From: Parerythrobacter jejuensis
Lineage (GTDB): Bacteria > Pseudomonadota > Alphaproteobacteria > Sphingomonadales > Sphingomonadaceae
Direction: 5' to 3'
DNA: 64,000 bases
Assembly (NCBI RefSeq): GCF_039536765.1
Contig: NZ_BAAAZF010000001.1
Span: 2,046,001 to 2,110,000 of the forward strand
How positions within the stretch are numbered: the first letter of the stretch is position 1; each line of letters begins with the position of its first letter. Made by a program: the position numbers and the translations under genes. The notes below the pieces were generated by a model that saw only the letters and a list, made by a program, of their open reading frames with translations, was not told where the DNA came from and ran no database searches. Below are positions 1 through 64,000 of this stretch, piece by piece.

Positions 1-665
1 TGCGACAAGCGGACGCCGGCAGTCACATCAATATTGCGCGAAACCCGGTACGAGCCGCCCAGATCGACACTTTGTTCGCCCAAGCCCTCGAGCGTGCGCG
101 GAGCACGACCCGGGTTGCGTTCTGTTTCCAGTGCAATGCGTGGCTGGAACCTGCTCGGCTTGTCTTCGGCCGTGGCGTCGCTGGGACGGAACTGCGCCAG
201 GTCAGGCATTTCAATCTTCGAAACTCCGGCCGGCAACCTGGCTGCCGGTTTGGCGAAGCTCTGATAACCACGTGCAACCCCCAGATCGAAGCGGGTCGGC
301 GCAATTGTGACCTTCCGGTTGCCCGGCGTGTTCTCGGCCATGTCGATAGCGGAGCGTACGGAAATGGCTCGCGCTGTCTCATCGTCAACACGGACCGCGA
401 CGGTTACTGTGCGCGAGCCGGGCGCTTTGCCACCGGCGGGTGTAAAACGAAGAGCTTTGCGCGAGGCCGCATACCGATTGTTGACGCGCTCTGCGAGGAC
501 GGGGTCGACACTGCCCGGAGTAAACCGGGGTGCGTTCTGGTCGAGCGGTGCGAACACTGCGTCTGACACGGCCAAGCTGGCCGTCGGAATGGCAAGAAGC
601 GCACCTGCAGCGACCAGCGTGGGCACGAGGCCCTGCTTGATAGTCGATGCAAAATTGCGGCTCAT
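1..665 (-). CDS. Exported protein of unknown function, 3' end cut by window edge
   Basis: The frame is open from the start to the left edge, giving at least 221 residues. Residues 1-32 form a signal peptide (MSRNFAST, a hydrophobic stretch around LVAAGALLAIPTASLA). The mature part is polar, rich in Arg, Pro and Ala, and ends in alternating polar/apolar strand-like sequence (GGSYRVSRNIDVTAGVRL), which suggests an envelope or outer-membrane beta-strand protein. I do not recognise the family. An in-frame ATG lies 12 nt upstream (677), but the GGGGATGAG that could act as ribosome site overlaps it, so the inner ATG is preferred. It is divergent from the DUF3576 lipoprotein gene. The reading frame is fairly sure; the function is unknown. 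Confidence 0.6.
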   Translation of the reverse strand, partial: MSRNFASTIKQGLVPTLVAAGALLAIPTASLAVSDAVFAPLDQNAPRFTPGSVDPVLAERVNNRYAASRKALRFTPAGGKAPGSRTVTVAVRVDDETARAISVRSAIDMAENTPGNRKVTIAPTRFDLGVARGYQSFAKPAARLPAGVSKIEMPDLAQFRPSDATAEDKPSRFQPRIALETERNPGRAPRTLEGLGEQSVDLGGSYRVSRNIDVTAGVRLS

Positions 666-966
666 TTTTATACTCATCCCCGTTCAGAACGTTCACAAAA
701 GCACATTCTGGCTGAACGACTCGTGAAAGCTCTGATGAAAAGACTAGGCTGCGAGTCGCCGCATGGCCAGTTTTTCCACAGTCCGCCTGAGTCATTACCT
801 GAATGTGTTGCATCCCGCCCACAAAGGCGGATTAGCCAACGCGGCGCCCATTCACCTGTGATACACGCAAAGGCGGCACATAGGGAGGATAGAGGCCTTA
901 CTTGCCGCGCACGCGATGGAGGCTATAGAGGCTTGCACATCTAGTTGAGGACGACAGATCCATTCC
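666..966. other. Divergent intergenic region
   Basis: About 300 bases between two divergently read genes. No convincing gene was found on either strand. CGTTCAG (681-687) and CTGAACG (712-718) form a 7-bp inverted repeat just upstream of the left gene, and CAAAGGCGG occurs twice as a direct repeat (822-830 and 868-876). Promoters for both genes should lie here, but I see no clear -35/-10 pair. Confidence 0.4.
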
Positions 967-1419
967 ATGAGCATTTTTCCGGCCAATCCTACTTCGTTTG
1001 CCCGCACGGCCCTCGTGGGCGTTGCGCTTGCATCCCTGACTGCCTGTGGCGGCAAGGATCGTCCGCAGGCTGACCTTGCTGCGTCGCAAGTGACGACAAT
1101 CGGGGTGAACTCCTATTTATGGCGGGCTTCGCTTGAGACTGTCAGTTTCGCGCCATTGCTGCAGGCGGATAGCGCCGGCGGCGTTATCGTGACCGACTGG
1201 TATACGAACCCCTCCAATACGAGTGAGCGGGTCAAGGTGACTGTCGCGATCCTGGACCAGGATTTGCGCGCCGATGCCTTGCGCGTTGCGGCTAGTCGCC
1301 AGGTCGCCCAGGGTGGAACCTGGGTCGATGCCCCGGTTCAGGCCGCCACAGTGCAGAAGCTGGAAGACATTATCCTGACGAAAGCGCGCGAACTGCGTCG
1401 CCAGGCTGTAGCCAGCTAA
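967..1419 (+). CDS. DUF3576 domain lipoprotein
   Basis: A 150-residue predicted lipoprotein. The N-terminus has a short signal with lipobox L-T-A-C (residues about 24-27, VALASLTACGG), so Cys27 should be lipidated. The rest matches the DUF3576 family as I know it: NSYLWRASLETVSFAPL, a central GGVIVTDWY segment and a helical C-terminus rich in Ala and Arg (KARELRRQAVAS). Family members are envelope proteins of unknown role, often placed just upstream of leuS in alphaproteobacteria, as here (24 bp gap). It may share a transcript with leuS-lptE-holA. The family call is fairly firm; no biochemical function can be given. Confidence 0.85.
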   Translation: MSIFPANPTSFARTALVGVALASLTACGGKDRPQADLAASQVTTIGVNSYLWRASLETVSFAPLLQADSAGGVIVTDWYTNPSNTSERVKVTVAILDQDLRADALRVAASRQVAQGGTWVDAPVQAATVQKLEDIILTKARELRRQAVAS

Positions 1420-1443
1420 GCTGCATTTCCCTACGGGGATATC

Positions 1444-3969
1444 ATGACTGAGACTCGTTTCGATCCGTCCTCGGCCGACGGACGGTGGCAACATGCATGG
1501 GATGAAGCCGGGTGCTTCGCCGCCGATAGCAACAGTGACAAACCCAAGAGCTACGTGCTCGAGATGTTTCCCTATCCCAGCGGACGCATCCATATTGGGC
1601 ATGTGCGCAATTACACGATGGGCGATGTGCTGGCGCGCTACAAAAAGATGCGCGGCTACGAAGTCCTGCATCCGATGGGTTGGGATGCCTTCGGCATGCC
1701 GGCCGAGAATGCGGCCATGGAAAAGGGCGTCCATCCCGGCGGCTGGACGCGTGGCAACATAGCCAACATGAAGGCCCAGCTCAAACGGCTGGGATTCGCG
1801 CTCGACTGGACGCGTGAATTTGCGACCTGCGACCCGGAATACTATGGCCACGAGCAATCGCTGTTCATCGATTTGTTCGAAGCCGGATTGGTCTATCGCA
1901 AGGAAAGCGAGGTCAATTGGGATCCGGTTGACCAAACCGTGCTGGCCAACGAGCAGGTAATCGATGGCAAGGGCTGGCGATCTGGCGCCGAGGTGGAAAA
2001 GCGAAAGCTGAATCAGTGGTTTCTCAAGATCACCGACTTCGCAGACGAACTGTTGGAAGGTCTCGGCGACCTAGACAAATGGCCGGAAAAAGTCCGGCTG
2101 ATGCAGGAAAACTGGATCGGCAAGAGCCGAGGGCTCCAGTTCCGCTTCGAGCTTTCGAATGGGCAATCGCTGGAGGTTTATTCGACCCGGCCCGATACGA
2201 TTTTTGGTGCCACTTTCGTGGCTGTCGCGCCGGACCATCCGATTGCCAAGTCTGCAGCCCAGGCGTCTGAGAAGGCCGCCGAATTTGTGCAGTTGTGCAA
2301 GCGCGGCGGGACCACGGCTGCCGATCTCGAAACGGCTGAAAAACTGGGGTTTGACACTGGCATCACGGCGGAACACCCGTTTACCGGAGAGCCGCTTCCG
2401 GTCTTCATCGCGAATTTCGTTCTGATGGATTACGGCACTGGGGCAATAATGGCGGTGCCAGGCCATGATCAGCGCGATTTCGATTTCGCGCGCAAGTACC
2501 AGTTGCCGATTCCAAGAGTTGTTGCAGCCAGTGCCGAGGATTCGGAGAAGCCCTTCGCGGGCGAAGCGGAGCCCGGTGAAGGCGTCGTGGTCAACTCTGG
2601 CTTTCTTGACGGAATGGATGTCGAAACGGCCAAGAAGGCAGTGATCGACCGGGCCGAAAAGGACGGCTGGGGCAACGGACAAACAGTCTGGCGTCTGCGC
2701 GACTGGGGTGTTTCGCGCCAGCGCTATTGGGGTACACCCATTCCCTTTGTGCATTGTGATCGATGCGGCGTCGTGCCTGTCGCTCGCGACCAGCTACCAG
2801 TCACACTTCCAGACGATGTCGACTTCCAGACACCGGGCAATCCGCTGGTTCGGCATCCGACCTGGAAAAAGACCACCTGCCCCAAATGTGGATCCTTGGC
2901 GGAGCGTGAGACCGACACCCTCGATACGTTTGTCGACAGTTCGTGGTATTTCCTGCGCTTTGCCAGTCAGCCGGATGATCGGCCGTTTGATCCGGAAGAG
3001 GTCGAAAAATGGCTGCCCGTTGAGCAATATATTGGCGGGATCGAGCATGCGATCCTGCATCTGCTCTATGCTCGGTTCTGGACCCGCGCCCTGCGTCATG
3101 CCGGGCACTTGCCATTTGCTGAGCCTTTTTCGAGTCTGTTCACCCAAGGCATGGTCACACATGAAACCTATTCTCGGCGCGATCCGCAGAGCGGCAAGCA
3201 AACCTTTTTCGAGCCGGAAGAGGTCGATCGCGGAAGCAAAGGCGCAAAGCTCAAGGACGACGGTTTCCCGGTGACAGTTGGCCGCGTGATAAAGATGTCC
3301 AAGTCGAAGAAGAATGTTGTCGACCCGGACACAATTGTAGAGCGGTATGGAGCTGACGCCGTGCGCTGGTTCATGTTGTCGGACAGCCCGCCGGAGCGCG
3401 ACCTGCCTTGGTCGGAGAGCGGGATTGAAGGCTGCTGGCGTTTTGTGCAGCGGTTGTGGCGACTGTTCGAACAACACGACGTAGCAGCGCAGGGTGACGA
3501 CCAAGCTTTGGCCCGAAAGATGCACCAGACGATCGCTGCGGTCGCCGGCGATATCGAGGCGCTCGGTTTCAACAAGGCAGTGGCTCGCATCTATGAGCTC
3601 ACCGCTGCAATCGAGAAGGCCCAGCCTAGCGCCAGCCGTTCGGAAGCAATTCGCGCGGTCTTGCATCTGGCATCGCCAATGATGCCGCACCTTGCCGAGG
3701 AGGCTTGGCAGAAAATTGGCGGCCAGGGCCTGTTGGCCGAGGCGCCATGGCCCACCGTCGATGAAACGCTTCTGGTGGATGACGAGGTGACCATTGCCGT
3801 CCAACATATGGGCAAGCTTCGCGATACGCTGACCGCACCCAAGGGGGCCGCAAAGGAAGATCTGGAAGCCCTTGCGCTGGCAAGCGAGAAGGTCCAGCGT
3901 TCAATCGACGGAGCAGATATTCGTAAGGTAATTGTCGTGCCTGACCGGTTGGTAAATATCGTCACATGA
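1444..3969 (+). CDS. leuS: Leucyl-tRNA synthetase
   Basis: Cytoplasmic class I aminoacyl-tRNA synthetase that charges tRNA-Leu. At 841 residues it is close to the usual bacterial length. The HIGH signature is at residues 50-53 ([14 protein letters not shown]) and KMSKS at about 617-621 ([13 protein letters not shown]). The editing (CP1) domain lies between them and contains [16 protein letters not shown]. Two CxxC pairs at about 438-441 and 479-482 (CDRCG, CPKCG) form the zinc-type insertion, and [13 protein letters not shown] is typical of LeuRS. The C-terminal tRNA-binding part is present ([10 protein letters not shown]). Its stop overlaps the lptE start, so leuS, lptE and holA are probably translationally coupled, an order common in this group. 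Confidence 0.98.
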
Positions 3970-4460
3970 TGCGGGCCGTTTTTCCTCTTCTGGCCTTGGC
4001 TGCGCTCACGGCCTGTGGTCTGCAGCCGGTCTATGGGGGCGGTGCCAAGAGTGCCGCGGTCCAGGGGCTGGGGGCGATCCAGGTCTCTGACATTCCGGGC
4101 CGCGAGGGTTGGCTCATGGGCAATGCGCTGCGCGATCGTCTGTCCATCGGCGGCAGGAATACAGCACCGCGCTATCGCCTCGATATCCGTCTTGATGACC
4201 AACTCGAAGGGCTCGGCCTGCTCAACGATGATACGATCGGCCGCGAGCGACGGACATTGCGGGCTCGCTACCAGCTGGTGGACCTGACTGACGATACGAT
4301 CCTGCTGGATGCGACCGCGGGGTCGGATGCAGGGATCGACGTTGTCTCGAGTGAATACGCCACAATCGCGGCCGAGCAGAGCGCATTGGAACGCCTGACA
4401 CAGGAGGTGGCAGACCGCATCGTCACTCGCGTATCGCTCACCTTGCGAAAAGAGCAGTGA
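3966..4460 (+). CDS. lptE: LPS assembly lipoprotein LptE
   Basis: Outer-membrane lipoprotein that plugs the LptD barrel and helps place lipopolysaccharide in the outer leaflet. The protein has 164 residues, a short signal peptide and lipobox L-T-A-C ([25 protein letters not shown]). The lipidated Cys is followed by the LQPVYGG found in alphaproteobacterial LptE. The mature part ([29 protein letters not shown], later [21 protein letters not shown]) fits the family's alternating strand and helix layout. The start lies in the stop region of leuS, and the end overlaps holA by 4 nt. Together with lptC and lptA at 23-24 kb, most of an Lpt bridge is encoded in this window, but lptB, lptD and lptFG are not. 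Confidence 0.92.
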
Positions 4461-5491
4461 AGGCAACCCAGCGGGACTTTGCCAGTCAGGCGCAGAGAGC
4501 TGCGCGTCAATGCACTGTCTTTTTCTTTTGCGGACCGGATGAAGCAGGGGCGTCAGCCGCAGCGGAAGCCATACATGCCATGCTGCCGGATGCCGGCGAG
4601 CGGGTAGAGATATCCGGTGCTGATTTGCGGCGGGACCCCGTGCTGTTGGGTGATGAGGCACGATCGACTTCGCTTTTCGGTGACACGCGGCATCTCTTTG
4701 TTCGCGCAAACGGGGACGAGGCGCATGATGCACTTGCAACACTCTTCGAAGGCGAGGGCGAAGCATGTCCGGTACTGGTGGTCGCGACCTCAGCAACCGA
4801 CAAGTCGCGCACGGCGAAGCTGCTAGCCAACCGCGACGATGCCCTGGTTGCGATGTTCTACCCTCCCGATTTGCGCAGCATGACGGGTACGGTTCGCGAT
4901 CTGGCCGATGGCGCAGGCTTGCGCCTGGGCGGAGATCTGGCAGAGCGCATCGCGCGTGCCTCAGGTCTCGATCAGCGATTGGCGAAATCCGAAGTCACCA
5001 AGCTGGCCCTTTATCTCGATGCGTCTCCGGCATCACCCCAGAATGCAGATATCACCGCTTGGGAACAGATCGGTGCGAAGACCGAGGAAGACGGCTTCAT
5101 GCCGCTCGTGAACACCGCGCTTTCTGGTCATATCCGCAAGCTGCCAGCCGAGATGGCGCGGATGCGCGAGCTGTCGCTCAATCCCGTGGGTATTGCACTC
5201 GCGTTCGAGCGTCGCGCGGCCCAATTGGCGCAACTTGCCGCCCGTCTGGGCAGGAACAGCGATGTGAACGGGTTTATCCAGTCGGAGAAACAGGCCCGTC
5301 GTATCTTTTGGAAAGACGAGCGCGATTTGCGCGAGCAATTGCGGATTTGGCGCGGAAAGCGGCTAGATCGGTTGGTGGCCCGGCTAACCGCCCTGCACCG
5401 ACACCTCTTGGCCAACAGCCAGTCCGGGGAAATCCTGCTTGCGCAAGAGCTGACCCAGATCGCCCGGGCGGCGGCAGCGGCGGCAAAATAG
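4457..5491 (+). CDS. holA: DNA polymerase III subunit delta
   Basis: Clamp-loader delta subunit, which opens the beta sliding clamp and works with gamma/tau and delta prime. At 344 residues it has normal length. The N-terminal domain contains the typical FFFCGPDEAGASAAAEAI and the later ADKSRTAKLLAN-like stretch (ATDKSRTAKLL). The middle has RIARASGLDQRLAKSEVTKL, and the C-terminal helical domain has ALAFERRAAQLAQLAARLG and the late LDRLVARLTALHRHL. The order lptE-holA is conserved in many alphaproteobacteria and supports the call. The start overlaps the lptE stop by 4 nt. No terminator is visible in the 69 bp before the next gene, so transcription may run into the exopolysaccharide locus. 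Confidence 0.93.
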   Translation: MKATQRDFASQAQRAARQCTVFFFCGPDEAGASAAAEAIHAMLPDAGERVEISGADLRRDPVLLGDEARSTSLFGDTRHLFVRANGDEAHDALATLFEGEGEACPVLVVATSATDKSRTAKLLANRDDALVAMFYPPDLRSMTGTVRDLADGAGLRLGGDLAERIARASGLDQRLAKSEVTKLALYLDASPASPQNADITAWEQIGAKTEEDGFMPLVNTALSGHIRKLPAEMARMRELSLNPVGIALAFERRAAQLAQLAARLGRNSDVNGFIQSEKQARRIFWKDERDLREQLRIWRGKRLDRLVARLTALHRHLLANSQSGEILLAQELTQIARAAAAAAK

Positions 5492-5560
5492 CGTCTGCAT
5501 TGACCGACCTTCCCTGATTGCAGTAGCCTTCGCCGACACCGGCCGCTTCGAGGACAAGCG

Positions 5561-6982
5561 TTGACGGCAAGCGAAGGACGGGCCGAGTTGAACGCGCCTT
5601 TCGAAATGGAAGATTCCGCCAGGGATCAAAGCTTCACGCCTGCGCCCTCGCTCGAGAGGAGACGTCTGAGGGCCTATCTGCTGCTGGTCGCGGTAGACAT
5701 AGCCGCGATCTTGGTCGCGTTCTTCTTGGCGGGCGCACTCTATCTCGGCCGTATTCCGGACCCTCAGGCCTTGCGGCAAGCCTATCTGTTGCTGCCGATC
5801 TTCCTGACCATCGCCATGTATCAGGGGACTTATTCGCTCAGAACCCTGCTCGATGCCCGCTACGCGAGTCTGCGGGCACTTTCGGCCCTCATGATCGCAG
5901 CGGCGCTGCTCGCATTCGTTGCCTTCTATCTTAAGACGAGCGCGACGTTTTCTCGCGTCACACTCACTCTCGGCTTGGTCTTGAGCGGCCTGATCATGGT
6001 CGGGATACGTGTGGCGGCCGTACGTCTTGTGGAGCGGCGGTGGGCGGGTTTTGTCCGCAACCGGTTGCTGATCCTCGATGGTGGTCCTGATCTACCTATT
6101 GCGGCCAACCAGCGGGTGGAGGCGGCTCGATTCGGGCTCGATCCGAAGGCGGACGATCCCGATCACCTCGACCGGCTTGGCCAGGTCCTGCTCAATCAGG
6201 ATGAAGTCGTGGTCAGCTGCCCTGCCGAACGTCGCGATGATTGGGCATTCGCGCTCAAAGCCAGCGGCGTTCACGGTGAAATCGTGAGCGACACCGCTCA
6301 GCGGCTTGGCGCGATCAATGTCCATCGATACGAAGGCGTAGAGGCGACGACCCTGGTTGTCAGCGCAGGGCCACTCGGCTTGCGCGCCCGGGCAGCGAAG
6401 CGGTTATTCGATCTGGTATTTGCCAGCCTCGCGCTCCTGGTCCTGTCCCCGTTCTTGTTCCTGCTCGGCCTTGCCATTTGGATCGAAGATCGTGGGCCAG
6501 TCTTGTTTGTGCAGAAACGGACCGGGCATGGGAACCGGTTCTTCCCGATGTTGAAGTTTCGTTCGATGCGCGTTGCCGCACAGGATGCACATGGTACGCG
6601 GTCAACCGCCCGCGATGATGATCGCGTGACCCGAATCGGGGGCTTCATGCGGCGGCGTAGTATTGATGAATTGCCGCAGCTCATTAACGTTTTGCGTGGC
6701 GAAATGAGCATTGTCGGCCCGAGGCCTCATGCCCCCGGCAGCCAGGCCGGAGAGAAGCTGTTCTGGAAAGTCGACTCGCGATACTGGCATCGCCATGCGC
6801 TCAAGCCCGGCTTGACCGGCCTTGCGCAGATTCGCGGACTGAGAGGAGCGACAGAGGAAGAGCATGATCTGTCGGACCGGTTGCAGGCAGATTTGGAATA
6901 CATCGCCCGATGGTCCTTGCAGCGCGATCTTGCGATTGTTTGGCGAACCTTGTTCGTCCTCACCCACGAGCGGGCTTACTGA
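5561..6982 (+). CDS. Exopolysaccharide polyprenyl-phosphate sugar transferase (WcaJ/GumD-like)
   Basis: Priming enzyme that moves a sugar-1-phosphate from a nucleotide sugar onto undecaprenyl phosphate, the first step of repeat-unit assembly at the inner membrane. Of 473 residues, about 30-140 hold four hydrophobic segments (from LRAYLLLVAVDIAAILVAFF), a middle domain follows, and about 278-473 form the bacterial sugar transferase domain. That domain has KRLFDLVFASLALLVLSP, KFRSMRV, the catalytic-type IDELPQL and MSIVGPRPHAPG, and LKPGLTGLAQIRG. The TTG start has GAGGA at suitable spacing; an in-frame ATG at 5606 has no ribosome site. It opens the exopolysaccharide locus. The exact sugar (glucose-, galactose- or related phosphate) cannot be read from the sequence. 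Confidence 0.92.
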   Translation: MTASEGRAELNAPFEMEDSARDQSFTPAPSLERRRLRAYLLLVAVDIAAILVAFFLAGALYLGRIPDPQALRQAYLLLPIFLTIAMYQGTYSLRTLLDARYASLRALSALMIAAALLAFVAFYLKTSATFSRVTLTLGLVLSGLIMVGIRVAAVRLVERRWAGFVRNRLLILDGGPDLPIAANQRVEAARFGLDPKADDPDHLDRLGQVLLNQDEVVVSCPAERRDDWAFALKASGVHGEIVSDTAQRLGAINVHRYEGVEATTLVVSAGPLGLRARAAKRLFDLVFASLALLVLSPFLFLLGLAIWIEDRGPVLFVQKRTGHGNRFFPMLKFRSMRVAAQDAHGTRSTARDDDRVTRIGGFMRRRSIDELPQLINVLRGEMSIVGPRPHAPGSQAGEKLFWKVDSRYWHRHALKPGLTGLAQIRGLRGATEEEHDLSDRLQADLEYIARWSLQRDLAIVWRTLFVLTHERAY

Positions 6983-7000
6983 GTGATCGGCGCAGAAACG

Positions 7001-7038
7001 AAAAGAGCCGCTGCCTCAATCGAGGGAGCGGCTCTTTT
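7001..7038. terminator. Bidirectional Rho-independent terminator
   Basis: AAAAGAGCCGCT (7001-7012) pairs perfectly with AGCGGCTCTTTT (7027-7038). Inside the loop CCTC and GAGG pair again around AATC, with one G-G mismatch between the two stems. A T-run follows on both strands. It sits between the convergent ends of the sugar transferase gene and the small secreted-protein gene and should serve both. Confidence 0.9.
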
Positions 7039-7054
7039 TCGCAAGCAGAGGTTT

Positions 7055-7303
7055 TTAACGGGGGCTGTTGCCCTGACTGCTCCCTGCGGCGGCAATAATG
7101 CCACCTATCGCAGCCAGACCAAGCAGCAAGAAAAGCCAAAGTTTCTTGCCGTCGCCATCGTCGTCTTCATCCTGATTGCCGATATCGCTTACGCTTGAAA
7201 CCGGCTGTGCAAACTCTGTCGCGCCCGGACGCGTTTCCGCCAGCGAGGCGGTCGAGCCGAACACGAGAAGACCCGCGGCGGTCATTGCAAGAAGCTTTTT
7301 CAT
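7055..7303 (-). CDS. Small exported protein with C-terminal membrane helix
   Basis: An 82-residue protein of unknown function. Residues 1-22 are a clear signal peptide (MKKLLAMTAAGLLVFGSTAS, cleavage near SLA-ET). A short polar segment follows with an acidic run (NQDEDDDGDGKK), then a hydrophobic helix at about 55-73 (LWLFLLLGLAAIGGIIAAAG) and a short tail, SSQGNSPR. The ribosome site GGAG stands 8-9 nt before ATG. The layout (signal, acidic spacer, membrane helix, short basic tail) recalls sorted surface proteins, but there is no PEP, LPXTG or similar box, so sorting is not supported. It faces the sugar transferase gene across a terminator and is divergent from the next glycosyltransferase. 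I infer a small inner-membrane or envelope protein. Confidence 0.75.
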   Translation of the reverse strand: MKKLLAMTAAGLLVFGSTASLAETRPGATEFAQPVSSVSDIGNQDEDDDGDGKKLWLFLLLGLAAIGGIIAAAGSSQGNSPR

Positions 7304-7514
7304 CGGTATTCTCCGGTGTATTCAGCTTTCACGATGTAAACGATCAAGCGCAGGGGTCAAGTTTTGGTCCCTGATGGGGATATTGGCTTAGCGTGTTGAC
7401 CTTACCATACCGTTGCGCAAGTCGTGGCGAAGGCCAGTCTTGGCTTGTATTCAATCAGCATTCGGGCAGGTTTGCACCCTATGCGCGGCAAATCGGGCGT
7501 AGGACTGGGGAATC

Positions 7515-8744
7515 GTGGCGTTCATTTCCATAATCGGCCTGAATTATGCCCCCGAGCCCATCGGGATCGGGCCCTACACGCAAGGCTGGGCCACGTCTCT
7601 GGCGCAACGCGGACATCGCGTGCAGGTCATTTGCGGTGCGCCCTATTATCCGGGTTGGTCACTTGCAGCAGGTTACAAGAACCGGTTTGCGGGGAGAGTT
7701 GAAGACGGGGTCGAGGTCTTGCGCGTGCCCCACTATATTCCTGCGCGGCCAACTGCTGCACGCCGAATGGCGCATTACGCTTCGTTCGCCGCCAATGCTG
7801 CCCGCGCCGTGCATCGCCAAGGCTCAGACTTCAGACCCGATGCGGTTGTCGCGATTGCCCCGGCGCTGCTCGCGGCGCCTGTCGCCTTGCGATTGGCGCG
7901 AAAGGCCGGGGCGCTGTCTTGGCTGCATATTCAGGACTTTGAGGTCGGTGCAGCCTTGGCGACAAGTCTCTTGCCCGCCTCACTGGCGAACCCGGCGTCG
8001 CGATTCGAGCGCTCGGCTATCAAGCGTTTCGACCATGTGAGCACAATCGCTCCAGCCATGTTGGACTTGGCCCGAAGCAAGGGAGCTGGAGCAGCGCAAC
8101 TGCACGAGCTTCGCAATTGGGCCGAGCCAGGCGTGGGTGCAGCAGGTATTCGCCCCGAAGATATGCGGGCCGAATTGGGATTGCCTGCTAGGAAAATCGC
8201 GCTCTACTCGGGCAATCTTGCCAGGAAGCAGGGTATCGATCTCATCCTTGATACGGCGGAGCGAACGCGGAACCGGGCTGACTTGCACTTTGTCGTCTGT
8301 GGTGAAGGTCCAGCGGTGACATTGGTAGAGCAAGCGGCGGAAGCACTGCCCAATCTGCACTACAGGCCGCTCCAACCGCGATCCAGACTGCCCGAACTCT
8401 TGGCGGTCGCGGATATTCACATGTTGCCGCAGCTGCCCGGGGCAGCTGATCTCGTATTGCCCTCGAAGCTCGCGAACATGCTCGCTTCGGGTCGGCCTGT
8501 CGTGACTAGCGCCGACCCGGGAACTGCGCTGGCCCGAGAGGTAGCAGGATGCGGCATTGTTGTTAGCACGAATGACAGGGAGGCATTTGCCAATGCAATC
8601 ACGGCGCTGGCCGATGACCAGGACCGCCGCGAAACTCTCGGGAACGAGGCGAAAATCAGGGCGAACGAGCGTTGGTCGCGCACCGGACTGCTTGACGCAT
8701 TCGGCGATGCGCTAGAGAGTGCCCTGCAGGACCACCGACAGTGA
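7515..8744 (+). CDS. WcaI-like glycosyltransferase (GT4, GT-B fold)
   Basis: Cytoplasmic, membrane-associated glycosyltransferase expected to add one sugar to the lipid-linked exopolysaccharide repeat. The 409-residue protein begins ISIIGLNYAPEPIGIGPYT, the hallmark of the WcaI family (colanic-acid type). The N-terminal Rossmann half continues to about residue 195. The C-terminal half has ALYSGNLARKQGIDLILD, FVVCGEGPAV and the donor-binding region ADLVLPSKLANMLASGRPVV. The start is GTG with TGGGGA upstream; the ORF could be extended, but the family N-terminus matches this codon. Its stop TGA overlaps the GTG of a short ORF that in turn overlaps the next glycosyltransferase. Donor and acceptor are unknown. 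Confidence 0.9.
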   Translation: MAFISIIGLNYAPEPIGIGPYTQGWATSLAQRGHRVQVICGAPYYPGWSLAAGYKNRFAGRVEDGVEVLRVPHYIPARPTAARRMAHYASFAANAARAVHRQGSDFRPDAVVAIAPALLAAPVALRLARKAGALSWLHIQDFEVGAALATSLLPASLANPASRFERSAIKRFDHVSTIAPAMLDLARSKGAGAAQLHELRNWAEPGVGAAGIRPEDMRAELGLPARKIALYSGNLARKQGIDLILDTAERTRNRADLHFVVCGEGPAVTLVEQAAEALPNLHYRPLQPRSRLPELLAVADIHMLPQLPGAADLVLPSKLANMLASGRPVVTSADPGTALAREVAGCGIVVSTNDREAFANAITALADDQDRRETLGNEAKIRANERWSRTGLLDAFGDALESALQDHRQ

Positions 8745-8908
8745 GCATATCGATTTTGGCAACACAAGCATCGGCACCGGCGCAAGCCATCCCGGGCTTA
8801 CGGCGGTCAGCAGCTTCTTATATTGCCATGGTGCAGGCCCGGGTGATCGATGAGCGCACGGGCGGACACTACCTCAAAGAAGGCGGCCGGGATCGAGACC
8901 GCACGTGA
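8741..8908 (+). CDS. Possible 55-aa coupling ORF between two glycosyltransferase genes
   Basis: GTG AGC ATA opens in the stop of the preceding gene (GTGA) and the frame closes with TGA inside the GTG start of the following gene (again GTGA). The peptide begins VSISILATQASAPAQ, continues RRSAASYIAMVQARV and ends EGGRDRDRT. An AGGACC stands about 9 nt before the GTG. It matches no family I know. Without it, 160 bp separate two genes in an otherwise tight run. It could be a real small protein, a translational-coupling device, or what is left of a decayed gene; the double 4-nt overlap is the only support. Confidence 0.35.
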   Translation: MSISILATQASAPAQAIPGLRRSAASYIAMVQARVIDERTGGHYLKEGGRDRDRT

Positions 8909-10110
8909 GAATTCTCCATGTCGTCGGAGATTCCAATCCCGCCATGGGCGGCGCCATCGAAGGGGTCTTCCAACTTGGCGATGCCTACAGGGCGATGGGC
9001 CATGTCCAGGAGCTGCTGACCCTCGATGCTCCGGATGATCCTTGGGTGGCAGCGGCACCCTCACCTGTCCACGCGCTTGGCCACCAAAGAACTGAGGCTC
9101 CTGGCGCACTCGGGCAATGGGCAGAGAAACTTCGCCCGCCGACGCAAGCAATTTCTTGGTTGCGAACAAACCTGGCCAACTATGACGCAGTCGTCGTCGA
9201 TGGATTGTGGAACACATCCACTTTGACTGCACGATGGGTCTTGCCCCGCGCCGGAGTGCCCTACGCTGTATTCTCGCACGGCATGCTTGATCCCTATTTC
9301 CGCACAACGCAGCCCGGTAAGGAATGGATCAAGCGACAGCTTTTCCGGGTGAATGAAAGGGTGCTGTTGCGAGGGGCGGAAGCCGCCTTGTTCACGACGC
9401 AACAAGAGCGAGACCTGGCTATCGAGGCTTGGCCAGGCTGGAAGAAAATTGAGAGCGAGGTGGTGGGGTTCGGCACCGGCGAGCCACCGGTTCGAAGCCC
9501 GGCCATGGCCGCTGCTTTCGCTGAGGCTGTTCCCGATGCTGCAGGTGAGCCGTACCTGCTGTTCCTCAGTCGTTTGCACCCCAAGAAAGGGTGCGAGATC
9601 CTACTTGAGGCCTTCGCGACTGCTGATCTGCCGGCCAATTTGCGGCTGGTCATGGCCGGGCCCGGTGATGCCGGATATGTGACCAAGCTGCGGGCGCAGG
9701 CAGAAGCGCTTGGCATTGGCGCGCGCACAGACTGGCCGAGAATGTTGAGCGGGAACGCCAAGTGGGGCGCGCTTTACGGCTGCGAAGCGATGGCATTGAT
9801 TTCACACCAGGAGAATTTTGGCGTCGTGGTGGCCGAAGCACTGGCGTGTGCCCGCCCAGTTGTCATCTCTGATCAGGTCAACCTCCATGGCACAATCAGT
9901 GCGGCCGGTTCGGGGATCGTTTGTGACAACAATGCTCCCTCGGCGCGCGAGGCGCTTGCAACAATCATGGCAATGTCACGGGAAGATCGAACCGCCATGG
10001 GCCAGGCAGGTCGCACGCAATTCGATCGCGAATTCGCGATGCGCCGCACCGCCGAGAGAATTTTGGCGTTGTTCGAGAGATCGCAGAACGAAAGCACCAA
10101 CAACGGATAA
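8905..10110 (+). CDS. Glycosyltransferase family 4 protein
   Basis: GT-B glycosyltransferase of 401 residues, expected to act on the growing exopolysaccharide repeat at the cytoplasmic face. The N-terminal half begins RILHVVGDSNPAMGGAIEGV, the usual nucleotide-free acceptor side, and includes AVFSHGMLDPYFR. The C-terminal donor half has LLFLSRLHPKKGCEILLEAF, VMAGPGDAGY and the E-x7-E region ENFGVVVAEALACARPVVISD. The start is GTG, inside the stop of the short upstream ORF; no better ATG lies nearby. Downstream, a 55-bp gap with a palindrome separates it from the SGNH cassette. The sugar specificity is unknown. Confidence 0.9.
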   Translation: MRILHVVGDSNPAMGGAIEGVFQLGDAYRAMGHVQELLTLDAPDDPWVAAAPSPVHALGHQRTEAPGALGQWAEKLRPPTQAISWLRTNLANYDAVVVDGLWNTSTLTARWVLPRAGVPYAVFSHGMLDPYFRTTQPGKEWIKRQLFRVNERVLLRGAEAALFTTQQERDLAIEAWPGWKKIESEVVGFGTGEPPVRSPAMAAAFAEAVPDAAGEPYLLFLSRLHPKKGCEILLEAFATADLPANLRLVMAGPGDAGYVTKLRAQAEALGIGARTDWPRMLSGNAKWGALYGCEAMALISHQENFGVVVAEALACARPVVISDQVNLHGTISAAGSGIVCDNNAPSAREALATIMAMSREDRTAMGQAGRTQFDREFAMRRTAERILALFERSQNESTNNG

Positions 10111-10125
10111 AGTCCTTTCCTACAA

Positions 10126-10142
10126 ATAACCATAATGGTTAT
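10126..10142. promoter_or_regulatory. Perfect 17-nt palindrome, possible operator
   Basis: ATAACCAT-A-ATGGTTAT is perfectly symmetric around one base and lies 22 bp before the ATG of the next gene, in a short AT-rich patch of an otherwise GC-rich region. This looks like a dimer-binding site controlling the two-gene SGNH cassette. The regulator is unknown and no second copy was noticed in the window. Confidence 0.4.
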
Positions 10143-10164
10143 GCGCAGCTCGAAAGGAGTTGCC

Positions 10165-10515
10165 ATGCCTGATTCTCTGCCCCCGATCCGCCACCCTTCC
10201 CGATTTGTCCCTCTTTCGGCCGTAGCCACAGGAGTACCCGGAGAACCCGCGTTGCCGGTCAGCGCCACCAATCCGGTTCCCTGTCGTGACCAACCCTTGC
10301 GTGGCGCGCGCATGCTCTCCGCTGATATCGCGGTCGAGCCCGGCATCGCGCTCCTGGTCGATTGCAGCGTTGCCGGCCTCGCCTCATTCACGCTTGAGGA
10401 TGGATCCACGCTTTCGCTGACTCTCGCCCCCGGGCTCACGATGTTGCCCCTGGCCGTGTCCACTGTTGCCTCGGCCAATCAGACAGCGCAGTTTGACGCG
10501 TGGGTGCTCGACTGA
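10165..10515 (+). CDS. Hypothetical protein upstream of SGNH hydrolase
   Basis: A 116-residue protein without signal peptide or membrane helix. The ATG is preceded by AAAGGAG at good spacing, better than an in-frame ATG 30 nt upstream. The sequence starts MPDSLPPIRHPSRFVPLS and is then a run of short strand-like segments (LSADIAVEPGIALLVDC, SFTLEDGSTLSLTLAPG, TMLPLAVSTV) ending AQFDAWVLD. This build reminds me of small beta proteins at the base of phage or gene-transfer-agent tail spikes, but only in style; no motif proves it. Its stop overlaps the next ATG (TGATG), so it is translationally coupled to the SGNH hydrolase and the two probably act together. Confidence 0.7.
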   Translation: MPDSLPPIRHPSRFVPLSAVATGVPGEPALPVSATNPVPCRDQPLRGARMLSADIAVEPGIALLVDCSVAGLASFTLEDGSTLSLTLAPGLTMLPLAVSTVASANQTAQFDAWVLD

Positions 10516-11981
10516 TGCTGGCGCTACATGCTCCGCGCGCAGCGGCTCCCGACAAGCTGACCTCACTTGCTGGTGATGCCATCATTCCTCAATTGATTGA
10601 TCCCATGCCGACAGTAAGCGAGAGCGCGTCCTCTACCCTCCCGCGCTATTGGCCGACCTCCAGCGGTACGCCCTTCTACCAAATGGCTTCGGCACCTCAG
10701 GGCGGGGTCTTTACCTTCTGCCGTGGCCTGCCGGGTAGCACCCAGTCGGGCATTACCTATTCCGAAGGCCGCGTGATGACCGCCTCGAATGCAGGCGCGC
10801 GCGCCACGCTTGGCCAGCAGTGGTCGTTCATTCACGAGGGTGCCAAGATCGAGCTGCAGGTTCGAAGCAATCCGCACGGCTTCCTCGTCCGGGTCGACAA
10901 CAAGTTTCTTTCACTTGAGCCATACCAGACTTCAGGCCAGACCATCGTTACTCTTGATTTCGGGATGTTGGCCCGCCGTCGGATCGATCTCATCTCTTGG
11001 GGCATGGGCTTCGCCGGTATTTTCACCGATCCCACCGATAGCGTGTTTGCCGCTACCTTGCGCGGGCCACGGGCGATTATCTTTGGAGACAGCTTCACGA
11101 CTCCCGCACCAACAAACTGGGCAACTTGGTTTGGCCATGCGATGGGTTGGGACGACGTCTGGCCCAGCGGTGTCGGCGGCACCGGCTTCGTCAATGACGG
11201 CAATGGCAATGCAGTCTCCCTACCTGACCGTGTTGCGACCGACATTGTGCCTTACAACCCCGACCTCGTATTCTTGCATGCTGGCCTCAATGATTTTCTG
11301 GTCCCGCCTGATGAAGTGGAGGAAGGGGCTTTCCATACTGTCAGGCGCATCCGCGACGCATTGCCCTCTACGCAGGTCGTCGGGGGTGCCGATACCGCTT
11401 TCGGCATTGAAGCCTGGAGCGCAGCCAATCTTGACACGCTGGACGCCATCCGCACGGGTATTGAACGCGGGGGCGGGCACTGGATTAGTCCGGTCGAACT
11501 GCCTCTTGCCTTTGCCGGTCAGCCGATTGGTGCGGAGGCGACGCTATATGCGCCCGTTTCTGCGGGCCAAGCGGGAAATGATGGTACGCCCGACAGCGTA
11601 ACCCATCCCAACGGGTTCACGTGTAATACGGCAGTCGACAATTCGCTGGTCAACCTGCGGATCGGTTCGGTGGTCGAGATCGGGAGCGGACCCAATCGGG
11701 AACGGGTCGCGATTACAAGCGTGGGTTTCCATCACGCTCGCCTCGTTTACGGCTTTGACGGTGCGATGCAGTATGACCACGTGGCAGGGGAACCCGTCCG
11801 TGAAGTTGGCCCTTGTTTCGTAACGGGCCATGGTACGTCGGCCAGTCCTTCAGGCTGGGGCAGCGCCGACCGCTTCATTGGAGTGGACAACTTCCACTAC
11901 TCTCCGGAAGGCCATCGGGCGCTGGGCGCGGTCAATGCGGCATTGTTGCGGCAGCACTTACGCGGACGCCCGTTGATCTAG
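10515..11981 (+). CDS. SGNH/GDSL-family hydrolase without export signal
   Basis: A 488-residue protein with an SGNH hydrolase domain. Block I is GDSFTTPAP at about residue 194 (nucleophile Ser), the Gly block is around GVGGTGFVNDGNG, block III is HAGLNDF (Asn), and block V is DNFHYSPEGH (Asp and His). About 100 residues are inserted before block V (TLYAPVSAGQ to GPCFVTGHG), probably a small beta domain. The roughly 190 N-terminal residues are a separate beta-rich domain. Such enzymes remove or transfer acetyl or other acyl groups on sugars. No signal peptide is visible, which is odd for an enzyme acting on a capsule. It is coupled to the gene before it and sits among glycosyltransferase genes. 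Confidence 0.85.
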   Translation: MLALHAPRAAAPDKLTSLAGDAIIPQLIDPMPTVSESASSTLPRYWPTSSGTPFYQMASAPQGGVFTFCRGLPGSTQSGITYSEGRVMTASNAGARATLGQQWSFIHEGAKIELQVRSNPHGFLVRVDNKFLSLEPYQTSGQTIVTLDFGMLARRRIDLISWGMGFAGIFTDPTDSVFAATLRGPRAIIFGDSFTTPAPTNWATWFGHAMGWDDVWPSGVGGTGFVNDGNGNAVSLPDRVATDIVPYNPDLVFLHAGLNDFLVPPDEVEEGAFHTVRRIRDALPSTQVVGGADTAFGIEAWSAANLDTLDAIRTGIERGGGHWISPVELPLAFAGQPIGAEATLYAPVSAGQAGNDGTPDSVTHPNGFTCNTAVDNSLVNLRIGSVVEIGSGPNRERVAITSVGFHHARLVYGFDGAMQYDHVAGEPVREVGPCFVTGHGTSASPSGWGSADRFIGVDNFHYSPEGHRALGAVNAALLRQHLRGRPLI

Positions 11982-11987
11982 CCCGGC

Positions 11988-12047
11988 GGCACGCTGGCAG
12001 CTAGGGATGATGACAATGGAACAGCCAACCATCCCTGCCAGCGTGCC
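11988..12047 (+). promoter_or_regulatory. Strong hairpin over the start site of the next glycosyltransferase gene
   Basis: GGCACGCTGGCAG (11988-12000) pairs perfectly with CTGCCAGCGTGCC (12035-12047), and GGATG (12005-12009) pairs with CATCC (12030-12034). The result is 18 base pairs with one 4-nt bulge (CTAG) and a 20-nt loop. The AGGGATG that serves as ribosome site and first start codon is inside the stem, while a further in-frame ATG at 12016 lies in the loop. No T-run follows, so it is not a normal terminator. It probably limits translation initiation or protects an RNA end. Confidence 0.6.
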
Positions 12048-12987
12048 TTCGCTGACGGTCGTCGTCCTTACACGAGATGAGGAAATCCACATCGCTCGTG
12101 CGCTAGCATCGCTTGATGGCCTCGCGAGCAGGATCGTGGTGGTCGATTCCGGATCATACGACAAGACCCGCGAAATCGCAGCTGCGACCGGCGCCAACGT
12201 GTTCGAACGTCCGTGGGTCAACTATGCTGACCAATTCCAGTGGGCACTAGATCACACCGGCATCAACACCGAGTGGACGATGCGCCTGGATGCCGACGAG
12301 TGGCTGGGCAAGGACCTAGTCGCCTCGCTCCGACAAGCCTTGGCGAACAGCGACGGCGGAGTCAGCGCAATCAGCCTCGACCGCCAACATCATTTCATGG
12401 GTCGATGGATCCGGCATGGCGGGCGATATCCGTTGCGGCTGTTGCGACTCTGGCGAACCGGTATGGGCCGGATCGAGCAACGCTGGATGGACGAGCATAT
12501 TGTCGTCGACCGGGGCCGCATTCGTCATGTTCCTGGGACGTTTGTCGATCAGAATGAAAACGACCTGTCGTTCTTCACCACCAAGCACGATGCCTACGCC
12601 ACCCGAGAGGCATTGGACGCGTTGATTGCTAAGCACGCTCTATTCGATCTGCCTGAAGATGGCGCGCTGGAGAGCACTGGACAGGCCAGGCAGACACGCA
12701 CGATCAAAAACGGATGGTATAACCGACTGCCAACTGGCTTGGGTCCACTGCTCTATTTTCTCTACCGTTATATCCTGCAGCTGGGTTTCCTCGATGGAAG
12801 GCCAGGCCTGATTTATCATGTACTGCAGGGTTTCTGGTATCGGTTCCTTGTCGATGCCAAGCGGGTCGAACTGGAGCAGACAATCGATGGCGCCGAGACC
12901 GCCGCAGAGAAGGTGGACAGACTGAGCAAGGCCACCGGTCATGACCTCGCGGCATTTGCCGCTTCGCAGACGCAATTGCCGCGCTAG
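12007..12987 (+). CDS. Glycosyltransferase family 2 (WaaE/KdtX-like)
   Basis: A 326-residue GT-A glycosyltransferase. Residues about 15-110 have the family 2 core: LTVVVLTRDEEIHIARAL, IVVVDSGSYDKT, and the metal-binding MRLDADEW. These motifs match the WaaE/KdtX group, which adds beta-linked glucose to lipopolysaccharide core or exopolysaccharide units. The C-terminal third has amphipathic and hydrophobic stretches (LGPLLYFLYRYILQLG) typical for membrane attachment in this group. Three candidate starts (12007, 12010 and 12016) lie in or beside a strong RNA hairpin. The stop overlaps the oppositely read next gene by 4 nt, closing the plus half of the locus. The acceptor is unknown. Confidence 0.9.
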   Translation: MMTMEQPTIPASVPSLTVVVLTRDEEIHIARALASLDGLASRIVVVDSGSYDKTREIAAATGANVFERPWVNYADQFQWALDHTGINTEWTMRLDADEWLGKDLVASLRQALANSDGGVSAISLDRQHHFMGRWIRHGGRYPLRLLRLWRTGMGRIEQRWMDEHIVVDRGRIRHVPGTFVDQNENDLSFFTTKHDAYATREALDALIAKHALFDLPEDGALESTGQARQTRTIKNGWYNRLPTGLGPLLYFLYRYILQLGFLDGRPGLIYHVLQGFWYRFLVDAKRVELEQTIDGAETAAEKVDRLSKATGHDLAAFAASQTQLPR

Positions 12988-13790
12988 CCAGCCTTGAACA
13001 ACGGACCCTTCTGCAATCGTTCGATCGTTCTTCTCGGGTGCCTCAAATGCTTCGCCAACCGGAGCGCACGCGAACCGAGATCGTCCCGCCAATCCCATGG
13101 TCGCCCCATCAAGCGTTCGAAATTGCGTAACGCATTGGCATGGTGTCGCTCTGCCAACTTGCCGGACATCGTTATCGAGTCGGCATGCAACCGATAAGCG
13201 CCCAAGACAGCATCGATCACTTCGATCCGCGCTCCGGACAGAAACAGCGATGTCAGCAATCCCCCGTCCCAATTGCCCCGATCCGAAGCGTCGAAGCCGC
13301 CTGCTTTTCTAAACGCATCGGCCCGGATAAATGTCGCGGGCTGGATCTGGACATGCGCACCAGTGGCGACCGCATAGCGCTGAAATGGCTCGGACCAGAC
13401 GCAGCGAATGTGCTTCCCGGTTTCGTCGATCACTTCGGCATGGCCGCACAGCACATCGACTTCCGGATGGGCAGCAAAATATTGCGCCGCACATGCAAAC
13501 GCCCCTGGCAACACCAGATCGTCTGAATTGAGATAGTAAAAAATGTCGCCCGTGGCTTGCGCGAAGCCTTTGTTCAGACCGTCTGCAGGGCCCTCATCGG
13601 GTTCGAATACCCGGATGATCCGAGGATCTGGATTGGCGTCGATGATTGCTCTGCTTGTGTCAGTGGAGCCAGGATCGCATAGGATGTACTCGATCTCTGC
13701 ATGTGTCTGGGACAGAACCGAATCCATTGCAGCCAGCAGGAAGGCATCCTGATTGTAGGAGATGGTGACGACGCTGAAGCGCGGTGTCAT
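12984..13790 (-). CDS. Glycosyltransferase family 2 protein
   Basis: A 268-residue GT-A glycosyltransferase and the last gene of the minus-strand half of the exopolysaccharide locus. It begins RFSVVTISYNQDAFLLAAMD, then shows EYILCDPGSTDTSRAII, GPADGLNKGFAQATGDIFYY and LNSDD, the metal-binding DxD-type motif. The acceptor part includes GGFDASDRGNWDGGLL and ends in a basic helix. It has no membrane helix. It overlaps the upstream acyltransferase gene by 4 nt, so the two are coupled. It likely adds one sugar to the repeat unit; which one is not visible. Confidence 0.9.
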   Translation of the reverse strand: MTPRFSVVTISYNQDAFLLAAMDSVLSQTHAEIEYILCDPGSTDTSRAIIDANPDPRIIRVFEPDEGPADGLNKGFAQATGDIFYYLNSDDLVLPGAFACAAQYFAAHPEVDVLCGHAEVIDETGKHIRCVWSEPFQRYAVATGAHVQIQPATFIRADAFRKAGGFDASDRGNWDGGLLTSLFLSGARIEVIDAVLGAYRLHADSITMSGKLAERHHANALRNFERLMGRPWDWRDDLGSRALRLAKHLRHPRRTIERLQKGPLFKAG

Positions 13791-14452
13791 GAGATGAAAC
13801 CGCTGGTCCGGCGGAAATACTCCAGATCCTCGGGCAAATCTCCGACCCGCTCGGCGGGATTGCCGCGATACAGCCCCAAGGGGCCTGTATCGTCCAATTC
13901 GTAGACCGAACCTGCACCAATCATCGATCGGTCCGGCAGCGAGCTTCCTTTCAGGAGCGTGCAGCGGGATCCGACAAAGGCGAATTCCCCGACACGGATC
14001 GGCGCAGCATCTTGCCGGGCGGCACGAAAATCAAAACTATGGCTGATAATCTGGGAATGCCATCCGGCAAATGTCGCAAAGGCACCGATCGTCACGCCAC
14101 CGGTGCAATCGATCAGGTGGCGATGGGTTATCGCGGCCTCTCGCCCGATCGTCAGGCTCGGGTCACGCTGGGGCAGATGCTTGAAAAAGTCCGCTGAATT
14201 CGCAGGCACGGCCGTAATCCAGTTCAGATTGCCAAGCCGGGCGCCGTCCCCCAATTCGAGGCGAGACAGTCCCTTGATGACTGTGAGGCTGCCGATGATG
14301 GCATCCCGGCCCAGGACAAGCTGCTTCGCCAATATGATTGAGCGCCCGATTGTTGCCCCCGGGCCTATGGAAAATCCGGGTAACAATCCCAAAAGGGGGC
14401 GTCTCAGGAACCAGGGCAAAGGGAGGATCAATAGCTGGAACAGGAGCTTCAT
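13787..14452 (-). CDS. Hexapeptide-repeat acyltransferase
   Basis: A 221-residue protein of the left-handed beta-helix acyltransferase class, likely acetylating a sugar of the repeat unit with acetyl-CoA. The N-terminus has a hydrophobic, basic membrane-binding helix (KLLFQLLILPLPWFLRRPLL). Repeats of the hexapeptide kind run from about residue 29 (IGPGATIGRSIILAKQLVLG) to about 190, including TGGVTIGAFATFAGWHSQ, where His may be catalytic, and MIGAGSVYELDD. The C-terminal YRGNPAERVGDLP is typical of WcaF/NodL-like enzymes. It follows a second such gene after 3 nt and overlaps the downstream glycosyltransferase gene by 4 nt. Confidence 0.85.
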   Translation of the reverse strand: MKLLFQLLILPLPWFLRRPLLGLLPGFSIGPGATIGRSIILAKQLVLGRDAIIGSLTVIKGLSRLELGDGARLGNLNWITAVPANSADFFKHLPQRDPSLTIGREAAITHRHLIDCTGGVTIGAFATFAGWHSQIISHSFDFRAARQDAAPIRVGEFAFVGSRCTLLKGSSLPDRSMIGAGSVYELDDTGPLGLYRGNPAERVGDLPEDLEYFRRTSGFIS

Positions 14453-14455
14453 CGT

Positions 14456-15025
14456 TCACTCCTGTTCCTGCCGATGGCCGACCTGTTGGGCGGGGTTGCC
14501 GGTCCAGATAGTTCCAGCGGGAATGTCGCGCGTGACGCAGGCCCGCGCACCCACCACAGCGCCATCACCGATCGCAACACCAGGGCCGATGAAGGCTTCG
14601 GCTGCGACCCATGCCTTTGGCCCAATCGTGACGGGCTTGGTGACGAGTTGGTGGGACGCATCTCTGTGATCGTGATCGCCCGCACACAGGAACGCACGCT
14701 GGGAAACGATGGCACCGGCCCCGATACAGATCGGCGCCATGTTGTAGCATTCCACACCCTGACCGAGTGTTGACCATTCGGCCATTTCAAGATGGCGCGG
14801 CAGCCAGATCTTCGCAGTCGGATAGATCTTGGCACCGCTTGCGATCCGGGCGCGGAACAGGCGCAACAACTGGCGGCGCCAGCCCCAGCCAAACGGAGGC
14901 GGCGCGAGCCAGGCGAGGCCACGCCAGACAATCGTGAAGCACAGCCTCTCCAGCCGGTTGGCAAGCGAAAAGCTGGGGCCGCCACGCAGCGTACCGTGTT
15001 CCGAGGCGTCGAGGGGCTCGCTCAT
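14456..15025 (-). CDS. WcaF-like acetyltransferase
   Basis: A 189-residue left-handed beta-helix acetyltransferase resembling WcaF of colanic acid synthesis. Characteristic pieces are YPTAKIWLPRHLEMAEWS, LGQGVECYNMAPICIG, AFLCAGDHDH (with the probable catalytic His), VTIGPKAWVAAEAFIGPG and TIWTGNPAQQVG. The longer open frame upstream has no family match; the ATG chosen here (MSEPLDASEHG) overlaps the stop of the preceding gene as ATGA, which supports coupling. It probably O-acetylates a sugar of the exopolysaccharide. Together with the WcaI- and WcaJ-like genes it gives the locus a colanic-acid-like flavour. Confidence 0.88.
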   Translation of the reverse strand: MSEPLDASEHGTLRGGPSFSLANRLERLCFTIVWRGLAWLAPPPFGWGWRRQLLRLFRARIASGAKIYPTAKIWLPRHLEMAEWSTLGQGVECYNMAPICIGAGAIVSQRAFLCAGDHDHRDASHQLVTKPVTIGPKAWVAAEAFIGPGVAIGDGAVVGARACVTRDIPAGTIWTGNPAQQVGHRQEQE

Positions 15026-16146
15026 CCAGCCTGCTCCAAGCTTACCTTCGACACTTGGATACGTTTCTGGCTGACTGCGTCTTCCCGCATGTGAAGTTCC
15101 AGCGTGATCCCCTCGCATCCGGACGGGATGGCAAGCTGCCATTGCCCCACGGCGCGCTCGCTCTGGAACAGTAAGCCTTCTCCTGCGCACTGGACGCGCC
15201 ATTCTGCACCATCCCCAGCATCCGGACCTTCTGCACGAAGCTGGAATGCCCCTTCCACAGCAGGGAATTGCTGGATCAGGACTGCCCCCGCTCCATCAGC
15301 CTGCCGTGTCAGAGTGATGCCTGCACCACCTGTCTGGTCGACCCTTGCCGGGCTGCGTGGCACGATTCGCCATTCTCCGCCCAAAGCTTGCCCACCAATC
15401 CTGAGATTCCGGAATTCGCCATCATACAGCAGCGAGTTCACGGCTCGTGGGTCGGCCAGCGTCTGTCGCCACAGCTCCCTGGCCACATCGTCGGCACCAT
15501 CGGCCGTGAGATTCGCGCTGATTGTGCCGACAATCCTGCGATGCCAGGGGCCATTTTCGCGATCAAGCGAACGCGCGAAGGCAAGGCGACCGGCTTGGCT
15601 TTCAGGGTCTGCCGGCGGAAGGCGCAAATAGGTAATCCACCATAGCGCCTCCGAATTTCTGCTCGCACGGTCGGCGAGGGCTTGTGGCCCCCCTTGCATG
15701 CGCATGACTGCATCTGCGGCGCGTGCCGCATTTTCGCCTCCACCTGCTCTCCCGAGGGCATCGACCCGCTGTGCTGCAATCGTCGGATTGTTTGCGGTCA
15801 GCGCTGCTTCGACAAGGCGTGCATTGGTAATCGGGTCACGCCAGCCAAGCGCTGCCGAAAGATTGAGGCTGGCAGTTTCGTCCGCAGCCGCCCCGCCCAC
15901 CGTAGCGAGGGTCAATGCGGGTTGCGCGTAGGGCATGGCTTTGATTGCCCGGGACGCGAACTGACCGCCCAATGCTTGCTCGCCATTGCTCCAAAAAGAG
16001 CCCGCAGCTGCCATTTGTAGTGAGGCATCCCACGGCGCCAGAATTGCGAAAGAGGGCGCCGCTGCCGGTACAGCCCGTGGCACGAGGAAAAGCGACCCGA
16101 GCGCACCCGCCAATACGGTCAGCCCGATTGCCACCGGGCGCCGCAT
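15022..16146 (-). CDS. Envelope-anchored protein of unknown function in the exopolysaccharide locus
   Basis: A 374-residue protein I do not recognise. Residues 1-28 form a signal or membrane anchor (RRPVAIGLTVLAGALGSLFLV), so the rest should be periplasmic. From about 40 to 230 it is Ala-rich and helical, with repeat-like pairs (LGGQFASRAIKAMPYAQPA, WRDPITNARLVEAALTANN) that suggest a TPR-like solenoid. From about 235 on it looks like a beta-sandwich (FRNLRIGGQALGGEWRIV, GAGITLTRQADGAGAVLIQ, WQLAIPSGCEGITLELH), as in carbohydrate-binding folds. Its ATG overlaps the wzc-like stop by one base (TGATG), and its stop overlaps the wcaF-like ATG. I infer a periplasmic factor that binds or guides the polymer. 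Confidence 0.75.
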   Translation of the reverse strand: MRRPVAIGLTVLAGALGSLFLVPRAVPAAAPSFAILAPWDASLQMAAAGSFWSNGEQALGGQFASRAIKAMPYAQPALTLATVGGAAADETASLNLSAALGWRDPITNARLVEAALTANNPTIAAQRVDALGRAGGGENAARAADAVMRMQGGPQALADRASRNSEALWWITYLRLPPADPESQAGRLAFARSLDRENGPWHRRIVGTISANLTADGADDVARELWRQTLADPRAVNSLLYDGEFRNLRIGGQALGGEWRIVPRSPARVDQTGGAGITLTRQADGAGAVLIQQFPAVEGAFQLRAEGPDAGDGAEWRVQCAGEGLLFQSERAVGQWQLAIPSGCEGITLELHMREDAVSQKRIQVSKVSLEQAG

Positions 16147-18308
16147 CAGGCGGTTTCCGAAGCATAGCTGTAATAGTAGCCGTACTCGTAGCCGTAGCCA
16201 GCACTGTGGGGATCAAACTTATTGAGCACGGCGCCATCGATCGTGACTTCGTTGGTCTTGAGCCGGCGGATTGCGGCAGCTGTTCGTCCCTGGCTGGCCC
16301 GACCGGCTTCGACCATAAAGATCAGGTGCTCGATCTTCTGGGCCAAGAGCACGGTATCGGCGAGACCCATGACCGGCGGGCCATCGAACACCACGATGTC
16401 ATAATTGGCGCGCGCCCAGTCACGGAATTCCTGGAAGCTTGGGCCGGAGAAAAACTCCGGCACCGATGGCGGCAACGGACCCGACGGAATCAGGTCGAGA
16501 TTTTCCTGAACCTGGGTTGCGGCCTCGGCCGGCTTTATTTGCCGCGTCAGGATGTTGGTCAGGCCGCGTTCGCGCGACACACCGAAAATGCTGTGCTGTG
16601 ACGGGCGACGCAAATCGGCGTCAACGACCAGAACCTTGCGCCCCTCGCGCGCAAAGCTGCGGGCAATGCCGTAGGCGACAAAGCTCTTGCCTTCGGATTG
16701 CTGGCTGCTGGTTATCAATACATCGCCCAGCCCGTCTTTGCCCAGCAGTCCGAGCGATGTGCGCAAGGCTGCGAAGGCTTCCGATACGCTTGATTTGGGA
16801 TTGTCGAGCGAAGTGCCGATTTCGTCTGTCCCGGTGAGCTTGGGCACACTGCCTAGGAATGGCAGGCCAAAGCGTTCGGTAATGTCTTCCGGAGTTCTCG
16901 CGGCATCGTCGACGAATTCGCGCAGGAAGACATAGAGGCAGCCAAGGGCCAGGCCAGCGATCAGGCCCAAAGCCAGATTGACGAAGGGTTGGGGCCTCAC
17001 AGGCGCCAAGGGTGTCTCGGCACGATCAATGATCGAGACATTGCTATTGGTCACGCCAGCCGAAGCGCTGACTTCCTGGAAACGCGACAAGAGCGCATCG
17101 TACATATCGCGGTTGGTTGCTGTCTCGCGGGCAAGGATGTTGAACTGTACCCGGCGTGATTGCTCCGCCTCCGTGCCACTGCGCAGCCTGTTCACATTGC
17201 CCTGCAGTTGCCGTTCGTTGCGCAAAGCAGCCTGGTATTGCTGGCGCAGTGAACCCCGCACATCGGATACTGCCTTGCCCAGATCATTCCTTAGCGAAGC
17301 AGTCCTGCGGCTATATTCCTGCATCACCGGGTGATCGGCCTTGTAGCGGCTGGCATCGCGCCCTTGCTGGGCCTCTACCATCGCAAGCTCTTGCTGCAAC
17401 TGGCCGATATATCCATTGGTCTGGACTTCGGGGATCTGCATCGGATCCCCGCTGCGCGCTGCGCGATAACGCTCCTCGGCAATGATCCTGGCATTGCGGG
17501 CATTGCCCAACGCATCATTGGTGTTGATCAGCGTTTGCTGGGTCAAGGATAGCGGGGTCTCGTCGCCGGTCGATCCGCCGTCGAGATTCACGAGATTGTT
17601 GGCTCTGGCATATTCGACTTGCGCGCGCTCGGCATCCTCAAGGGCCTTCTTCGCCCCTGCCAGCTGTTCCTGCAAATACTCGCGGGCATAGGAGGACGAT
17701 TCAAACCGCCGCTCCAGATTGCTGGCGATGAAAGCCTCGGCATAGGCGTTCGAAATAATCGCGGCATATTCCGCGTCCGGGCTTTCGAATGTAAGGTCGA
17801 GGATGCGGCTGTAGCGGGGCAAGTCTGCATCAACATTTCCCTGCAGGATACGGGCAATGGAATCCTGACGGGTTTCCGCCAAGGTCTTGCCCGGCGCCGG
17901 TACAACAGGCGCTGGAACCTGCATTCTATCAAAGAAGGTATCGTCCCGGGCAAGCTCCATGTCTTCGACGAGCTGCATGGCTGTGCCGCGGCTGAGCAAC
18001 ACGTCGATTTGCGTTTGCAGGAATCTCTCGACGTCCCAGTCGAAGGAGCGGAACGATGTTTCTTCTTCAAGAACGTCCGACGTGTCGCTGTCAATCTGCA
18101 TCGCCGTGCGGGCACTGAAGACCGGAGTCGTGATCATTGTGAGCACAATAGCGGCTGCCAGCACGAGGGCCACCAACCCACCGAAGACAAAACGGTGGCG
18201 ATAGATTGCAGCCCATACACGCCGCAAATCGATGCCGAAATCGGGCATGCCGCGCTCGTCGGCAAACGCGTCTTCAAATGTCTCGGGAGGAGGAACAGTT
18301 GCGTTCAC
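16146..18308 (-). CDS. Wzc-like chain-length regulator and tyrosine autokinase
   Basis: Inner-membrane polysaccharide co-polymerase fused to a BY-kinase; it controls polymer length and export with the Wza-like protein. Of 720 residues, the Wzz domain comes first with a membrane helix at about 35-60 and a second near 437-460 (LALGLIAGLALGCLYVFL). The periplasmic part between them is largely coiled coil (EQLAGAKKALEDAERAQVEY). The kinase domain has Walker A SEGKSFVAYG (about 539), Walker A' VLVVDADLRRP and Walker B VVFDGPPVMG. The last 15 or so residues contain a tyrosine cluster (YGYEYGYYYSY), the autophosphorylation tail. No low-molecular-weight phosphatase gene (wzb) is in the window. Confidence 0.95.
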   Translation of the reverse strand: MNATVPPPETFEDAFADERGMPDFGIDLRRVWAAIYRHRFVFGGLVALVLAAAIVLTMITTPVFSARTAMQIDSDTSDVLEEETSFRSFDWDVERFLQTQIDVLLSRGTAMQLVEDMELARDDTFFDRMQVPAPVVPAPGKTLAETRQDSIARILQGNVDADLPRYSRILDLTFESPDAEYAAIISNAYAEAFIASNLERRFESSSYAREYLQEQLAGAKKALEDAERAQVEYARANNLVNLDGGSTGDETPLSLTQQTLINTNDALGNARNARIIAEERYRAARSGDPMQIPEVQTNGYIGQLQQELAMVEAQQGRDASRYKADHPVMQEYSRRTASLRNDLGKAVSDVRGSLRQQYQAALRNERQLQGNVNRLRSGTEAEQSRRVQFNILARETATNRDMYDALLSRFQEVSASAGVTNSNVSIIDRAETPLAPVRPQPFVNLALGLIAGLALGCLYVFLREFVDDAARTPEDITERFGLPFLGSVPKLTGTDEIGTSLDNPKSSVSEAFAALRTSLGLLGKDGLGDVLITSSQQSEGKSFVAYGIARSFAREGRKVLVVDADLRRPSQHSIFGVSRERGLTNILTRQIKPAEAATQVQENLDLIPSGPLPPSVPEFFSGPSFQEFRDWARANYDIVVFDGPPVMGLADTVLLAQKIEHLIFMVEAGRASQGRTAAAIRRLKTNEVTIDGAVLNKFDPHSAGYGYEYGYYYSYASETA

Positions 18309-18325
18309 GTTGGGCAGATCCTGGT

Positions 18326-19069
18326 CTAGTTGGACGGACTGTTGTCATTGTTATTATTGCTGTCGCTCAGGACCGCGAAGGTCTGGAATACGTTGAGCAG
18401 CGGAGCAGCCTGCAAGGCGTCTCGATAGGCCTGTTTGAGGCCATCGGTGCCGACGATTACCTGATCGCCTGCCAATATCTCGATATCGGGTGAAATACCG
18501 GCCGATATCGCGCCCAGATCGAAAACGCCGCCAACCCGCTCTCCGCTGACACGGCGAAAGACGACAACCTGATCGTATTTCGCAATGTTGGTGGGGCCCC
18601 GTGCCAATGCGACAGCATCGACGAGCGAGATTCGGCCGGGAATCTCGAACACTCCGGGCTGGGTCACGGCGCCCGCGACAGTAACTTGCCGCTGTGAACT
18701 TTGCGTAATCGCGACTGTCACGCTGGGGTCGACCAGGAAGCGGGTTGCGAAACGACGCTCCAGGTCACGGCCGAATTCAGCGGCGGTGAGCCCTGCGGCA
18801 TCGACGGTGCCCAACAAGGGGATCTGGATGTTCCCGTCCGGGTCAACAATGACACTGTCGAGGGACAGGTCTGGCTCGCGGAAAACGGTCACGCGCAACG
18901 TATCGCTCGGGCCGATTTCGACCCGGCGCGGCGCGAAGACATTGCCTTCGGGAATAACTTCGTAGGCGGCGCTGCCTACCGGAAGTATGGGATCGGGGCC
19001 GGTGCTGCATGCTGCTGTTGCGAGCATGATTCCGAAACCCAGTGCAACCCTGCACCACTTGCTAAGCAT
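18326..19069 (-). CDS. Polysaccharide export lipoprotein (Wza-like, short)
   Basis: Outer-membrane polysaccharide exporter of 247 residues. The lipobox is L-A-T-A-A-C at about residues 13-18 (MLSKWCRVALGFGIMLATAAC). The Poly_export domain follows (GPSDTLRVTVFREPDLSLDS, DGNIQIPLLGTVDAAGLT, RFLVDPSVTVAITQSS), then one SLBB-type domain (VTVAGAVTQPGVFEIPGR, GDQVIVG). It is much shorter than E. coli Wza and ends in a low-complexity Asn/Asp/Ser tail instead of the amphipathic helix that forms the outer-membrane pore. I chose the inner ATG because it gives the signal peptide at once; the longer frame is not family-like. It lies 17 bp before the wzc-like gene. Confidence 0.92.
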   Translation of the reverse strand: MLSKWCRVALGFGIMLATAACSTGPDPILPVGSAAYEVIPEGNVFAPRRVEIGPSDTLRVTVFREPDLSLDSVIVDPDGNIQIPLLGTVDAAGLTAAEFGRDLERRFATRFLVDPSVTVAITQSSQRQVTVAGAVTQPGVFEIPGRISLVDAVALARGPTNIAKYDQVVVFRRVSGERVGGVFDLGAISAGISPDIEILAGDQVIVGTDGLKQAYRDALQAAPLLNVFQTFAVLSDSNNNNDNSPSN

Positions 19070-19104
19070 TCGATACTTCCCCGCCGACAATAGCACTGCC
19101 AAGT

Positions 19105-20397
19105 CTAGTCTGCCCTTGCCCGCGCTGGCAATGGCGCTTGCCAGTTTTCTTTTGCAGCGAAAGCAATGGCTAGAAGCGCAGCAAGCGCCCCTGTTCTCAG
19201 CGGAAAGTCGACCGCAGAATGGAGCAGGAGCACCAGGCCGACGCCCCACAGGCACCACAATGGTCCCGGCGCCTTGTCCCGCCATAGCCTTGCTGCGACC
19301 AGCGCGCTTGCAAGTGGCCCGGCGATCGCAACTACCAAGCCGAAGATCCCGCCCTCCAGGATCAACTGCAGATAGTCATTATGCGCGGCCACGACATAGC
19401 GTCCTGCCATGGTGTCAAGGTCTTCAAATGCCATGTAGACGGGCACGAAGCTTCCCCAGCCGGAGCCCCAGGGCCAGAAGGCTTGAGCAGCCACCAAAGT
19501 GTCGCGCGCCATTGTTGCTCTTTGATCCTGGGCTGCGTCTGCGAAACGTTCGAAGACCGGGGCCAAGGCTGGTGTAAGTGCCAGTGCCGCACCTGCGACA
19601 ATCATCACCGCCCCGCCTGCCAACAACACAGCCTTGCGGGGCTGGGCAGCGGCAACAAGCGAAGCGCCGAGCGCTCCGGCTCCCAACACGATTCCGGCGC
19701 GTGATGTGGTGGCAAGGATTCCGGCGAACAGGCCAAGGGCAATCCCCGCCACGATCCAGAGGCCCCATTTCTGGCGCGTCGATGGGACGACGGCAGGAAC
19801 GATCAGGATGGCACAGGCGAGAAATGATGCATGGTGATTGCGATTGGCGAACAGCCCTGTCGCATATCCTGCATGGTCGGCATCATAGATATTCAAACCG
19901 CCGGTGACCCGCTGGACGACACCCAGAATGGCCGTCGCAATGGCAATGATCACGATCCCTAGCAGCAGTTTCGACTGCTCCTGTCGGGTCAGTCGGGCGA
20001 AGCCGACCAGCAGGACCAGTGGCGCTGCAATCGATACCAAACCGATTGCCGCGCTGCCCGGATCGAGCGCCAATGGTCGCCAGCCCGGGGCCATGCCCAT
20101 TGTTGCAAGGATGTCGACTGCAAGTTGCCGCCCTGGCAGGGCGGTCCAGATAGCGGGTGGCACGGGTACAAGCTGGAGCCAGGCAAGGCCATAAAGGGCC
20201 AATGCTAGTCGTGCTGGCCAATCCAGGTCTTGCGCCCGGACCCCTCTCAACAAAAGATAGAGAAGGGGCAGCGCGCTGAGCAGCCCGAGCAGGTCATTGG
20301 CCGCTCTCGCAGTGCCACCGGCAAGTACCAGGACAGCGAGCAACAGAGCTGTCGCCGGGAAGAATCCGTCGCGCGATGCACTATCAGTTTCTGTCAT
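19105..20397 (-). CDS. O-antigen ligase/polymerase family protein (probable Wzy)
   Basis: Polytopic inner-membrane protein of 430 residues with about 10-12 hydrophobic segments and the Wzy_C region. Typical features are the RNHHASFLACAILI segment, TTSRAGIVLGAGALGASL, a large periplasmic loop with GSGWGSFVPVYMAFED and AAHNDYLQLILEGGIFGL. The His-Asn-Asp-Tyr motif is characteristic of O-antigen ligases and polymerases. In this setting, between Wzx and Wza/Wzc, polymerase of the exopolysaccharide repeat is the best reading. Its ATG overlaps the flippase stop by 4 nt. A ligase role cannot be excluded from sequence alone. Confidence 0.88.
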   Translation of the reverse strand: MTETDSASRDGFFPATALLLAVLVLAGGTARAANDLLGLLSALPLLYLLLRGVRAQDLDWPARLALALYGLAWLQLVPVPPAIWTALPGRQLAVDILATMGMAPGWRPLALDPGSAAIGLVSIAAPLVLLVGFARLTRQEQSKLLLGIVIIAIATAILGVVQRVTGGLNIYDADHAGYATGLFANRNHHASFLACAILIVPAVVPSTRQKWGLWIVAGIALGLFAGILATTSRAGIVLGAGALGASLVAAAQPRKAVLLAGGAVMIVAGAALALTPALAPVFERFADAAQDQRATMARDTLVAAQAFWPWGSGWGSFVPVYMAFEDLDTMAGRYVVAAHNDYLQLILEGGIFGLVVAIAGPLASALVAARLWRDKAPGPLWCLWGVGLVLLLHSAVDFPLRTGALAALLAIAFAAKENWQAPLPARARAD

Positions 20398-21854
20398 TCT
20401 TGCCCCGCCTTCCCACTGGGAACCACCACATAGCTGCGCAATTGCGCCAAGCCGAAGCGCAAAGTGCGCGGGAACAGGATCGCAATTGCGGCCAACGCTA
20501 TGCAGGCCAGTAGCGCAAACATCAGCATTTGTTGCCCAACCGGCATAATGTCAAAGCGGGGAGCTGCCAGGCCAAGCGCGAGAACGGACAGGGCCACGAG
20601 CAGCGACCGGAGCGCGCTGCGCCACCCCAACCCGACCAGCCAGAGATGCGCGATACCGTCGATCACATTTCGCAAGACCACGACCCAGGCGACCGCGATC
20701 AAGCCAAGACCGGACGCCCAATATATCGCTGCGACAAACGGGACGACTTCAACAATCTGTAGCCAGACCTGGCGCTGCGCGCGTCCGGTCGAATGGAGAA
20801 GGATCGAAGGGGCTTGCGAGATGCTCATGCCGATCAACCCGACCATGGCGAGGCGAAAGATCGGTGTGCTTTGGTCAGCGAATGCGGTCCCCACCCACAA
20901 TGCTAGCAAATCATACGCGAAGAACGACAAGGGCAGAGCAAAGAGCAGCATTGTCGCCAGGACCGCGTGGTTCGCTTCGCGCGCGAGCTCAACAGATCGT
21001 TCGTGCCGCGCGGTTGCGAAATCAGGCCCCATGGCACGGCCCAATGCCGCTGCCAGCACGACGAACCGGCCCGCGACGCCCACCGGCACGGCGTAGAAAT
21101 AGAGCGCTGTTGCGGAGTAGGTCAGGCCCAAGAGGATCCGGTCGATCGTGACAATCGCTGCATTGCACAGGGCAGAGAGCGTGAGCCAGCCGAACTGGCC
21201 TGCATGGTGCGCCCATTCATGCATGAGCTTGCCCGTATCGCGCCACCACGGGGTGCGGGGCAGCAAGCACCAGCCGATGCCGGCCTGCACCAGCCGGGCA
21301 ATTGCGATGGCCATAACGAGACGATCAAAAGACCCGTCATACAAGCCGGGTGCAAGCGGCAACAGCAAGGCGAGGAGGTTGCCCGTATTGGTCAGGACAT
21401 TGGACGCGGCGAAGCGTTTGAGACCGTCGAGCTGGTGGTTCTGGAGCAGTGTGACGGTGTTGAGAAGTATGAGTGCTGCGGCCCAGACCCATGCGTCGCC
21501 GACTTCCGGCACGACGGCAGTGTCCCCGCTGAAGCGGGCCGAGAACCAGGGGTAGGCGAAGAAGAACAGGGCCGTGAACAAAGCGCTGAGGCCGATACCG
21601 CACAGCAGGATCGATCGCAGCATGACCGGAGCGCTGTCATCGCCGAGTTCCTGCTTTGCAGATGCGACCGTGACCAAACGGGCGGCAGCCAGCTGATGGA
21701 TCGCGAAATAGGGTTGGAAGGCTAGCAGCAGCAGGTAGCAGCCATAGCGCTCGGTTCCGAATGCAGAGGTGAACAGCGGCACGGTCGCGAGGGCGATTCC
21801 GATGGTCGCGACCTGCCCGATGGCATTGCTGGCAAAGGCGTGGAGCAGCCGCAT
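20394..21854 (-). CDS. Polysaccharide flippase (Wzx-like, MOP superfamily)
   Basis: A 486-residue polytopic membrane protein that should flip the lipid-linked repeat unit across the inner membrane. The N-terminus (LLHAFASNAIGQVATIGIAL) and about 12 hydrophobic segments follow the MOP layout, with FGTERYGCYLLLLAFQPYF, the central LDGLKRFAASNVLTNTGNL and VAGRFVVLAAALGRAMGPDF as the known conserved stretches. The order flippase-polymerase-export-kinase matches Wzx/Wzy loci. It overlaps the polymerase gene by 4 nt and lies 35 bp after the nucleotidyltransferase gene. Substrate specificity cannot be predicted. Confidence 0.9.
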   Translation of the reverse strand: MRLLHAFASNAIGQVATIGIALATVPLFTSAFGTERYGCYLLLLAFQPYFAIHQLAAARLVTVASAKQELGDDSAPVMLRSILLCGIGLSALFTALFFFAYPWFSARFSGDTAVVPEVGDAWVWAAALILLNTVTLLQNHQLDGLKRFAASNVLTNTGNLLALLLPLAPGLYDGSFDRLVMAIAIARLVQAGIGWCLLPRTPWWRDTGKLMHEWAHHAGQFGWLTLSALCNAAIVTIDRILLGLTYSATALYFYAVPVGVAGRFVVLAAALGRAMGPDFATARHERSVELAREANHAVLATMLLFALPLSFFAYDLLALWVGTAFADQSTPIFRLAMVGLIGMSISQAPSILLHSTGRAQRQVWLQIVEVVPFVAAIYWASGLGLIAVAWVVVLRNVIDGIAHLWLVGLGWRSALRSLLVALSVLALGLAAPRFDIMPVGQQMLMFALLACIALAAIAILFPRTLRFGLAQLRSYVVVPSGKAGQE

Positions 21855-21889
21855 CGGGTGAGCCTATCGGGTCTGGGCTGCGGGGCAAG

Positions 21890-23116
21890 TCATGGACGCG
21901 ACCCGTCCCCATCCGACAGCCACGTACCCAATGCGCGGGTCTTTGCAGCAATCCGCCGGACATCCGGGTCGGTCCATGCTGTCAGGCTCTCTCCCAGACG
22001 AGAGGAAAGCCAGCGCCCATAGCCGTTCTCGACTGTGTCGCTTTGCTCTGGTGCATGGCGCCCGCGCCCGGCCCCGAGCAGACGCGCAAGAAACTTCCTG
22101 CCTCCGTTCTTTACTCCGCCAGTCTCAAACGCGGCGGCAAAGCCCGCAACCAGTCCGATCGTCTTGCGTTGGTTAAGGTCCTGCAACAGCAAATCTGGCG
22201 CTGCGTCGAGAATGTCGCTTTCGGTCATTAGGGAGCATTGGCTAGCCTCGAGCAATCCCGGTTGCCGCCACCGGTCGACAAGAGCGAGGACGAGCGCCGC
22301 GCCCCGCTCCCACCTGCCAGCTCGGGACCGTTCCCAGAAAGCTGGCCAGACAATGCTGTGCTTACTCAAGAGATATTCAATATCCGCCAGCAGCAAAGGG
22401 CCGCCATTCAACCGGTTGCTGAAGCTTGCGTGGATAATGAGATGGACCAGCATATCCTCGGCACAGGGCGACAGGACCGGGTCCTCGGCCTGCGGGGGCT
22501 CGGCTCGCGCGAGAATTGCCTGATCTTCGGGCGCTGGCATCCACCAGTCGATCGAGCTGTCCTTTTCCCACAGTCGCATGTGCAATTCGAACCGGGTGCC
22601 GTCGGCATCGACCATCGGGGGGAGATGCTTGTCGTGCTCCAACGCCTCCTCCGGCGTCCGGGCCGATGCGCTTTCCTGACGCAAGCCGTGCTCGGACAGA
22701 AGTGCCAACGCCTCAAGAATACGATCCGGCGGGATCAGGACGTCAATGTCCCGCATCGGGCGTTCTGCTGCGGCGGGATAGTGGTTCCAGGCGAGGCATG
22801 CGCCCTTGAGGGCAACACAGGCGATTCCGGCATCCGACAGGATGTCATGAACCTGCGCCAGCGACCGGCGCTGGGACAGGGTGCGCAGGGCATTTCTGCG
22901 GTGGGCCACCTGCCAGCTGTCCCGGATTGCGCCGGGCACGTCCAACGCGATTTCGCCTCTGGTGACTCGTGCGTGTAGGTGGGGCTGCAACCGGTGCTGT
23001 GCGGCGATTTCGTTGAGTTTTCTCCAGCCATCGGACGAAAGCTGGCCCGCAAAATCGCTATCGATTTGGGGCCCCATCAGCCCGAGCAGGAACCGCCGCA
23101 GATCAGGCAGGCGCAT
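21890..23116 (-). CDS. Uncharacterised nucleotidyltransferase (NTP_transf_5 family)
   Basis: A 408-residue cytoplasmic protein of the nucleotidyltransferase_5 family (PF14907), which often sits in exopolysaccharide loci but has no settled reaction. The fold signature is ALKGACLAWNHYPAAAERP followed by MRDIDVLIPPDRI, where the two Asp of the D-x-D pair should bind metal, and HKHLPPMVDADGTRFELHMR. The C-terminal half is helical with LVHLIIHASFSNRLNGGPL and ADIEYLLSK. It lies 12 bp after lptA on the same strand, in the place where lptB is often found, and 35 bp before wzx. I infer a role in making or modifying a precursor or protein of the export machinery. Confidence 0.8.
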   Translation of the reverse strand: MRLPDLRRFLLGLMGPQIDSDFAGQLSSDGWRKLNEIAAQHRLQPHLHARVTRGEIALDVPGAIRDSWQVAHRRNALRTLSQRRSLAQVHDILSDAGIACVALKGACLAWNHYPAAAERPMRDIDVLIPPDRILEALALLSEHGLRQESASARTPEEALEHDKHLPPMVDADGTRFELHMRLWEKDSSIDWWMPAPEDQAILARAEPPQAEDPVLSPCAEDMLVHLIIHASFSNRLNGGPLLLADIEYLLSKHSIVWPAFWERSRAGRWERGAALVLALVDRWRQPGLLEASQCSLMTESDILDAAPDLLLQDLNQRKTIGLVAGFAAAFETGGVKNGGRKFLARLLGAGRGRHAPEQSDTVENGYGRWLSSRLGESLTAWTDPDVRRIAAKTRALGTWLSDGDGSRP

Positions 23117-23128
23117 CGCGCCGCAGCC

Positions 23129-23689
23129 TCAATTTTCCGGGACGGAGAAGGAGCCAGTCACGCGCCCGCCACTTTCCTGGACCTGCGGTTCGGCAGAGAC
23201 CGAGGAGGAACCGGATGCCCGGCCATCGACGCTCGACACGCCAGAGCGCAAATCGATTACCAGTCGCCCGCCATTGAGCGTGTCGCCCCCGCGGTTCAAC
23301 CGGACATTGCCAGCCATGGTGATGATGCGGCGGTTGAAATCATACACGGCGACTTCACCGCGCGCAGTTTCGTTCCCGCGCGTGACCGTGACCCCGCCGG
23401 TGGCCATGATGCGTTGGATGCTAAGCGAGCCGGCATCGCTGTAATTGACGATGGTACGGGCCGCCCGCAGGCGCAGATTGGCCTGGTCGATCTGGACATT
23501 GCCCGACAGCACGACCCGGTTCTGGCGATCCTGCAGCTCAATCCGGTTGGCTGCGTAGTTGACCGGCGCATTCGAATTGTGGCCAGCGATGGCTTGGGCC
23601 TGCAACTGGATTCCGCCCACAACGGTGCAGGTCAGGGCGAAGCCGATGGCGAAGGATTGCAGGGTGCGGCGGGTTAGCGACATCATCAC
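23129..23689 (-). CDS. lptA: LPS transport periplasmic protein LptA
   Basis: Periplasmic bridge protein that carries lipopolysaccharide between LptC and LptD. The 186-residue protein has a signal peptide (LTRRTLQSFAIGFALTCTVVGG) and the OstA-like jelly-roll repeats: NYAANRIELQDRQNRVVLSG, NVQIDQANLRLRAARTIV, RIMATGGVTVTRGNETARG, NVRLNRGGDTLNGGRLVID. The tail after about residue 155 is Ser/Gly-rich and not conserved. Two or three consecutive Met codons leave the exact start open. It overlaps lptC by 4 nt. The gene that follows is not lptB. Confidence 0.92.
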   Translation of the reverse strand: MMMSLTRRTLQSFAIGFALTCTVVGGIQLQAQAIAGHNSNAPVNYAANRIELQDRQNRVVLSGNVQIDQANLRLRAARTIVNYSDAGSLSIQRIMATGGVTVTRGNETARGEVAVYDFNRRIITMAGNVRLNRGGDTLNGGRLVIDLRSGVSSVDGRASGSSSVSAEPQVQESGGRVTGSFSVPEN

Positions 23690-24351
23690 GGTATCCTCAA
23701 TTCGCCCGGCACCATGCGCAGGCGGGCATTGCCGTCCAGGGCGATGGTGCGGGCGGACAGGTCGGCTTCGAGCCGGTTGGCAGAAAACGTGCCCGCCGGA
23801 ATGGCGCCTTCGACACCATCATTCCCGACCAGGCGCTTGGCAGCAAGATCGATTGAAACACCCTTGGCGACGAAACGATAACCATCGGCCGCAACCAGAC
23901 GCAGCGGACCGTCGACAGCCAATTGCTCTTTCTCGATCGTGTAAGCTCCGCCCTCGGCAGTCAGCCGGGCAGGGCCTTCTTCCAGCAGCAGCCGAGCGAC
24001 GACATCTTGCAACCGCACGATCCCTTCGGCGCTCGATTGCTGGACGGCCTCGTCAGCTGTCAACGAGAACGGGCGACCCTGATCATCTGATCCACGATAG
24101 AGCGCATTGTCGATTCGCAGCCGTTCAGTGATGACGGCGACCGAGTCCCGGTCGAGCAGAAAGGATACTTCGCCCCGGGGGCTCAGCGGCGTGATAATCA
24201 TGAGGGCTGCGATTACACCCACACCCATAGGCAGGGCAGCGGCCAGAAACTTCACTAGCTTGTCATGAAACCCGCCCGGCGCAGCAAAGGCCTGGCGCCC
24301 GCGGCGGAGCTCCCTGGCGTCTTGCGTTTCGATGCGGCGTTGGGTTCCCAT
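23686..24351 (-). CDS. lptC: LPS export protein LptC
   Basis: Bitopic inner-membrane protein that receives lipopolysaccharide from LptBFG and passes it to LptA. There are 221 residues: a basic cytoplasmic N-terminus (GTQRRIETQDARELRRGRQ), a membrane helix around residues 38-58 (FLAAALPMGVGVIAALMII), and a periplasmic beta-jelly-roll with RLRIDNALYRGSDDQGRPFS and KGVSIDLAAKRLVGNDG. The longer open frame would overlap rnd; the ATG chosen leaves a 14-bp gap. It lies between rnd and lptA, the normal alphaproteobacterial order. Confidence 0.9.
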   Translation of the reverse strand: MGTQRRIETQDARELRRGRQAFAAPGGFHDKLVKFLAAALPMGVGVIAALMIITPLSPRGEVSFLLDRDSVAVITERLRIDNALYRGSDDQGRPFSLTADEAVQQSSAEGIVRLQDVVARLLLEEGPARLTAEGGAYTIEKEQLAVDGPLRLVAADGYRFVAKGVSIDLAAKRLVGNDGVEGAIPAGTFSANRLEADLSARTIALDGNARLRMVPGELRIP

Positions 24352-24365
24352 GGATTGGCCAGTGC

Positions 24366-24986
24366 TCACATATGGCTGAATATGTCGTGATCTTCCCATC
24401 CGGCCAGGTCGAGCCGGGCGCGGGTCGGGAGGAAATCGAAACAGGCCTGCGCCATATCCATCCGCCCTTCGCGTTCGAGGCGGGTGATCAGGATTTCGCG
24501 CATCCGGTGCAGGAAGCGTACGTCGCTGGCAGCATAATCGCGTTGCGCTTCATTGATGTCCGGCGCGCCCCAGTCGGAGCTTTGCTGTTGCTTGGAAATC
24601 GTTTCGCCCAGCAATTCCTCGACCAGATTCTTGAGCCCGTGCCGGTCGGTATAGGTGCGGGTCATCTTGCTGGCGATCTTGGTGCAGAAGACAGGCGAAG
24701 CTTCGACGCCGAGATAATGCTCGATCGCGGCCAGGTCGAAACGGGCAAAATGGTACAGCTTGACCCGGCTCTTGTCGGCCAGCAGGGCCTTGAGGTTGGG
24801 TGCGTCGTACGCGCTGTCGGGCCCGAAACGGACAAGATGCTCGTCCCCGCTGCCATCGCTGATCTGAACGATGCACAGCCGGTCCCGGCGGGTGATCAGG
24901 CCCATAGTTTCGGTATCGACTGCCAGCGGAGCATCTCCGGCCAGCACGCCTGCGGGAAGGTCTTCTTCGTGAAAATGTACAGCCAT
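24366..24986 (-). CDS. rnd: Ribonuclease D, short form
   Basis: A 206-residue DEDDy 3'-5' exoribonuclease acting in tRNA and other small RNA maturation. Motif I is LAVDTETMGL (Asp, Glu), motif II HFARFDLAAIEHYL (Asp), and motif III DYAASDVRFLHRM (Tyr, Asp). Only the exonuclease domain is present; the HRDC domains of E. coli RNase D are absent, as in most alphaproteobacterial versions. The longer frame adds 49 residues without match, so the ATG beginning AVHFHEED is used. It leads a long minus-strand gene run (lptC, lptA, then exopolysaccharide genes) and is divergent from ung. Confidence 0.9.
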   Translation of the reverse strand: MAVHFHEEDLPAGVLAGDAPLAVDTETMGLITRRDRLCIVQISDGSGDEHLVRFGPDSAYDAPNLKALLADKSRVKLYHFARFDLAAIEHYLGVEASPVFCTKIASKMTRTYTDRHGLKNLVEELLGETISKQQQSSDWGAPDINEAQRDYAASDVRFLHRMREILITRLEREGRMDMAQACFDFLPTRARLDLAGWEDHDIFSHM

Positions 24987-25066
24987 ATGCCAGCGCTCTA
25001 GGCGGATTGGGGAAAGAGGGGAAGGGGACTTGGCGAAGCAATGCAGCCACGCGTAGCGTGGCGGAT

Positions 25067-25765
25067 ATGTCGGATAGAGTTCCCGAAAGCTGGCGCGACG
25101 CGCTGGAGCCCGTTCTTGCCACGCCCGAAGCACGCCAGCTTGGCGGCTGGCTGCGGGCCGAAGAAGAAGCAGGTAAGGCGGTCTATCCGCCCCGCGGCAT
25201 GCGGTTGCGCGCGCTCGACCTCACCCCGCTCCAAGATGTGAAAGTCGTGATCCTGGGGCAGGATCCGTATCACGGGCCGGGGCAAGCGCATGGCCTGTCT
25301 TTCTCGGTGCCAGAGGGCGTGAAAGTGCCGCCTTCGCTGGCCAACATCTACAAGGAGCTGGAGAGCGATGTAGGCCTTGCGGCTCCTGCGCATGGCAATC
25401 TGGAGGCGTGGGCGCGGCAAGGCGTGTTGCTGCTCAATACCTCGCTGACAGTGGAGGCGCACAAGGCCGCAAGCCATTCCGGGCGCGGTTGGGAGGCGAT
25501 TACCGATGCCGCTGTCGCTGCCGTTGCCGGGCGCGATGTGCCAAGCGTCTTCATCCTGTGGGGCAGCCATGCGCAGAAGAAGGCAAGCAAGATCGCGGCC
25601 TTGCAATCCGGGGCCCATCTGGTCCTGCGATCGCCGCATCCCAGCCCGCTGTCGGCCTATCGCGGTTTCTTCGGATCGAAGCCATTCAGTCAGGCGAATG
25701 CGTTTTTGGAGGCGAAGGGACGCGGCGCTGTGGATTGGGCCCTTGATCCGGCTGGGTCGGGCTAG
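25067..25765 (+). CDS. ung: Uracil-DNA glycosylase
   Basis: Family 1 uracil-DNA glycosylase of 232 residues; it removes uracil from DNA as the first step of base excision repair. The water-activating motif is VVILGQDPYHGPGQAHGLSF (Asp in GQDPYHG), and the DNA-intercalation/His motif is SPHPSPLSAYRGFFGS. VLLLNTSLTVEAHKAASHSG and FILWGSHAQKK are further family blocks. I used the ATG starting SDRVPESWRDAL, which matches the family N-terminus, rather than an upstream one 60 nt earlier. It is divergent from rnd across 80 bp. Confidence 0.96.
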   Translation: MSDRVPESWRDALEPVLATPEARQLGGWLRAEEEAGKAVYPPRGMRLRALDLTPLQDVKVVILGQDPYHGPGQAHGLSFSVPEGVKVPPSLANIYKELESDVGLAAPAHGNLEAWARQGVLLLNTSLTVEAHKAASHSGRGWEAITDAAVAAVAGRDVPSVFILWGSHAQKKASKIAALQSGAHLVLRSPHPSPLSAYRGFFGSKPFSQANAFLEAKGRGAVDWALDPAGSG

Positions 25766-25956
25766 AGTTGGAACGCCAACTGCGCTTGCGAAACTCGTGA
25801 CTTTCCACTCCAGCCGGCGTGAATGCGAGGCTTTGCGCTTCTGCGTGGCATACGAAGTGTGACTTTTCGCCAATGTGTAGAGAGAGGGCGGAACGGGCGG
25901 CACGAACACGGGGCAAGCTTGCCTCTGCCGCCGCAGTGTAGGAAAGCTGTTTCCCG

Positions 25957-26292
25957 ATGACCGAGGAAGAAGCCCGCACTGCGTTGCGCACGCGCCAGGC
26001 CGAACTGGAACAGGAAGACCGGATCAGCGCCGAGGGGCGCGAACCGGTGACCTTGCAGCAGGACAGTGTCGGCCGGCTCAGCCGGATGGACGCCATGCAG
26101 CAACAGGCGATGGCGCAAGCACAGGAACGCCGCCGTACTGCGGAACGAGCGCGGATTACAGCGGCCCTCGCCCGGCTGGAAGAAGGCGAATGGGGCTATT
26201 GCGCGCATTGCGGCGAGGAGATCGCCGAACAACGGCTGCGGCACGATCCCAGCGTGCCACGCTGCGTTAGCTGCGCGAACGATCCTGCCTAG
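25957..26292 (+). CDS. TraR/DksA-family zinc finger protein
   Basis: A 111-residue protein of the DksA/TraR group, which binds RNA polymerase through its secondary channel and changes promoter response, often with ppGpp. The N-terminal two thirds are a charged coiled coil (ALRTRQAELEQEDRISAEG, MAQAQERRRTAERARITAA), and the C-terminus has a four-Cys zinc finger (CAHCGEEIAEQRL, then CVSC). It is shorter than E. coli DksA and lacks the usual DxxDxA tip in a clear form, so the effect on polymerase may differ. The 3' end overlaps the convergent YeeE gene by 26 nt. Confidence 0.85.
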   Translation: MTEEEARTALRTRQAELEQEDRISAEGREPVTLQQDSVGRLSRMDAMQQQAMAQAQERRRTAERARITAALARLEEGEWGYCAHCGEEIAEQRLRHDPSVPRCVSCANDPA

Positions 26293-27262
26293 ATTGGGCC
26301 TGCCTGATCCGGGCCGGAACAAAGCTCGCCATCAGCACCACGCTCATCACGGCATAGGCCACGAAAGCGCTGACCGAGCCTGATGGAATTCCGAACAACA
26401 GCAGCACACCATTGCTGCCCGGGATAGAGGCTGCCGCCGATCCCATGATCACGCCGCCCAACCCATGCCTGGCCAGACCGGCGGCACTGGGCCAGCGCAG
26501 CCGGAACCGGCCGGAGCGGTGGGCTGCAAACAATGCACCAGCCAAAAGGGCGCAACAGCCCACCACAGCGCGCAGGCCCTCTTTTTCGGAGGCATGGCCT
26601 GCCCAGTACCGGCTTTCTGCCGCCAGCACGCTGAGATAGGTCCAGCTCTGGGCCAGTGCGAACAGGGCCCCGCCCACCAGGCCGATCACCAGCATCGCGG
26701 CGGTCGGGCGTAGCAAGGTTTCCCGCCTGGTCAGGGCAGCGTGAAGATTACCAAGTGTTGCCATCTTGAGCGCCGGCCAGATCAACACGAGGAAAAGCAC
26801 GATTGCCGCGATGCCCGGCCAGCCCGGTGTACCAAGCTGCGAAGTCGCCGCCGAAGGTTCGGAAGCCGGATCAATCAGGGTCGCACCGCCAACCGCCCCC
26901 ACCAATGTGGCACCATAACTGAGATTGCCCACGCTCAGCCGTGACAGCGTGCCAAAGGCGCACCCGCCATTGATCCGGGCACCCAAGGCAAACAGGGCGG
27001 CAGCAGCAACCAGTTGCCCGGTCACGCCCCAGGTCGGATAGAGCATGACGGTGCCCGGAATCAGCCAGGCCAGCGGAATGATCACCAGCCCGGCGGCCCC
27101 CAGGGCAATCGCAAAGGCCCGCAACCGCAGGCTGCGCCGCTTTACCACCAGCAACATCGATGCCTCGACCAGGCAGATACTGCCCCGCCGGATAGCAAAG
27201 CCCATGATGAAGGCCATTGCCATCACCAGCAATGCCAGGGCCAACTCCTCGATTGATTGCAT
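26267..27262 (-). CDS. YeeE/YedE-type sulfur compound transporter
   Basis: Inner-membrane protein of 331 residues with about nine hydrophobic segments, of the YeeE/YedE family, which takes up thiosulfate or related sulfur species. Known features are FIMGFAIRRGSICLVEASML with a pore-type Cys, RINGGCAFGTLSRLSVGNLS with a second Cys, and a matching C-terminal half (RHGLGGVIMGSAAASIPGSN). In that half the usual Cys position seems to be Ser or Gly, which may alter the relay. The start is the ATG 9 nt after GGAAGGGGGG; three earlier in-frame codons are possible. It is divergent from the enoyl-CoA hydratase gene. The exact substrate is uncertain. Confidence 0.85.
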   Translation of the reverse strand: MQSIEELALALLVMAMAFIMGFAIRRGSICLVEASMLLVVKRRSLRLRAFAIALGAAGLVIIPLAWLIPGTVMLYPTWGVTGQLVAAAALFALGARINGGCAFGTLSRLSVGNLSYGATLVGAVGGATLIDPASEPSAATSQLGTPGWPGIAAIVLFLVLIWPALKMATLGNLHAALTRRETLLRPTAAMLVIGLVGGALFALAQSWTYLSVLAAESRYWAGHASEKEGLRAVVGCCALLAGALFAAHRSGRFRLRWPSAAGLARHGLGGVIMGSAAASIPGSNGVLLLFGIPSGSVSAFVAYAVMSVVLMASFVPARIRQAQSRQDRSRS

Positions 27263-27385
27263 GGCCGGCATCCCCCCTTCCACAGACATACACAAGCTCT
27301 TGCCCGCCTTGCTGCAACTGGCATGATGGACCTGCAACGCGCCAAAGTTAAGGGCGGCACACTGGTTAGCAGAGGGAATTTTCGA

Positions 27386-28168
27386 ATGAGCGCTGAAACG
27401 GTCTTGCTGGACATCGAAGACGGGATTGCCACCGTCACACTCAATCGCCCCGAGGCCATGAACGCCCTCAGCAAAGCACTACGGCACCGGCTCTATCACG
27501 TGATGAAACAGGTTGATGGGGATGAAACTGTGCGGGCTGTGATCCTGACCGGCGCGGGCGAGCGGGCCTTTACTGCCGGCCTCGATCTGAAGGAATTGGG
27601 ATCGGAGCCGGGCGCATTGGGCGCCGCCAATGCCGAAGGTGCCGACGAGAACCCGGTCAAGGCGATCGAACTATGCCGCAAGCCGGTGATCGGTGCGATC
27701 AATGGAGTGGCCATTACCGGAGGTTTCGAAGTAGCGATTGCGTGCGATGTACTGGTCGCCAGCACGCAGGCCCGTTTCGCCGATACCCATGCCCGGGTCG
27801 GGATCGTGCCCGGCTGGGGCCTGTCCCAGAAACTCAGCCGGATGATAGGGATCAGCCGGGCGAAAGAGCTGAGCTTTACCGGCAATTTCCTCGACGCTGA
27901 AACCGCGCGCGGATGGGGGCTCGTGAACCATGTCGTCGCGCCTGCAGAATTGATGCCGCTGGCTCGTAGCCTTGCAGCCGATATGGCGGGCATCGATCCT
28001 GCTTTCCTGGCGCGATACAAGCGGTTGATCGACGATGGCTACGCGACCAGCTTTGCCGACGGAATGGCGTTGGAAAACGCGCTCTCGAGTGCTGCCAATG
28101 CGCAAGTCTCACCCGAAGAAGTCGAAGCGCGCCGGGCCCAGGTGCAGGCGCGCGGACGCGGCCAGTAG
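27386..28168 (+). CDS. Enoyl-CoA hydratase/isomerase family protein
   Basis: Crotonase-fold protein of 260 residues acting on acyl-CoA thioesters. It has VTLNRPEAMNALSKAL, the oxyanion-hole region AFTAGLDLKEL, and INGVAITGGFEVAIACDVLV, in which the Glu fits the first catalytic position. The second region reads ARVGIVPGWGLSQKLSRMIG; the second catalytic Glu of classic hydratases (in the PEI-type motif) is missing. It may therefore be an isomerase, hydrolase or another crotonase reaction rather than 2-enoyl-CoA hydration. The start beginning SAETVLLDIEDG is family-like. It stands alone between a divergent transporter gene and a convergent lipoprotein gene. Confidence 0.85.
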   Translation: MSAETVLLDIEDGIATVTLNRPEAMNALSKALRHRLYHVMKQVDGDETVRAVILTGAGERAFTAGLDLKELGSEPGALGAANAEGADENPVKAIELCRKPVIGAINGVAITGGFEVAIACDVLVASTQARFADTHARVGIVPGWGLSQKLSRMIGISRAKELSFTGNFLDAETARGWGLVNHVVAPAELMPLARSLAADMAGIDPAFLARYKRLIDDGYATSFADGMALENALSSAANAQVSPEEVEARRAQVQARGRGQ

Positions 28169-28176
28169 GGCGTTCG

Positions 28177-28896
28177 TCAGGGCTGGGCTTCGCGTGGGGG
28201 CATTTTTCGCATTTCCAGCGGCCAGCGCGCGCCTTCCAGCTTCAGCATGCCGTCTTCAAGCCTGCCCGTGGCGCCGGTGAAATCAGCAACGCCCAAATCA
28301 TTGCGGCGGAATTCAAACCGGGCCGTCATGCCCGGCGACCATCCTAACGCGGCCAGATCGTAGCGTTCCGACACGATATCATACATGCTCAAGCGGAGGC
28401 GGACCGCAACCGGGTCGGGGCACGCTCCCGGATCGGGCGACCAGCCTTCGTTCATGACCTGGTCGCCAACCCTTTTCCCGTCGCTGCATTCAAGCGTAGC
28501 ACTGGCATATTGAAAGGGCTCGCCGTCCGATGCCCGGACAATTCTCACCAAAGGGCCATCCGGTGTCTGCTCCAGCCCCGACCAGGCAAACTCGGGCGCC
28601 ACCGGTGTGGGTGTTGAAGTGAGCAGGAGGGTGCCGTCGCGCTCCTCCCACGTGCCGCTGGCCCGCATATCCAGCCCACCGACCGACAGGCCCCAGCGGA
28701 AGGTTCCGTCGGCCTCGACCAGCATGCCCATCGCGGTCTCGAAGCTGTTGCCGTTGTACGCACCGACAAATTCGGAGGGGGATTCTTGCGTGGTGGCGAC
28801 AGGGCTTTCGCCAGCCCGCGGTGTCTCGGGCAAGTGCGCGCAGGCGGCCAGCAGCAGGGAAACACCCGCAATCGCAAAGGCGCGGCGCGCCTTCAA
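28177..28896 (-). CDS. Hypothetical lipoprotein downstream of the porin gene
   Basis: A 239-residue predicted lipoprotein with lipobox L-A-A-C at about residues 16-19 (MKARRAFAIAGVSLLLAAC). The mature part starts with a flexible Pro/Ser/Thr region, then a beta-rich domain with GAYNGNSFETAMGMLVEADG, FRWGLSVGGLDMRASGTWEE and LLLTSTPTPVAPEF. Two cysteines (TLECSDGKR and PGACPDPVAV) could form a disulfide. The ladder of strands recalls lipocalin-like or copper-resistance-type small barrels, but I do not recognise a family. It overlaps the porin gene by 4 nt on the same strand, so the two are probably coupled envelope proteins. Confidence 0.75.
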   Translation of the reverse strand: MKARRAFAIAGVSLLLAACAHLPETPRAGESPVATTQESPSEFVGAYNGNSFETAMGMLVEADGTFRWGLSVGGLDMRASGTWEERDGTLLLTSTPTPVAPEFAWSGLEQTPDGPLVRIVRASDGEPFQYASATLECSDGKRVGDQVMNEGWSPDPGACPDPVAVRLRLSMYDIVSERYDLAALGWSPGMTARFEFRRNDLGVADFTGATGRLEDGMLKLEGARWPLEMRKMPPREAQP

Positions 28897-30083
28897 AACC
28901 GGGTCACTGCGCGCAAGCTCAAGACCCAGCCCGGCTTGCGACTTTTGATCGAACTATCGATATATTGCACGTCTGCGGTGATCCGTAGCGGCTTGGCGAC
29001 TTCGAATGTGTAGAACGCCTCGATGCCCTCTTCATCCTCGAATGCCAGCACGTGGTCGAGATCGCGCACCAGCCCGTCGCTAAGCGAATAGCGGAACCAT
29101 GCGACACCGAAACGGTCTTGCGGGCGGAATTTGGGATTGCCCGAAACGCCGAAGAAGCCACTGACATCCAGCGGGGTGGGATCACCATCGGAAAAGAAGA
29201 CCTGCCCGAATACGCCCCAGCCCTTGCCCGGCGCATCTTCGTATGTGTCGAGAAACTGGTAGCCGGCAAGGACGATGCTGGCAGTGCCTTTCTTGCGACC
29301 GAAATTGGCCCCTGCTGGAGGAACGAGTACCGAGGGCAGGACCTCGACCGGCGGGCCCGTTCGGGTGGTGCCAGCCAGCTTGACGGCGTAATAGCCCGGC
29401 TCTCCACCCAGCTTGACCGGGAAGGTGACCGAAGCGAGCGCGCCGACCCCGGTCGAGAACGGATCTTCCAGACCGCTGTCCTGGGTCCGCAGTTCGGGAT
29501 CGAAGACCCACAGGCGATAGAGCGCTTTCTTGGTGGGCACGGTCAGCAGGGCGCCGACCAGTTCCTGCGGCACGATGGTGCTGGGCGGCAGGGCAAAGGC
29601 GAGGTTCTGGAAGCCCTCGATCCCGCCGCCACCGACCACTGGCAGACCCTGGGCGATATCGAGAACGTTGACCTTGCCGACTTGCAAAGTGGTGCCCGAT
29701 TTCCAGCGCTTGGTGACGCTCACCGAAAGATCGAATTCCTCGCCGTCATCGGCCGGATAGAACAGCCCGGTCTGGCTCGGCAGCAGGCCGATATCGCCAT
29801 TGACGCCGGTGCCGTAGCGAAACTCGGGATGGATATCGATGGTGATGGAATCGTCGAGCCCGATCGCACTGCCGGGTACTTCGGCATAGATGTCCACCCG
29901 GCCACCATAGACCGGATCGCTATCCCCGCCTTCGATGATCGAGGAGGCGACGAATTGGGACCAGACGAATTCGACCTCGGGTTTGGAGGGCGCTTCTTCC
30001 TCGCTTTCCTGCGCGAAGAGGGTCGACGATCCCAACAATGCCGAAACGAAGACGCACGCAAGAACAGTAACGCGCAGCTGCAA
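28893..30083 (-). CDS. OprB-like carbohydrate-selective porin
   Basis: Outer-membrane barrel of about 396 residues, similar to carbohydrate-selective porins. The signal peptide is LRVTVLACVFVSALLGSSTL with cleavage near LFA-QE. Strand-like segments run the whole length (ITIDIHPEFRYGTGVNGDIG, GTTLQVGKVNVLDIAQGLP, GVFGQVFFSDGDPTPLDVSG), and the chain ends LRAVTRF with the C-terminal Phe needed for barrel insertion. GLDDSITIDI and RPQDRFGVAWFRYSLSDGL match OprB proteins. The start is most likely the TTG that follows AGGAGGGG by 7 nt; a TTG 18 nt earlier would put the ribosome site inside the gene. Substrate range is not visible. Confidence 0.85.
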   Translation of the reverse strand: MQLRVTVLACVFVSALLGSSTLFAQESEEEAPSKPEVEFVWSQFVASSIIEGGDSDPVYGGRVDIYAEVPGSAIGLDDSITIDIHPEFRYGTGVNGDIGLLPSQTGLFYPADDGEEFDLSVSVTKRWKSGTTLQVGKVNVLDIAQGLPVVGGGGIEGFQNLAFALPPSTIVPQELVGALLTVPTKKALYRLWVFDPELRTQDSGLEDPFSTGVGALASVTFPVKLGGEPGYYAVKLAGTTRTGPPVEVLPSVLVPPAGANFGRKKGTASIVLAGYQFLDTYEDAPGKGWGVFGQVFFSDGDPTPLDVSGFFGVSGNPKFRPQDRFGVAWFRYSLSDGLVRDLDHVLAFEDEEGIEAFYTFEVAKPLRITADVQYIDSSIKSRKPGWVLSLRAVTRF

Positions 30084-30179
30084 CGCTAGTCCCCTCCTCA
30101 ATTGTGCAACTATTCGTTACACTTACTGGTTGTGCGATCGAAGTCTTGGTCTAGCGGATTCCACTTATGTGACAAGCCT

Positions 30180-31616
30180 TTACCGTGGCAAATCACTAAC
30201 ACCCATTAACGCTGTGTCGACAGAGCGGGCGCACTGGCGCCCTTCGCGGATCGCCCAGACGACGAGGCTCTGCCCGCGTCGCATGTCGCCGCAGGCGTAA
30301 ACACCCGGCTCGCTGGTGGCGTAATCGTCTTTATTGGCCTCGACATTGCCGCGCTGGGTCAGTTCGACCCCGGCCTTGTCGAGCAAGCCGCGCTTTTTCG
30401 GACCGGTGAAGCCCATGGCAAGCAGGATCAGGTCCGCCGGCAGGGTAAACTCGCTGCCTTCGATTTCCTGGATCTGGCCGTCCTTCCACTCGATCTTGAC
30501 GCATTCGAGACCGGTCATGATTTCGCCATCGCCGATCACCCGCTTGGTCAGGACCGACCAGTCACGCTCCACACCCTCTTCATGGCTGGAGGAAGTGCGC
30601 AGTTTGAGCGGCCAGTCGGGCCAGGTCAGCGCCTTGTCTTCATGCTCGGGTGGCTTGGGCATGATTTCCAGCTGGGTCACGCTCTTCGCGCCTTGCCGGT
30701 TGGATGTGCCCACGCAATCGCTGCCGGTATCGCCGCCGCCGATCACGATCACATGCTTGTCCGTCGCGGTGAGCGTGCCGCGCGGTGCGGCGCGCACTTC
30801 GTCGTCGCCGGCATTGCGCTTGTTCTGCTGGGTCAGGAATTCCATCGCCAGGCGCACGCCATCCATCTCGGCCCCGGGAATATCCAAGGCACGCGCTTCT
30901 TCTGCCCCGCCTGACAGGACAACGGCATCGAAGTTTTCCTGCAATGCCTTGAAACTGACTTCCACGCCCACTTCAGCACTGGTTTTGAAGGTCACGCCTT
31001 CGGCTTCCATCTGCACCGCGCGACGGTTGATCAGGTGTTTTTCCATCTTGAAGTCGGGGATGCCGTACCGCAGCAATCCGCCGATCCGGTCGTTCTTCTC
31101 GAACACAGTCACGGCATGGCCGGCGCGGGCCAGTTGCTGCGCGCAGGCCAGTCCTGCCGGGCCAGACCCGATTACTGCGACCGACTTGCCGGTTTCCTTA
31201 GCGGCAGGCTCCGGCTTGACCCAGCCTTCCTTCCAACCGCGATCAATGATTGCTGCCTCGATGCTTTTGATCGTCACCGGCTGGTCGGTGATGTTGAGCG
31301 TGCAGGCCGCCTCGCACGGGGCGGGGCAGATACGGCCGGTGAATTCGGGGAAATTGTTGGTCGAATGCAGCACATGCAGCGCGTTCTTCCAGTCGCCTTC
31401 ATAGACCAGGTGGTTCCAGTCCGGGATGATGTTGTTCACCGGGCAACCATTGTGACAATACGGGATGCCGCAATTCATGCAGCGGCTGGCCTGCGCGGCG
31501 AGCTCGCTTTCGGGCGGCTCGACAATAAATTCGCGGTAATTGGTCAGCCGTTCTGCAGGATCGAGATAATCCCGTTCACGACGGTCCAGTTCGAGGAAGC
31601 CTGTTTCCTTGCCCAT
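30180..31616 (-). CDS. gltD: Glutamate synthase [NADPH] small chain
   Basis: Beta subunit of glutamate synthase (478 residues), which passes electrons from NADPH through FAD and iron-sulfur centres to GltB for making glutamate from glutamine and 2-oxoglutarate. The N-terminal cluster region has [14 protein letters not shown] and CPAPCEAAC. The FAD fold is [20 protein letters not shown] at about 150, and the NADPH fold [20 protein letters not shown] near 290. The C-terminal [20 protein letters not shown] closes the FAD site. It starts 12 bp after the gltB stop, so the two form an operon. Confidence 0.97.
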
Positions 31617-31628
31617 TTCTTCTGACCC

Positions 31629-34600
31629 TTATTCCGCGGCGACCGTTTCGGCTTCGAGCCGCTCGTCCTCGAGCTGCTTCAATGCGCGGCGGTAATCGGT
31701 TGGCATGACTTTGACGAATTTGGCGAGGCTGGCATCCCAGTCCTCCAGCAGCTCGGCTGCCTTGGCAGAGCCGGTATGCAACTTGTGCCGTTCGACCAGA
31801 ATTCTCAGCCGCTCGGCATCGTGGCGCAGCATGTCGCCCATGCCGAAATCATGTATGCTGGCAGAGCGCTGGCGCGGTCGGCCTGTGCCTTCATCGGCAT
31901 CGGGTTCGCCCGTGATCCGTTCCAGTTCAACCTGGGCCGGATTGACGAGGTCCGCAAAGCTGCCGTTCTCGTCCAGTACATAAGCGATCCCGCCGCTCAT
32001 CCCGGCAGCGAAATTGCGCCCGGTTTTGCCCAGCACCACCACTACGCCGCCAGTCATATATTCGCAGCAGTGATCCCCTGCGCCCTCGACCACTGCGAGG
32101 GCCCCTGAATTGCGCACCGCAAACCGTTCGCCGGCAACGCCCTGGAAATAGGCTTCGCCTGCGATTGCGCCGTAAAGCACGGTGTTGCCGACGATAATGT
32201 TCTCCGCCGGTGCGCGATCGACGCCATGGGGTTGCTTGACGATGATCCGGCCCCCGCTCAGGCCCTTGCCGACATAGTCATTGGCATCGCCTGTCAGATC
32301 GAGCGTAACGCCGTGGGCGAGCCAGGCGGCAAAGCTCTGGCCGGCGACCCCGGTCAGGTTGATGCGGATCGTATCGGGCTTGAGCCCGGCATGGCCGTAA
32401 GCTTTGGCGATTTCGCCCGACAGCATGGTGCCGACGGTGCGGTTTACATTGCGGATCTCACGATCGAGCACGACTGGTTCGCCATCGCGGATAGCAGGCT
32501 GGCATGCCTTGATCAGTTCGACATCCATGGCCGCGTCGAGCCCGTGATCCTGCACTTCTGTATGGTGGAGCGAAGCACCCTCGGGCAAATCGACTTCGTG
32601 AAGCAGGCGCGACAGGTCGACCCCGTTGGCTTTCCAGTGGCGATGGACCCGGCGCATATCGAGCTTGTCGACCCGGCCGACCATTTCTTCGACTGTGCGG
32701 AAGCCCATTTCCGCCATGATCTGGCGCAGTTCCTCGGCCACGAAGAAGAAGTAATTGATCACATGCTCGGGTGTGCCGGTGAAGCGTTTGCGCAATTCCG
32801 GATCCTGTGTCGCCACGCCAACCGGGCAAGTGTTGAGATGGCACTTGCGCATCATGATACAGCCTGCGGCGATCAACGGGGCCGTGGCAAAGCCGAATTC
32901 ATCCGCGCCCAGCAAAGCACCAATGGCAACGTCGCGACCGGTGCGCAGGCCGCCATCGACCTGCACGGCAATGCGGCTGCGCAAATCGTTGAGCAGTAAT
33001 GTCTGTTGTGTTTCGGCAAGGCCGATTTCCCATGGGGAACCGGCATGCGTCAGGCTGGTCAGCGGCGACGCGCCGGTCCCGCCCTCATAACCCGAAATTG
33101 TGACATGGTCAGCGCGTGCTTTGGAGACGCCGGCAGCGACCGTTCCCACGCCCACTTCGGACACCAGCTTGACCGAGATACGGCTGTCCGGTTGCACATT
33201 CTTGAGGTCGTGGATCAGCTGCGCGAGATCTTCGATCGAATAGATATCATGGTGCGGTGGTGGAGAAATCAGGCCGACACCCGGGGTCGAATGGCGCACG
33301 GCGCCGATGCGCTTGTCGACCTTGTGGCCGGGCAACTGGCCACCCTCGCCGGGCTTTGCGCCCTGCGCCATCTTGATCTGGATATCGTCTGAATTGACGA
33401 GGTATTCCGTGGTCACTCCGAAGCGACCAGAGGCGACCTGCTTGATCCGGCTACGCATGGAATCGCCATTGTCCAGCGGCGTGAAACGGGCGGGTTCTTC
33501 CCCGCCTTCGCCGGTGTTGGAGCGGCCACCGATGCGGTTCATGGCGATCGCCAGAGTTGAATGCGCTTCGTGGCTGATCGAGCCAAAGCTCATCGCACCG
33601 GTGCTGAAACGCTTGACGATTTCTGCCGCCGGCTCGACCTCGTCGAGCGCGATCGGCTGTTCGGCTTTTTCCAGTTCCATCAGCCCGCGAATGGTCAGCA
33701 GACGTTCGGACTGTTCGTTCACGCTTTTCGCAAATTCATCGTAATTCTTGGCATCATTGCCGCGCACGGCATGCTGCAGGGCGGCGACATTGGTCGGCGT
33801 CCAGGCGTGATCCTCACCGCGCAGGCGGTATTGGTAAATGCCGCCGATATCCAGCATCTCGCGGTGGATCGGATCATTGCCATAGGCAATTTCGTGGCGG
33901 CGCACGGCTTCTTCGGCCACTTCGGCCAGGCCGATTCCCTCAATGGTGGTGGCCGTGCCCTTGAAATAGTTTGTGATGAAATCAGTCGACAGGCCGACAG
34001 CATCGAAAATCTGCGCTCCGCAGTAAGACTGGTAAGTGCTGATCCCCATCTTGGACATGACCTTGCGGATGCCCTTGCCGACGGCTTTGATGTAGTTCGC
34101 CTGGACTTCTTCGGCGGCCAGATTGGTCAGCTTGCGCTGGCGCAAATCTTCCAGCGTTTCGAAGGCGACATAGGGGTTGATCGCTTCCGCGCCATAGCCT
34201 GCGAGCACGCAATAATGATGCACCTCGCGCGCTTCGCCGGTTTCGATCACCAGCCCGGTTTGCATCCGCAGTCCCTGACGCACCAGATGATGATGCACGG
34301 CTGCGGTGGCGAGCAAGGCGGGGATCGGTATACGATCTTCATTCTGGGCCCGGTCGGACAGGATCAGGATATTGTGATCGAGCAGCACCGCCTCGGTCGC
34401 GGCCCAACACATTTCCTTGAGCGCGATCTCCAGCCCTTCGGCCCCGGTCGAGGCATCCCAGGTGATGTCGACCGTTTCTGTGCGAAACGCGCCGTCGAGT
34501 GACGTCTCGACCGATCGGATCTTGGCCAGGTCTTCATTGGTCAGGATCGGCTGGCTGACTTCGAGCCGCTTGTGCGTACCCGGATCACGGCCCAGCAAGT

Positions 34601-36281
34601 TGGGGCGCGGGCCGATCATCGACAGCAGGCTCATCACCAGTTCTTCGCGGATCGGATCGATCGGCGGGTTGGTGACCTGCGCGAAGTTCTGCTTGAAATA
34701 GTCGTAGAGCAAGCGGCTCTTCTGCGAGAGGACCGCAATCGGTGTGTCGGTGCCCATGGACCCGAGCGGATCGTCGCCCTTGGTCGCCATCGGTTCGAGG
34801 AAGCGGGTGATGTCTTCCTGCGTATAGCCGAACGCTTGCTGCGCCTGGAGCAGCGTGGGCGTCTCCATGTTCTCGTCTTGCGGGAGTTCCTCGAATTCCG
34901 GATCGACCACCTCGAGGTCTTCCAGCTTGTACTGCGCGGTGTCGAGCCAGTCGGCATAGGGCTCTTCAGCAGAGAGCTGCGCTTTCAGCTCGGCATCCTC
35001 GATGATGCAACCTTCTTCAAGATCGATCAGCAGCATCTTGCCCGGCTGGAGGCGCCATTTGCGGGTGATGTCTTCCTCGGCAAAAGGCAGCACGCCGCTT
35101 TCGGACGCGAGGCAGATCAGATCATCCTTGGTGACACAAAAACGGGCCGGGCGCAGGCCGTTGCGGTCCAGCGTCGCGCCGATCTGGCGGCCATCGGTAA
35201 AGGCCACAGCGGCCGGGCCATCCCATGGCTCCATCAGCGCGGCATGATACTCGTAAAATGCGCGGCGGCTCGGCTCCATCAGCGGGTTCTGCGCCCATGC
35301 TTCGGGCATCAGCATCATCATCGCATGGGCGAGGCTGTATCCGCCCGCCAGCAGCAGCTCGAGCGCGTTGTCGAGGCAGGCCGTATCGGACTGGCCGTGC
35401 GGGATCAGCGGCCACATCTTGTCGAGGTCCGGACCCAGCAGCTCGCTTTCCATCGTGCGGCGGCGGGCGTTCATCCAGTTCACATTGCCGCGAACGGTGT
35501 TGATTTCCCCGTTATGCGCCATGAAGCGATAGGGGTGGGCGAGCCGCCAGCTGGGGAAAGTGTTGGTCGAAAAGCGTTGGTGCACCAGCCCGAGCGCAGA
35601 CTGGCAATCCGGATCACGCAAATCATCATAAAACGAACCAACCTGGTTCGCCAAAAGCAAGCCTTTGTACACGATGGTTCGCGAGGAGAAGCTGGGCATA
35701 TAGCTTTCGGCCAGTGCCGGCATGACCAGTTTCTGGGCCTGTTTCTTAAGCGGGTTGAGCGTCTGCTTGCGAATCACCACCAGCTTGCGCTCGAACGCGT
35801 CCTGGTCCGCGCAATTCGCGCCGCGCCCGACAATGCATTGGCGGATCACCGGCATCGAATCGATCACGGCCTTGCCCAGCCCGTCCATGGTCAGTGGCAC
35901 ATCGCGCCAGCCGATCACGGTCTGGCCTTCCTTGGCGACGAATTTTTCCAGCTGCGCGGTGACAAAATCGCGCGCGTCTTCGTCTTGCGGCAGGAAGCAC
36001 ATGGCAACCGCATAATCACCCGGCTGAGGCAGGGTTACCGCGTTCGCATCGGCCCATTTGCGCAGCAACGGATCGGGAATTTGCAGAAGGATTCCAGCAC
36101 CATCGCCCAGCAGCGGATCGGCGCCAACGGCACCGCGATGGTCGATATTTTCAAGGATCTGCAGCGCTTGCTGCACGATGTCATGGCTCCGCTCACCCTT
36201 GATATGCGCCACAAAGCCGACGCCGCAGGCGTCATGTTCATTGCGCGGATCGTAGAGGCCCTGCGAAGCGGGGTAAGCCAT
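31629..36281 (-). CDS. gltB: Glutamate synthase [NADPH] large chain
   Basis: Alpha subunit, 1550 residues, with glutaminase and synthase activities. A short propeptide precedes the nucleophile Cys19 ([15 protein letters not shown]), which becomes the N-terminus after processing. Domains in order: class II amidotransferase (about 19-430), central linker domain (470-760), FMN-binding synthase barrel (830-1210) with [20 protein letters not shown] and the 3Fe-4S cysteines in [20 protein letters not shown], and the C-terminal beta-helix with [20 protein letters not shown] and [11 protein letters not shown]. The open frame can be read further upstream, but this ATG matches the family and has AGGA before it. 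It forms an operon with gltD. A long antisense ORF over its 5' half is a shadow. Confidence 0.97.
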
Positions 36282-36446
36282 AGTTCCATTCCTGTCAGAT
36301 GCCGCGCGCACCCTTCCCTGCGGGGCGCGGCAATGAAGCACGCGTCTCGACGGCTTGGCCGGACCGAAACTTTCGCGAAGCCTCCTTTTGCAGACAGGAT
36401 ATGTTTATTGCAAGTGCGAAGGATGCAAGAAACTCTTCACCCCAAG

Positions 36447-36480
36447 CAAGAACGCCCCGCCGGTGAGGGCGGGGCGCTTG
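36447..36480 (-). terminator. Probable Rho-independent terminator
   Basis: CGCCCCGCC (36453-36461) pairs with GGCGGGGCG (36468-36476) around a 6-nt loop, and after a 2-nt bulge CAAG pairs with CTTG. Read on the minus strand the stem is followed by a T-rich TTCTTGCTT. It would end the transcript of the large acidic protein before gltB. Between this hairpin and the gltB start about 165 bp remain, which must hold the gltB promoter; I see no clear consensus there. Confidence 0.65.
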
Positions 36481-36528
36481 CTAGAGTGATGATTCCGTAA
36501 AGGAATGAATACGGATGCGTAGCTCGTC

Positions 36529-38553
36529 TCAGGCGGCGCCGCTCATCCGTTGCAGCTTCTCGAGTGCGTCGCGCAGGGCCTGTTCGGTTTCGGCCGGGTC
36601 GCTTGCCACTTGGCCCGGTGCTGTCGAGGGAGCCGCTGCGAATCCGGCTTTGCGGTCTTGTGCATCGGCGGGTGCATCGAAGAGGCGGCCCTCGGCAGGA
36701 GGAGCGAACGGGTCGCTTGCAACAGGTGAGGCTGCCGGAATTGCCGGTGCATCCTGGCCGGGGAAGACCACAACAGCTTCGGGCCCCTGGCCTCCAGCCT
36801 CAGGTGTGTCATCCTCGATCCGGACAGTTTCCTGCCGGTTCGCGGACAAGGCGTGTTTCATTTCGAGCAGTGAGCTGAAATCGTCTTCCTGCTCGCTTTC
36901 GTCTTCCCCTTCGGGCTCATGGATCTCAACCGCATCGGGAGTGAAAACCTGGCGTGGTTGCTCAGCCGACCCGGTCTCCGCAACGGGCTGTTCCGGTGGT
37001 GCGAAAGGCGCAGTCTCGCCGCTCTGCTGTTTGAACAGCCGACCCAGATCACCTGCACCAAGCTCAAGTTCGTCGATGGAATCTTCGGGCTCGTCATCTT
37101 CCATGCCAGCCAGATCAAGCGGGCGTAGGGCGCTGGGCACCAGTTCTGCCTCGGGCTGATCCTGGCTGCTGTCTGGCGCATAAGCTGCGAACGTGGGCGC
37201 GGCCTCGGGCGCTGCTGGCGATTCTTGCACGGCAGCGGCTTCGACGAAGCTTGGCCCTGCCGGCATGTTGTCCAATGGCTCGGCTACAACGGGAGTGTCT
37301 TCGACTGCATCCTGCGCAGCAAACCCTTCTTCGGCCTCGGCATCGACCTTGGCAGCTGCAGGTGCTTCCTCGGTATTGCGCTTGAAAACCAGTGGTGTGG
37401 CCTGTTCGGCCGCGCGGGCTTCGGATTTGATCTGCATCGACCGCGCGAAGCGTTCCACCAACTCCGACATCGTCAGCCCGGCCAGCGGTGCGGCAGCGGG
37501 CTGCGCCGGTGCTGATTCAACCGGTGCTGCCGCGACCGGAGCGGCTTCATAAGTGGCTTCAACCGCTTCCGGTTCGATTTGATCCGCTTCCACCGCATCG
37601 GGGTTCTCTGCCCGGTCTGCGAAGGGATTATAGGCCATGGCGCCAGTGTCCTCGGGGCTTTCGCCTTTGGCTTCGTTCATCGGAACGTCCTCGGTCGTCG
37701 GCGTTGCTTCGATCCCGGCATCATCAGAAGCCGACATGAAGGGTTGCGCGCGTCCGAACACTTGTCGTGGAGCGTCCATCTCGGCTTCCTTATGAAAGTC
37801 TATGCTGGGCTGTGGGGCCCGCGATTCACCGTCTTCGGAAGGAGAATCGGTGCCGACGGTAAGAGCAGACAGATCAATCCCGGCTGGTTCAGCAGAGCTA
37901 TCGTCGGCCACAACCGGCTCAATTTCGTGATCGGCGTCGTCGCGGGCTTCCTCTGCAAGCAGATCGAGCGGCTCGTCCTGCGCTTCGGCGACGAATTCTT
38001 CGCCCGGAACCGGCACGGCTTCGAGATATTCGCTGCGACCGGCTTCTTCAGTCACAGAAAGGGCGCGGCGACGGCCAGGGATATTGCCCTGCTCGCTGGA
38101 CGCATCATCAATAGTGTCGCTCCCGGCATCCCATTCGTCTTCTACCGGGCCAAGGCCCTCTTCGCCCAGCTCACGCGTGGCGAAAATCGGCTTCTTGGCC
38201 GGTGCGTCAGGGTGCTTGTCAGCCGCATTGCGCGATGGCGTGCGCTTGCGCGGGGTTTCGTCAGCCTGGCTGGTGACAATCTTGCGGGCGATAAACATCC
38301 CGCCAGCGCCGCCGATCACGGCTGCAACCAGCGCAATCAGCAACCGTGCGGTAAAGCCGATCGGCGGTGCCGCGGAACTGATGATCGCGGGCAGCCCGAG
38401 AGCGACGACGATTTTCTCGATCAGGATCGTTGGCAAGACCATGCTGCCAATCCCGAACAGGGCGGCAAACCATAGCGCGACGATGACCGGGAATACCGGG
38501 TGTGCGCTGATCGGGGGTTTGCCCCCAGCCTTGCGCTTGTCCGTTTGTACCAT
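36529..38553 (-). CDS. Large acidic membrane-anchored protein of unknown function
   Basis: About 674 residues. Two hydrophobic helices lie at roughly 18-39 (PVFPVIVALWFAALFGIGSM) and 64-89 (ARLLIALVAAVIGGAGGMFI), so both ends should be cytoplasmic. The remaining 580 residues are low-complexity, very rich in Glu, Asp, Ala and Pro, with little predicted globular structure. Short ordered islands are a helix near 360 (LTMSELVERFARSMQ), two PRQVF motifs, DDFSSLLEMKHALSANR and a final helix TEQALRDALEKLQRMSG. The design (membrane anchor, acidic Pro-rich spacer, short helices) recalls scaffold or polarity proteins such as ZipA or PopZ, without homology I can claim. The start follows GGAAAG; an earlier in-frame ATG at 38568 is possible. 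Confidence 0.75.
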   Translation of the reverse strand: MVQTDKRKAGGKPPISAHPVFPVIVALWFAALFGIGSMVLPTILIEKIVVALGLPAIISSAAPPIGFTARLLIALVAAVIGGAGGMFIARKIVTSQADETPRKRTPSRNAADKHPDAPAKKPIFATRELGEEGLGPVEDEWDAGSDTIDDASSEQGNIPGRRRALSVTEEAGRSEYLEAVPVPGEEFVAEAQDEPLDLLAEEARDDADHEIEPVVADDSSAEPAGIDLSALTVGTDSPSEDGESRAPQPSIDFHKEAEMDAPRQVFGRAQPFMSASDDAGIEATPTTEDVPMNEAKGESPEDTGAMAYNPFADRAENPDAVEADQIEPEAVEATYEAAPVAAAPVESAPAQPAAAPLAGLTMSELVERFARSMQIKSEARAAEQATPLVFKRNTEEAPAAAKVDAEAEEGFAAQDAVEDTPVVAEPLDNMPAGPSFVEAAAVQESPAAPEAAPTFAAYAPDSSQDQPEAELVPSALRPLDLAGMEDDEPEDSIDELELGAGDLGRLFKQQSGETAPFAPPEQPVAETGSAEQPRQVFTPDAVEIHEPEGEDESEQEDDFSSLLEMKHALSANRQETVRIEDDTPEAGGQGPEAVVVFPGQDAPAIPAASPVASDPFAPPAEGRLFDAPADAQDRKAGFAAAPSTAPGQVASDPAETEQALRDALEKLQRMSGAA

Positions 38554-38605
38554 GGTCCTGCTTTCCATCCCTGTTGTTTCGGTCGGTCCAGGCCTGATGC
38601 TGCGC

Positions 38606-39835
38606 CTATGCAGCTTCGGGGACTGGTCCATTCGGCACATTGGCTAGCAAATGATGGTAAACGCTTTGATAACGATGAATGTTGCGGGCCCAGTCATGCT
38701 GCTGGGAAACATGGCTGGCGGCGCGCTGACGGATCGCATCCCAACCCTCGCGATGGCTGGCGAGGCTGGCGAGTGAATCGGCGATGGCCTGGGGTTCGTC
38801 AGGGGCAAACAGGGCTCCGGTCACCCCGTCTTGGATCAGTTCACGATGGCCGCCAACATCTGATGCGGCAACCAGTCGCTGCTGCGCCATGGCTTCCAAT
38901 GGTTTGAGCGGCGTGACCAGGTCCGTCAGGCGGCTTTGCTTGCGCGGATAGGCCAGGATGTCGACCAGTGAATAGTACCGCTCGACCTGGTCGTGGGGCA
39001 CACGGCCGGTGAAATGGATGGCACTGGTGGCCCCGCTCGCTGCGGCCTGCTCTTGCAAGGCTCGCTCCATCGGCCCGCCACCTACCAGCAGCAATTGCGC
39101 ACCCGGCTGCTCCATGCGTAACAGCGGCATGGCGGCGATCAGATCGTCGAGCCCTTCGTAATCATAGAAGCTGCCGATAAACCCGATCACCGGGCCACTG
39201 GCGATTCCCAGCTGGTCGGCCAGAACCTGGTCACGGGCAATGGGTTCACCAAAGACGGACATATCCACCCCGTTGGGCGAAATGCCGATCTTGCCGGCAG
39301 GGAAACCGCGGGAAACGAGATCGTCACGCAGTCCCTCGCAAATGGTGAAAACCGCATCGGCACGATCGACCACGCGGTTTTCCAGCGCGCGGGTCAGGCG
39401 GTATTTGAAAGAGCCTTCAGTGCCGGTGCCGTTGCCGACAGCGGCATCTTCCCAGAAGGCACGAATTTCATAGACCACAGGAATGCCCAGCTTTTCGCCG
39501 GCGCGCACCGCAGCCATGCCGCACAAAGCGGGCGAATGGGCGTGCAACACGTCGGGGCGCCATTCGGCAGCGATAGCTTCAATAGCGGCCTGAAGCCGGG
39601 CGATCTCGCGCATTTCGCGCACCGCCGGCGGGCCTGAAGCGGCCCCGCGCGTGCGATGGAATGTCAGGCCTTCGGCATCCTCGCGGTCCGGCCCGTCGGC
39701 GTTATGACGCAGGCCGGTGATGCCGCGCACTTCGATCCCTGCCGCCTCCTGTGCTTTCAGGATGGCGCGGGTGCGGAAGGTATAGCCGCTATGCAGCGGC
39801 AGCGAGTGGTCGAGAACATGGAGCACGCGTGTCAT
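38606..39835 (-). CDS. Exosortase A-associated glycosyltransferase (GT4)
   Basis: A 409-residue GT-B glycosyltransferase of the group that accompanies the exosortase A/PEP-CTERM system (the Daro_2409-type family). It begins TRVLHVLDHSLPLHSGYTFR, the hallmark of this family, with RPDVLHAHSPALCGMAAVRA and VVYEIRAFWEDAAVGNGTGT in the N-terminal half. The C-terminal half has GFIGSFYDYEGLDDLIAAMP, LLLVGGGP and KQSRLTDLVTPLKPLEAMAQ, the donor-binding E motif. It should add a sugar to the polysaccharide or glycan linked to the exosortase system. It is divergent from the ligase gene and 52 bp upstream of the acidic membrane protein. Confidence 0.88.
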   Translation of the reverse strand: MTRVLHVLDHSLPLHSGYTFRTRAILKAQEAAGIEVRGITGLRHNADGPDREDAEGLTFHRTRGAASGPPAVREMREIARLQAAIEAIAAEWRPDVLHAHSPALCGMAAVRAGEKLGIPVVYEIRAFWEDAAVGNGTGTEGSFKYRLTRALENRVVDRADAVFTICEGLRDDLVSRGFPAGKIGISPNGVDMSVFGEPIARDQVLADQLGIASGPVIGFIGSFYDYEGLDDLIAAMPLLRMEQPGAQLLLVGGGPMERALQEQAAASGATSAIHFTGRVPHDQVERYYSLVDILAYPRKQSRLTDLVTPLKPLEAMAQQRLVAASDVGGHRELIQDGVTGALFAPDEPQAIADSLASLASHREGWDAIRQRAASHVSQQHDWARNIHRYQSVYHHLLANVPNGPVPEAA

Positions 39836-39948
39836 GCCGGCCCCTTTAGGCCATACGTGCTTAACGCCGCGTCAACTCGCTGCTGCTAGTCGCGGGTTAC
39901 ACGTGCAAATGGTTGGACGTGTTGCAGCAGGACCAGACTCGTCGCGCC

Positions 39949-40095
39949 ATGATTGATATGTTCACCCTTCTGCTGGTGCATGGCCTGCTGGCGCTGGCGG
40001 GCCTGCGCCTGCTGTCGCGTCAAGATCTGGACAGCGAAGAAATCGGCACTGAAGAGCAGGCCTTGCCCGACGGTGAGGCTGGACCGGACGCATGA
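39949..40095 (+). CDS. Small membrane protein coupled to O-glycosylation ligase
   Basis: A 48-residue peptide starting MIDMFTLLLVHGLLALAG, one membrane helix (about 4-20) followed by a short acidic tail (SRQDLDSEEIGTEEQALPD). Its TGA overlaps the ATG of the ligase gene (ATGA), so translation should be coupled. Several starts are possible: a TTG at 39913, and ATG at 39949 or 39958. The ribosome sites are weak, so I use the first ATG. Function unknown; it may help the ligase fold or assemble, or just serve as a leader. Confidence 0.55.
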   Translation: MIDMFTLLLVHGLLALAGLRLLSRQDLDSEEIGTEEQALPDGEAGPDA

Positions 40096-41465
40096 CGGAC
40101 CTGTTCTTCCTCGGCTTTGTCGGCCTGTTCCTGGCCTTCGGCCTCAAGCGCCCGTTTCTATGGGTGCTGACTTATCTCTATATTGATGTTCTCGCTCCGC
40201 AGAAAATCGCTTTCGGCTTCTTCAGCACCATCCCGATTTCACTGGTGGCCTTTTGTGCGGCCTTTGGCGGCTGGCTGATGACCGACAGCAAGAAGAACCT
40301 GCGCTTTACCCTGCGGCAGGGGCTGCTGTTGTTCCTGCTGGTCTGGTGCTTCTACACCTTGCAGGGCTCCGCCTTTCCGGAGCCTGCGGGAACCAAGTGG
40401 GACTGGGTCTGGAAGGCACTGTTCTTCGCGATATTCCTGCCCTTCACACTTACGACCCGGTTGCGGATGGAGGCAGCCGCGCTGGTCATGGTGCTCAGCG
40501 TTGGCGCGATCATCATTTCGGGCGGTCTCAAGACTGTGACCGGGGGCGGGGGCTATGGCGTCTTGTCCCTGTTCGTGAACGACAATAGCGGCATCTATGA
40601 AAGCTCCACCCTATCGACTGTCGCCGTCGGCATCATCCCGCTGATTATCTGGTTCACCCGCCATGGCACGATCTTCGTGCCGGACTGGCGGGTAAAACTG
40701 TTCGCATACTGCCTGATCTTTGCCTGCCTTCTGATCCCGGTCGGGACAGTCGCGCGAACCGGACTGGTCTGCATTGCAGTGTTGATGGTGCTGCTGCTGC
40801 GCGAAGTGAAGAACCGCGCGGCCTTTATCATCGCAGGGGCGGCCTTGGGCGTGATGGCGCTGCCCTTTGTCCCGCCCAGCTATTATGAACGCATGTCGAC
40901 GATCGGAAGTGCTGACGGTGACGAAAGCGCATCGACCCGTATCGCGGTATGGGAATGGACGCTCGACTACGTCGCCGAGAATCCCTCGGGTGGTGGCTTC
41001 GACGCTTTCCGTGCCAACAAGTTCACCTATCGCATGCCGGTCCGCACGGGCGAGGGCAATATGACCTCGGTCCGCTACGAGACTGTGACCGACGAAGCGC
41101 GCGCCTATCACTCCGCCTTCTTCGAGGTTTTGGGTGAACAGGGATATCCGGGCTTCATCGCGTGGATCTGGCTGCAGGCGCTGGGCATCTGGCAGATGGA
41201 GAAAATCCGCCGCCGCTGGCGCAAGAAGACCGGCGATGGCGAGCAATGGCAGGCACCCTTGGCTAGCGCACTGCAATATGCGCATTTGATCTACCTGGTC
41301 GGGGCGCTGTTCCAGGGCATTGCCTACCAGCCTTTCGTGATGATGCTGATCGGCTTGCAGATCGCGCTCTATTCCTATTGCCAGCAGCTCGATTCGCCCG
41401 GCAAAGTGCCGATTGGTGCGCGTTTGAAGGGACCTGCTGCCACGCCGATCCAGGGCCAGACCTAG
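40092..41465 (+). CDS. Putative O-glycosylation ligase, exosortase A-associated (DUF5935 + Wzy_C)
   Basis: Polytopic inner-membrane protein of 457 residues. The N-terminal DUF5935 region (LFFLGFVGLFLAFGLKRPFL, VLTYLYIDVLAPQKIAFGFF) is specific to ligases found with exosortase A. The Wzy_C part has GTVARTGLVCIAVLMVLLL, a large periplasmic loop with NPSGGGFDAFRANKF, and EARAYHSAFFEVLGEQGYPG, where His-Ser aligns with the usual His motif. About ten hydrophobic segments are visible. Such proteins are thought to transfer glycan to protein or lipid acceptors. No exosortase or PEP-CTERM protein is encoded here, so the rest of the system must be elsewhere. Confidence 0.88.
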   Translation: MTDLFFLGFVGLFLAFGLKRPFLWVLTYLYIDVLAPQKIAFGFFSTIPISLVAFCAAFGGWLMTDSKKNLRFTLRQGLLLFLLVWCFYTLQGSAFPEPAGTKWDWVWKALFFAIFLPFTLTTRLRMEAAALVMVLSVGAIIISGGLKTVTGGGGYGVLSLFVNDNSGIYESSTLSTVAVGIIPLIIWFTRHGTIFVPDWRVKLFAYCLIFACLLIPVGTVARTGLVCIAVLMVLLLREVKNRAAFIIAGAALGVMALPFVPPSYYERMSTIGSADGDESASTRIAVWEWTLDYVAENPSGGGFDAFRANKFTYRMPVRTGEGNMTSVRYETVTDEARAYHSAFFEVLGEQGYPGFIAWIWLQALGIWQMEKIRRRWRKKTGDGEQWQAPLASALQYAHLIYLVGALFQGIAYQPFVMMLIGLQIALYSYCQQLDSPGKVPIGARLKGPAATPIQGQT

Positions 41466-41592
41466 CCTGACGTAGCGGCAGGTTGGTGGGCAGCGTGCTG
41501 CGCATTGCGCTCCCCCGATCTATCCGCCATGAACGCCTGCAAGCAGCGCGCCTCACAGGGAGTCGCGCATGAACAGCTAGCAGGAGAGGCGC

Positions 41593-42042
41593 ATGACACC
41601 GCAAGAGCTCGCAGCAAAAACCGGCGAGAACATCGGCACCAGTGAATGGGTCGAAATGACCCAGGACAAGGTCAACATGTTCGCCGACGCGACCGGCGAT
41701 CACCAGTTCATCCATATCGACGAGGAAAAAGCCAAGATGACGCCGTTTGGCGGCACGATCGTGCATGGCTTCATGACCTTGTCGATGATCCCATATCTCA
41801 GCGCCAATTCCGACATGCCGAAGATTGATGGCGTGAAGATGGGCGTAAATTACGGCGGCAATAAAACGCGGTTCATCGCCCCGGTTCGTGTTGGTAAGCG
41901 CATTCGCGGCCATTGGAAGCTCGTCGAAATGATCGAGAAGCGTCCGGGCCAGTGGCAGCAGACCGCTGAAATCACGATCGAGATCGAGGGCGAGGACAAG
42001 CCCGCGCTGATGTGTGAGTGGATCACGCAGTTCTTCGTGTAA
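41593..42042 (+). CDS. MaoC-family (R)-enoyl-CoA hydratase-like protein
   Basis: A 149-residue hot-dog-fold protein. The hydratase 2 motif is ADATGDHQFIHIDEEKAKM with the Asp-His catalytic pair, followed by PFGGTIVHGFMTLSMIPYL. Members hydrate trans-2-enoyl-CoA to the (R)-3-hydroxy ester and can feed PHA synthesis or side branches of beta-oxidation. A GCAGGAGAGG ribosome site stands before ATG. It heads a plus-strand group with a thiolase 51 bp later and a carboxymuconolactone decarboxylase-like gene. The PHA depolymerase gene 2.5 kb away makes a link to storage polymer metabolism plausible, though not proven. Confidence 0.88.
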   Translation: MTPQELAAKTGENIGTSEWVEMTQDKVNMFADATGDHQFIHIDEEKAKMTPFGGTIVHGFMTLSMIPYLSANSDMPKIDGVKMGVNYGGNKTRFIAPVRVGKRIRGHWKLVEMIEKRPGQWQQTAEITIEIEGEDKPALMCEWITQFFV

Positions 42043-42093
42043 TTTCCCCTCCCCAGGGACAATTCCGAACCACATTATTCCAAGGAGTTCGCC

Positions 42094-43272
42094 ATGCGCG
42101 ACGCAGTCATCGTTTCCACCGCCCGTACCGGTATGGGCAAAGCCTATAAGGGCGCATTCAATTCCACGCCGGGCGCTACGCTTGGGTCCTACGCGCTGGC
42201 TCCTGCGATCGAGCGTGCCGGCATCGAAGCCGGTGAAGTCGATGACGTGTTGTGGGGTTCTGCCCTGCAACAGGGCACCCAGGGTGGCAATCTCGCGCGC
42301 CAGGTTGCCCTGCGCGCCGGCTGCCCGATCACTACCAGCGGCATGACAATTGATCGCCAGTGCTCTTCGGGCCTGATGTCGATTGCAACCGCTTCCAAGC
42401 AGGTCGTGATGGACCGGATGGATGTGGTTGCCGCAGGCGGTCAGGAATCGATCAGCCTGGTACAGACGCCCGAAATGCGCGTCGCCCCGGACAAGTCGCT
42501 CGTCGCCATGCACGGCGCGATTTACATGCCGATGCTGCAAACCGCAGAAACCGTTGCCCAGCGTTACGGCATCAGCCGCGAAGCGCAGGACGAATACGGC
42601 CTCCAGTCGCAGCAGCGCACTGCCGCCGCACAGGAAGCGGGCCTGTTCGATGACGAGATCGTTTCCGTCACCACCACCCACATGGTGAAGGACAAGGAAA
42701 GCGGCGAGGTTTCCGAACAGGAAGTCACTATCGCCAAGGATGAGGGCAATCGCCCCTCGACCACGCTGGAAGGCCTTCAGGGCCTGCAGCCGGTGCTCGG
42801 CCCGGGCACTACGATCACAGCCGGCAATGCCAGCCAGCTGTCTGACGGCTCGGCTGCTGTTGTCGTCATGGAGGCTGCCGTTGCCGCGAAGAAGGGGCTG
42901 ACTCCGCTCGGCCGCTATGTCGGCATGGCCGTGGCTGGCACGGAGCCTGACGAGATGGGTATCGGCCCGGTCTATGCGATCCCGAAACTGCTCAAGCGTT
43001 TCGACCTGACCATGGACGATATCGGCCTGTGGGAACTGAACGAAGCCTTCGCTGTGCAGGTGCTTTACTGCCGCGACAAGCTGGGCATCGATAACGACAA
43101 GCTCAACGTCAATGGCGGCTCGATCTCGATCGGCCACCCGTACGGCATGACCGGCGCACGCTGCACCGGCCACGCACTGCTGGAAGGCAAGCGCCGCGGT
43201 GCCAAATATGCTGTCGTCACCATGTGTGTCGGCGGCGGCATGGGCGCAGCAGGTCTGTTCGAGATCTTCTGA
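42094..43272 (+). CDS. Acetyl-CoA acyltransferase (thiolase)
   Basis: A 392-residue thiolase. The nucleophile Cys is in [17 protein letters not shown] (about residue 90), the His motif is [11 protein letters not shown], then [19 protein letters not shown] with the second His and [15 protein letters not shown] with the proton-shuttle Cys. The whole length and motif order are normal. It could act in either direction: cleavage of 3-ketoacyl-CoA in beta-oxidation or condensation. An AAGGAG ribosome site precedes the ATG. Its stop overlaps the next ATG (TGATG). Sequence alone does not give chain length preference. Confidence 0.93.
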
Positions 43273-43853
43273 TGCGCCTGACGCGTCCTCGGATCGAGCC
43301 GGTCGATCTTGATCGGCTCGACGAGACGCAGCGTGAGGCCCTGGCCCCCTTTACCGATCCTTCCAACAAGGTCGGCGGGGGCAGGGTTCTCAATATTTTC
43401 CGCACTCTGGTCCGCGCGCCCAAGGCGATGGCGGGCTTCCTTGCGTGGGGGAACTATATCCTCTCGCGCCGCAACGCCCTGCCCGAGCGGGAGCGCGAAA
43501 TGGTGATCCTGCGCACCGGCTGGAATTGCAAATCGGGCTATGAATTCGCCCAGCATACCCGGATCGGCAAGGCGTGCGGCCTAACCCCGGACGAGATCGA
43601 GCGGATCAAGCAGGGGCCGGATGCGCCAGGCTGGACGACGCTGGAAGGTGCAATGTTGCGCGCGAGCGACGAACTGGTCGCCAACCATTTTGTGTCGGAT
43701 GCGACCTGGGCTCAGCTGGAGGAGCTAGGCGACAAGGGACGGATGGACCTGGTCTTTACCGTCGGCCAGTACACCCAGGTTTCGATGATGCTGAACAGCT
43801 TCGGCATCCAGCTGGAAGACGGCGACGAGGCTGATCCCGATCTGAAGGCCTGA
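43272..43853 (+). CDS. Carboxymuconolactone decarboxylase-family protein
   Basis: A 193-residue all-helical AhpD/CMD-like protein. The central motif reads WNCKSGYEFAQHTRIGKACG, with one Cys and the usual Glu and His around it; the classic AhpD CxxC pair is absent. Without the pair, peroxidase activity like that of AhpD is doubtful, and a decarboxylase, hydrolase or binding role is open. The ATG overlaps the thiolase stop by one base, so it is translationally coupled to that enzyme. A longer frame reading back into the thiolase gene is a shadow. Confidence 0.88.
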   Translation: MRLTRPRIEPVDLDRLDETQREALAPFTDPSNKVGGGRVLNIFRTLVRAPKAMAGFLAWGNYILSRRNALPEREREMVILRTGWNCKSGYEFAQHTRIGKACGLTPDEIERIKQGPDAPGWTTLEGAMLRASDELVANHFVSDATWAQLEELGDKGRMDLVFTVGQYTQVSMMLNSFGIQLEDGDEADPDLKA

Positions 43854-43943
43854 CTGGCGCAAGGGCGACCGCCCGCCCGAGCCGATGCGAGGAAAGCCAA
43901 AGATGCGGATGCATCTGCCGGCGTTTGAGGCTAACACGGGCTC

Positions 43944-44552
43944 ATGGGGATCATGGAAATCATCGGGATCGCGGGAAGCGTCAGCCTGTTGGCGGGCTGG
44001 CGGCTCTATTTGTGCATTTTCGGCACCGGGCTGGCTATGCGACTGGGCGCACTGCCTTTGCCCGAACATCTGGAAAGCCTGACCGTCCTCGCCAATCCGT
44101 GGGTGATGGGGATTGCCGCGATCGCCGCGCTGGCGGAGTTCTTCGCCGACAAGGTGATGTGGCTCGATTCCCTCTGGGACACGATCCACACCGCGATCCG
44201 CCCCGTCGGCGGGGCGCTGTTGGCACTGGCGATTGTCGATCCGTCCGATCCGGCCATGCAGGTGATTGCCTTCATCCTGGGCGGGGGCGCTTCTTTCGTG
44301 GCCCATGGCGGCAAGGCGAGCGCGCGCGCCGTGGTCAATGCCAGCCCCGAACCGGTCAGTAATGTTGCAGTGTCTACGGTCGAGGATGTGGCAACCGCCG
44401 GGCTGCTCTACACTGCCTATGAATACCCGCTCGCGGCAGGCGGCGTGGCCCTGGTGCTGCTCGGCCTGGTCATCGCGCTGCTGCTATGGGCACGGCGGGT
44501 GATCAAGCGAATCTTCGTGCGCTCGCCCAAGGTTGAACGACCACCAAACTAG
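43944..44552 (+). CDS. DUF4126 membrane protein
   Basis: A 202-residue membrane protein of the DUF4126 family, function unknown. Four to five hydrophobic segments are visible: EIIGIAGSVSLLAGWRLYLC, PWVMGIAAIAALAEFFADKV, PVGGALLALAIVDPSDP, IAFILGGGASFVAHGGKAS and a C-terminal helix at about 165-187 (GVALVLLGLVIALLLWAR). GKASARAVVNASPEP and the region after it are the conserved blocks I recognise. The tail is basic (RRVIKRIFVRSPKVER). The gene is convergent with the PHA depolymerase gene with only 6 bp between the stops. Confidence 0.85.
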   Translation: MGIMEIIGIAGSVSLLAGWRLYLCIFGTGLAMRLGALPLPEHLESLTVLANPWVMGIAAIAALAEFFADKVMWLDSLWDTIHTAIRPVGGALLALAIVDPSDPAMQVIAFILGGGASFVAHGGKASARAVVNASPEPVSNVAVSTVEDVATAGLLYTAYEYPLAAGGVALVLLGLVIALLLWARRVIKRIFVRSPKVERPPN

Positions 44553-44558
44553 CTCTTG

Positions 44559-45794
44559 CTAGCCGTGTGCCGCCACAAACTCTTCCACCACCGGTGCCAC
44601 CTTGTCGCGCCAGCGGCTGCCGTTGAAGATGCCGTAATGGCCGGCGCCTTCGGCCATGTAATAGCGCTTCTTGTCGTCCTTCAGGCCGGTCGCCAGCTTC
44701 AGAGCCGCCTTGGTCTGGCCGAGGCCTGAAATATCGTCGCGTTCGCCTTCGATGGCGAGCAGGGCTGTATTGGTTATCTGGGTCAGGTCGACCACTTCGC
44801 CCTTATGCTCGAACGTGCCGTTGGGGATCGAGTGTTTCTGGAACACTTCCTCGACCGTTTGCAGGTAAAACTCCGCCGTCATGTCGCACACGGCGCGATA
44901 TTCGTCGTAGAAATCCTTGGTCGCTTGCGCGCTGGCATCGTCACCGGCGGTCAGGTGTTTGAACATCTCGTAATGGCTCATCATGTGGCTTTGCAGGTTC
45001 ATGCTTATGAACGCGGAAAGCTGCATGAAACCGGGATAGACCTTCCGCCCCGCGCCGCGATATTTCATCGGCACTGAGGTGATCACGTTCTGTCGGAACC
45101 ATTGGATCGGGCGGTTCATGGCATGATCATTGACCGTGGTCGGGCTTTCGCGCGTATCGATCGGGCCGCCCATCATGGTCAGCGTCGCCGGGGCTGCCGG
45201 TGATTTATGCTGGTTCAGCAGCGCGGTTGCTGCAAAGGCGGGCACCGACGGCTGGCACACCGCCATCATGTGCGGGCGTTGGCCGGGATTGACCCCTTCG
45301 ATATATTCGAGGAATTCCATCAGGTAATCGATGTAATCGTCGAGATCGAAGCTCCCTTCGTGCACCGGCACCGTCGCGGCATCGGCCCAGTCGGTAATGT
45401 AAACCTCGTATTGCTGGAGCATCCGCTCGACCGTACCGCGCAGCAGCGTGGCGTAGTGTCCGCTCATCGGTGCGGCGATCAGGAGCTTCGGGCGGGTATC
45501 GTCGACACCATCGAGGCGGAAGCGCTTGAGGTCGCCAAACGGGCGATTGACCACGGTAGCTTCGATCACAGGATAGAGTTGGCCGTCGATATCGACTTCG
45601 GTGATGCCAAAGGCCGGTTTGCCGTAATCGGCCGTCGCGTGGGCAAGAACGTCGAGCGCGTTTGCCGCCATCGGCATTACGCCCATTTTCGCAAACGGAT
45701 TGGCCGGATTGGAAATCAGCGAGGCGTTGATCGACGCCCACGAGCTGACGGAATTCATCCAGCTGCGCTGCATTTCATAGGCGTGATAAAGCAA
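44559..45794 (-). CDS. phaZ: Intracellular polyhydroxyalkanoate depolymerase
   Basis: Cytoplasmic enzyme (411 residues) that breaks down PHA granules to 3-hydroxy acids or their CoA esters. The N-terminus LYHAYEMQRSWMNSVS is family-specific. The nucleophile sits in the lipase-box-like MAVCQPSVPAFA, where Cys replaces Ser as in known PhaZ proteins. The C-terminal EGAGHYGIFNGSRWRDKVAP holds the catalytic His, with the Asp in EGERDDISG. The start is TTG, 7 nt after AGGGGA; a longer frame through ATG codons upstream does not match the family. A 15-nt palindrome lies 66 bp upstream, a possible binding site for the PHA repressor PhaR. Confidence 0.93.
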   Translation of the reverse strand: MLYHAYEMQRSWMNSVSSWASINASLISNPANPFAKMGVMPMAANALDVLAHATADYGKPAFGITEVDIDGQLYPVIEATVVNRPFGDLKRFRLDGVDDTRPKLLIAAPMSGHYATLLRGTVERMLQQYEVYITDWADAATVPVHEGSFDLDDYIDYLMEFLEYIEGVNPGQRPHMMAVCQPSVPAFAATALLNQHKSPAAPATLTMMGGPIDTRESPTTVNDHAMNRPIQWFRQNVITSVPMKYRGAGRKVYPGFMQLSAFISMNLQSHMMSHYEMFKHLTAGDDASAQATKDFYDEYRAVCDMTAEFYLQTVEEVFQKHSIPNGTFEHKGEVVDLTQITNTALLAIEGERDDISGLGQTKAALKLATGLKDDKKRYYMAEGAGHYGIFNGSRWRDKVAPVVEEFVAAHG

Positions 45795-45859
45795 AATATG
45801 TCCCCTGCTTGAGCTCTTGCCAGCCCTTGATTTCGGCCTGTGTGACCACAATCTAGCTA

Positions 45860-45874
45860 TTGTGCAATGCACAA
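45860..45874. promoter_or_regulatory. Possible PhaR operator between phaZ and ABC transporter genes
   Basis: TTGTGCA-A-TGCACAA is perfectly symmetric around one base and lies in the 141-bp divergent region, closer to phaZ in terms of promoter position. Alphaproteobacterial PhaR repressors bind TGC/GCA-containing palindromes upstream of PHA genes, so I infer control of phaZ by PhaR. No other copy was noticed in the window, and no phaR gene is present. Confidence 0.45.
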
Positions 45875-45935
45875 AACCTGAATTCGCCGCTGATGTGTGG
45901 ATTTTGTGACGCGGGGGAGCTAGGCGCGGGCGCTC

Positions 45936-47774
45936 ATGGCTGACATCGAGACCACTGCAGAAGAACGCCGCCTGTTCGAAGGCGAGCCCGACGAAGGTGC
46001 GGAACCCAAGCGCCGCTCGCTCGGGCCGCTCAAGATGATCTATCGCGAAGCGGCGAAATACCCGGACAAAGTTGCGCTGGCTTTCCTTGCCTTGCTGATC
46101 ACAGCCGGGGCGACATTGGCGATCCCTGCCGGTTTCAAGCTGATTATTGATCGCGGTTTCGGCACTGGCGGTGACCCGGCGGATGTCGGCCGTTGGTTCC
46201 AGTATTTGCTGATGATCGTCGGGGTGCTGTCCGTCGGCACAGCGCTGCGGTTCTATTTCGTAAGCTGGCTGGGTGAAAGGGTTGTCGCCGATATCCGGGT
46301 CAAGGTGCACCAGAACCTGCTACGGCAGGAGCCAGGCTTCTACGAAGAGAACAGCCCCAAGGAAATTTCCAGCCGGATGACCAGCGACACCGCGATCATC
46401 GAACAGGTGGTGGGCACCACCGTTTCGGTCGCCTTGCGCAATGTGCTGATGGCGATCGGAGGCACAGTCTATCTGTTCTATCTCGCGCCGTCGCTGACGG
46501 CCGGCATGGCATTGGTGATCCCTGCCGTGGTCATTCCGATCACGGTGTTCGGCAGGCGCCTGCGCAATGTTTCGCGGACCAGCCAGGATCGCGTCGCCGA
46601 TGTCGGCGCGATGGTGACCGAAGTGCTCTCGGCCATGAAAGTGGTCCAGTCCTTCGGCCAGGAAAAGCGCGAAGAAAGCCGGTTTGGCGAGGCGGTCGAA
46701 CAGATTTTCACCGTTGCGAAGCGCCGCATCCTGCTGCGGGCGGCGATGACGTCGGTGATTATCCTGCTAATCTTCGGCTCGATCACCTTGCTGATGTGGC
46801 GCGGCGCTGTTGGCGTGAGCCAGGGCGACATATCCGGCGGCACGATCGCGGCCTTCGTGATTACGGGGGGCCTTGTTGCCGGGGCCTTCGGCGCGCTGAC
46901 AGAGGTCTATGGCGATTTGCTGCGCGGGGCCGGGGCGGCCAGCCGTCTCAATGAATTGCTGGTTTCCCAACCGCTGATTGCTGCGCCCGAACGCCCGCAA
47001 GCGCTGCCCAGGCCGGCACGCGGCAATTTGTCGTTCCGCAATGTCACGTTCCGTTACCCGACCCGGCCCGAAACTGCCGCACTGAAGGATTTCACGCTGG
47101 AAGTAGAGCCGGGCGAGACGGTTGCCATCGTGGGCCCATCGGGTGCAGGCAAATCGACGATTTTCCAGCTGGTGGAGCGGTTCTATGATCCGCAGGTCGG
47201 CACCGTCCGGCTTGACGGAATTCCCCTGACCGGGGTCGATCCACGCGAAATACGGGAGCGAATGGCGTTTGTGCCGCAGGATGGCGTGCTGTTCAGCGCC
47301 GATGCGCGCGACAATCTGCGTTACGGCAATTGGGACGCGAGCGACGAACAGATATGGGATGCCGCCCGCGCTGCCAATGCCGAGGAATTTCTGCGGGAGC
47401 TGCCCGAAGGGCTCGACACGTTCCTGGGCGAAGATGGCACCCGCCTGTCAGGCGGCCAGCAGCAGCGCGTGGCGATTGCCCGGGCGCTGTTGCGCGATGC
47501 CCCGATCCTGTTGCTGGACGAGGCGACCAGCGCGCTGGATGCGGAAAGCGAACGGCTGGTGCAGGATGCGCTCGACCACTTGATGCGCGATCGTACGACG
47601 CTGGTGATTGCGCATCGTCTTGCCACCGTTCGCGCTGCCGACCGGATCGTAGTGATGGAGAGCGGGCAGATTGTCGAACAGGGCACTCATGCCCAGCTGA
47701 AGGCGGCGGGCGGTCTCTATGCTCGCCTGGCCCAGCTGCAGTTCGATGTACCGCCCAGCGAAGCCGCCGAGTAG
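45936..47774 (+). CDS. ABC exporter, fused membrane and ATPase domains
   Basis: A 612-residue half-transporter of the MsbA/LapB-type exporter class. The membrane domain (about 45-340) has six helices starting VALAFLALLITAGATLAIPA; the ATPase domain follows at about 370-600. Walker A is GPSGAGKSTIFQLVERF, signature LSGGQQQRVAIARAL, Walker B PILLLDEATSALD, and the switch His is in VIAHRLATVRAADRI. The N-terminus is a charged 35-residue extension. It should work as a homodimer; candidates for cargo are lipids, peptides or drugs. It is divergent from phaZ, with no sign that the two act together. Confidence 0.92.
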   Translation: MADIETTAEERRLFEGEPDEGAEPKRRSLGPLKMIYREAAKYPDKVALAFLALLITAGATLAIPAGFKLIIDRGFGTGGDPADVGRWFQYLLMIVGVLSVGTALRFYFVSWLGERVVADIRVKVHQNLLRQEPGFYEENSPKEISSRMTSDTAIIEQVVGTTVSVALRNVLMAIGGTVYLFYLAPSLTAGMALVIPAVVIPITVFGRRLRNVSRTSQDRVADVGAMVTEVLSAMKVVQSFGQEKREESRFGEAVEQIFTVAKRRILLRAAMTSVIILLIFGSITLLMWRGAVGVSQGDISGGTIAAFVITGGLVAGAFGALTEVYGDLLRGAGAASRLNELLVSQPLIAAPERPQALPRPARGNLSFRNVTFRYPTRPETAALKDFTLEVEPGETVAIVGPSGAGKSTIFQLVERFYDPQVGTVRLDGIPLTGVDPREIRERMAFVPQDGVLFSADARDNLRYGNWDASDEQIWDAARAANAEEFLRELPEGLDTFLGEDGTRLSGGQQQRVAIARALLRDAPILLLDEATSALDAESERLVQDALDHLMRDRTTLVIAHRLATVRAADRIVVMESGQIVEQGTHAQLKAAGGLYARLAQLQFDVPPSEAAE

Positions 47775-47906
47775 CCGCCTTTTTTCGATCAAGGGCGTTG
47801 CCAGCCGACAAATGACTGCATTGTCCGGCGGTCTGCGCTATGCCCGCTCGCATGAAACTCCGGCAGGTCGCGCCGGATTGACCGACACTCGAGAGGGGGC
47901 TCTCCC

Positions 47907-50057
47907 ATGATCCGTACCGTAATCGCATCCACCGCGAGCGTATTTGCGCTTGCCCTGGCCACCCCTGCACTGGCCGAAAGCCAGCCGGCCGATGAAACCG
48001 CGGCCGCCGCTGCCGAACCAACGACGCCGACCATGAGTTTTGGCGAATGGGGTGTCGATCCGGCGCTGATCTCGCAGGATGTCGATCCGGGCGACGACTT
48101 CTTCAAATACGTCAACCAGAAGTGGCTCGATGCCAATCCGCTGCCGGCCGAATTTAGCCGCTTTGGCGCTTTCAATCTGCTCCGTGAAAAGAGCACGACA
48201 GATGTGAAGGCCCTGATCGACGAATTGGTTGCGAAAGATCCGGCCAGTCTGTCCAATGACGAGAGCAGGATTGTGAACGCGCACAATGCGTATCTCGACA
48301 CCGCCGCGATTGACGCGGCCGATCTCGCCCCGGCGCAGGGCTATATCAACCAGATCGTGGCGGCGAATACGCTCGGTGATCTGGCCAATCTGTGGGCCAC
48401 TCCCGGATTTTCCTCGCCCATCGGCGGATTTGTGAATGTCGATGCGAAGCAGCCGGACCGCTATGTCGCCTATATCGGGATTGGCGGACTGGGCCTGCCG
48501 GATCGCGACTATTACACCGATACCAGCGAAAAAGGGCTGGAGACGCAAAAGCTCTACAAGGAGTATCTGACCTTCCTGTTCGGCGAGGCGGGCTATGCCG
48601 ATCCGGCCGCTGCGGCCATTGCTGTTTATGCGTTTGAAGACCGGTTGGCGCGCGAAGTGATGTGGGACCGCACGGTCAGCCGCAATCGCGACCTCACCTA
48701 TAACGCCGTGACCAAGGAAGAGATGGCAGCGATGGCGGGCGATGTGCCGGTCAACGCCATTATGGACGCAATCGGCTTCTCCAAATCGCCGATCTATGTC
48801 GTCAGCTCGATGCCGCCGAGCGAGGAGCGGATCAAGGAATTGGGCCTCGACGAGGCGACAGTTGCCAAGATCGGCAAGGGCCTGCCCGGCATGTTCGACG
48901 TGCTGAGCAATATGGATGTTGCCACCCTTCAGGCGTGGACGATCAAGGAATTCCTGTCCGACAATGCCTCCGTCTTGCCGACCCGTTTCGACAAGGCGAG
49001 TTTCGAGTTTTACGGCAAGAAGCTGCGCGGTACGCCAGAACAACGCCCGCGCTGGAAACGCGCCATCGATGCGACCGAAGGATCCTTGGGTGAACTGGTC
49101 GGCAAGAGCTATGTCGAGCGTTATTTCCCGGCCGAGAACAAGGCTGCGATGGACAAGCTGGTCGCAAACCTGCGTATCGCGATGGCGCAATCGATCGAAG
49201 AAATCGACTGGATGGGCGCACAGACCAAGGTTGAAGCCAAGGCCAAGCTCGACAGTTTCGATCCCAAGATCGGCTATCGTGACAATCTCGAAACCTATGA
49301 AGGGCTGGCGATCACGGCGGACAACCCGCTCGCCAACTCGATCGCGGCGCAGGCTTGGCAGCTGCAGGATAACATCGCCAAGCTGGGCGGACCGATCGAC
49401 CGGACCGAATGGTTCATGACTCCGCAGACCGTCAACGCCTACTACAACCCGACCAAGAACGAGATCGTGTTCCCGGCCGCCATTCTGCAGCAGCCTTTCT
49501 TCGGACTGGGTGCGGATATCGCGGTCAATTACGGCGCGATTGGCGGGGTGATCGGGCATGAAATCGGCCACGGCTTCGACGATCAGGGGTCCAAGTCCGA
49601 TGGCACCGGCAAGCTGCGCAATTGGTGGACCGACGAAGACCGGGCCGCTTTTGACGAACGCGGCGACAAGCTGGTCGCGCAATATTCTTCGTTCTGCCCG
49701 TTCGATGACGGCGAAACCTGCGTCAACGGCCGCCTGACCCTGGGCGAGAATATCGGCGATGTTGGCGGGCTCAGCCTGGCGTATCGTGCCTACAAGATCG
49801 CGACCAAGGATGTGGATGTGCCGGTGATCGACGGTTTCACCGGTGATCAGCGCTTCTTCCTCGCCTGGGCGCAAGTGTGGCGTTCGGCACAGCGCGAAGA
49901 GAATTACCGCCTGCGTTTGCGCACCGGAGCGCACAGCCCGGAAGAATACCGCGTCAATGGCGTCGTGCGGAATATTGATGCCTGGTATGAAGCCTTTGGC
50001 GTGACCGAGGGTGACGCAATGTACCTGCCGCCGGAAGAGCGCGTGCGCATCTGGTGA
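47907..50057 (+). CDS. M13-family zinc metallopeptidase (neprilysin/PepO-like)
   Basis: A 716-residue exported zinc peptidase. The signal peptide is IRTVIASTASVFALALATP, cleaved near ALA-ES. The N-terminal domain begins GDDFFKYVNQKWLDANPLP, the usual opening of M13 peptidases. The catalytic domain has the substrate-binding NAYYNPTKNEIVFPAAIL, the zinc motif VIGHEIGHGFDDQGSKSDG (HExxH) and the third ligand in GENIGDVGGLSLAYRAY. The C-terminus ends PPEERVRIW, normal for the family. It should cleave short peptides in the periplasm. It stands as a single gene; a long antisense ORF across it is a shadow. Confidence 0.95.
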   Translation: MIRTVIASTASVFALALATPALAESQPADETAAAAAEPTTPTMSFGEWGVDPALISQDVDPGDDFFKYVNQKWLDANPLPAEFSRFGAFNLLREKSTTDVKALIDELVAKDPASLSNDESRIVNAHNAYLDTAAIDAADLAPAQGYINQIVAANTLGDLANLWATPGFSSPIGGFVNVDAKQPDRYVAYIGIGGLGLPDRDYYTDTSEKGLETQKLYKEYLTFLFGEAGYADPAAAAIAVYAFEDRLAREVMWDRTVSRNRDLTYNAVTKEEMAAMAGDVPVNAIMDAIGFSKSPIYVVSSMPPSEERIKELGLDEATVAKIGKGLPGMFDVLSNMDVATLQAWTIKEFLSDNASVLPTRFDKASFEFYGKKLRGTPEQRPRWKRAIDATEGSLGELVGKSYVERYFPAENKAAMDKLVANLRIAMAQSIEEIDWMGAQTKVEAKAKLDSFDPKIGYRDNLETYEGLAITADNPLANSIAAQAWQLQDNIAKLGGPIDRTEWFMTPQTVNAYYNPTKNEIVFPAAILQQPFFGLGADIAVNYGAIGGVIGHEIGHGFDDQGSKSDGTGKLRNWWTDEDRAAFDERGDKLVAQYSSFCPFDDGETCVNGRLTLGENIGDVGGLSLAYRAYKIATKDVDVPVIDGFTGDQRFFLAWAQVWRSAQREENYRLRLRTGAHSPEEYRVNGVVRNIDAWYEAFGVTEGDAMYLPPEERVRIW

Positions 50058-50122
50058 TTTCCCGGCGCGCCTGCGCGTAAACGAATTGACATGGCCCCCA
50101 CTTCATCCATGGAGCGGGGGCC

Positions 50123-50980
50123 ATGACATTTCTGCAGCTCCTTATCATCGCAGTGGTCCAGGGGATCACCGAATTCCTGCCGATTTCTTCGTCGGGACAC
50201 CTGATCCTGATCCCCAATTTCACCGAATTTCCGGACCAAGGGCCGCTAATCGATGTCGCGGTGCATGTCGGTTCTCTGCTCGCGATCATTGTCTATTTTT
50301 TCAAGGATGTGCTCACGCTCGCACGGGGCGGGTTTGCCAGCATCGGCGTCGGTGCTGACCGCGCCGATGCGCCTTCTGAACGGCGGCTGTTCTGGTGGAT
50401 CGTGCTCGGCACCATTCCTGCCGTTGCGTTTGGTCTCGCAATCAAGATGGGCGCGTTCAACGCGATCGCTGAAGACTGGTTCAACATCACGATTATCGAT
50501 GGCGACCTGATGAGCTCGATCCGCTTTACCGATCTCATCGCTTTCAACCTGATCGTCTATGGCATCGCGCTCGGCCTGGCCGATTGGCTTGGCAAGGAAG
50601 TCAAGAAATTTGAAGATATGAGCTGGCGCGACGGCCTGATCGTCGGCATCGCGCAAGCGCTTGCCATCATCCCCGGCACCAGCCGTTCGGGTGTCACCAT
50701 GACTGCGGCGCGGGTGCTGGGATACACGCGGGTCGAGGCTGCACGCTTTTCCTTCCTGCTCTCGATCCCGGCTGTTGCAGGTGCGGGCGTACTGATCGTT
50801 CCCGAGATCTTCGAAGCTGGCAGCGCCCTGGCGCTCGATGCGCTGATTGCCGGCGTGCTGACCTTTATCGCAGCTTTCGCCACCATGGCGTTCCTGATGA
50901 ATTTCCTGAAGCGGGCCTCAATGATGGTGTTTGTGGTCTATCGCGTTGCCATGGGCTGTGCCTTGCTTGCCTTTTTCTAG
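50123..50980 (+). CDS. uppP: Undecaprenyl-diphosphatase
   Basis: A 285-residue polytopic membrane protein that converts undecaprenyl diphosphate to the monophosphate carrier used for peptidoglycan, O-antigen and exopolysaccharide. The first motif is AVVQGITEFLPISSSGHLIL with the E-x3-E type residues, and the second is AIIPGTSRSGVTMTAARVLG with the conserved Arg. About eight hydrophobic helices are visible. It recycles the lipid carrier needed by the exopolysaccharide locus at 5-23 kb, although it is not linked to it. It is followed after 23 bp by an EcfG-type promoter. Confidence 0.95.
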   Translation: MTFLQLLIIAVVQGITEFLPISSSGHLILIPNFTEFPDQGPLIDVAVHVGSLLAIIVYFFKDVLTLARGGFASIGVGADRADAPSERRLFWWIVLGTIPAVAFGLAIKMGAFNAIAEDWFNITIIDGDLMSSIRFTDLIAFNLIVYGIALGLADWLGKEVKKFEDMSWRDGLIVGIAQALAIIPGTSRSGVTMTAARVLGYTRVEAARFSFLLSIPAVAGAGVLIVPEIFEAGSALALDALIAGVLTFIAAFATMAFLMNFLKRASMMVFVVYRVAMGCALLAFF

Positions 50981-51003
50981 AAGGTAGCAGGACTGCCTCT
51001 GAC

Positions 51004-51028
51004 GGAACCAATGACGATACGTGTCGTT
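51004..51028 (+). promoter_or_regulatory. EcfG (general stress response) type promoter
   Basis: GGAAC (51004-51008), 16 bases, then CGTT (51025-51028) fits the alphaproteobacterial EcfG sigma-factor consensus (GGAAC, 16-17 nt, CGTT) exactly. It lies 35 bp before the ATG of a small membrane protein of the GlsB/YeaQ class, often stress-induced. GGAACC and GGTTCC also form an inverted repeat across the site. Confidence 0.75.
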
Positions 51029-51063
51029 TAGGTTCCGAGGGGGCAGAAACAGCATGGCGGACA

Positions 51064-51318
51064 ATGGCTTTACTTGTATTGATGACAATAGGCGCAGCAA
51101 TCGGATGGCTCGCATCGATTATGATGCGACAGGATTCTGTCCGAAAGAGCCTGACTAACATCGCGATCGGCATCGTCGGCGCATTGTTGAGCTTCGGCGT
51201 TGTCAGCCAGAAGCTGGTGCCCAATTCTCTTAGTCCGGAAACGATCTTGATCGGCGCATTTGGTGCGGCGGCTTGTTTGGTAGTGTCCATGGCCGTGCAG
51301 GGCGATCTGGTGCGTTGA
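51064..51318 (+). CDS. GlsB/YeaQ-type small membrane protein
   Basis: An 84-residue inner-membrane protein of the transglycosylase-associated (GlsB/YeaQ/YmgE) class. Three hydrophobic segments: LVLMTIGAAIGWLASIM with the conserved GWLAS, NIAIGIVGALLSFGVV, and ILIGAFGAAACLVVSM. Proteins of this class are commonly stress-induced, which fits the EcfG-type promoter just upstream. An ATG 10 nt earlier in another frame (51054) has the better ribosome site (GAGGGGG) and opens a 34-codon ORF (MADNGFTCIDDN...) overlapping this gene; it might tune translation. The molecular role of the family is not established. Confidence 0.8.
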   Translation: MALLVLMTIGAAIGWLASIMMRQDSVRKSLTNIAIGIVGALLSFGVVSQKLVPNSLSPETILIGAFGAAACLVVSMAVQGDLVR

Positions 51319-51397
51319 GACAATTCAGTGCTTTTTGACTTATCAAGTTGGAAGAGCATGCTATGCAGCGCTTCCTACTAAGAAGGGGAAGATGGAA

Positions 51398-51652
51398 ATG
51401 AAGTTCACTATCAAGGGCGCAGCTATCGCGTCGGTCGCCGCCATGGGTCTGAGCCTCGCTGCATGTGACAGCGCCGCAGAAAACGCCATGGAAGACGAAG
51501 CAGAAGCTATGGAAGATACGCGTGATAACGCTGTCGACGCCATGGAAGAAAGTGGCCAGATCACTGAAGATCAGGCCGACGCTATGGACGACCAGACTGA
51601 TGCCATGGAAGAATCCATGGAGGAAACTGCTGACGACATGGACACGCCGTAA
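51398..51652 (+). CDS. Small acidic lipoprotein with helical repeats
   Basis: An 84-residue predicted lipoprotein. Signal and lipobox are KFTIKGAAIASVAAMGLSLAAC (L-A-A-C at about 19-22). The mature part is nearly all Glu, Asp, Met and Ala in near-heptad spacing (EDEAEAMEDTRDNAV, DAMEESGQITEDQADAM, DDQTDAMEESMEETADDM), so a long, very acidic helix is expected. AAGGGGAAG stands before two possible ATGs (51392 and 51398). A strong terminator follows. It resembles the lipoprotein at 58.5-58.9 kb in layout. No function is known; a spacer, sensor or metal buffer role would be guesswork. Confidence 0.75.
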   Translation: MKFTIKGAAIASVAAMGLSLAACDSAAENAMEDEAEAMEDTRDNAVDAMEESGQITEDQADAMDDQTDAMEESMEETADDMDTP

Positions 51653-51670
51653 GTCGTATCTGTTTTGAAC

Positions 51671-51702
51671 AAGGGGGCGTCGGTGAAAACCGGCGCCCCT
51701 TT
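51671..51702 (+). terminator. Rho-independent terminator
   Basis: AAGGGGGCGTCGG (51671-51683) pairs with CCGGCGCCCCTTT (51690-51702), 13 pairs including two G-T wobbles, around the loop TGAAAA. TTTCGTTT follows. It ends the acidic lipoprotein transcript. Confidence 0.85.
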
Positions 51703-51736
51703 CGTTTAGGTGCTACAAAACCGCGCGCAACAAGAT

Positions 51737-52678
51737 TCAGACAGGCTCGGCCCCGGAACCGCGCCCGCCGCGAAGCAAATATTCCTGGGTGCCCCGGTTC
51801 ACCACGTAATCGACATCGATCACGGCTGAATTGGCATAGGTGAAGGCCGGCGGCAGGTTGCGATAGAGCCGGTCGAAATCACGCTCCACCGTCTGGCGGA
51901 ACAGGTCTTCGAAACTCTCGATCACAAAATAGGTCGGCTGCAGGTCACTGATCACGTAGTCGGTGCGCATGACGCGGTCGACATTGAGCATGATCCGGTT
52001 GGGGCTTTCCGCCTCGACTGCAAATACCGCCTCTGTCGGGCCGGACAGGATCCCTGCGCCATAGGCCCGGATGTCGCCGGGCGCCTCCTCGATCAGGCCG
52101 AATTCGACTGTATACCAGTATAGCGAGCCGAGGGCCTTGAGCCGGTTGTATCGCATCGCCTTCCACCCGGCCCGGCCATATTCCTGCATGTAATCGGCAA
52201 AAGTCGGATCGGTCAGCATCGGCACATGGCCGAACACATCATGGAACACATCCGGTTCCTGGATGTAATCGAAGGTTTCGCGGGTGCGGATGAAATTCCC
52301 CGCCGGGAAACGGCGATTGGCCAAGTGCCAGAAAAACACGTGATCGGGGATCAGCATCGGGACGGGGACGACGCTCCATCCGGTCAGCCGGTCCAGCTCT
52401 TCGGACATGGCCTTGAAATCGGGCACGCCTCCCTTGCCCAGATCGAGCTTGTCGAGACCTGCCAGAAAGGCGCTGGCGGCCCGGCCTGGAAGCACATCCA
52501 TCTGCCGTGCGAACAGATCGTCCCAGACCGCGTCATCATCGCTGGAGTATTGCGTTTGCGACGGCTCGAGCCAATCCTCGCCGACATGGTCGGGCTTCTG
52601 CAGCGGCGCAGTAAAGACATCCGCGGGCATTTCGGGCAGGACGCTAAAGTCCTGTTCTGGTTCTGCTAGAGTCGCCAT
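51737..52678 (-). CDS. phhA: Phenylalanine 4-hydroxylase
   Basis: Pterin-dependent, iron-containing hydroxylase turning phenylalanine into tyrosine (313 residues). The iron ligands are in EPDVFHDVFGHVPMLTDPTF (two His) and LYWYTVEFGLIEEAPGD (Glu). PVPMLIPDHVFFWHLANRRF and YGAGILSGPTEAVFAVEA are further family blocks. Start choice is uncertain: ATG at 52696 or TTG at 52720 are in frame, but neither has a ribosome site, and the region holds an inverted repeat that may be an operator, so the last ATG (ATLAEPEQDF) is used. It is divergent from ppk2. Confidence 0.93.
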   Translation of the reverse strand: MATLAEPEQDFSVLPEMPADVFTAPLQKPDHVGEDWLEPSQTQYSSDDDAVWDDLFARQMDVLPGRAASAFLAGLDKLDLGKGGVPDFKAMSEELDRLTGWSVVPVPMLIPDHVFFWHLANRRFPAGNFIRTRETFDYIQEPDVFHDVFGHVPMLTDPTFADYMQEYGRAGWKAMRYNRLKALGSLYWYTVEFGLIEEAPGDIRAYGAGILSGPTEAVFAVEAESPNRIMLNVDRVMRTDYVISDLQPTYFVIESFEDLFRQTVERDFDRLYRNLPPAFTYANSAVIDVDYVVNRGTQEYLLRGGRGSGAEPV

Positions 52679-52684
52679 AGTTTC

Positions 52685-52716
52685 AACTGTAACCATATCA
52701 TGGGGTTGGTACAGTT
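52685..52716. promoter_or_regulatory. Inverted repeat between phhA and ppk2
   Basis: AACTGTAACCA (52685-52695) and TGGTACAGTT (52707-52716) are inverted copies with one base missing in the right arm. They occupy the 56-bp divergent spacer and could be the binding site of a regulator of phhA, such as the Lrp-type proteins often linked to it. This is an inference from symmetry and position only. Confidence 0.35.
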
Positions 52717-52734
52717 TCAATCGAGGAGAGGGTT

Positions 52735-53514
52735 TTGGGCAAGCTGAAAAAGAAGCATTATGAAAAGCTGCTTGAACCGATGGAGGAAGAGCTGGTCTCC
52801 ATGGCCCGTTGGGCGCGGGTGACCGGTGCGCGCATCTGTGTCATTTTCGAAGGGCGCGATACGGCGGGCAAGGGCGGTGCGATTCGCGCGGTAAGCCAGC
52901 GCCTCAATCCGCGCCAATGCCGCGTGGTGGCGCTTTCCAAACCCAATGAGACCGAGCGCACGCAATGGTATTTCCAGCGCTATGTCGCACATCTGCCTGC
53001 CGCAGGGGAAATCGTACTGTTTGATCGCAGCTGGTACAATCGCGCCGGTGTCGAGCAGGTGATGGGCTTCGCTGACGACCAGCAGGTCGCCAGCTTTCTC
53101 GACGAAGCGCCCCGGTTCGAACGCATGCTGGTCGATGATGGCATCCTGTTGTGCAAATACTGGCTGACGACCGATCAGGAAAACCAGGAAGAGCGCCTGG
53201 CCGAACGGCTGGAAGATCCGCTCAAACGCTGGAAACTCTCGCCGATCGATCTAGCCGCGCGCGAAAAATACGATGCCTATACCGAGGCGCGCGAGGCGAT
53301 GCTGGAAGCAACACATAACGACCATGCACCGTGGACCCTGGTCGATTTCAACGACCAGAAACGCGGGCGGCTGACGCTGGTGCGCGATCTGCTCGATCGC
53401 TTGCCCGATACGCATATCGAGCCTGAACCGCTGGAGTTTCCGGAGCTGGGCCGCGCGCCTCGGCAGGAAAGCTACACTGTGCTCGATCCGATCAGCAATT
53501 ATCCGGTCGACTAG
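52735..53514 (+). CDS. ppk2: Polyphosphate kinase 2 family protein
   Basis: A 259-residue PPK2-type enzyme that moves phosphate between polyphosphate and nucleoside di- or monophosphates. It has Walker A FEGRDTAGKGGAIRAVSQ, the lid region with LNPRQCRVVALSKPNETER, and Walker B EIVLFDRSWYNRAGVEQVMG. The start is TTG, with GAGGAGAGGG at proper distance, and gives the family N-terminus (KLKKKHYEKLLEPMEEELV). The single-domain layout fits the class I/III group; ADP or AMP preference is not decidable. It is convergent with the Meh-like gene, overlapping by 4 nt. Confidence 0.92.
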   Translation: MGKLKKKHYEKLLEPMEEELVSMARWARVTGARICVIFEGRDTAGKGGAIRAVSQRLNPRQCRVVALSKPNETERTQWYFQRYVAHLPAAGEIVLFDRSWYNRAGVEQVMGFADDQQVASFLDEAPRFERMLVDDGILLCKYWLTTDQENQEERLAERLEDPLKRWKLSPIDLAAREKYDAYTEAREAMLEATHNDHAPWTLVDFNDQKRGRLTLVRDLLDRLPDTHIEPEPLEFPELGRAPRQESYTVLDPISNYPVD

Positions 53515-54362
53515 GAAAGCGTCGCGCTTGCCTTCAACGTTTGGCGGCCATCGGCAGCAAAAGCGCCAAGCTCCAGTCCGTTATTCCCTTGTTTCAGGGC
53601 AAGATGCAGCGGTTCGCCTGCAATGGCCGGGCTGATGGCGCGGAAGGCGAAGCCGGCCAGCGCGTTGTCGCCATATTCCTGCGCCACGAGCTGGAGCAAC
53701 AGGCTGGTAATCAGCGGCCCGTGGACGACCAGCCCGCGATAGCGCTCCACATCACTGGCATAGGGGGCGTCATAGTGGATGCGGTGGGTGTTGAAGGTCA
53801 GCGCGGAATAGCGGAACAGCAGAGTTTCGGAGGGTGTGAATGTTCGCACTGTGCCCCAATCACTGGCGTCGAACTTTCCCTCACCGGGCGCTGGCGGGCT
53901 GAGCGGAGCGTCGGGCGCTGCGGCATCACGATAGACCAGCGTTTGCGTTTCGCGCACAGCCTCGATCTCGCCCGCCATGGTCACATGTTCGACCTCGACA
54001 AAGCCGAGCTTGCCGCTCTTTCCGTCTTTTTCGCTGACCGAAACAATTCGGCTGGTGCGCGTGATTGCCGCGCCGATTTCCAGCGGTGCCTGGAAGGCGA
54101 TTTCGCTCGCGGCCCACATCCGGCGGGGCAGCGGGATCGGCGGAAAGAAACTGTCAGCGCTATCATCGCGAGCCGGGTGGCCGTCTGCGCCCAAGGCATT
54201 GGACGGCGCTTGAGGAGTACAGAGGCACAGGTGAATGCCCTGCGGCATTGCCCGGTCCCGCATCTCGAGATCAAAGGTCGCACACCAGCGCCGCGCGAGC
54301 GCGTGATCAAGCGTGTCGCTCTGGGCCATCTCGCGCCCGATCCATGCATTCCAATTGCTCAT
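53511..54362 (-). CDS. Mesaconyl-C4-CoA hydratase-like (Meh/HTD2) protein
   Basis: A 283-residue double hot-dog protein. The N-terminal half (FAS1-like/MaoC dehydratase N) has FFPPIPLPRRMWAASEIAF and ITRTSRIVSVSEKDGKSGKL, which I recognise from the Meh hydratase of Chloroflexus and its HTD2 relatives. The C-terminal half holds LLFRYSALTFNTHRIHYDAP with the catalytic Asn/His and YRGLVVHGPLITSLLLQL. Meh hydrates mesaconyl-C4-CoA to citramalyl-CoA. The neighbouring CoA transferase gene resembles Mct, the enzyme just before Meh, which supports this reading. It is last in a four-gene minus-strand operon, 13 bp after the thiolase gene. The true substrate here is an inference. Confidence 0.8.
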   Translation of the reverse strand: MSNWNAWIGREMAQSDTLDHALARRWCATFDLEMRDRAMPQGIHLCLCTPQAPSNALGADGHPARDDSADSFFPPIPLPRRMWAASEIAFQAPLEIGAAITRTSRIVSVSEKDGKSGKLGFVEVEHVTMAGEIEAVRETQTLVYRDAAAPDAPLSPPAPGEGKFDASDWGTVRTFTPSETLLFRYSALTFNTHRIHYDAPYASDVERYRGLVVHGPLITSLLLQLVAQEYGDNALAGFAFRAISPAIAGEPLHLALKQGNNGLELGAFAADGRQTLKASATLS

Positions 54363-54375
54363 ATTGGCCAGCTCA

Positions 54376-55605
54376 TCAGGCCGCGCGCTCGAAGATGGCG
54401 GCGATGCCCTGTCCGCCGCCGATGCACATGGTCTCGAGGCCATAGCGCACCTCGCGGCGGTGCATTTCATGGGCCATATCGGCCAGGATGCGGCCTCCTG
54501 TTGCACCAATCGGGTGGCCAAGCGAAATGCCCGATCCGTTGACGTTCACAATCTCGCGCCGGCTGTCATCCTCCGACCAGCCCCAGCCCTTCAGGACCGC
54601 GAGTGCTTGGGGCGCAAAAGCTTCATTGAGTTCGACCAGGCCGATATCGTCCCAGCTCTTGCCGGTGCGGGCAAACAGCCGCTCGACCGCCGGAACCGGG
54701 CCAATGCCCATCCGGCTGGGGTCACAGCCTGCAGCAGCCCAGCCTTCGAACCACAGCAGCGGCTCCAGCCCCAGTTCTTCCACCTTGTCCTCCGCCACGA
54801 CCAGGCACGCAGCGGCGGCATCGTTTTGCTGGCTGGCATTGCCCGCGGTCACGACTGCATCGGGGTTCTGCTTGCCTTCGATCGCGCGGAGCGCACCCAG
54901 CGATTCCATCGTCGCATCGGCGCGGTAGCCTTCGTCGTGCGAAAAGGTGACGGGATCGCCGCGCCTTTGCGGTACATCGACCGGCACCAATTGCGCATCG
55001 AACTTGCCGTCGGCCCATGCCTTGGTGGCGTTCTGGTGGCTGCGGACCGCGAATGCATCGCAGGCCTCGCGGCTGATGCCGTAATCACTGGCGAGGTTCT
55101 CTGCCGTCTCGATCATCCCGCTGATCACGCCGAAGCGTTCGATCGGCTGGCTCATCAAGCGACCGCGCGTTAGCCGGTCCCACAGCACCATGTCGCCCAT
55201 TCGCGCGCCCTTGCGGGCCTTGGTAGTGTAATGCTCGACATTGGACATGCTCTCGACGCCGCCTGCGACCACCACGTCTGCCGCGCCGGTCTGCACCATC
55301 ATGGCCGCGTTGACGATGGCCTGCAGGCCCGATCCGCAGCGCCGGTCGAGCTGGTAGCCGGGCACTTCGAGCGGCAAGCCCGCCGCCAGCCAGCTCCAAT
55401 GACCGATGCAGGGCGCTTCGCCGCTGCCATAGCCTTGGCTGAAGACCACATCGTCGACGCGGGCCGGATCGATTTTGCTCCGCTCCATCAGCGCTTTCAG
55501 GATCACCGCGCCCAGAGCGCCAGCCTCCATCGGGGCAAGGGTGCCGCCGAACTTGCCGACGGGGGTACGCAAGGGGGTGCAGATAGCAACGCGGCGTAGG
55601 GTCAT
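54376..55605 (-). CDS. Acetyl-CoA C-acyltransferase (thiolase)
   Basis: A 409-residue thiolase. The nucleophile is in LDRRCGSGLQAIVNAAMMVQ (about residue 90), the His motif in VELNEAFAPQALAVLKGWGW, then VNGSGISLGHPIGATGGRIL and METMCIGGGQGIAAIFE-like ETMCIGGGQGIAAIFE with the second Cys. The in-frame ATG giving TLRRVAICTPLRTPVGKFG is family-like; the longer frame adds 17 residues from the upstream intergenic. It is the third gene of the four-gene acyl-CoA operon, 16 bp after the Mct-like gene. It could release acetyl-CoA from the final 3-keto intermediate. Confidence 0.92.
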   Translation of the reverse strand: MTLRRVAICTPLRTPVGKFGGTLAPMEAGALGAVILKALMERSKIDPARVDDVVFSQGYGSGEAPCIGHWSWLAAGLPLEVPGYQLDRRCGSGLQAIVNAAMMVQTGAADVVVAGGVESMSNVEHYTTKARKGARMGDMVLWDRLTRGRLMSQPIERFGVISGMIETAENLASDYGISREACDAFAVRSHQNATKAWADGKFDAQLVPVDVPQRRGDPVTFSHDEGYRADATMESLGALRAIEGKQNPDAVVTAGNASQQNDAAAACLVVAEDKVEELGLEPLLWFEGWAAAGCDPSRMGIGPVPAVERLFARTGKSWDDIGLVELNEAFAPQALAVLKGWGWSEDDSRREIVNVNGSGISLGHPIGATGGRILADMAHEMHRREVRYGLETMCIGGGQGIAAIFERAA

Positions 55606-55621
55606 GATGTAATGTCCAGGT

Positions 55622-56848
55622 TCAGGATTTGTCAGAAAGGGCAACGGTTCCGGCATCTACCAACTTGCCGATGGCGCCGGAAGAAAGGCCCAGCCTTTCA
55701 GCGAGGATTTCCTCGCTATGCTGGCCGAGATAGGGGGCCGGGGCCGGGTCACCGGCTTGCTTTTCCGGCATATTGGCAAAGCTGCGCGTGGCCGGATAAT
55801 CGAACCCGCTCGGGTTGGCCGGGGCCGGGCCGAACAGGGGATTGTCGCCGACCAGCTGTGGATCGTTGGCGGCTTCGTACATGGTGCGATAGCGTTCATA
55901 GGTTGTGCCTTCGGCGGCCATACGCGCTTCCAGTTCGGCATAATCATGCTGTTCCGATTTGGCCTGGAACAGGTCAAACAACGCGTGGCGGTGCCGGAAA
56001 CGGGGATCGTCCCCGTCGGCGAAGCGCACGCCGACTTTCTCTTCCAGCGCAGCGATGTCCTGCTCAAGCCCGAAGGCTTTGACGAGGCCGTGCCACTGCT
56101 TGGCCGTGAGGGCTGCGACCATAAACCGCTGGCCATCCCTGCTGCGGAAGTCGCGCCCGAAAGCGCCCCAAATGGCGTTGCCCAGCCGTTCCCTGTCACC
56201 GCCACGATACAGCATTTCAGCCATTGCGCCCGAATTGGCCATGGTGCCGATCGCGACATCGCCCAGCGGCACGCGCACTTCGCTGCCTTCACCCGTGGCA
56301 TTGCGATGATGCAGCGCCGCCAACAGGGCAAAGGCGCAATAGGCGCCGGTGATGAAGTCCCACGCCGGCAGCACCTGGCTGACCGGCGGTGCGGTTTCGA
56401 TATCCCATTCTTCCGGGCCCATCATCAAAGGGTACCCGCTGGCCGCGTTGACGGTGAAATCCATCGCCTGGCGACCGTCATGCCAGCCCATGATCCGCAC
56501 GCTGACCATATCTGTGCGGTCTTTCGCCACCGCAGCATGGCCGAGGAAACTTTTCTCCGGCAAATTGGTGATCAGCTGGCCTGTTCTATGCGCCAGCTCG
56601 ACCAGCAATTCACGTCCCTCGCCGCTGCGCAGATCCAGCGCGACCGATTTCTTGGCGCGATTGAGGTTTTCCCAGCTGAGCGAGCGCCCTTCTTTGGTGA
56701 GCATATAGCGATCATAATCGAGCCCGCCTGCCTTGTGATCGACGCGGATGACCTCAGCCCCCATTTGCGCGCAATAGAGTCCCGCCGTGGGCGAGGCCAC
56801 AAAGCTGGAAGTCTCGATGATCGAGAGGTCGTTGAGCAGATTATACAT
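55622..56848 (-). CDS. Family III CoA transferase (Mct-like, 2-methylfumaryl-CoA isomerase)
   Basis: A 408-residue CaiB/BaiF-type enzyme. The N-terminal part has FVASPTAGLYCAQMGAEVIR, GGLDYDRYMLTKEGRSLSWE and LNRAKKSVALDLRSGEG, then FTVNAASGYPLMMGPEEW, QVLPAWDFITGAYCAFALL and IWGAFGRDFRSRDGQRF. These blocks agree, as I remember them, with mesaconyl-CoA C1-C4 transferase (Mct) from the 3-hydroxypropionate bi-cycle more than with carnitine or formyl-CoA transferases. Mct moves CoA within mesaconate. The adjacent Meh-like hydratase gene strengthens this. The catalytic Asp of the family probably lies in the middle region (about 165-170). It is second in the operon; a 78-nt inverted repeat lies just upstream. 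Confidence 0.82.
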   Translation of the reverse strand: MYNLLNDLSIIETSSFVASPTAGLYCAQMGAEVIRVDHKAGGLDYDRYMLTKEGRSLSWENLNRAKKSVALDLRSGEGRELLVELAHRTGQLITNLPEKSFLGHAAVAKDRTDMVSVRIMGWHDGRQAMDFTVNAASGYPLMMGPEEWDIETAPPVSQVLPAWDFITGAYCAFALLAALHHRNATGEGSEVRVPLGDVAIGTMANSGAMAEMLYRGGDRERLGNAIWGAFGRDFRSRDGQRFMVAALTAKQWHGLVKAFGLEQDIAALEEKVGVRFADGDDPRFRHRHALFDLFQAKSEQHDYAELEARMAAEGTTYERYRTMYEAANDPQLVGDNPLFGPAPANPSGFDYPATRSFANMPEKQAGDPAPAPYLGQHSEEILAERLGLSSGAIGKLVDAGTVALSDKS

Positions 56849-56897
56849 TCGTTACTTTCTTGTTACGTGCGGATCGGACCTCTGTCCGACCCTTGCG

Positions 56898-56975
56898 GCA
56901 CCGGCCCAATCCCCCACCCGGCCTCCCAAACAGTATCGTGCCGTGGGTGGCCGGGTGGGGGGAGTGGGCCGGTGC
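56898..56975 (-). repeat. Long imperfect inverted repeat between acyl-CoA dehydrogenase and Mct-like genes
   Basis: CCCCCACCCGGC (56911-56922) pairs with GCCGGGTGGGGG (56950-56961); after a 2x3 internal loop GCACCGGCCCA (56898-56908) pairs with TGGGCCGGTGC (56965-56975). The loop is 27 nt. The 23-bp stem is very GC-rich, sits in the 151-bp gap inside the operon and has no T-run after it, so it is more likely an RNA stabiliser, processing site or attenuator than a plain terminator. Confidence 0.6.
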
Positions 56976-56999
56976 GGCCGAGCCGTCAGGCGAGCCAAC

Positions 57000-58175
57000 T
57001 CAAGAATTCTCCGCAAATTCGCGCAGCATGTGCTTGGCGATCTGCAGATACAGGATCTGCGTCGTGCCTTCATAGATGCGATAGATGCGGGCATCGCGGA
57101 AGAACCGTTCGGCATCATATTCGGCCAGATAGCCCGCGCCGCCATAGACCTGCACCACCCGATCGACGACGCGGCCGCACATCTCGCTGGAGAAGACCTT
57201 GAAGGCTGCCGCCTTGCGCAGGATGTTCTCACCCTTGTCGGCGCGTTCTGTCACGTCCTTCATCATCGCTTCGGCGGCGTAGATTTCCGTCTCGCTCTCG
57301 GCCAGCATTTGCTGGATCAGCTGGAAATTGGCGATTGGTTCGCCAAACGCCTTGCGCTCATTGGCATAGCGCACAGCACTGTCGAGCGCGCGGCGGGCAT
57401 AGCCGGCGGCGGCTGCGCCCACGGAAATGCGGCCATTGTCGAGGCTCATCATGGCGAACCGGAAGCCCTTGCCGGTTTCAGCGCCCAGCAAGGCATCACC
57501 GGGCACCTTCACATCCTCCAGGATCACGTCGGAGATATGGCTGCCCTCCTGGCCCATCTTCTTGTCCGGGCTGGCGGTGGAAACGCCGGGCGTATCCATC
57601 GGTACGATAAAGGCGCTGACATGGGCGTTCTTGGGCAGCGCCTCTTTCTCGGTCCGTGCCATGATCAGGCCGACCTGCGCATGCGGGGCATTGGTGATGT
57701 AGCGTTTGGTGCCGTTGAGGATCCAGCCATTGCCGTCCGGATCAGGCTTGGCCGTGGTCGCCATGGCCGCACTGTCGGAACCGGAGCCCGGCTCGGTCAG
57801 ACCGAAGCAAGCGATTTCACCGGCGGCAATGCGGGGCCACCATTCGGCCTTCTGGGCATCGGTCGCGCCATTCTTGATCGCCGAATTGAACATCCCGACA
57901 TTGATCGAGAAGATCGAACGATAGGCCGGCGCGGCATAGGCCATAGTGTTGACCACGCGGGCATATTGCGAAGTGTTGAGCCCGGCCCCGCCATATTCCT
58001 CTGGCACGGTCAGCCCGAACAGCCCCATTTCTTTCATCTCGGTGACAATTTCGTCAGGGATCTTGTCGTTGGCGATCACGTCCTTCTCGGCCGGGATCAG
58101 CCGCTCGCGCACATAGCGGTCTAGCTGCTCGATGAATTGTTCGAATGTCTCGGGATCCATGCCGGTTGCGGCCAT
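57000..58175 (-). CDS. Acyl-CoA dehydrogenase
   Basis: FAD-dependent dehydrogenase of 391 residues. The N-terminal helical domain begins FEQFIEQLDRYVRERLIPAE with FGLTVPEEYGGAGLNTSQYA, the middle beta domain has ACFGLTEPGSGSDSAAMATT and WILNGTKRYITNAPHAQVGL, and the C-terminal domain has RKAFGEPIANFQLIQQMLAE and VQVYGGAGYLAEYDAERFFR. The catalytic base is the Glu in YRIYEGTTQILYLQIAKH. It introduces a double bond into an acyl-CoA and passes electrons to electron transfer flavoprotein. First gene of the operon; branched short-chain acids are possible substrates given the Mct/Meh-like partners. Confidence 0.93.
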   Translation of the reverse strand: MAATGMDPETFEQFIEQLDRYVRERLIPAEKDVIANDKIPDEIVTEMKEMGLFGLTVPEEYGGAGLNTSQYARVVNTMAYAAPAYRSIFSINVGMFNSAIKNGATDAQKAEWWPRIAAGEIACFGLTEPGSGSDSAAMATTAKPDPDGNGWILNGTKRYITNAPHAQVGLIMARTEKEALPKNAHVSAFIVPMDTPGVSTASPDKKMGQEGSHISDVILEDVKVPGDALLGAETGKGFRFAMMSLDNGRISVGAAAAGYARRALDSAVRYANERKAFGEPIANFQLIQQMLAESETEIYAAEAMMKDVTERADKGENILRKAAAFKVFSSEMCGRVVDRVVQVYGGAGYLAEYDAERFFRDARIYRIYEGTTQILYLQIAKHMLREFAENS

Positions 58176-58195
58176 GTGGGACAGTCCTTTGTTGC

Positions 58196-58438
58196 CTATT
58201 GCTGTGGTTCTTCGGTGCCGGCCCGCTCAGGCGCGGCAGGATCGGAGGCCGGCTCTTGCACAGGTGTAGTGTCGAGTGCTTCGGGCGGCAATTTGCGGGC
58301 TTCGATCATTGCGGCTGCTTCATCGAGGGCCTGCGCTTCGCCTACCGTTACGCCGCCGGGGCCTGGATCATTCTCCCCCGGGCCACAAGCTGCCAGAAAT
58401 GCCAGCAAGGCAATGGGTGTGATCGTGGAGCGAGTCAT
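58196..58438 (-). CDS. Small hypothetical lipoprotein
   Basis: An 80-residue predicted lipoprotein starting TRSTITPIALLAFLAACGPG, lipobox L-A-A-C at about 15-18. The rest is Pro-, Glu- and Ala-rich (EAQALDEAAAMIEARKLPPE, PVQEPASDPAAPERAGTEEP), with a short helix and a disordered tail. An ATG 12 nt upstream is also in frame. It lies 20 bp downstream of the start side of the acyl-CoA dehydrogenase gene, on the same strand and ahead of it, so it may be co-transcribed with that operon. No family recognised. Confidence 0.65.
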   Translation of the reverse strand: MTRSTITPIALLAFLAACGPGENDPGPGGVTVGEAQALDEAAAMIEARKLPPEALDTTPVQEPASDPAAPERAGTEEPQQ

Positions 58439-58471
58439 GGTGGGTACCATAGCGCAGCCGTCACAAAGAAA

Positions 58472-58506
58472 AAGCGGGCCTTTCGGTTTGCTCGAAAGAC
58501 CCGCTT
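58472..58506 (-). terminator. Rho-independent terminator
   Basis: AAGCGGGCCTTTCG (58472-58485) pairs with CGAAAGACCCGCTT (58493-58506) with one mismatch around a 7-nt loop. On the minus strand it is followed by TTTTTCTTTG. It ends the transcript of the Ala-rich lipoprotein at 58.5-58.9 kb. Confidence 0.85.
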
Positions 58507-58530
58507 CCCTGAATGCGAAAAATTGCTGCC

Positions 58531-58896
58531 TTACTGGTCGACAACTGCCTCGGCAGCGTCAGCCGCGTCATTGGCGGCATCGGTGATATCGCCAGCGGTT
58601 GCGGCAGCAGCATCGACAGCAGCCTGGACATCGGCGGCCGCATCGGCAGCAGCTTCACCGGCAGCTTCGGCAGTTGCCTGCTCTTCGGCGGTGGCTTCGG
58701 TGCTGGCTTCTTCGGCGGTGTCTGCGGTTGCGGCATCGTCGGCCACAGGCTCGTCGGCCACTTCGGTCATCGCTTCATCGGCCGGGATTTCGACATTGTC
58801 GGCCATGGCTTCCTCGGACGCGTCCTCGGTGTCGCCGCAAGCGGCAAGGGTAAGGGCGCCGGCGGCCACCAGGCCAAAACGCAGTGCTGTTTTCAT
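58531..58896 (-). CDS. Ala/Glu/Asp-rich lipoprotein of unknown function
   Basis: A 121-residue predicted lipoprotein with lipobox L-A-A-C at about 17-20 (KTALRFGLVAAGALTLAACG). The mature chain is made almost only of Ala, Glu, Asp, Thr and Val (AMADNVEIPADEAMTEVADE, AEEASTEATAEEQATAEAAG, AAVDAAAATAGDITDAANDA) and should be a highly acidic, partly helical rod. TGGAGGAAAA precedes ATG. A terminator lies 25 bp after the stop, so it is its own unit. It is divergent from recQ. Composition alone would also fit spurious translation, but signal, ribosome site and terminator support a real gene. Confidence 0.75.
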   Translation of the reverse strand: MKTALRFGLVAAGALTLAACGDTEDASEEAMADNVEIPADEAMTEVADEPVADDAATADTAEEASTEATAEEQATAEAAGEAAADAAADVQAAVDAAAATAGDITDAANDAADAAEAVVDQ

Positions 58897-59067
58897 GGTG
58901 TTTTCCTCCAGTCAGAATTTTCGACCCCACGCGCCTGGAGCACGCGGTCGGGCATCGTCTAGCCCCGGCAAGCCGTGATGGCCAAGGGAAAACTGGCCAT
59001 GCTGCCTTGCGTAGGGCCCAGCTTGTGCCATGCCGGGCGGGTGGACGCAGACACTCTTCGAACCGGA

Positions 59068-60846
59068 ATGGACCAGGCCCGCGAGCAATTGCGGGAGGTT
59101 TTCGGCTTTGGCGATTTCCGGGGGCGCCAGGCTGAAGTGGTGGAGCGCGTCATGGATGGGTGCTCGACGCTTGGTGTCATGCCGACCGGTGCGGGCAAAT
59201 CGCTGACCTACCAATTGCCGGCGACGCTGTTGCACGGCACCTGCATTGTGATTTCACCACTGATCGCCCTTATGCATGACCAGCTGCGTGCGGCCCGCGC
59301 CAACGGCATCCGCGCCGCCACGCTGACCAGCGCCGATGCCGATTGGCGCGAGACGATGGATGCCTTTCGTGCTGGTGCGCTCGACCTGCTTTATGTTGCG
59401 CCTGAACGGGCAAGCCAGCCCTCTTTCTGTGATTTGTTGACGGCGGCGCCGCTGGCAATGTTTGCCATCGACGAGGCGCATTGCGTTTCCGAATGGGGGC
59501 ATGATTTCCGGCCCGATTACCGCCAGTTGCGTCCCTTGATGGACCGGTTCGGCGATGTGCCCCGCCTGGCGCTGACCGCGACGGCAGACGCCCATACCCG
59601 CAGCGACATCATGGCCCAGCTCGGCATCCCCGACGAAGGACTGGTGGTGGCCGGTTTTGAACGCCCCAATATCCGCTACGCCATTCGCCACCGTGACAAT
59701 CCCGTCCGCCAATTGACGCAATTGATGGAGGATCATCCCGGGCCCGGTATCATTTATGCGCCCACGCGCCGCAAGGTGGAGGATCTGGCAGCCAAGCTGG
59801 CAGCCGCCACCGGGCGCCCCGTCCTGCCCTATCATGCCGGGCTGGAGCCGGGGACGCGCGCCCGGCACCAGGCAGAATTCGTCGCCAGCGAAGAAGTGGT
59901 GATGGTCGCCACCATTGCGTTCGGAATGGGCATCGACAAACCCGATGTGCGTTTCGTGGCGCATGCCGGCATCCCCAAATCGATCGAGGCCTATTACCAG
60001 GAAACGGGCCGGGCCGGGCGTGATGGCGACCCGGCACAAGCGACGATGTTGTGGGGGGCAGAGGACTTCGCCCGGGCCCGGATGCGTCTTGCCGAGATGC
60101 CGGAAGACCGGCGCGAGGGGGATCGCAAACGGCTCGATACGCTTGCCAATCTGGTCGAGACAGCCGGATGCCGTCGCGCCATCCTGTTGCGGCATTTTGG
60201 CGAGGACCCGCCACAGACATGCGGCAATTGCGACAATTGCCTCGACGCGCCCGAAGTGATCGACGCCACCGAGGTGGCGCGCAAATTCCTCTCAGCGGCC
60301 TATCGCACCGGGCAAAGCTTCGGCTTTGGCCATCTGCAAAAGGTACTGACCGGCGCGGATGACGAGCGTGTGCTGGCCAAGGGTCACGATCATCTCACGG
60401 TGTTCGGGATCGTCGAGGGCGAGGAAGCGGCACTGCTGCGGCCTGTCAGCCGGGCCTTGCAGGCACGCGGGGCGCTTGTTGCGACCGAACATGGCGGGCT
60501 GACGCTGGGCGGCGATGCGCGCGATATTCTGAAAGGTGAGGCCTCGGTCCTGATGGTCAAGCCGCCCAAACAGGCGCGCCGCGGGCGCAAGTCGCGCAGC
60601 GGATCAAGCGGTGGCGGGGTCAATCCGGTGGGCGATCCCTTGTTCGACGCGCTGCGGGAATTGCGCCGTCAGCTGGCAATCGAAGGGCAGGTGCCGCCCT
60701 ATCTCATCTTCCACGATGCCACGTTGCGGGAATTCACCGCGACACGTCCGGCGACGCTGGCAGAGATGGGCTCCATTGCGGGCGTAGGGGCCAAGAAACT
60801 CGACGCCTATGGCGAACAATTCCTCGACTGCATCCGGCAACACTGA
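59068..60846 (+). CDS. recQ: ATP-dependent DNA helicase RecQ
   Basis: 3'-5' DNA helicase (about 592 residues) acting in recombination and fork repair. Helicase motifs: VFGFGDFRGRQAEVVERVMD (motif 0), MPTGAGKSLTYQLP (Walker A), FAIDEAHCVSEWGHDFRPDY (Walker B and aromatic loop), LALTATA, IIYAPTRRKVEDL, TIAFGMGIDKPDVRFVAHAG and YYQETGRAGRDGDPA. The zinc site of the RQC region is CRRAILLRHFGE then CGNCDNC. One HRDC domain ends the protein (DPLFDALRELRRQLAIEGQV). The start codon is not certain: the ORF extends to 58975, but the family N-terminus begins at DQAREQLREVF. Confidence 0.94.
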   Translation: MDQAREQLREVFGFGDFRGRQAEVVERVMDGCSTLGVMPTGAGKSLTYQLPATLLHGTCIVISPLIALMHDQLRAARANGIRAATLTSADADWRETMDAFRAGALDLLYVAPERASQPSFCDLLTAAPLAMFAIDEAHCVSEWGHDFRPDYRQLRPLMDRFGDVPRLALTATADAHTRSDIMAQLGIPDEGLVVAGFERPNIRYAIRHRDNPVRQLTQLMEDHPGPGIIYAPTRRKVEDLAAKLAAATGRPVLPYHAGLEPGTRARHQAEFVASEEVVMVATIAFGMGIDKPDVRFVAHAGIPKSIEAYYQETGRAGRDGDPAQATMLWGAEDFARARMRLAEMPEDRREGDRKRLDTLANLVETAGCRRAILLRHFGEDPPQTCGNCDNCLDAPEVIDATEVARKFLSAAYRTGQSFGFGHLQKVLTGADDERVLAKGHDHLTVFGIVEGEEAALLRPVSRALQARGALVATEHGGLTLGGDARDILKGEASVLMVKPPKQARRGRKSRSGSSGGGVNPVGDPLFDALRELRRQLAIEGQVPPYLIFHDATLREFTATRPATLAEMGSIAGVGAKKLDAYGEQFLDCIRQH

Positions 60847-60855
60847 CCAGCCGAT

Positions 60856-60894
60856 TTGACTCTTCATCCTTCTCGATATAAATATGATATCATA
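60856..60894 (+). promoter_or_regulatory. AT-rich promoter with perfect palindrome upstream of the SPFH operon
   Basis: TTGACT (60856-60861) fits a -35 box, and TATAAA/TAAATA (60877-60884) a -10 box at 15-17 nt. The 12-nt palindrome TATGATATCATA (60883-60894) overlaps the start region, where a bound repressor would block transcription. A near-perfect ribosome site AAGGAGGTG (60904-60912) follows. The ribbon-helix-helix protein of the operon is a candidate binder. Confidence 0.55.
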
Positions 60895-60916
60895 ATTATA
60901 TTGAAGGAGGTGCTCC

Positions 60917-61831
60917 ATGACGGATATCGTCAAGGGAATGAATATCAGCCGGGAAGGTCCGGCCCACTCGTATAGCGGCTATGTCATGCTGCTGGTGCTG
61001 CTCGGCTTCCTGGTGTTGCTGGGGCTGAACTTCGCTACCAATATTCCAGCCGATGGCGCCACAAAGGGGGCCAAGCTGCTGTTTATAAGCGGGCTGGTGC
61101 TGCCGATCCTCCTTGCCACGCTGGTCTCTGCCGGGTTCTTCATGATCCAGCCCAACCAAGCCGCTGTCGTCACCTTGTTCGGTGAATACCGTGGCACCGA
61201 GCGGCGCGAAGGGCTGCGCTGGGTGTGGCCGTGGATGATGCGGCGCAAGATCAGCGCGCGCGCCCACAATGTCCACTCCGACAAGGTCAAGATCAACGAT
61301 CTGCGCGGCAACCCGATCGAGATTGCCTGCAACGTGGTGTGGCGTGTCGCTGATACCGCGCAGGCGGCATTCGACGTCGATGATTACAAGGAGTTCGTGA
61401 ACATCCAGATCGAGGCCGGGTTGCGCACGGTGGGCTCGCGCCATCCCTATGATGATTTCGAAGGCGAGGAGGTGACGCTGCGCGGCGGCGGTGATGTGAT
61501 CAATCGCGAATTGCTGGAGGAGTTGAATGACCGGCTGAAGGTCGCCGGAATCGTGGTCGATGAAGCGGGCCTGACCCACCTTGCCTATGCACCTGAAATC
61601 GCCGGTGCGATGCTGCGACGCCAGCAGGCCGATGCGGTGATTGCCGCTCGCAAGAAGGTTGTGATCGGCGCGGTCGGCATGGTCGAAGATGCGCTGCAGA
61701 AGCTGTCGCAGGATGGCGTTGTTGAGCTGGATGACGAACGCCGTGCGGCGATGGTTTCCAACCTGATGGTGGTGCTGTGCGGTGACCGTGAGGCCCACCC
61801 TGTCGTCAATACCGGCACACTGTACCAGTAA
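60917..61831 (+). CDS. SPFH/Band 7 domain membrane protein
   Basis: A 304-residue protein with two N-terminal hydrophobic helices (about 23-43, [17 protein letters not shown], and 53-75, [20 protein letters not shown]), followed by an SPFH domain: [60 protein letters not shown] and [20 protein letters not shown]. The C-terminal part is helical ([19 protein letters not shown]) with [24 protein letters not shown] proteins form large membrane-bound cages or rafts around proteases or other partners. It is first in a three-gene operon with an ideal ribosome site and an operator-like palindrome. Partner and function are unknown. Confidence 0.9.
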
Positions 61832-61855
61832 GCGCTCAGTCGCAAGGAGGCAGCC

Positions 61856-62071
61856 ATGGCTGCACCCCCGAAAAAGACCAACGCGAAGAAGGCTTTTGCC
61901 CTGCGGCTCGATCCAGCGGTTCATGCCGCGATCGAGCGGCTCGCGGCGGCAGAGCTCCGGTCAGCCAATGCCCAGATCGAGACGCTGCTGCGCGAAGCTT
62001 TGACCGAGCGTGGTATCGATGTGGGTCGCAGTGCCCGGCCACGGCGGGGCCGACCGCCCAAGGGGGAGTGA
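61856..62071 (+). CDS. Ribbon-helix-helix (Arc-type) DNA-binding protein
   Basis: A 71-residue basic protein. [20 protein letters not shown] gives the N-terminal beta strand and first helix and [20 protein letters not shown] the second helix of an Arc/CopG-type fold; both ends are basic ([11 protein letters not shown] and the final [16 protein letters not shown]-hook-like). Such proteins bind palindromic operators as dimers and often control their own operon. A matching palindrome lies upstream of the first gene. The ribosome site is AAGGAGG. It sits between the SPFH gene (24 bp before) and a small membrane protein gene (1 bp after). Confidence 0.88.
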
Positions 62072-62072
62072 G

Positions 62073-62339
62073 ATGACTGGCCTGTTCGAACCCGGCGAAT
62101 GGTACTTGCCCAAGGTCTACGGCTATGGCGCGGGCTGGCCGCTGACCTGGCAAGGCTGGGCCTTGCTGCTGGCCTATATCGCCTTTCTCGCCAGCCTCGG
62201 GCTCTTCGCAGAGTGGGGCTCTGGCCTCGGCGCGGGGGTCGCGTTTGCCTTGTTCGTGCCGGTGACATGGCTGTTCGCCATTGTCGTCAAGCGCAAGACG
62301 CGCGGTGGTTGGCGCTGGCGCTGGGGCGAATGGGAGTAG
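62073..62339 (+). CDS. Small membrane protein, last gene of SPFH operon
   Basis: An 88-residue protein with two hydrophobic helices (about 25-46, GWALLLAYIAFLASLGLFAE, and 50-70, LGAGVAFALFVPVTWLFAIV). The C-terminus is basic and tryptophan-rich (KRKTRGGWRWRWGEWE). The N-terminal part starts TGLFEPGEWYLPKVYGYGAG. ATG lies one base after the stop of the ribbon-helix-helix gene with AGGGGGAG before it. I do not recognise the family. The position suggests that it works with the SPFH protein in the membrane. Confidence 0.8.
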   Translation: MTGLFEPGEWYLPKVYGYGAGWPLTWQGWALLLAYIAFLASLGLFAEWGSGLGAGVAFALFVPVTWLFAIVVKRKTRGGWRWRWGEWE

Positions 62340-62403
62340 ACGGAACCACGACGCCGCAATGTCCTTAGCAAGCCGTTAACCCTTTCAGGCTATCGCGTGC
62401 GGT

Positions 62404-63387
62404 ATGGAAAACTCTGCCCGCCATCCGCTCGCCCGCCCTTCAACCCTGGCTATCGGGTTTATTGCCACTGCGGCAATCGCCCTGATCCCGGCTGCGGCGG
62501 TATTCGCCCAGCCTGCGACAGCGCCGTTTACCGTGGTCGAAAACGGCCGCGGCTTCGGCAATCTGCAGCAGGCGGTCGATTCGATCGGCAATGGCAGTGG
62601 CACCATCGCCATTGCGCCTGGCACCTATCGCCAATGCGCGGTGCAGGAAGCGGGCAGCATTGCCTTCTTCGCCAGCGAACCGGGCAGCGCAGTACTCGAC
62701 GGCGTCGAATGCGAAGGCAAGGCAGCGCTGGTATTGCGCGGCCGTGAAGCCAGCGTTTCGGGCATCGTCTTCCGCAATATGGCGGTCTCCGATTTCAACG
62801 GCGCGGGAATTCGTCTGGAAGCAGGCAATCTGACGGTCGCCAATAGCTGGTTCGTCGACAGCCAACAGGGCATCCTGACCGCACACAATGACAGCATCCG
62901 GCTGGTGGTGGATCGCTCGACCTTTTCCGGTCTCGGCACGTGCGAGGGCGACGGCGGCTGTGCCCATTCTATCTATACCGGCACAATCGGCCATCTGCGG
63001 ATCACCCGCAGCCGGTTTGAGCGCGGCCAGGGCGGCCACTACGTCAAATCGCGCGCCGCGCGGACGGATATTGCCGCCTCCAGCTTTGACGATTCGGCCG
63101 GCAGCTCGACCAATTACATGATCGATATGCCGGGCGGTTCGACCGGACAGATCACCAACAACTGGTTCGTCCAGGGCCGCGACAAGGAAAATTACAGCGC
63201 CTTCATCGCATTGGGCGCAGAGGATTTTACCAACACGTCAGACGGTCTGGTGATTGCCGGCAACGATGCCCGTTTTGTGCCCTCGCTGAAGCGCGATTCG
63301 ACCTTCGTGGCGGATTGGGCCGGTGCCAAGCTGACCATCGAAGACAACGAGCTTGCACCCGGTCTCAAACGTTACGAACGCCGCTGA
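62404..63387 (+). CDS. Secreted right-handed beta-helix protein
   Basis: A 327-residue exported protein. The signal is in residues 1-35 (LAIGFIATAAIALIPAAAVF, cleavage near AQP). From about 45 on the chain shows the ladder of short strands and turns of a right-handed parallel beta-helix: GNLQQAVDSIGNGSGTIAIA, REASVSGIVFRNMAVSDFNG, GNLTVANSWFVDSQQGILTA and ITNNWFVQGRDKENYSAFIA. Proteins of this fold are often polysaccharide lyases, epimerases or adhesins; I see no lyase-type Lys/Arg/Asp set that would decide. The gene stands alone 62 bp before the psd start region. It might act on the cell's own exopolysaccharide. Confidence 0.8.
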   Translation: MENSARHPLARPSTLAIGFIATAAIALIPAAAVFAQPATAPFTVVENGRGFGNLQQAVDSIGNGSGTIAIAPGTYRQCAVQEAGSIAFFASEPGSAVLDGVECEGKAALVLRGREASVSGIVFRNMAVSDFNGAGIRLEAGNLTVANSWFVDSQQGILTAHNDSIRLVVDRSTFSGLGTCEGDGGCAHSIYTGTIGHLRITRSRFERGQGGHYVKSRAARTDIAASSFDDSAGSSTNYMIDMPGGSTGQITNNWFVQGRDKENYSAFIALGAEDFTNTSDGLVIAGNDARFVPSLKRDSTFVADWAGAKLTIEDNELAPGLKRYERR

Positions 63388-63449
63388 TCTCCTCCCGAGA
63401 GGACCGATTAGCGCTTTTCACGCAAGGGAAGGCACGATAGCGGGCGCGC

Positions 63450-64000
63450 ATGAGCGCAAACCCCTTTATCTGGCTGCAGCACATCGCGCCGCAGCACGGC
63501 TTGTCGAAACTGGCCGGATCATTCGCCGAATCGCGCACCCCATGGATTCGTGACCGGCTGATTCGCCGTTTCATCGCAGCCTATGATGTCGACATGGCAG
63601 AAGCGAAAGAGCCCGAGGGCTCGTTCGAAACCTTCAATGCCTTCTTTACCCGTGAATTGAAGCCCGGGGCGCGGCCGCTGGCCGATAGTGATCAATTCGT
63701 GCTGTCTCCGGCTGACGGAGCGATCAGCCAATTGGGCAGGATCGAAAACGGCCGGATCTTGCAGGCCAAGGGCCATGATTATACCGCCGCTGAATTGCTC
63801 GGCGGGGACGCTGCGCTCGCCGAACGCTTCGCCAACGGGCAGTTCGCCACCATCTATCTCTCCCCGCGCGATTACCACCGGGTCCACATGCCGGTGGCGG
63901 GGCAATTGCGCAGCACATGTTATGTCCCGGGTGATCTGTACTCGGTCAATGGCGCAACGGCCCAGGGCGTACCGCGCCTGTTTGCGCGGAACGAACGCCT
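63450..64000 (+). CDS. psd: Phosphatidylserine decarboxylase, 3' end cut by window edge
   Basis: The first 183 residues of phosphatidylserine decarboxylase, which makes phosphatidylethanolamine at the inner membrane. The frame is open to the right edge. It begins MSANPFIWLQHIAPQHGLSK, with FNAFFTRELKPGARP and VLSPADGAISQLG, then ATIYLSPRDYHRVHMPVAG and YVPGDLYSVNGATAQG, all standard blocks of the long (E. coli-like) form. The self-cleaving LGST motif lies beyond the window. Some nearby frames on the other strand are shadows. Gene order after it cannot be seen. Confidence 0.93.
   Translation, partial: MSANPFIWLQHIAPQHGLSKLAGSFAESRTPWIRDRLIRRFIAAYDVDMAEAKEPEGSFETFNAFFTRELKPGARPLADSDQFVLSPADGAISQLGRIENGRILQAKGHDYTAAELLGGDAALAERFANGQFATIYLSPRDYHRVHMPVAGQLRSTCYVPGDLYSVNGATAQGVPRLFARNER

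Follow-up and report, generated by a model that had tools for sequence, protein, structure and literature searches.

A start-enclosing RNA hairpin at the SGNH-GT2 junction of a putative sphingomonad exopolysaccharide operon and its possible role in damping translation

At the junction between an SGNH hydrolase gene and a family 2 glycosyltransferase (GT2) gene of Parerythrobacter jejuensis, 18 Watson-Crick pairs join positions 11988-12009 to 12030-12047 of the window (the whole stretch of 64,000 nucleotides that was analysed), forming a predicted RNA hairpin with a single 4-nt bulge. Folding and comparison with related genomes indicate that this hairpin is real and most likely maintained by selection on its pairing. 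The reading we prefer, to which we give a probability of roughly 0.5, is that it is a cis-acting junction element which lowers translation of GT2, the last gene of the operon. The features concerned, all on the forward (+) strand, are as follows.

10515..11981, +, SGNH/GDSL hydrolase gene (Pfam PF13472, E 1.5e-9; from the open reading frame list, start by codon score)
11988..12009, +, hairpin left arm (12 nt, the 4-nt bulge GCTA, then 6 nt), beginning 6 nt past the SGNH stop
12002..12006, +, probable Shine-Dalgarno sequence TAGGG, part in the bulge and part in the inner stem, with 9 nt spacing to ATG 12016
12010..12029, +, apical loop containing ATG 12010 and the likely true start ATG 12016 (fold and orthologue alignment)
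12016..12987, +, GT2 gene (Pfam PF00535, E 1.1e-8; conserved gene order)
12030..12047, +, hairpin right arm, within the GT2 coding sequence (sequence and fold)

The exact complementary blocks of 13 and 5 bp with a 4-nt bulge that an earlier note had read from the letters are borne out by the sequence and by thermodynamic folding, in which RNAfold divides the same stem equivalently into 12 and 6 pairs. The arms, GGCACGCTGGCA-gcta-GGGATG (11988-12009) and CATCCC-TGCCAGCGTGCC (12030-12047), pair perfectly, and the folding energy of 11988-12047 is -32.8 kcal/mol. Against dinucleotide shuffles the junction alone (from the SGNH stop to GT2 residue 16) has z = -4.8, and the longer segment 11960-12080 has z = -2.57. 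Directly 3' of the stem stands TTCGCTGACGG and no U-tract, and a terminator scan gave no match there. The 12-nt block of the left arm recurs elsewhere in the genome only at two single-arm places. A repeat element was considered and rejected, the 121-nt stretch being single-copy in the genome. Searches against Rfam found nothing at gathering score in six related loci, and the best match in the window (17.3 bits, where the gathering score is 40) lies away from the hairpin.

Three in-frame ATGs occur at the GT2 start, one in the left arm (12007, where the longest open reading frame opens) and two in the loop (12010 and 12016). The earlier note had counted two, a first ATG and a second in the loop. 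ATG 12016 is most likely the true start, because the spacing from TAGGG fits and because the starts of the orthologues in G001 and G002, which are unambiguous owing to an in-frame TAA immediately ahead of the ATG, align with it, as does that of G004. Since this codon sits in the loop, pairing does not cover it directly, and the opening cost of its immediate surroundings (-12 to +5) is average, with the accessibility of an average gene. However, opening the full 30S footprint (-20 to +15) costs 22.9 kcal/mol, in the top 5.6% of 499 starts; the corresponding costs in the genus relatives are 25-31.5 kcal/mol (top 0.4%, 0.4% and 2.6%), and in G018, G247 and locus L024 they fall in the top 0-0.4%. 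The proposal that the hairpin hides the start site is therefore only partly right, since it applies to the footprint as a whole and not to the start codon itself. A costly footprint around a loop-borne start codon favours damped initiation over full concealment.

Whether such a structure is unusual depends on which property is counted. The genome background consisted of 400 kb of stretches together with the window (464 kb), with genes called by a simple codon-score caller that is rough enough for individual starts to be wrong. Local folding energies as low as that of the hairpin are common in this GC-rich genome, each strand of the 64-kb window having dozens of them, and exact arms of at least 13 bp with a loop of up to 50 nt occur about once per 90 kb. 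A start lying inside a Watson-Crick stem of 9 bp or longer was found once among the 372 called genes in the 464 kb sampled, at GT2. Similarly, among 136 called genes of the related loci only four starts are enclosed in this way, all of them of GT2 orthologues. Counts of enclosing pairs from the plain minimum free energy fold were dropped because they do not discriminate, more than half of all genes having 12 or more. The earlier judgement that pairing of this kind is unlikely by chance is hence sound for its placement around a start and does not extend to folding energy, which is ordinary here.

A search for the SGNH protein across 398 genomes of the family found it in ten besides the window genome. 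Orthologous junctions were located through the protein, DNA similarity searches in the relatives having returned only short chance matches. An SGNH-GT2 hairpin of at least 10 pairs is found in nine of these ten genomes, and in 10 of 11 with the window included. The junction z-scores and longest stems (G-U pairs allowed) are -4.8 and 13 in the window, -5.5 and 15 in G001, -5.2 and 10 in G002, -3.2 and 13 in G004, -4.6 and 17 in G018, -3.2 and 15 in G065, -0.7 and 9 in G093, -2.4 and 10 in G162, -4.7 and 13 in G247, -1.6 and 12 in G283, and -3.1 and 16 in G367. At 110 other tandem junctions the mean z is -0.3. Although energies of this order are common in the genome taken alone, chance pairing in GC-rich DNA is a very improbable explanation, given the scores in the four genus members and z at or below -2.3 at 9 of the 11 junctions, against z at or below -2 at 10% of the 110 background junctions.

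A hairpin of 12-18 bp with the ATG at its loop is present in all four same-genus genomes that carry the gene (window, G001, G002 and G004); the loop, or its 3' edge, holds the GT2 ATG, and the right arm codes for the first GT2 residues. Beyond the genus, G018 and G247 have stems of 13-17 bp over candidate GT2 starts, and L024, which has a gene for a different protein in place of SGNH upstream, has a perfect 13-bp stem over a GT2 start. By contrast, the hairpins of G065, G162, G283 and G367, mostly with a pyrimidine-rich tail, lie between stop and start and leave the GT2 start free and ordinarily accessible, and G093 has no clear hairpin. A hairpin at the junction is thus general, and its enclosure of the start is the rule in the genus and recurs elsewhere.

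Pairing has been kept in the genus while the letters of the arms have changed. G001, G002 and G004 share an apex, GGC(A/G)GCTA...ATGGC(T/C)GCC, outside which the pairs differ by double changes. Compared from the apex outwards, these three show 3-4 pair-preserving double changes per comparison with none of 15 pairs broken, in a hand alignment of few sequences with bulges left out. When arms were swapped between genomes the native arms always paired best, an illustrative result only, as the arms had been chosen for pairing. The compensatory changes that the earlier note had proposed to look for in homologous loci are accordingly present within the genus, and the contrary case it had named, the same gene order without pairing, was not seen there, all four members keeping the pairing with altered arms. 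Beyond GCTA and ATGG there is little common sequence in the arms and loops of the genus, and no sign was found of the specific RNA-binding protein on which translation had been suggested to depend. A sequence-based RNA search would miss the hairpin because the arms differ so much between species, and the case is a clear natural example of an operon junction that has preserved its pairing across genera but not its sequence.

The preferred reading builds on a predicted structure that is placed around a gene start, is rare in the genome and has been retained by relatives whose arm sequences differ. On a polycistronic exopolysaccharide mRNA, a stem of 12-18 bp would close just past the SGNH stop and place the GT2 start codon in the loop or the 3' arm. 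Acting through its structure rather than its sequence, it would impose an unusually large unfolding cost on a 30S subunit initiating on GT2, and GT2 output would as a result be set lower than that of the upstream genes. We further infer cotranscription, a downward effect, and that neither a ligand nor a dedicated protein takes part. Three observations count against damping of GT2: the free starts of G065, G162, G283 and G367 along with the hairpin-less G093, the average local opening cost at the loop-borne ATG 12016, and the occurrence of such a stem in only 2 of 74 GT2 homologues without SGNH. Most likely the hairpin functions like known operon-junction hairpins and is a new instance rather than a new kind. 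It resembles the reviewed hairpin-occluded initiation regions of structured downstream operon genes (PMC12548453) in that the start region of a gene further down the operon falls within a stable stem, and differs from them in having the start codon in the loop and the predicted stem outside the upstream gene. No publication describing such an element in sphingomonad exopolysaccharide operons turned up in a search of the literature.

The main rival, which we regard as a less probable but substantial alternative, is a 3'-protective intercistronic hairpin of the malE-malF type, blocking 3'-5' exonucleases after cleavage in GT2 so that the GT4-GT4-orf-SGNH part of the message outlives GT2; enclosure of the GT2 start would then be a by-product of the short gap. 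In the genus, a stable hairpin without a U-tract does stand at the end of the upstream gene and extends into the downstream coding sequence; in most orthologues the hairpin begins 3-19 nt past the SGNH stop. The protective hairpins of differentially decaying operons are likewise stable and conserved, lack a U-tract and mostly lie within the gene that follows (Dar and Sorek 2018, PMC5927463), and protection would also account for the four genomes with a free start. However, those of the published hairpins that are embedded in the downstream gene lie on average about 107 nt inside it, whereas the present one is on the start codon. Moreover, the stems of G018, G247 and L024 begin 31-45 nt past the upstream stop yet enclose a GT2 start, suggesting that their position follows the start and not the stop. 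Protection could possibly coexist with damping, the same hairpin also shielding the upstream mRNA. Translational coupling, in which ribosomes finishing SGNH would melt the hairpin and license GT2, as the earlier note had entertained, is weakly supported and in our estimation quite improbable. In its favour, only 6 nt separate the stem base from the stop in the window and G004, with a similarly short gap in G002, and G002 and G004 have no clear Shine-Dalgarno sequence. Nevertheless, the left arm starts past the SGNH stop in every orthologue (about 5-19 nt in the genus, with 19 nt in G001, 33-45 nt in G018 and G247, and 45 nt at most), and in none does part of the inhibitory stem lie within the translated upstream gene, as coupling needed in the published case (PMC12548453). 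As the arm begins 6 nt (19 nt in G001) past the stop, a terminating ribosome could probably melt at most a few pairs. According to the same review, coupling disappeared in one case in which the stop was well ahead of the hairpin, and structure immediately 3' of the stop lowers it. Pairing of the SGNH 3' end with the left arm could compete in G004 and G002; none is listed for G000 or G001.

Descent from an ancestral SGNH terminator or attenuator, which would have stayed terminator-like in some relatives but lost its T-tail as the gap shrank in this genus, with a leftover or partial terminator as its remainder, appears unlikely. A G-rich 5' arm and a C-rich 3' arm right past the stop, as in intrinsic terminators, occur in most relatives, and G065, G162, G283 and G367 combine G-rich left arms with pyrimidine-rich tails such as CTCTTCC. 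Against this, none of the four genus members has a T-run, so that the earlier inference against a simple terminator holds across the genus, the start codon lies in the loop, the scan found no terminator at the hairpin, ordinary terminators of this genome have A-rich and T-rich flanks (for instance 7001-7038), and the genus pairing is kept through double changes without a tail. It is comparably doubtful that the stem-loop is a dedicated condition-responsive switch (responding for example to temperature or an RNA chaperone), selected for shape alone in several genera of the family; if it were, the chain or decoration of the exopolysaccharide would be tuned through the last glycosyltransferase. 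The hairpin would lend itself to a straightforward test of what sets operon stoichiometry in alphaproteobacterial polysaccharide clusters, structure at the start site or protection of the 3' end.

GT2 is the last gene of a run on the + strand, and the order GT4-GT4-orf-SGNH-GT2 is found in all 11 genomes (window and ten others). Because this order is conserved, the genes are inferred to be cotranscribed; a scan of 10000-13200 limited to sigma-70-type promoters gave no match. The probable start of SGNH, ATG 10515, overlaps the stop codon of the orf before it (TGATG, within 10500-10517), unlike the spaced SGNH-GT2 junction, and the stop reported within the SGNH match of some relatives may precede the start equivalent to ATG 10515. 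The start-to-start distance between the GT4 genes (7515-10110) is about 1.4 kb here and about 2.5 kb in the ten relatives, which suggests that the window genome lacks a gene of about 1.1 kb. After the sugar-transferase gene, 7001-7038 forms a textbook bidirectional terminator with a 12-bp stem and AAAA/TTTT flanks, and the same kind stands 3' of the sugar-transferase orthologue in G001 (L129). In L115, near 12498 on the minus strand, a perfect 18-bp inverted repeat with a 4-nt loop and no T-run lies just past a gene (GCCGATGTTCAGAAAAGTGCTCACTTTTCTGAACATCGGC). Nowhere in the window is local folding stronger (-68 kcal/mol) than at 56898-56976, a long near-perfect inverted repeat just past the minus-strand gene 57000-58175.
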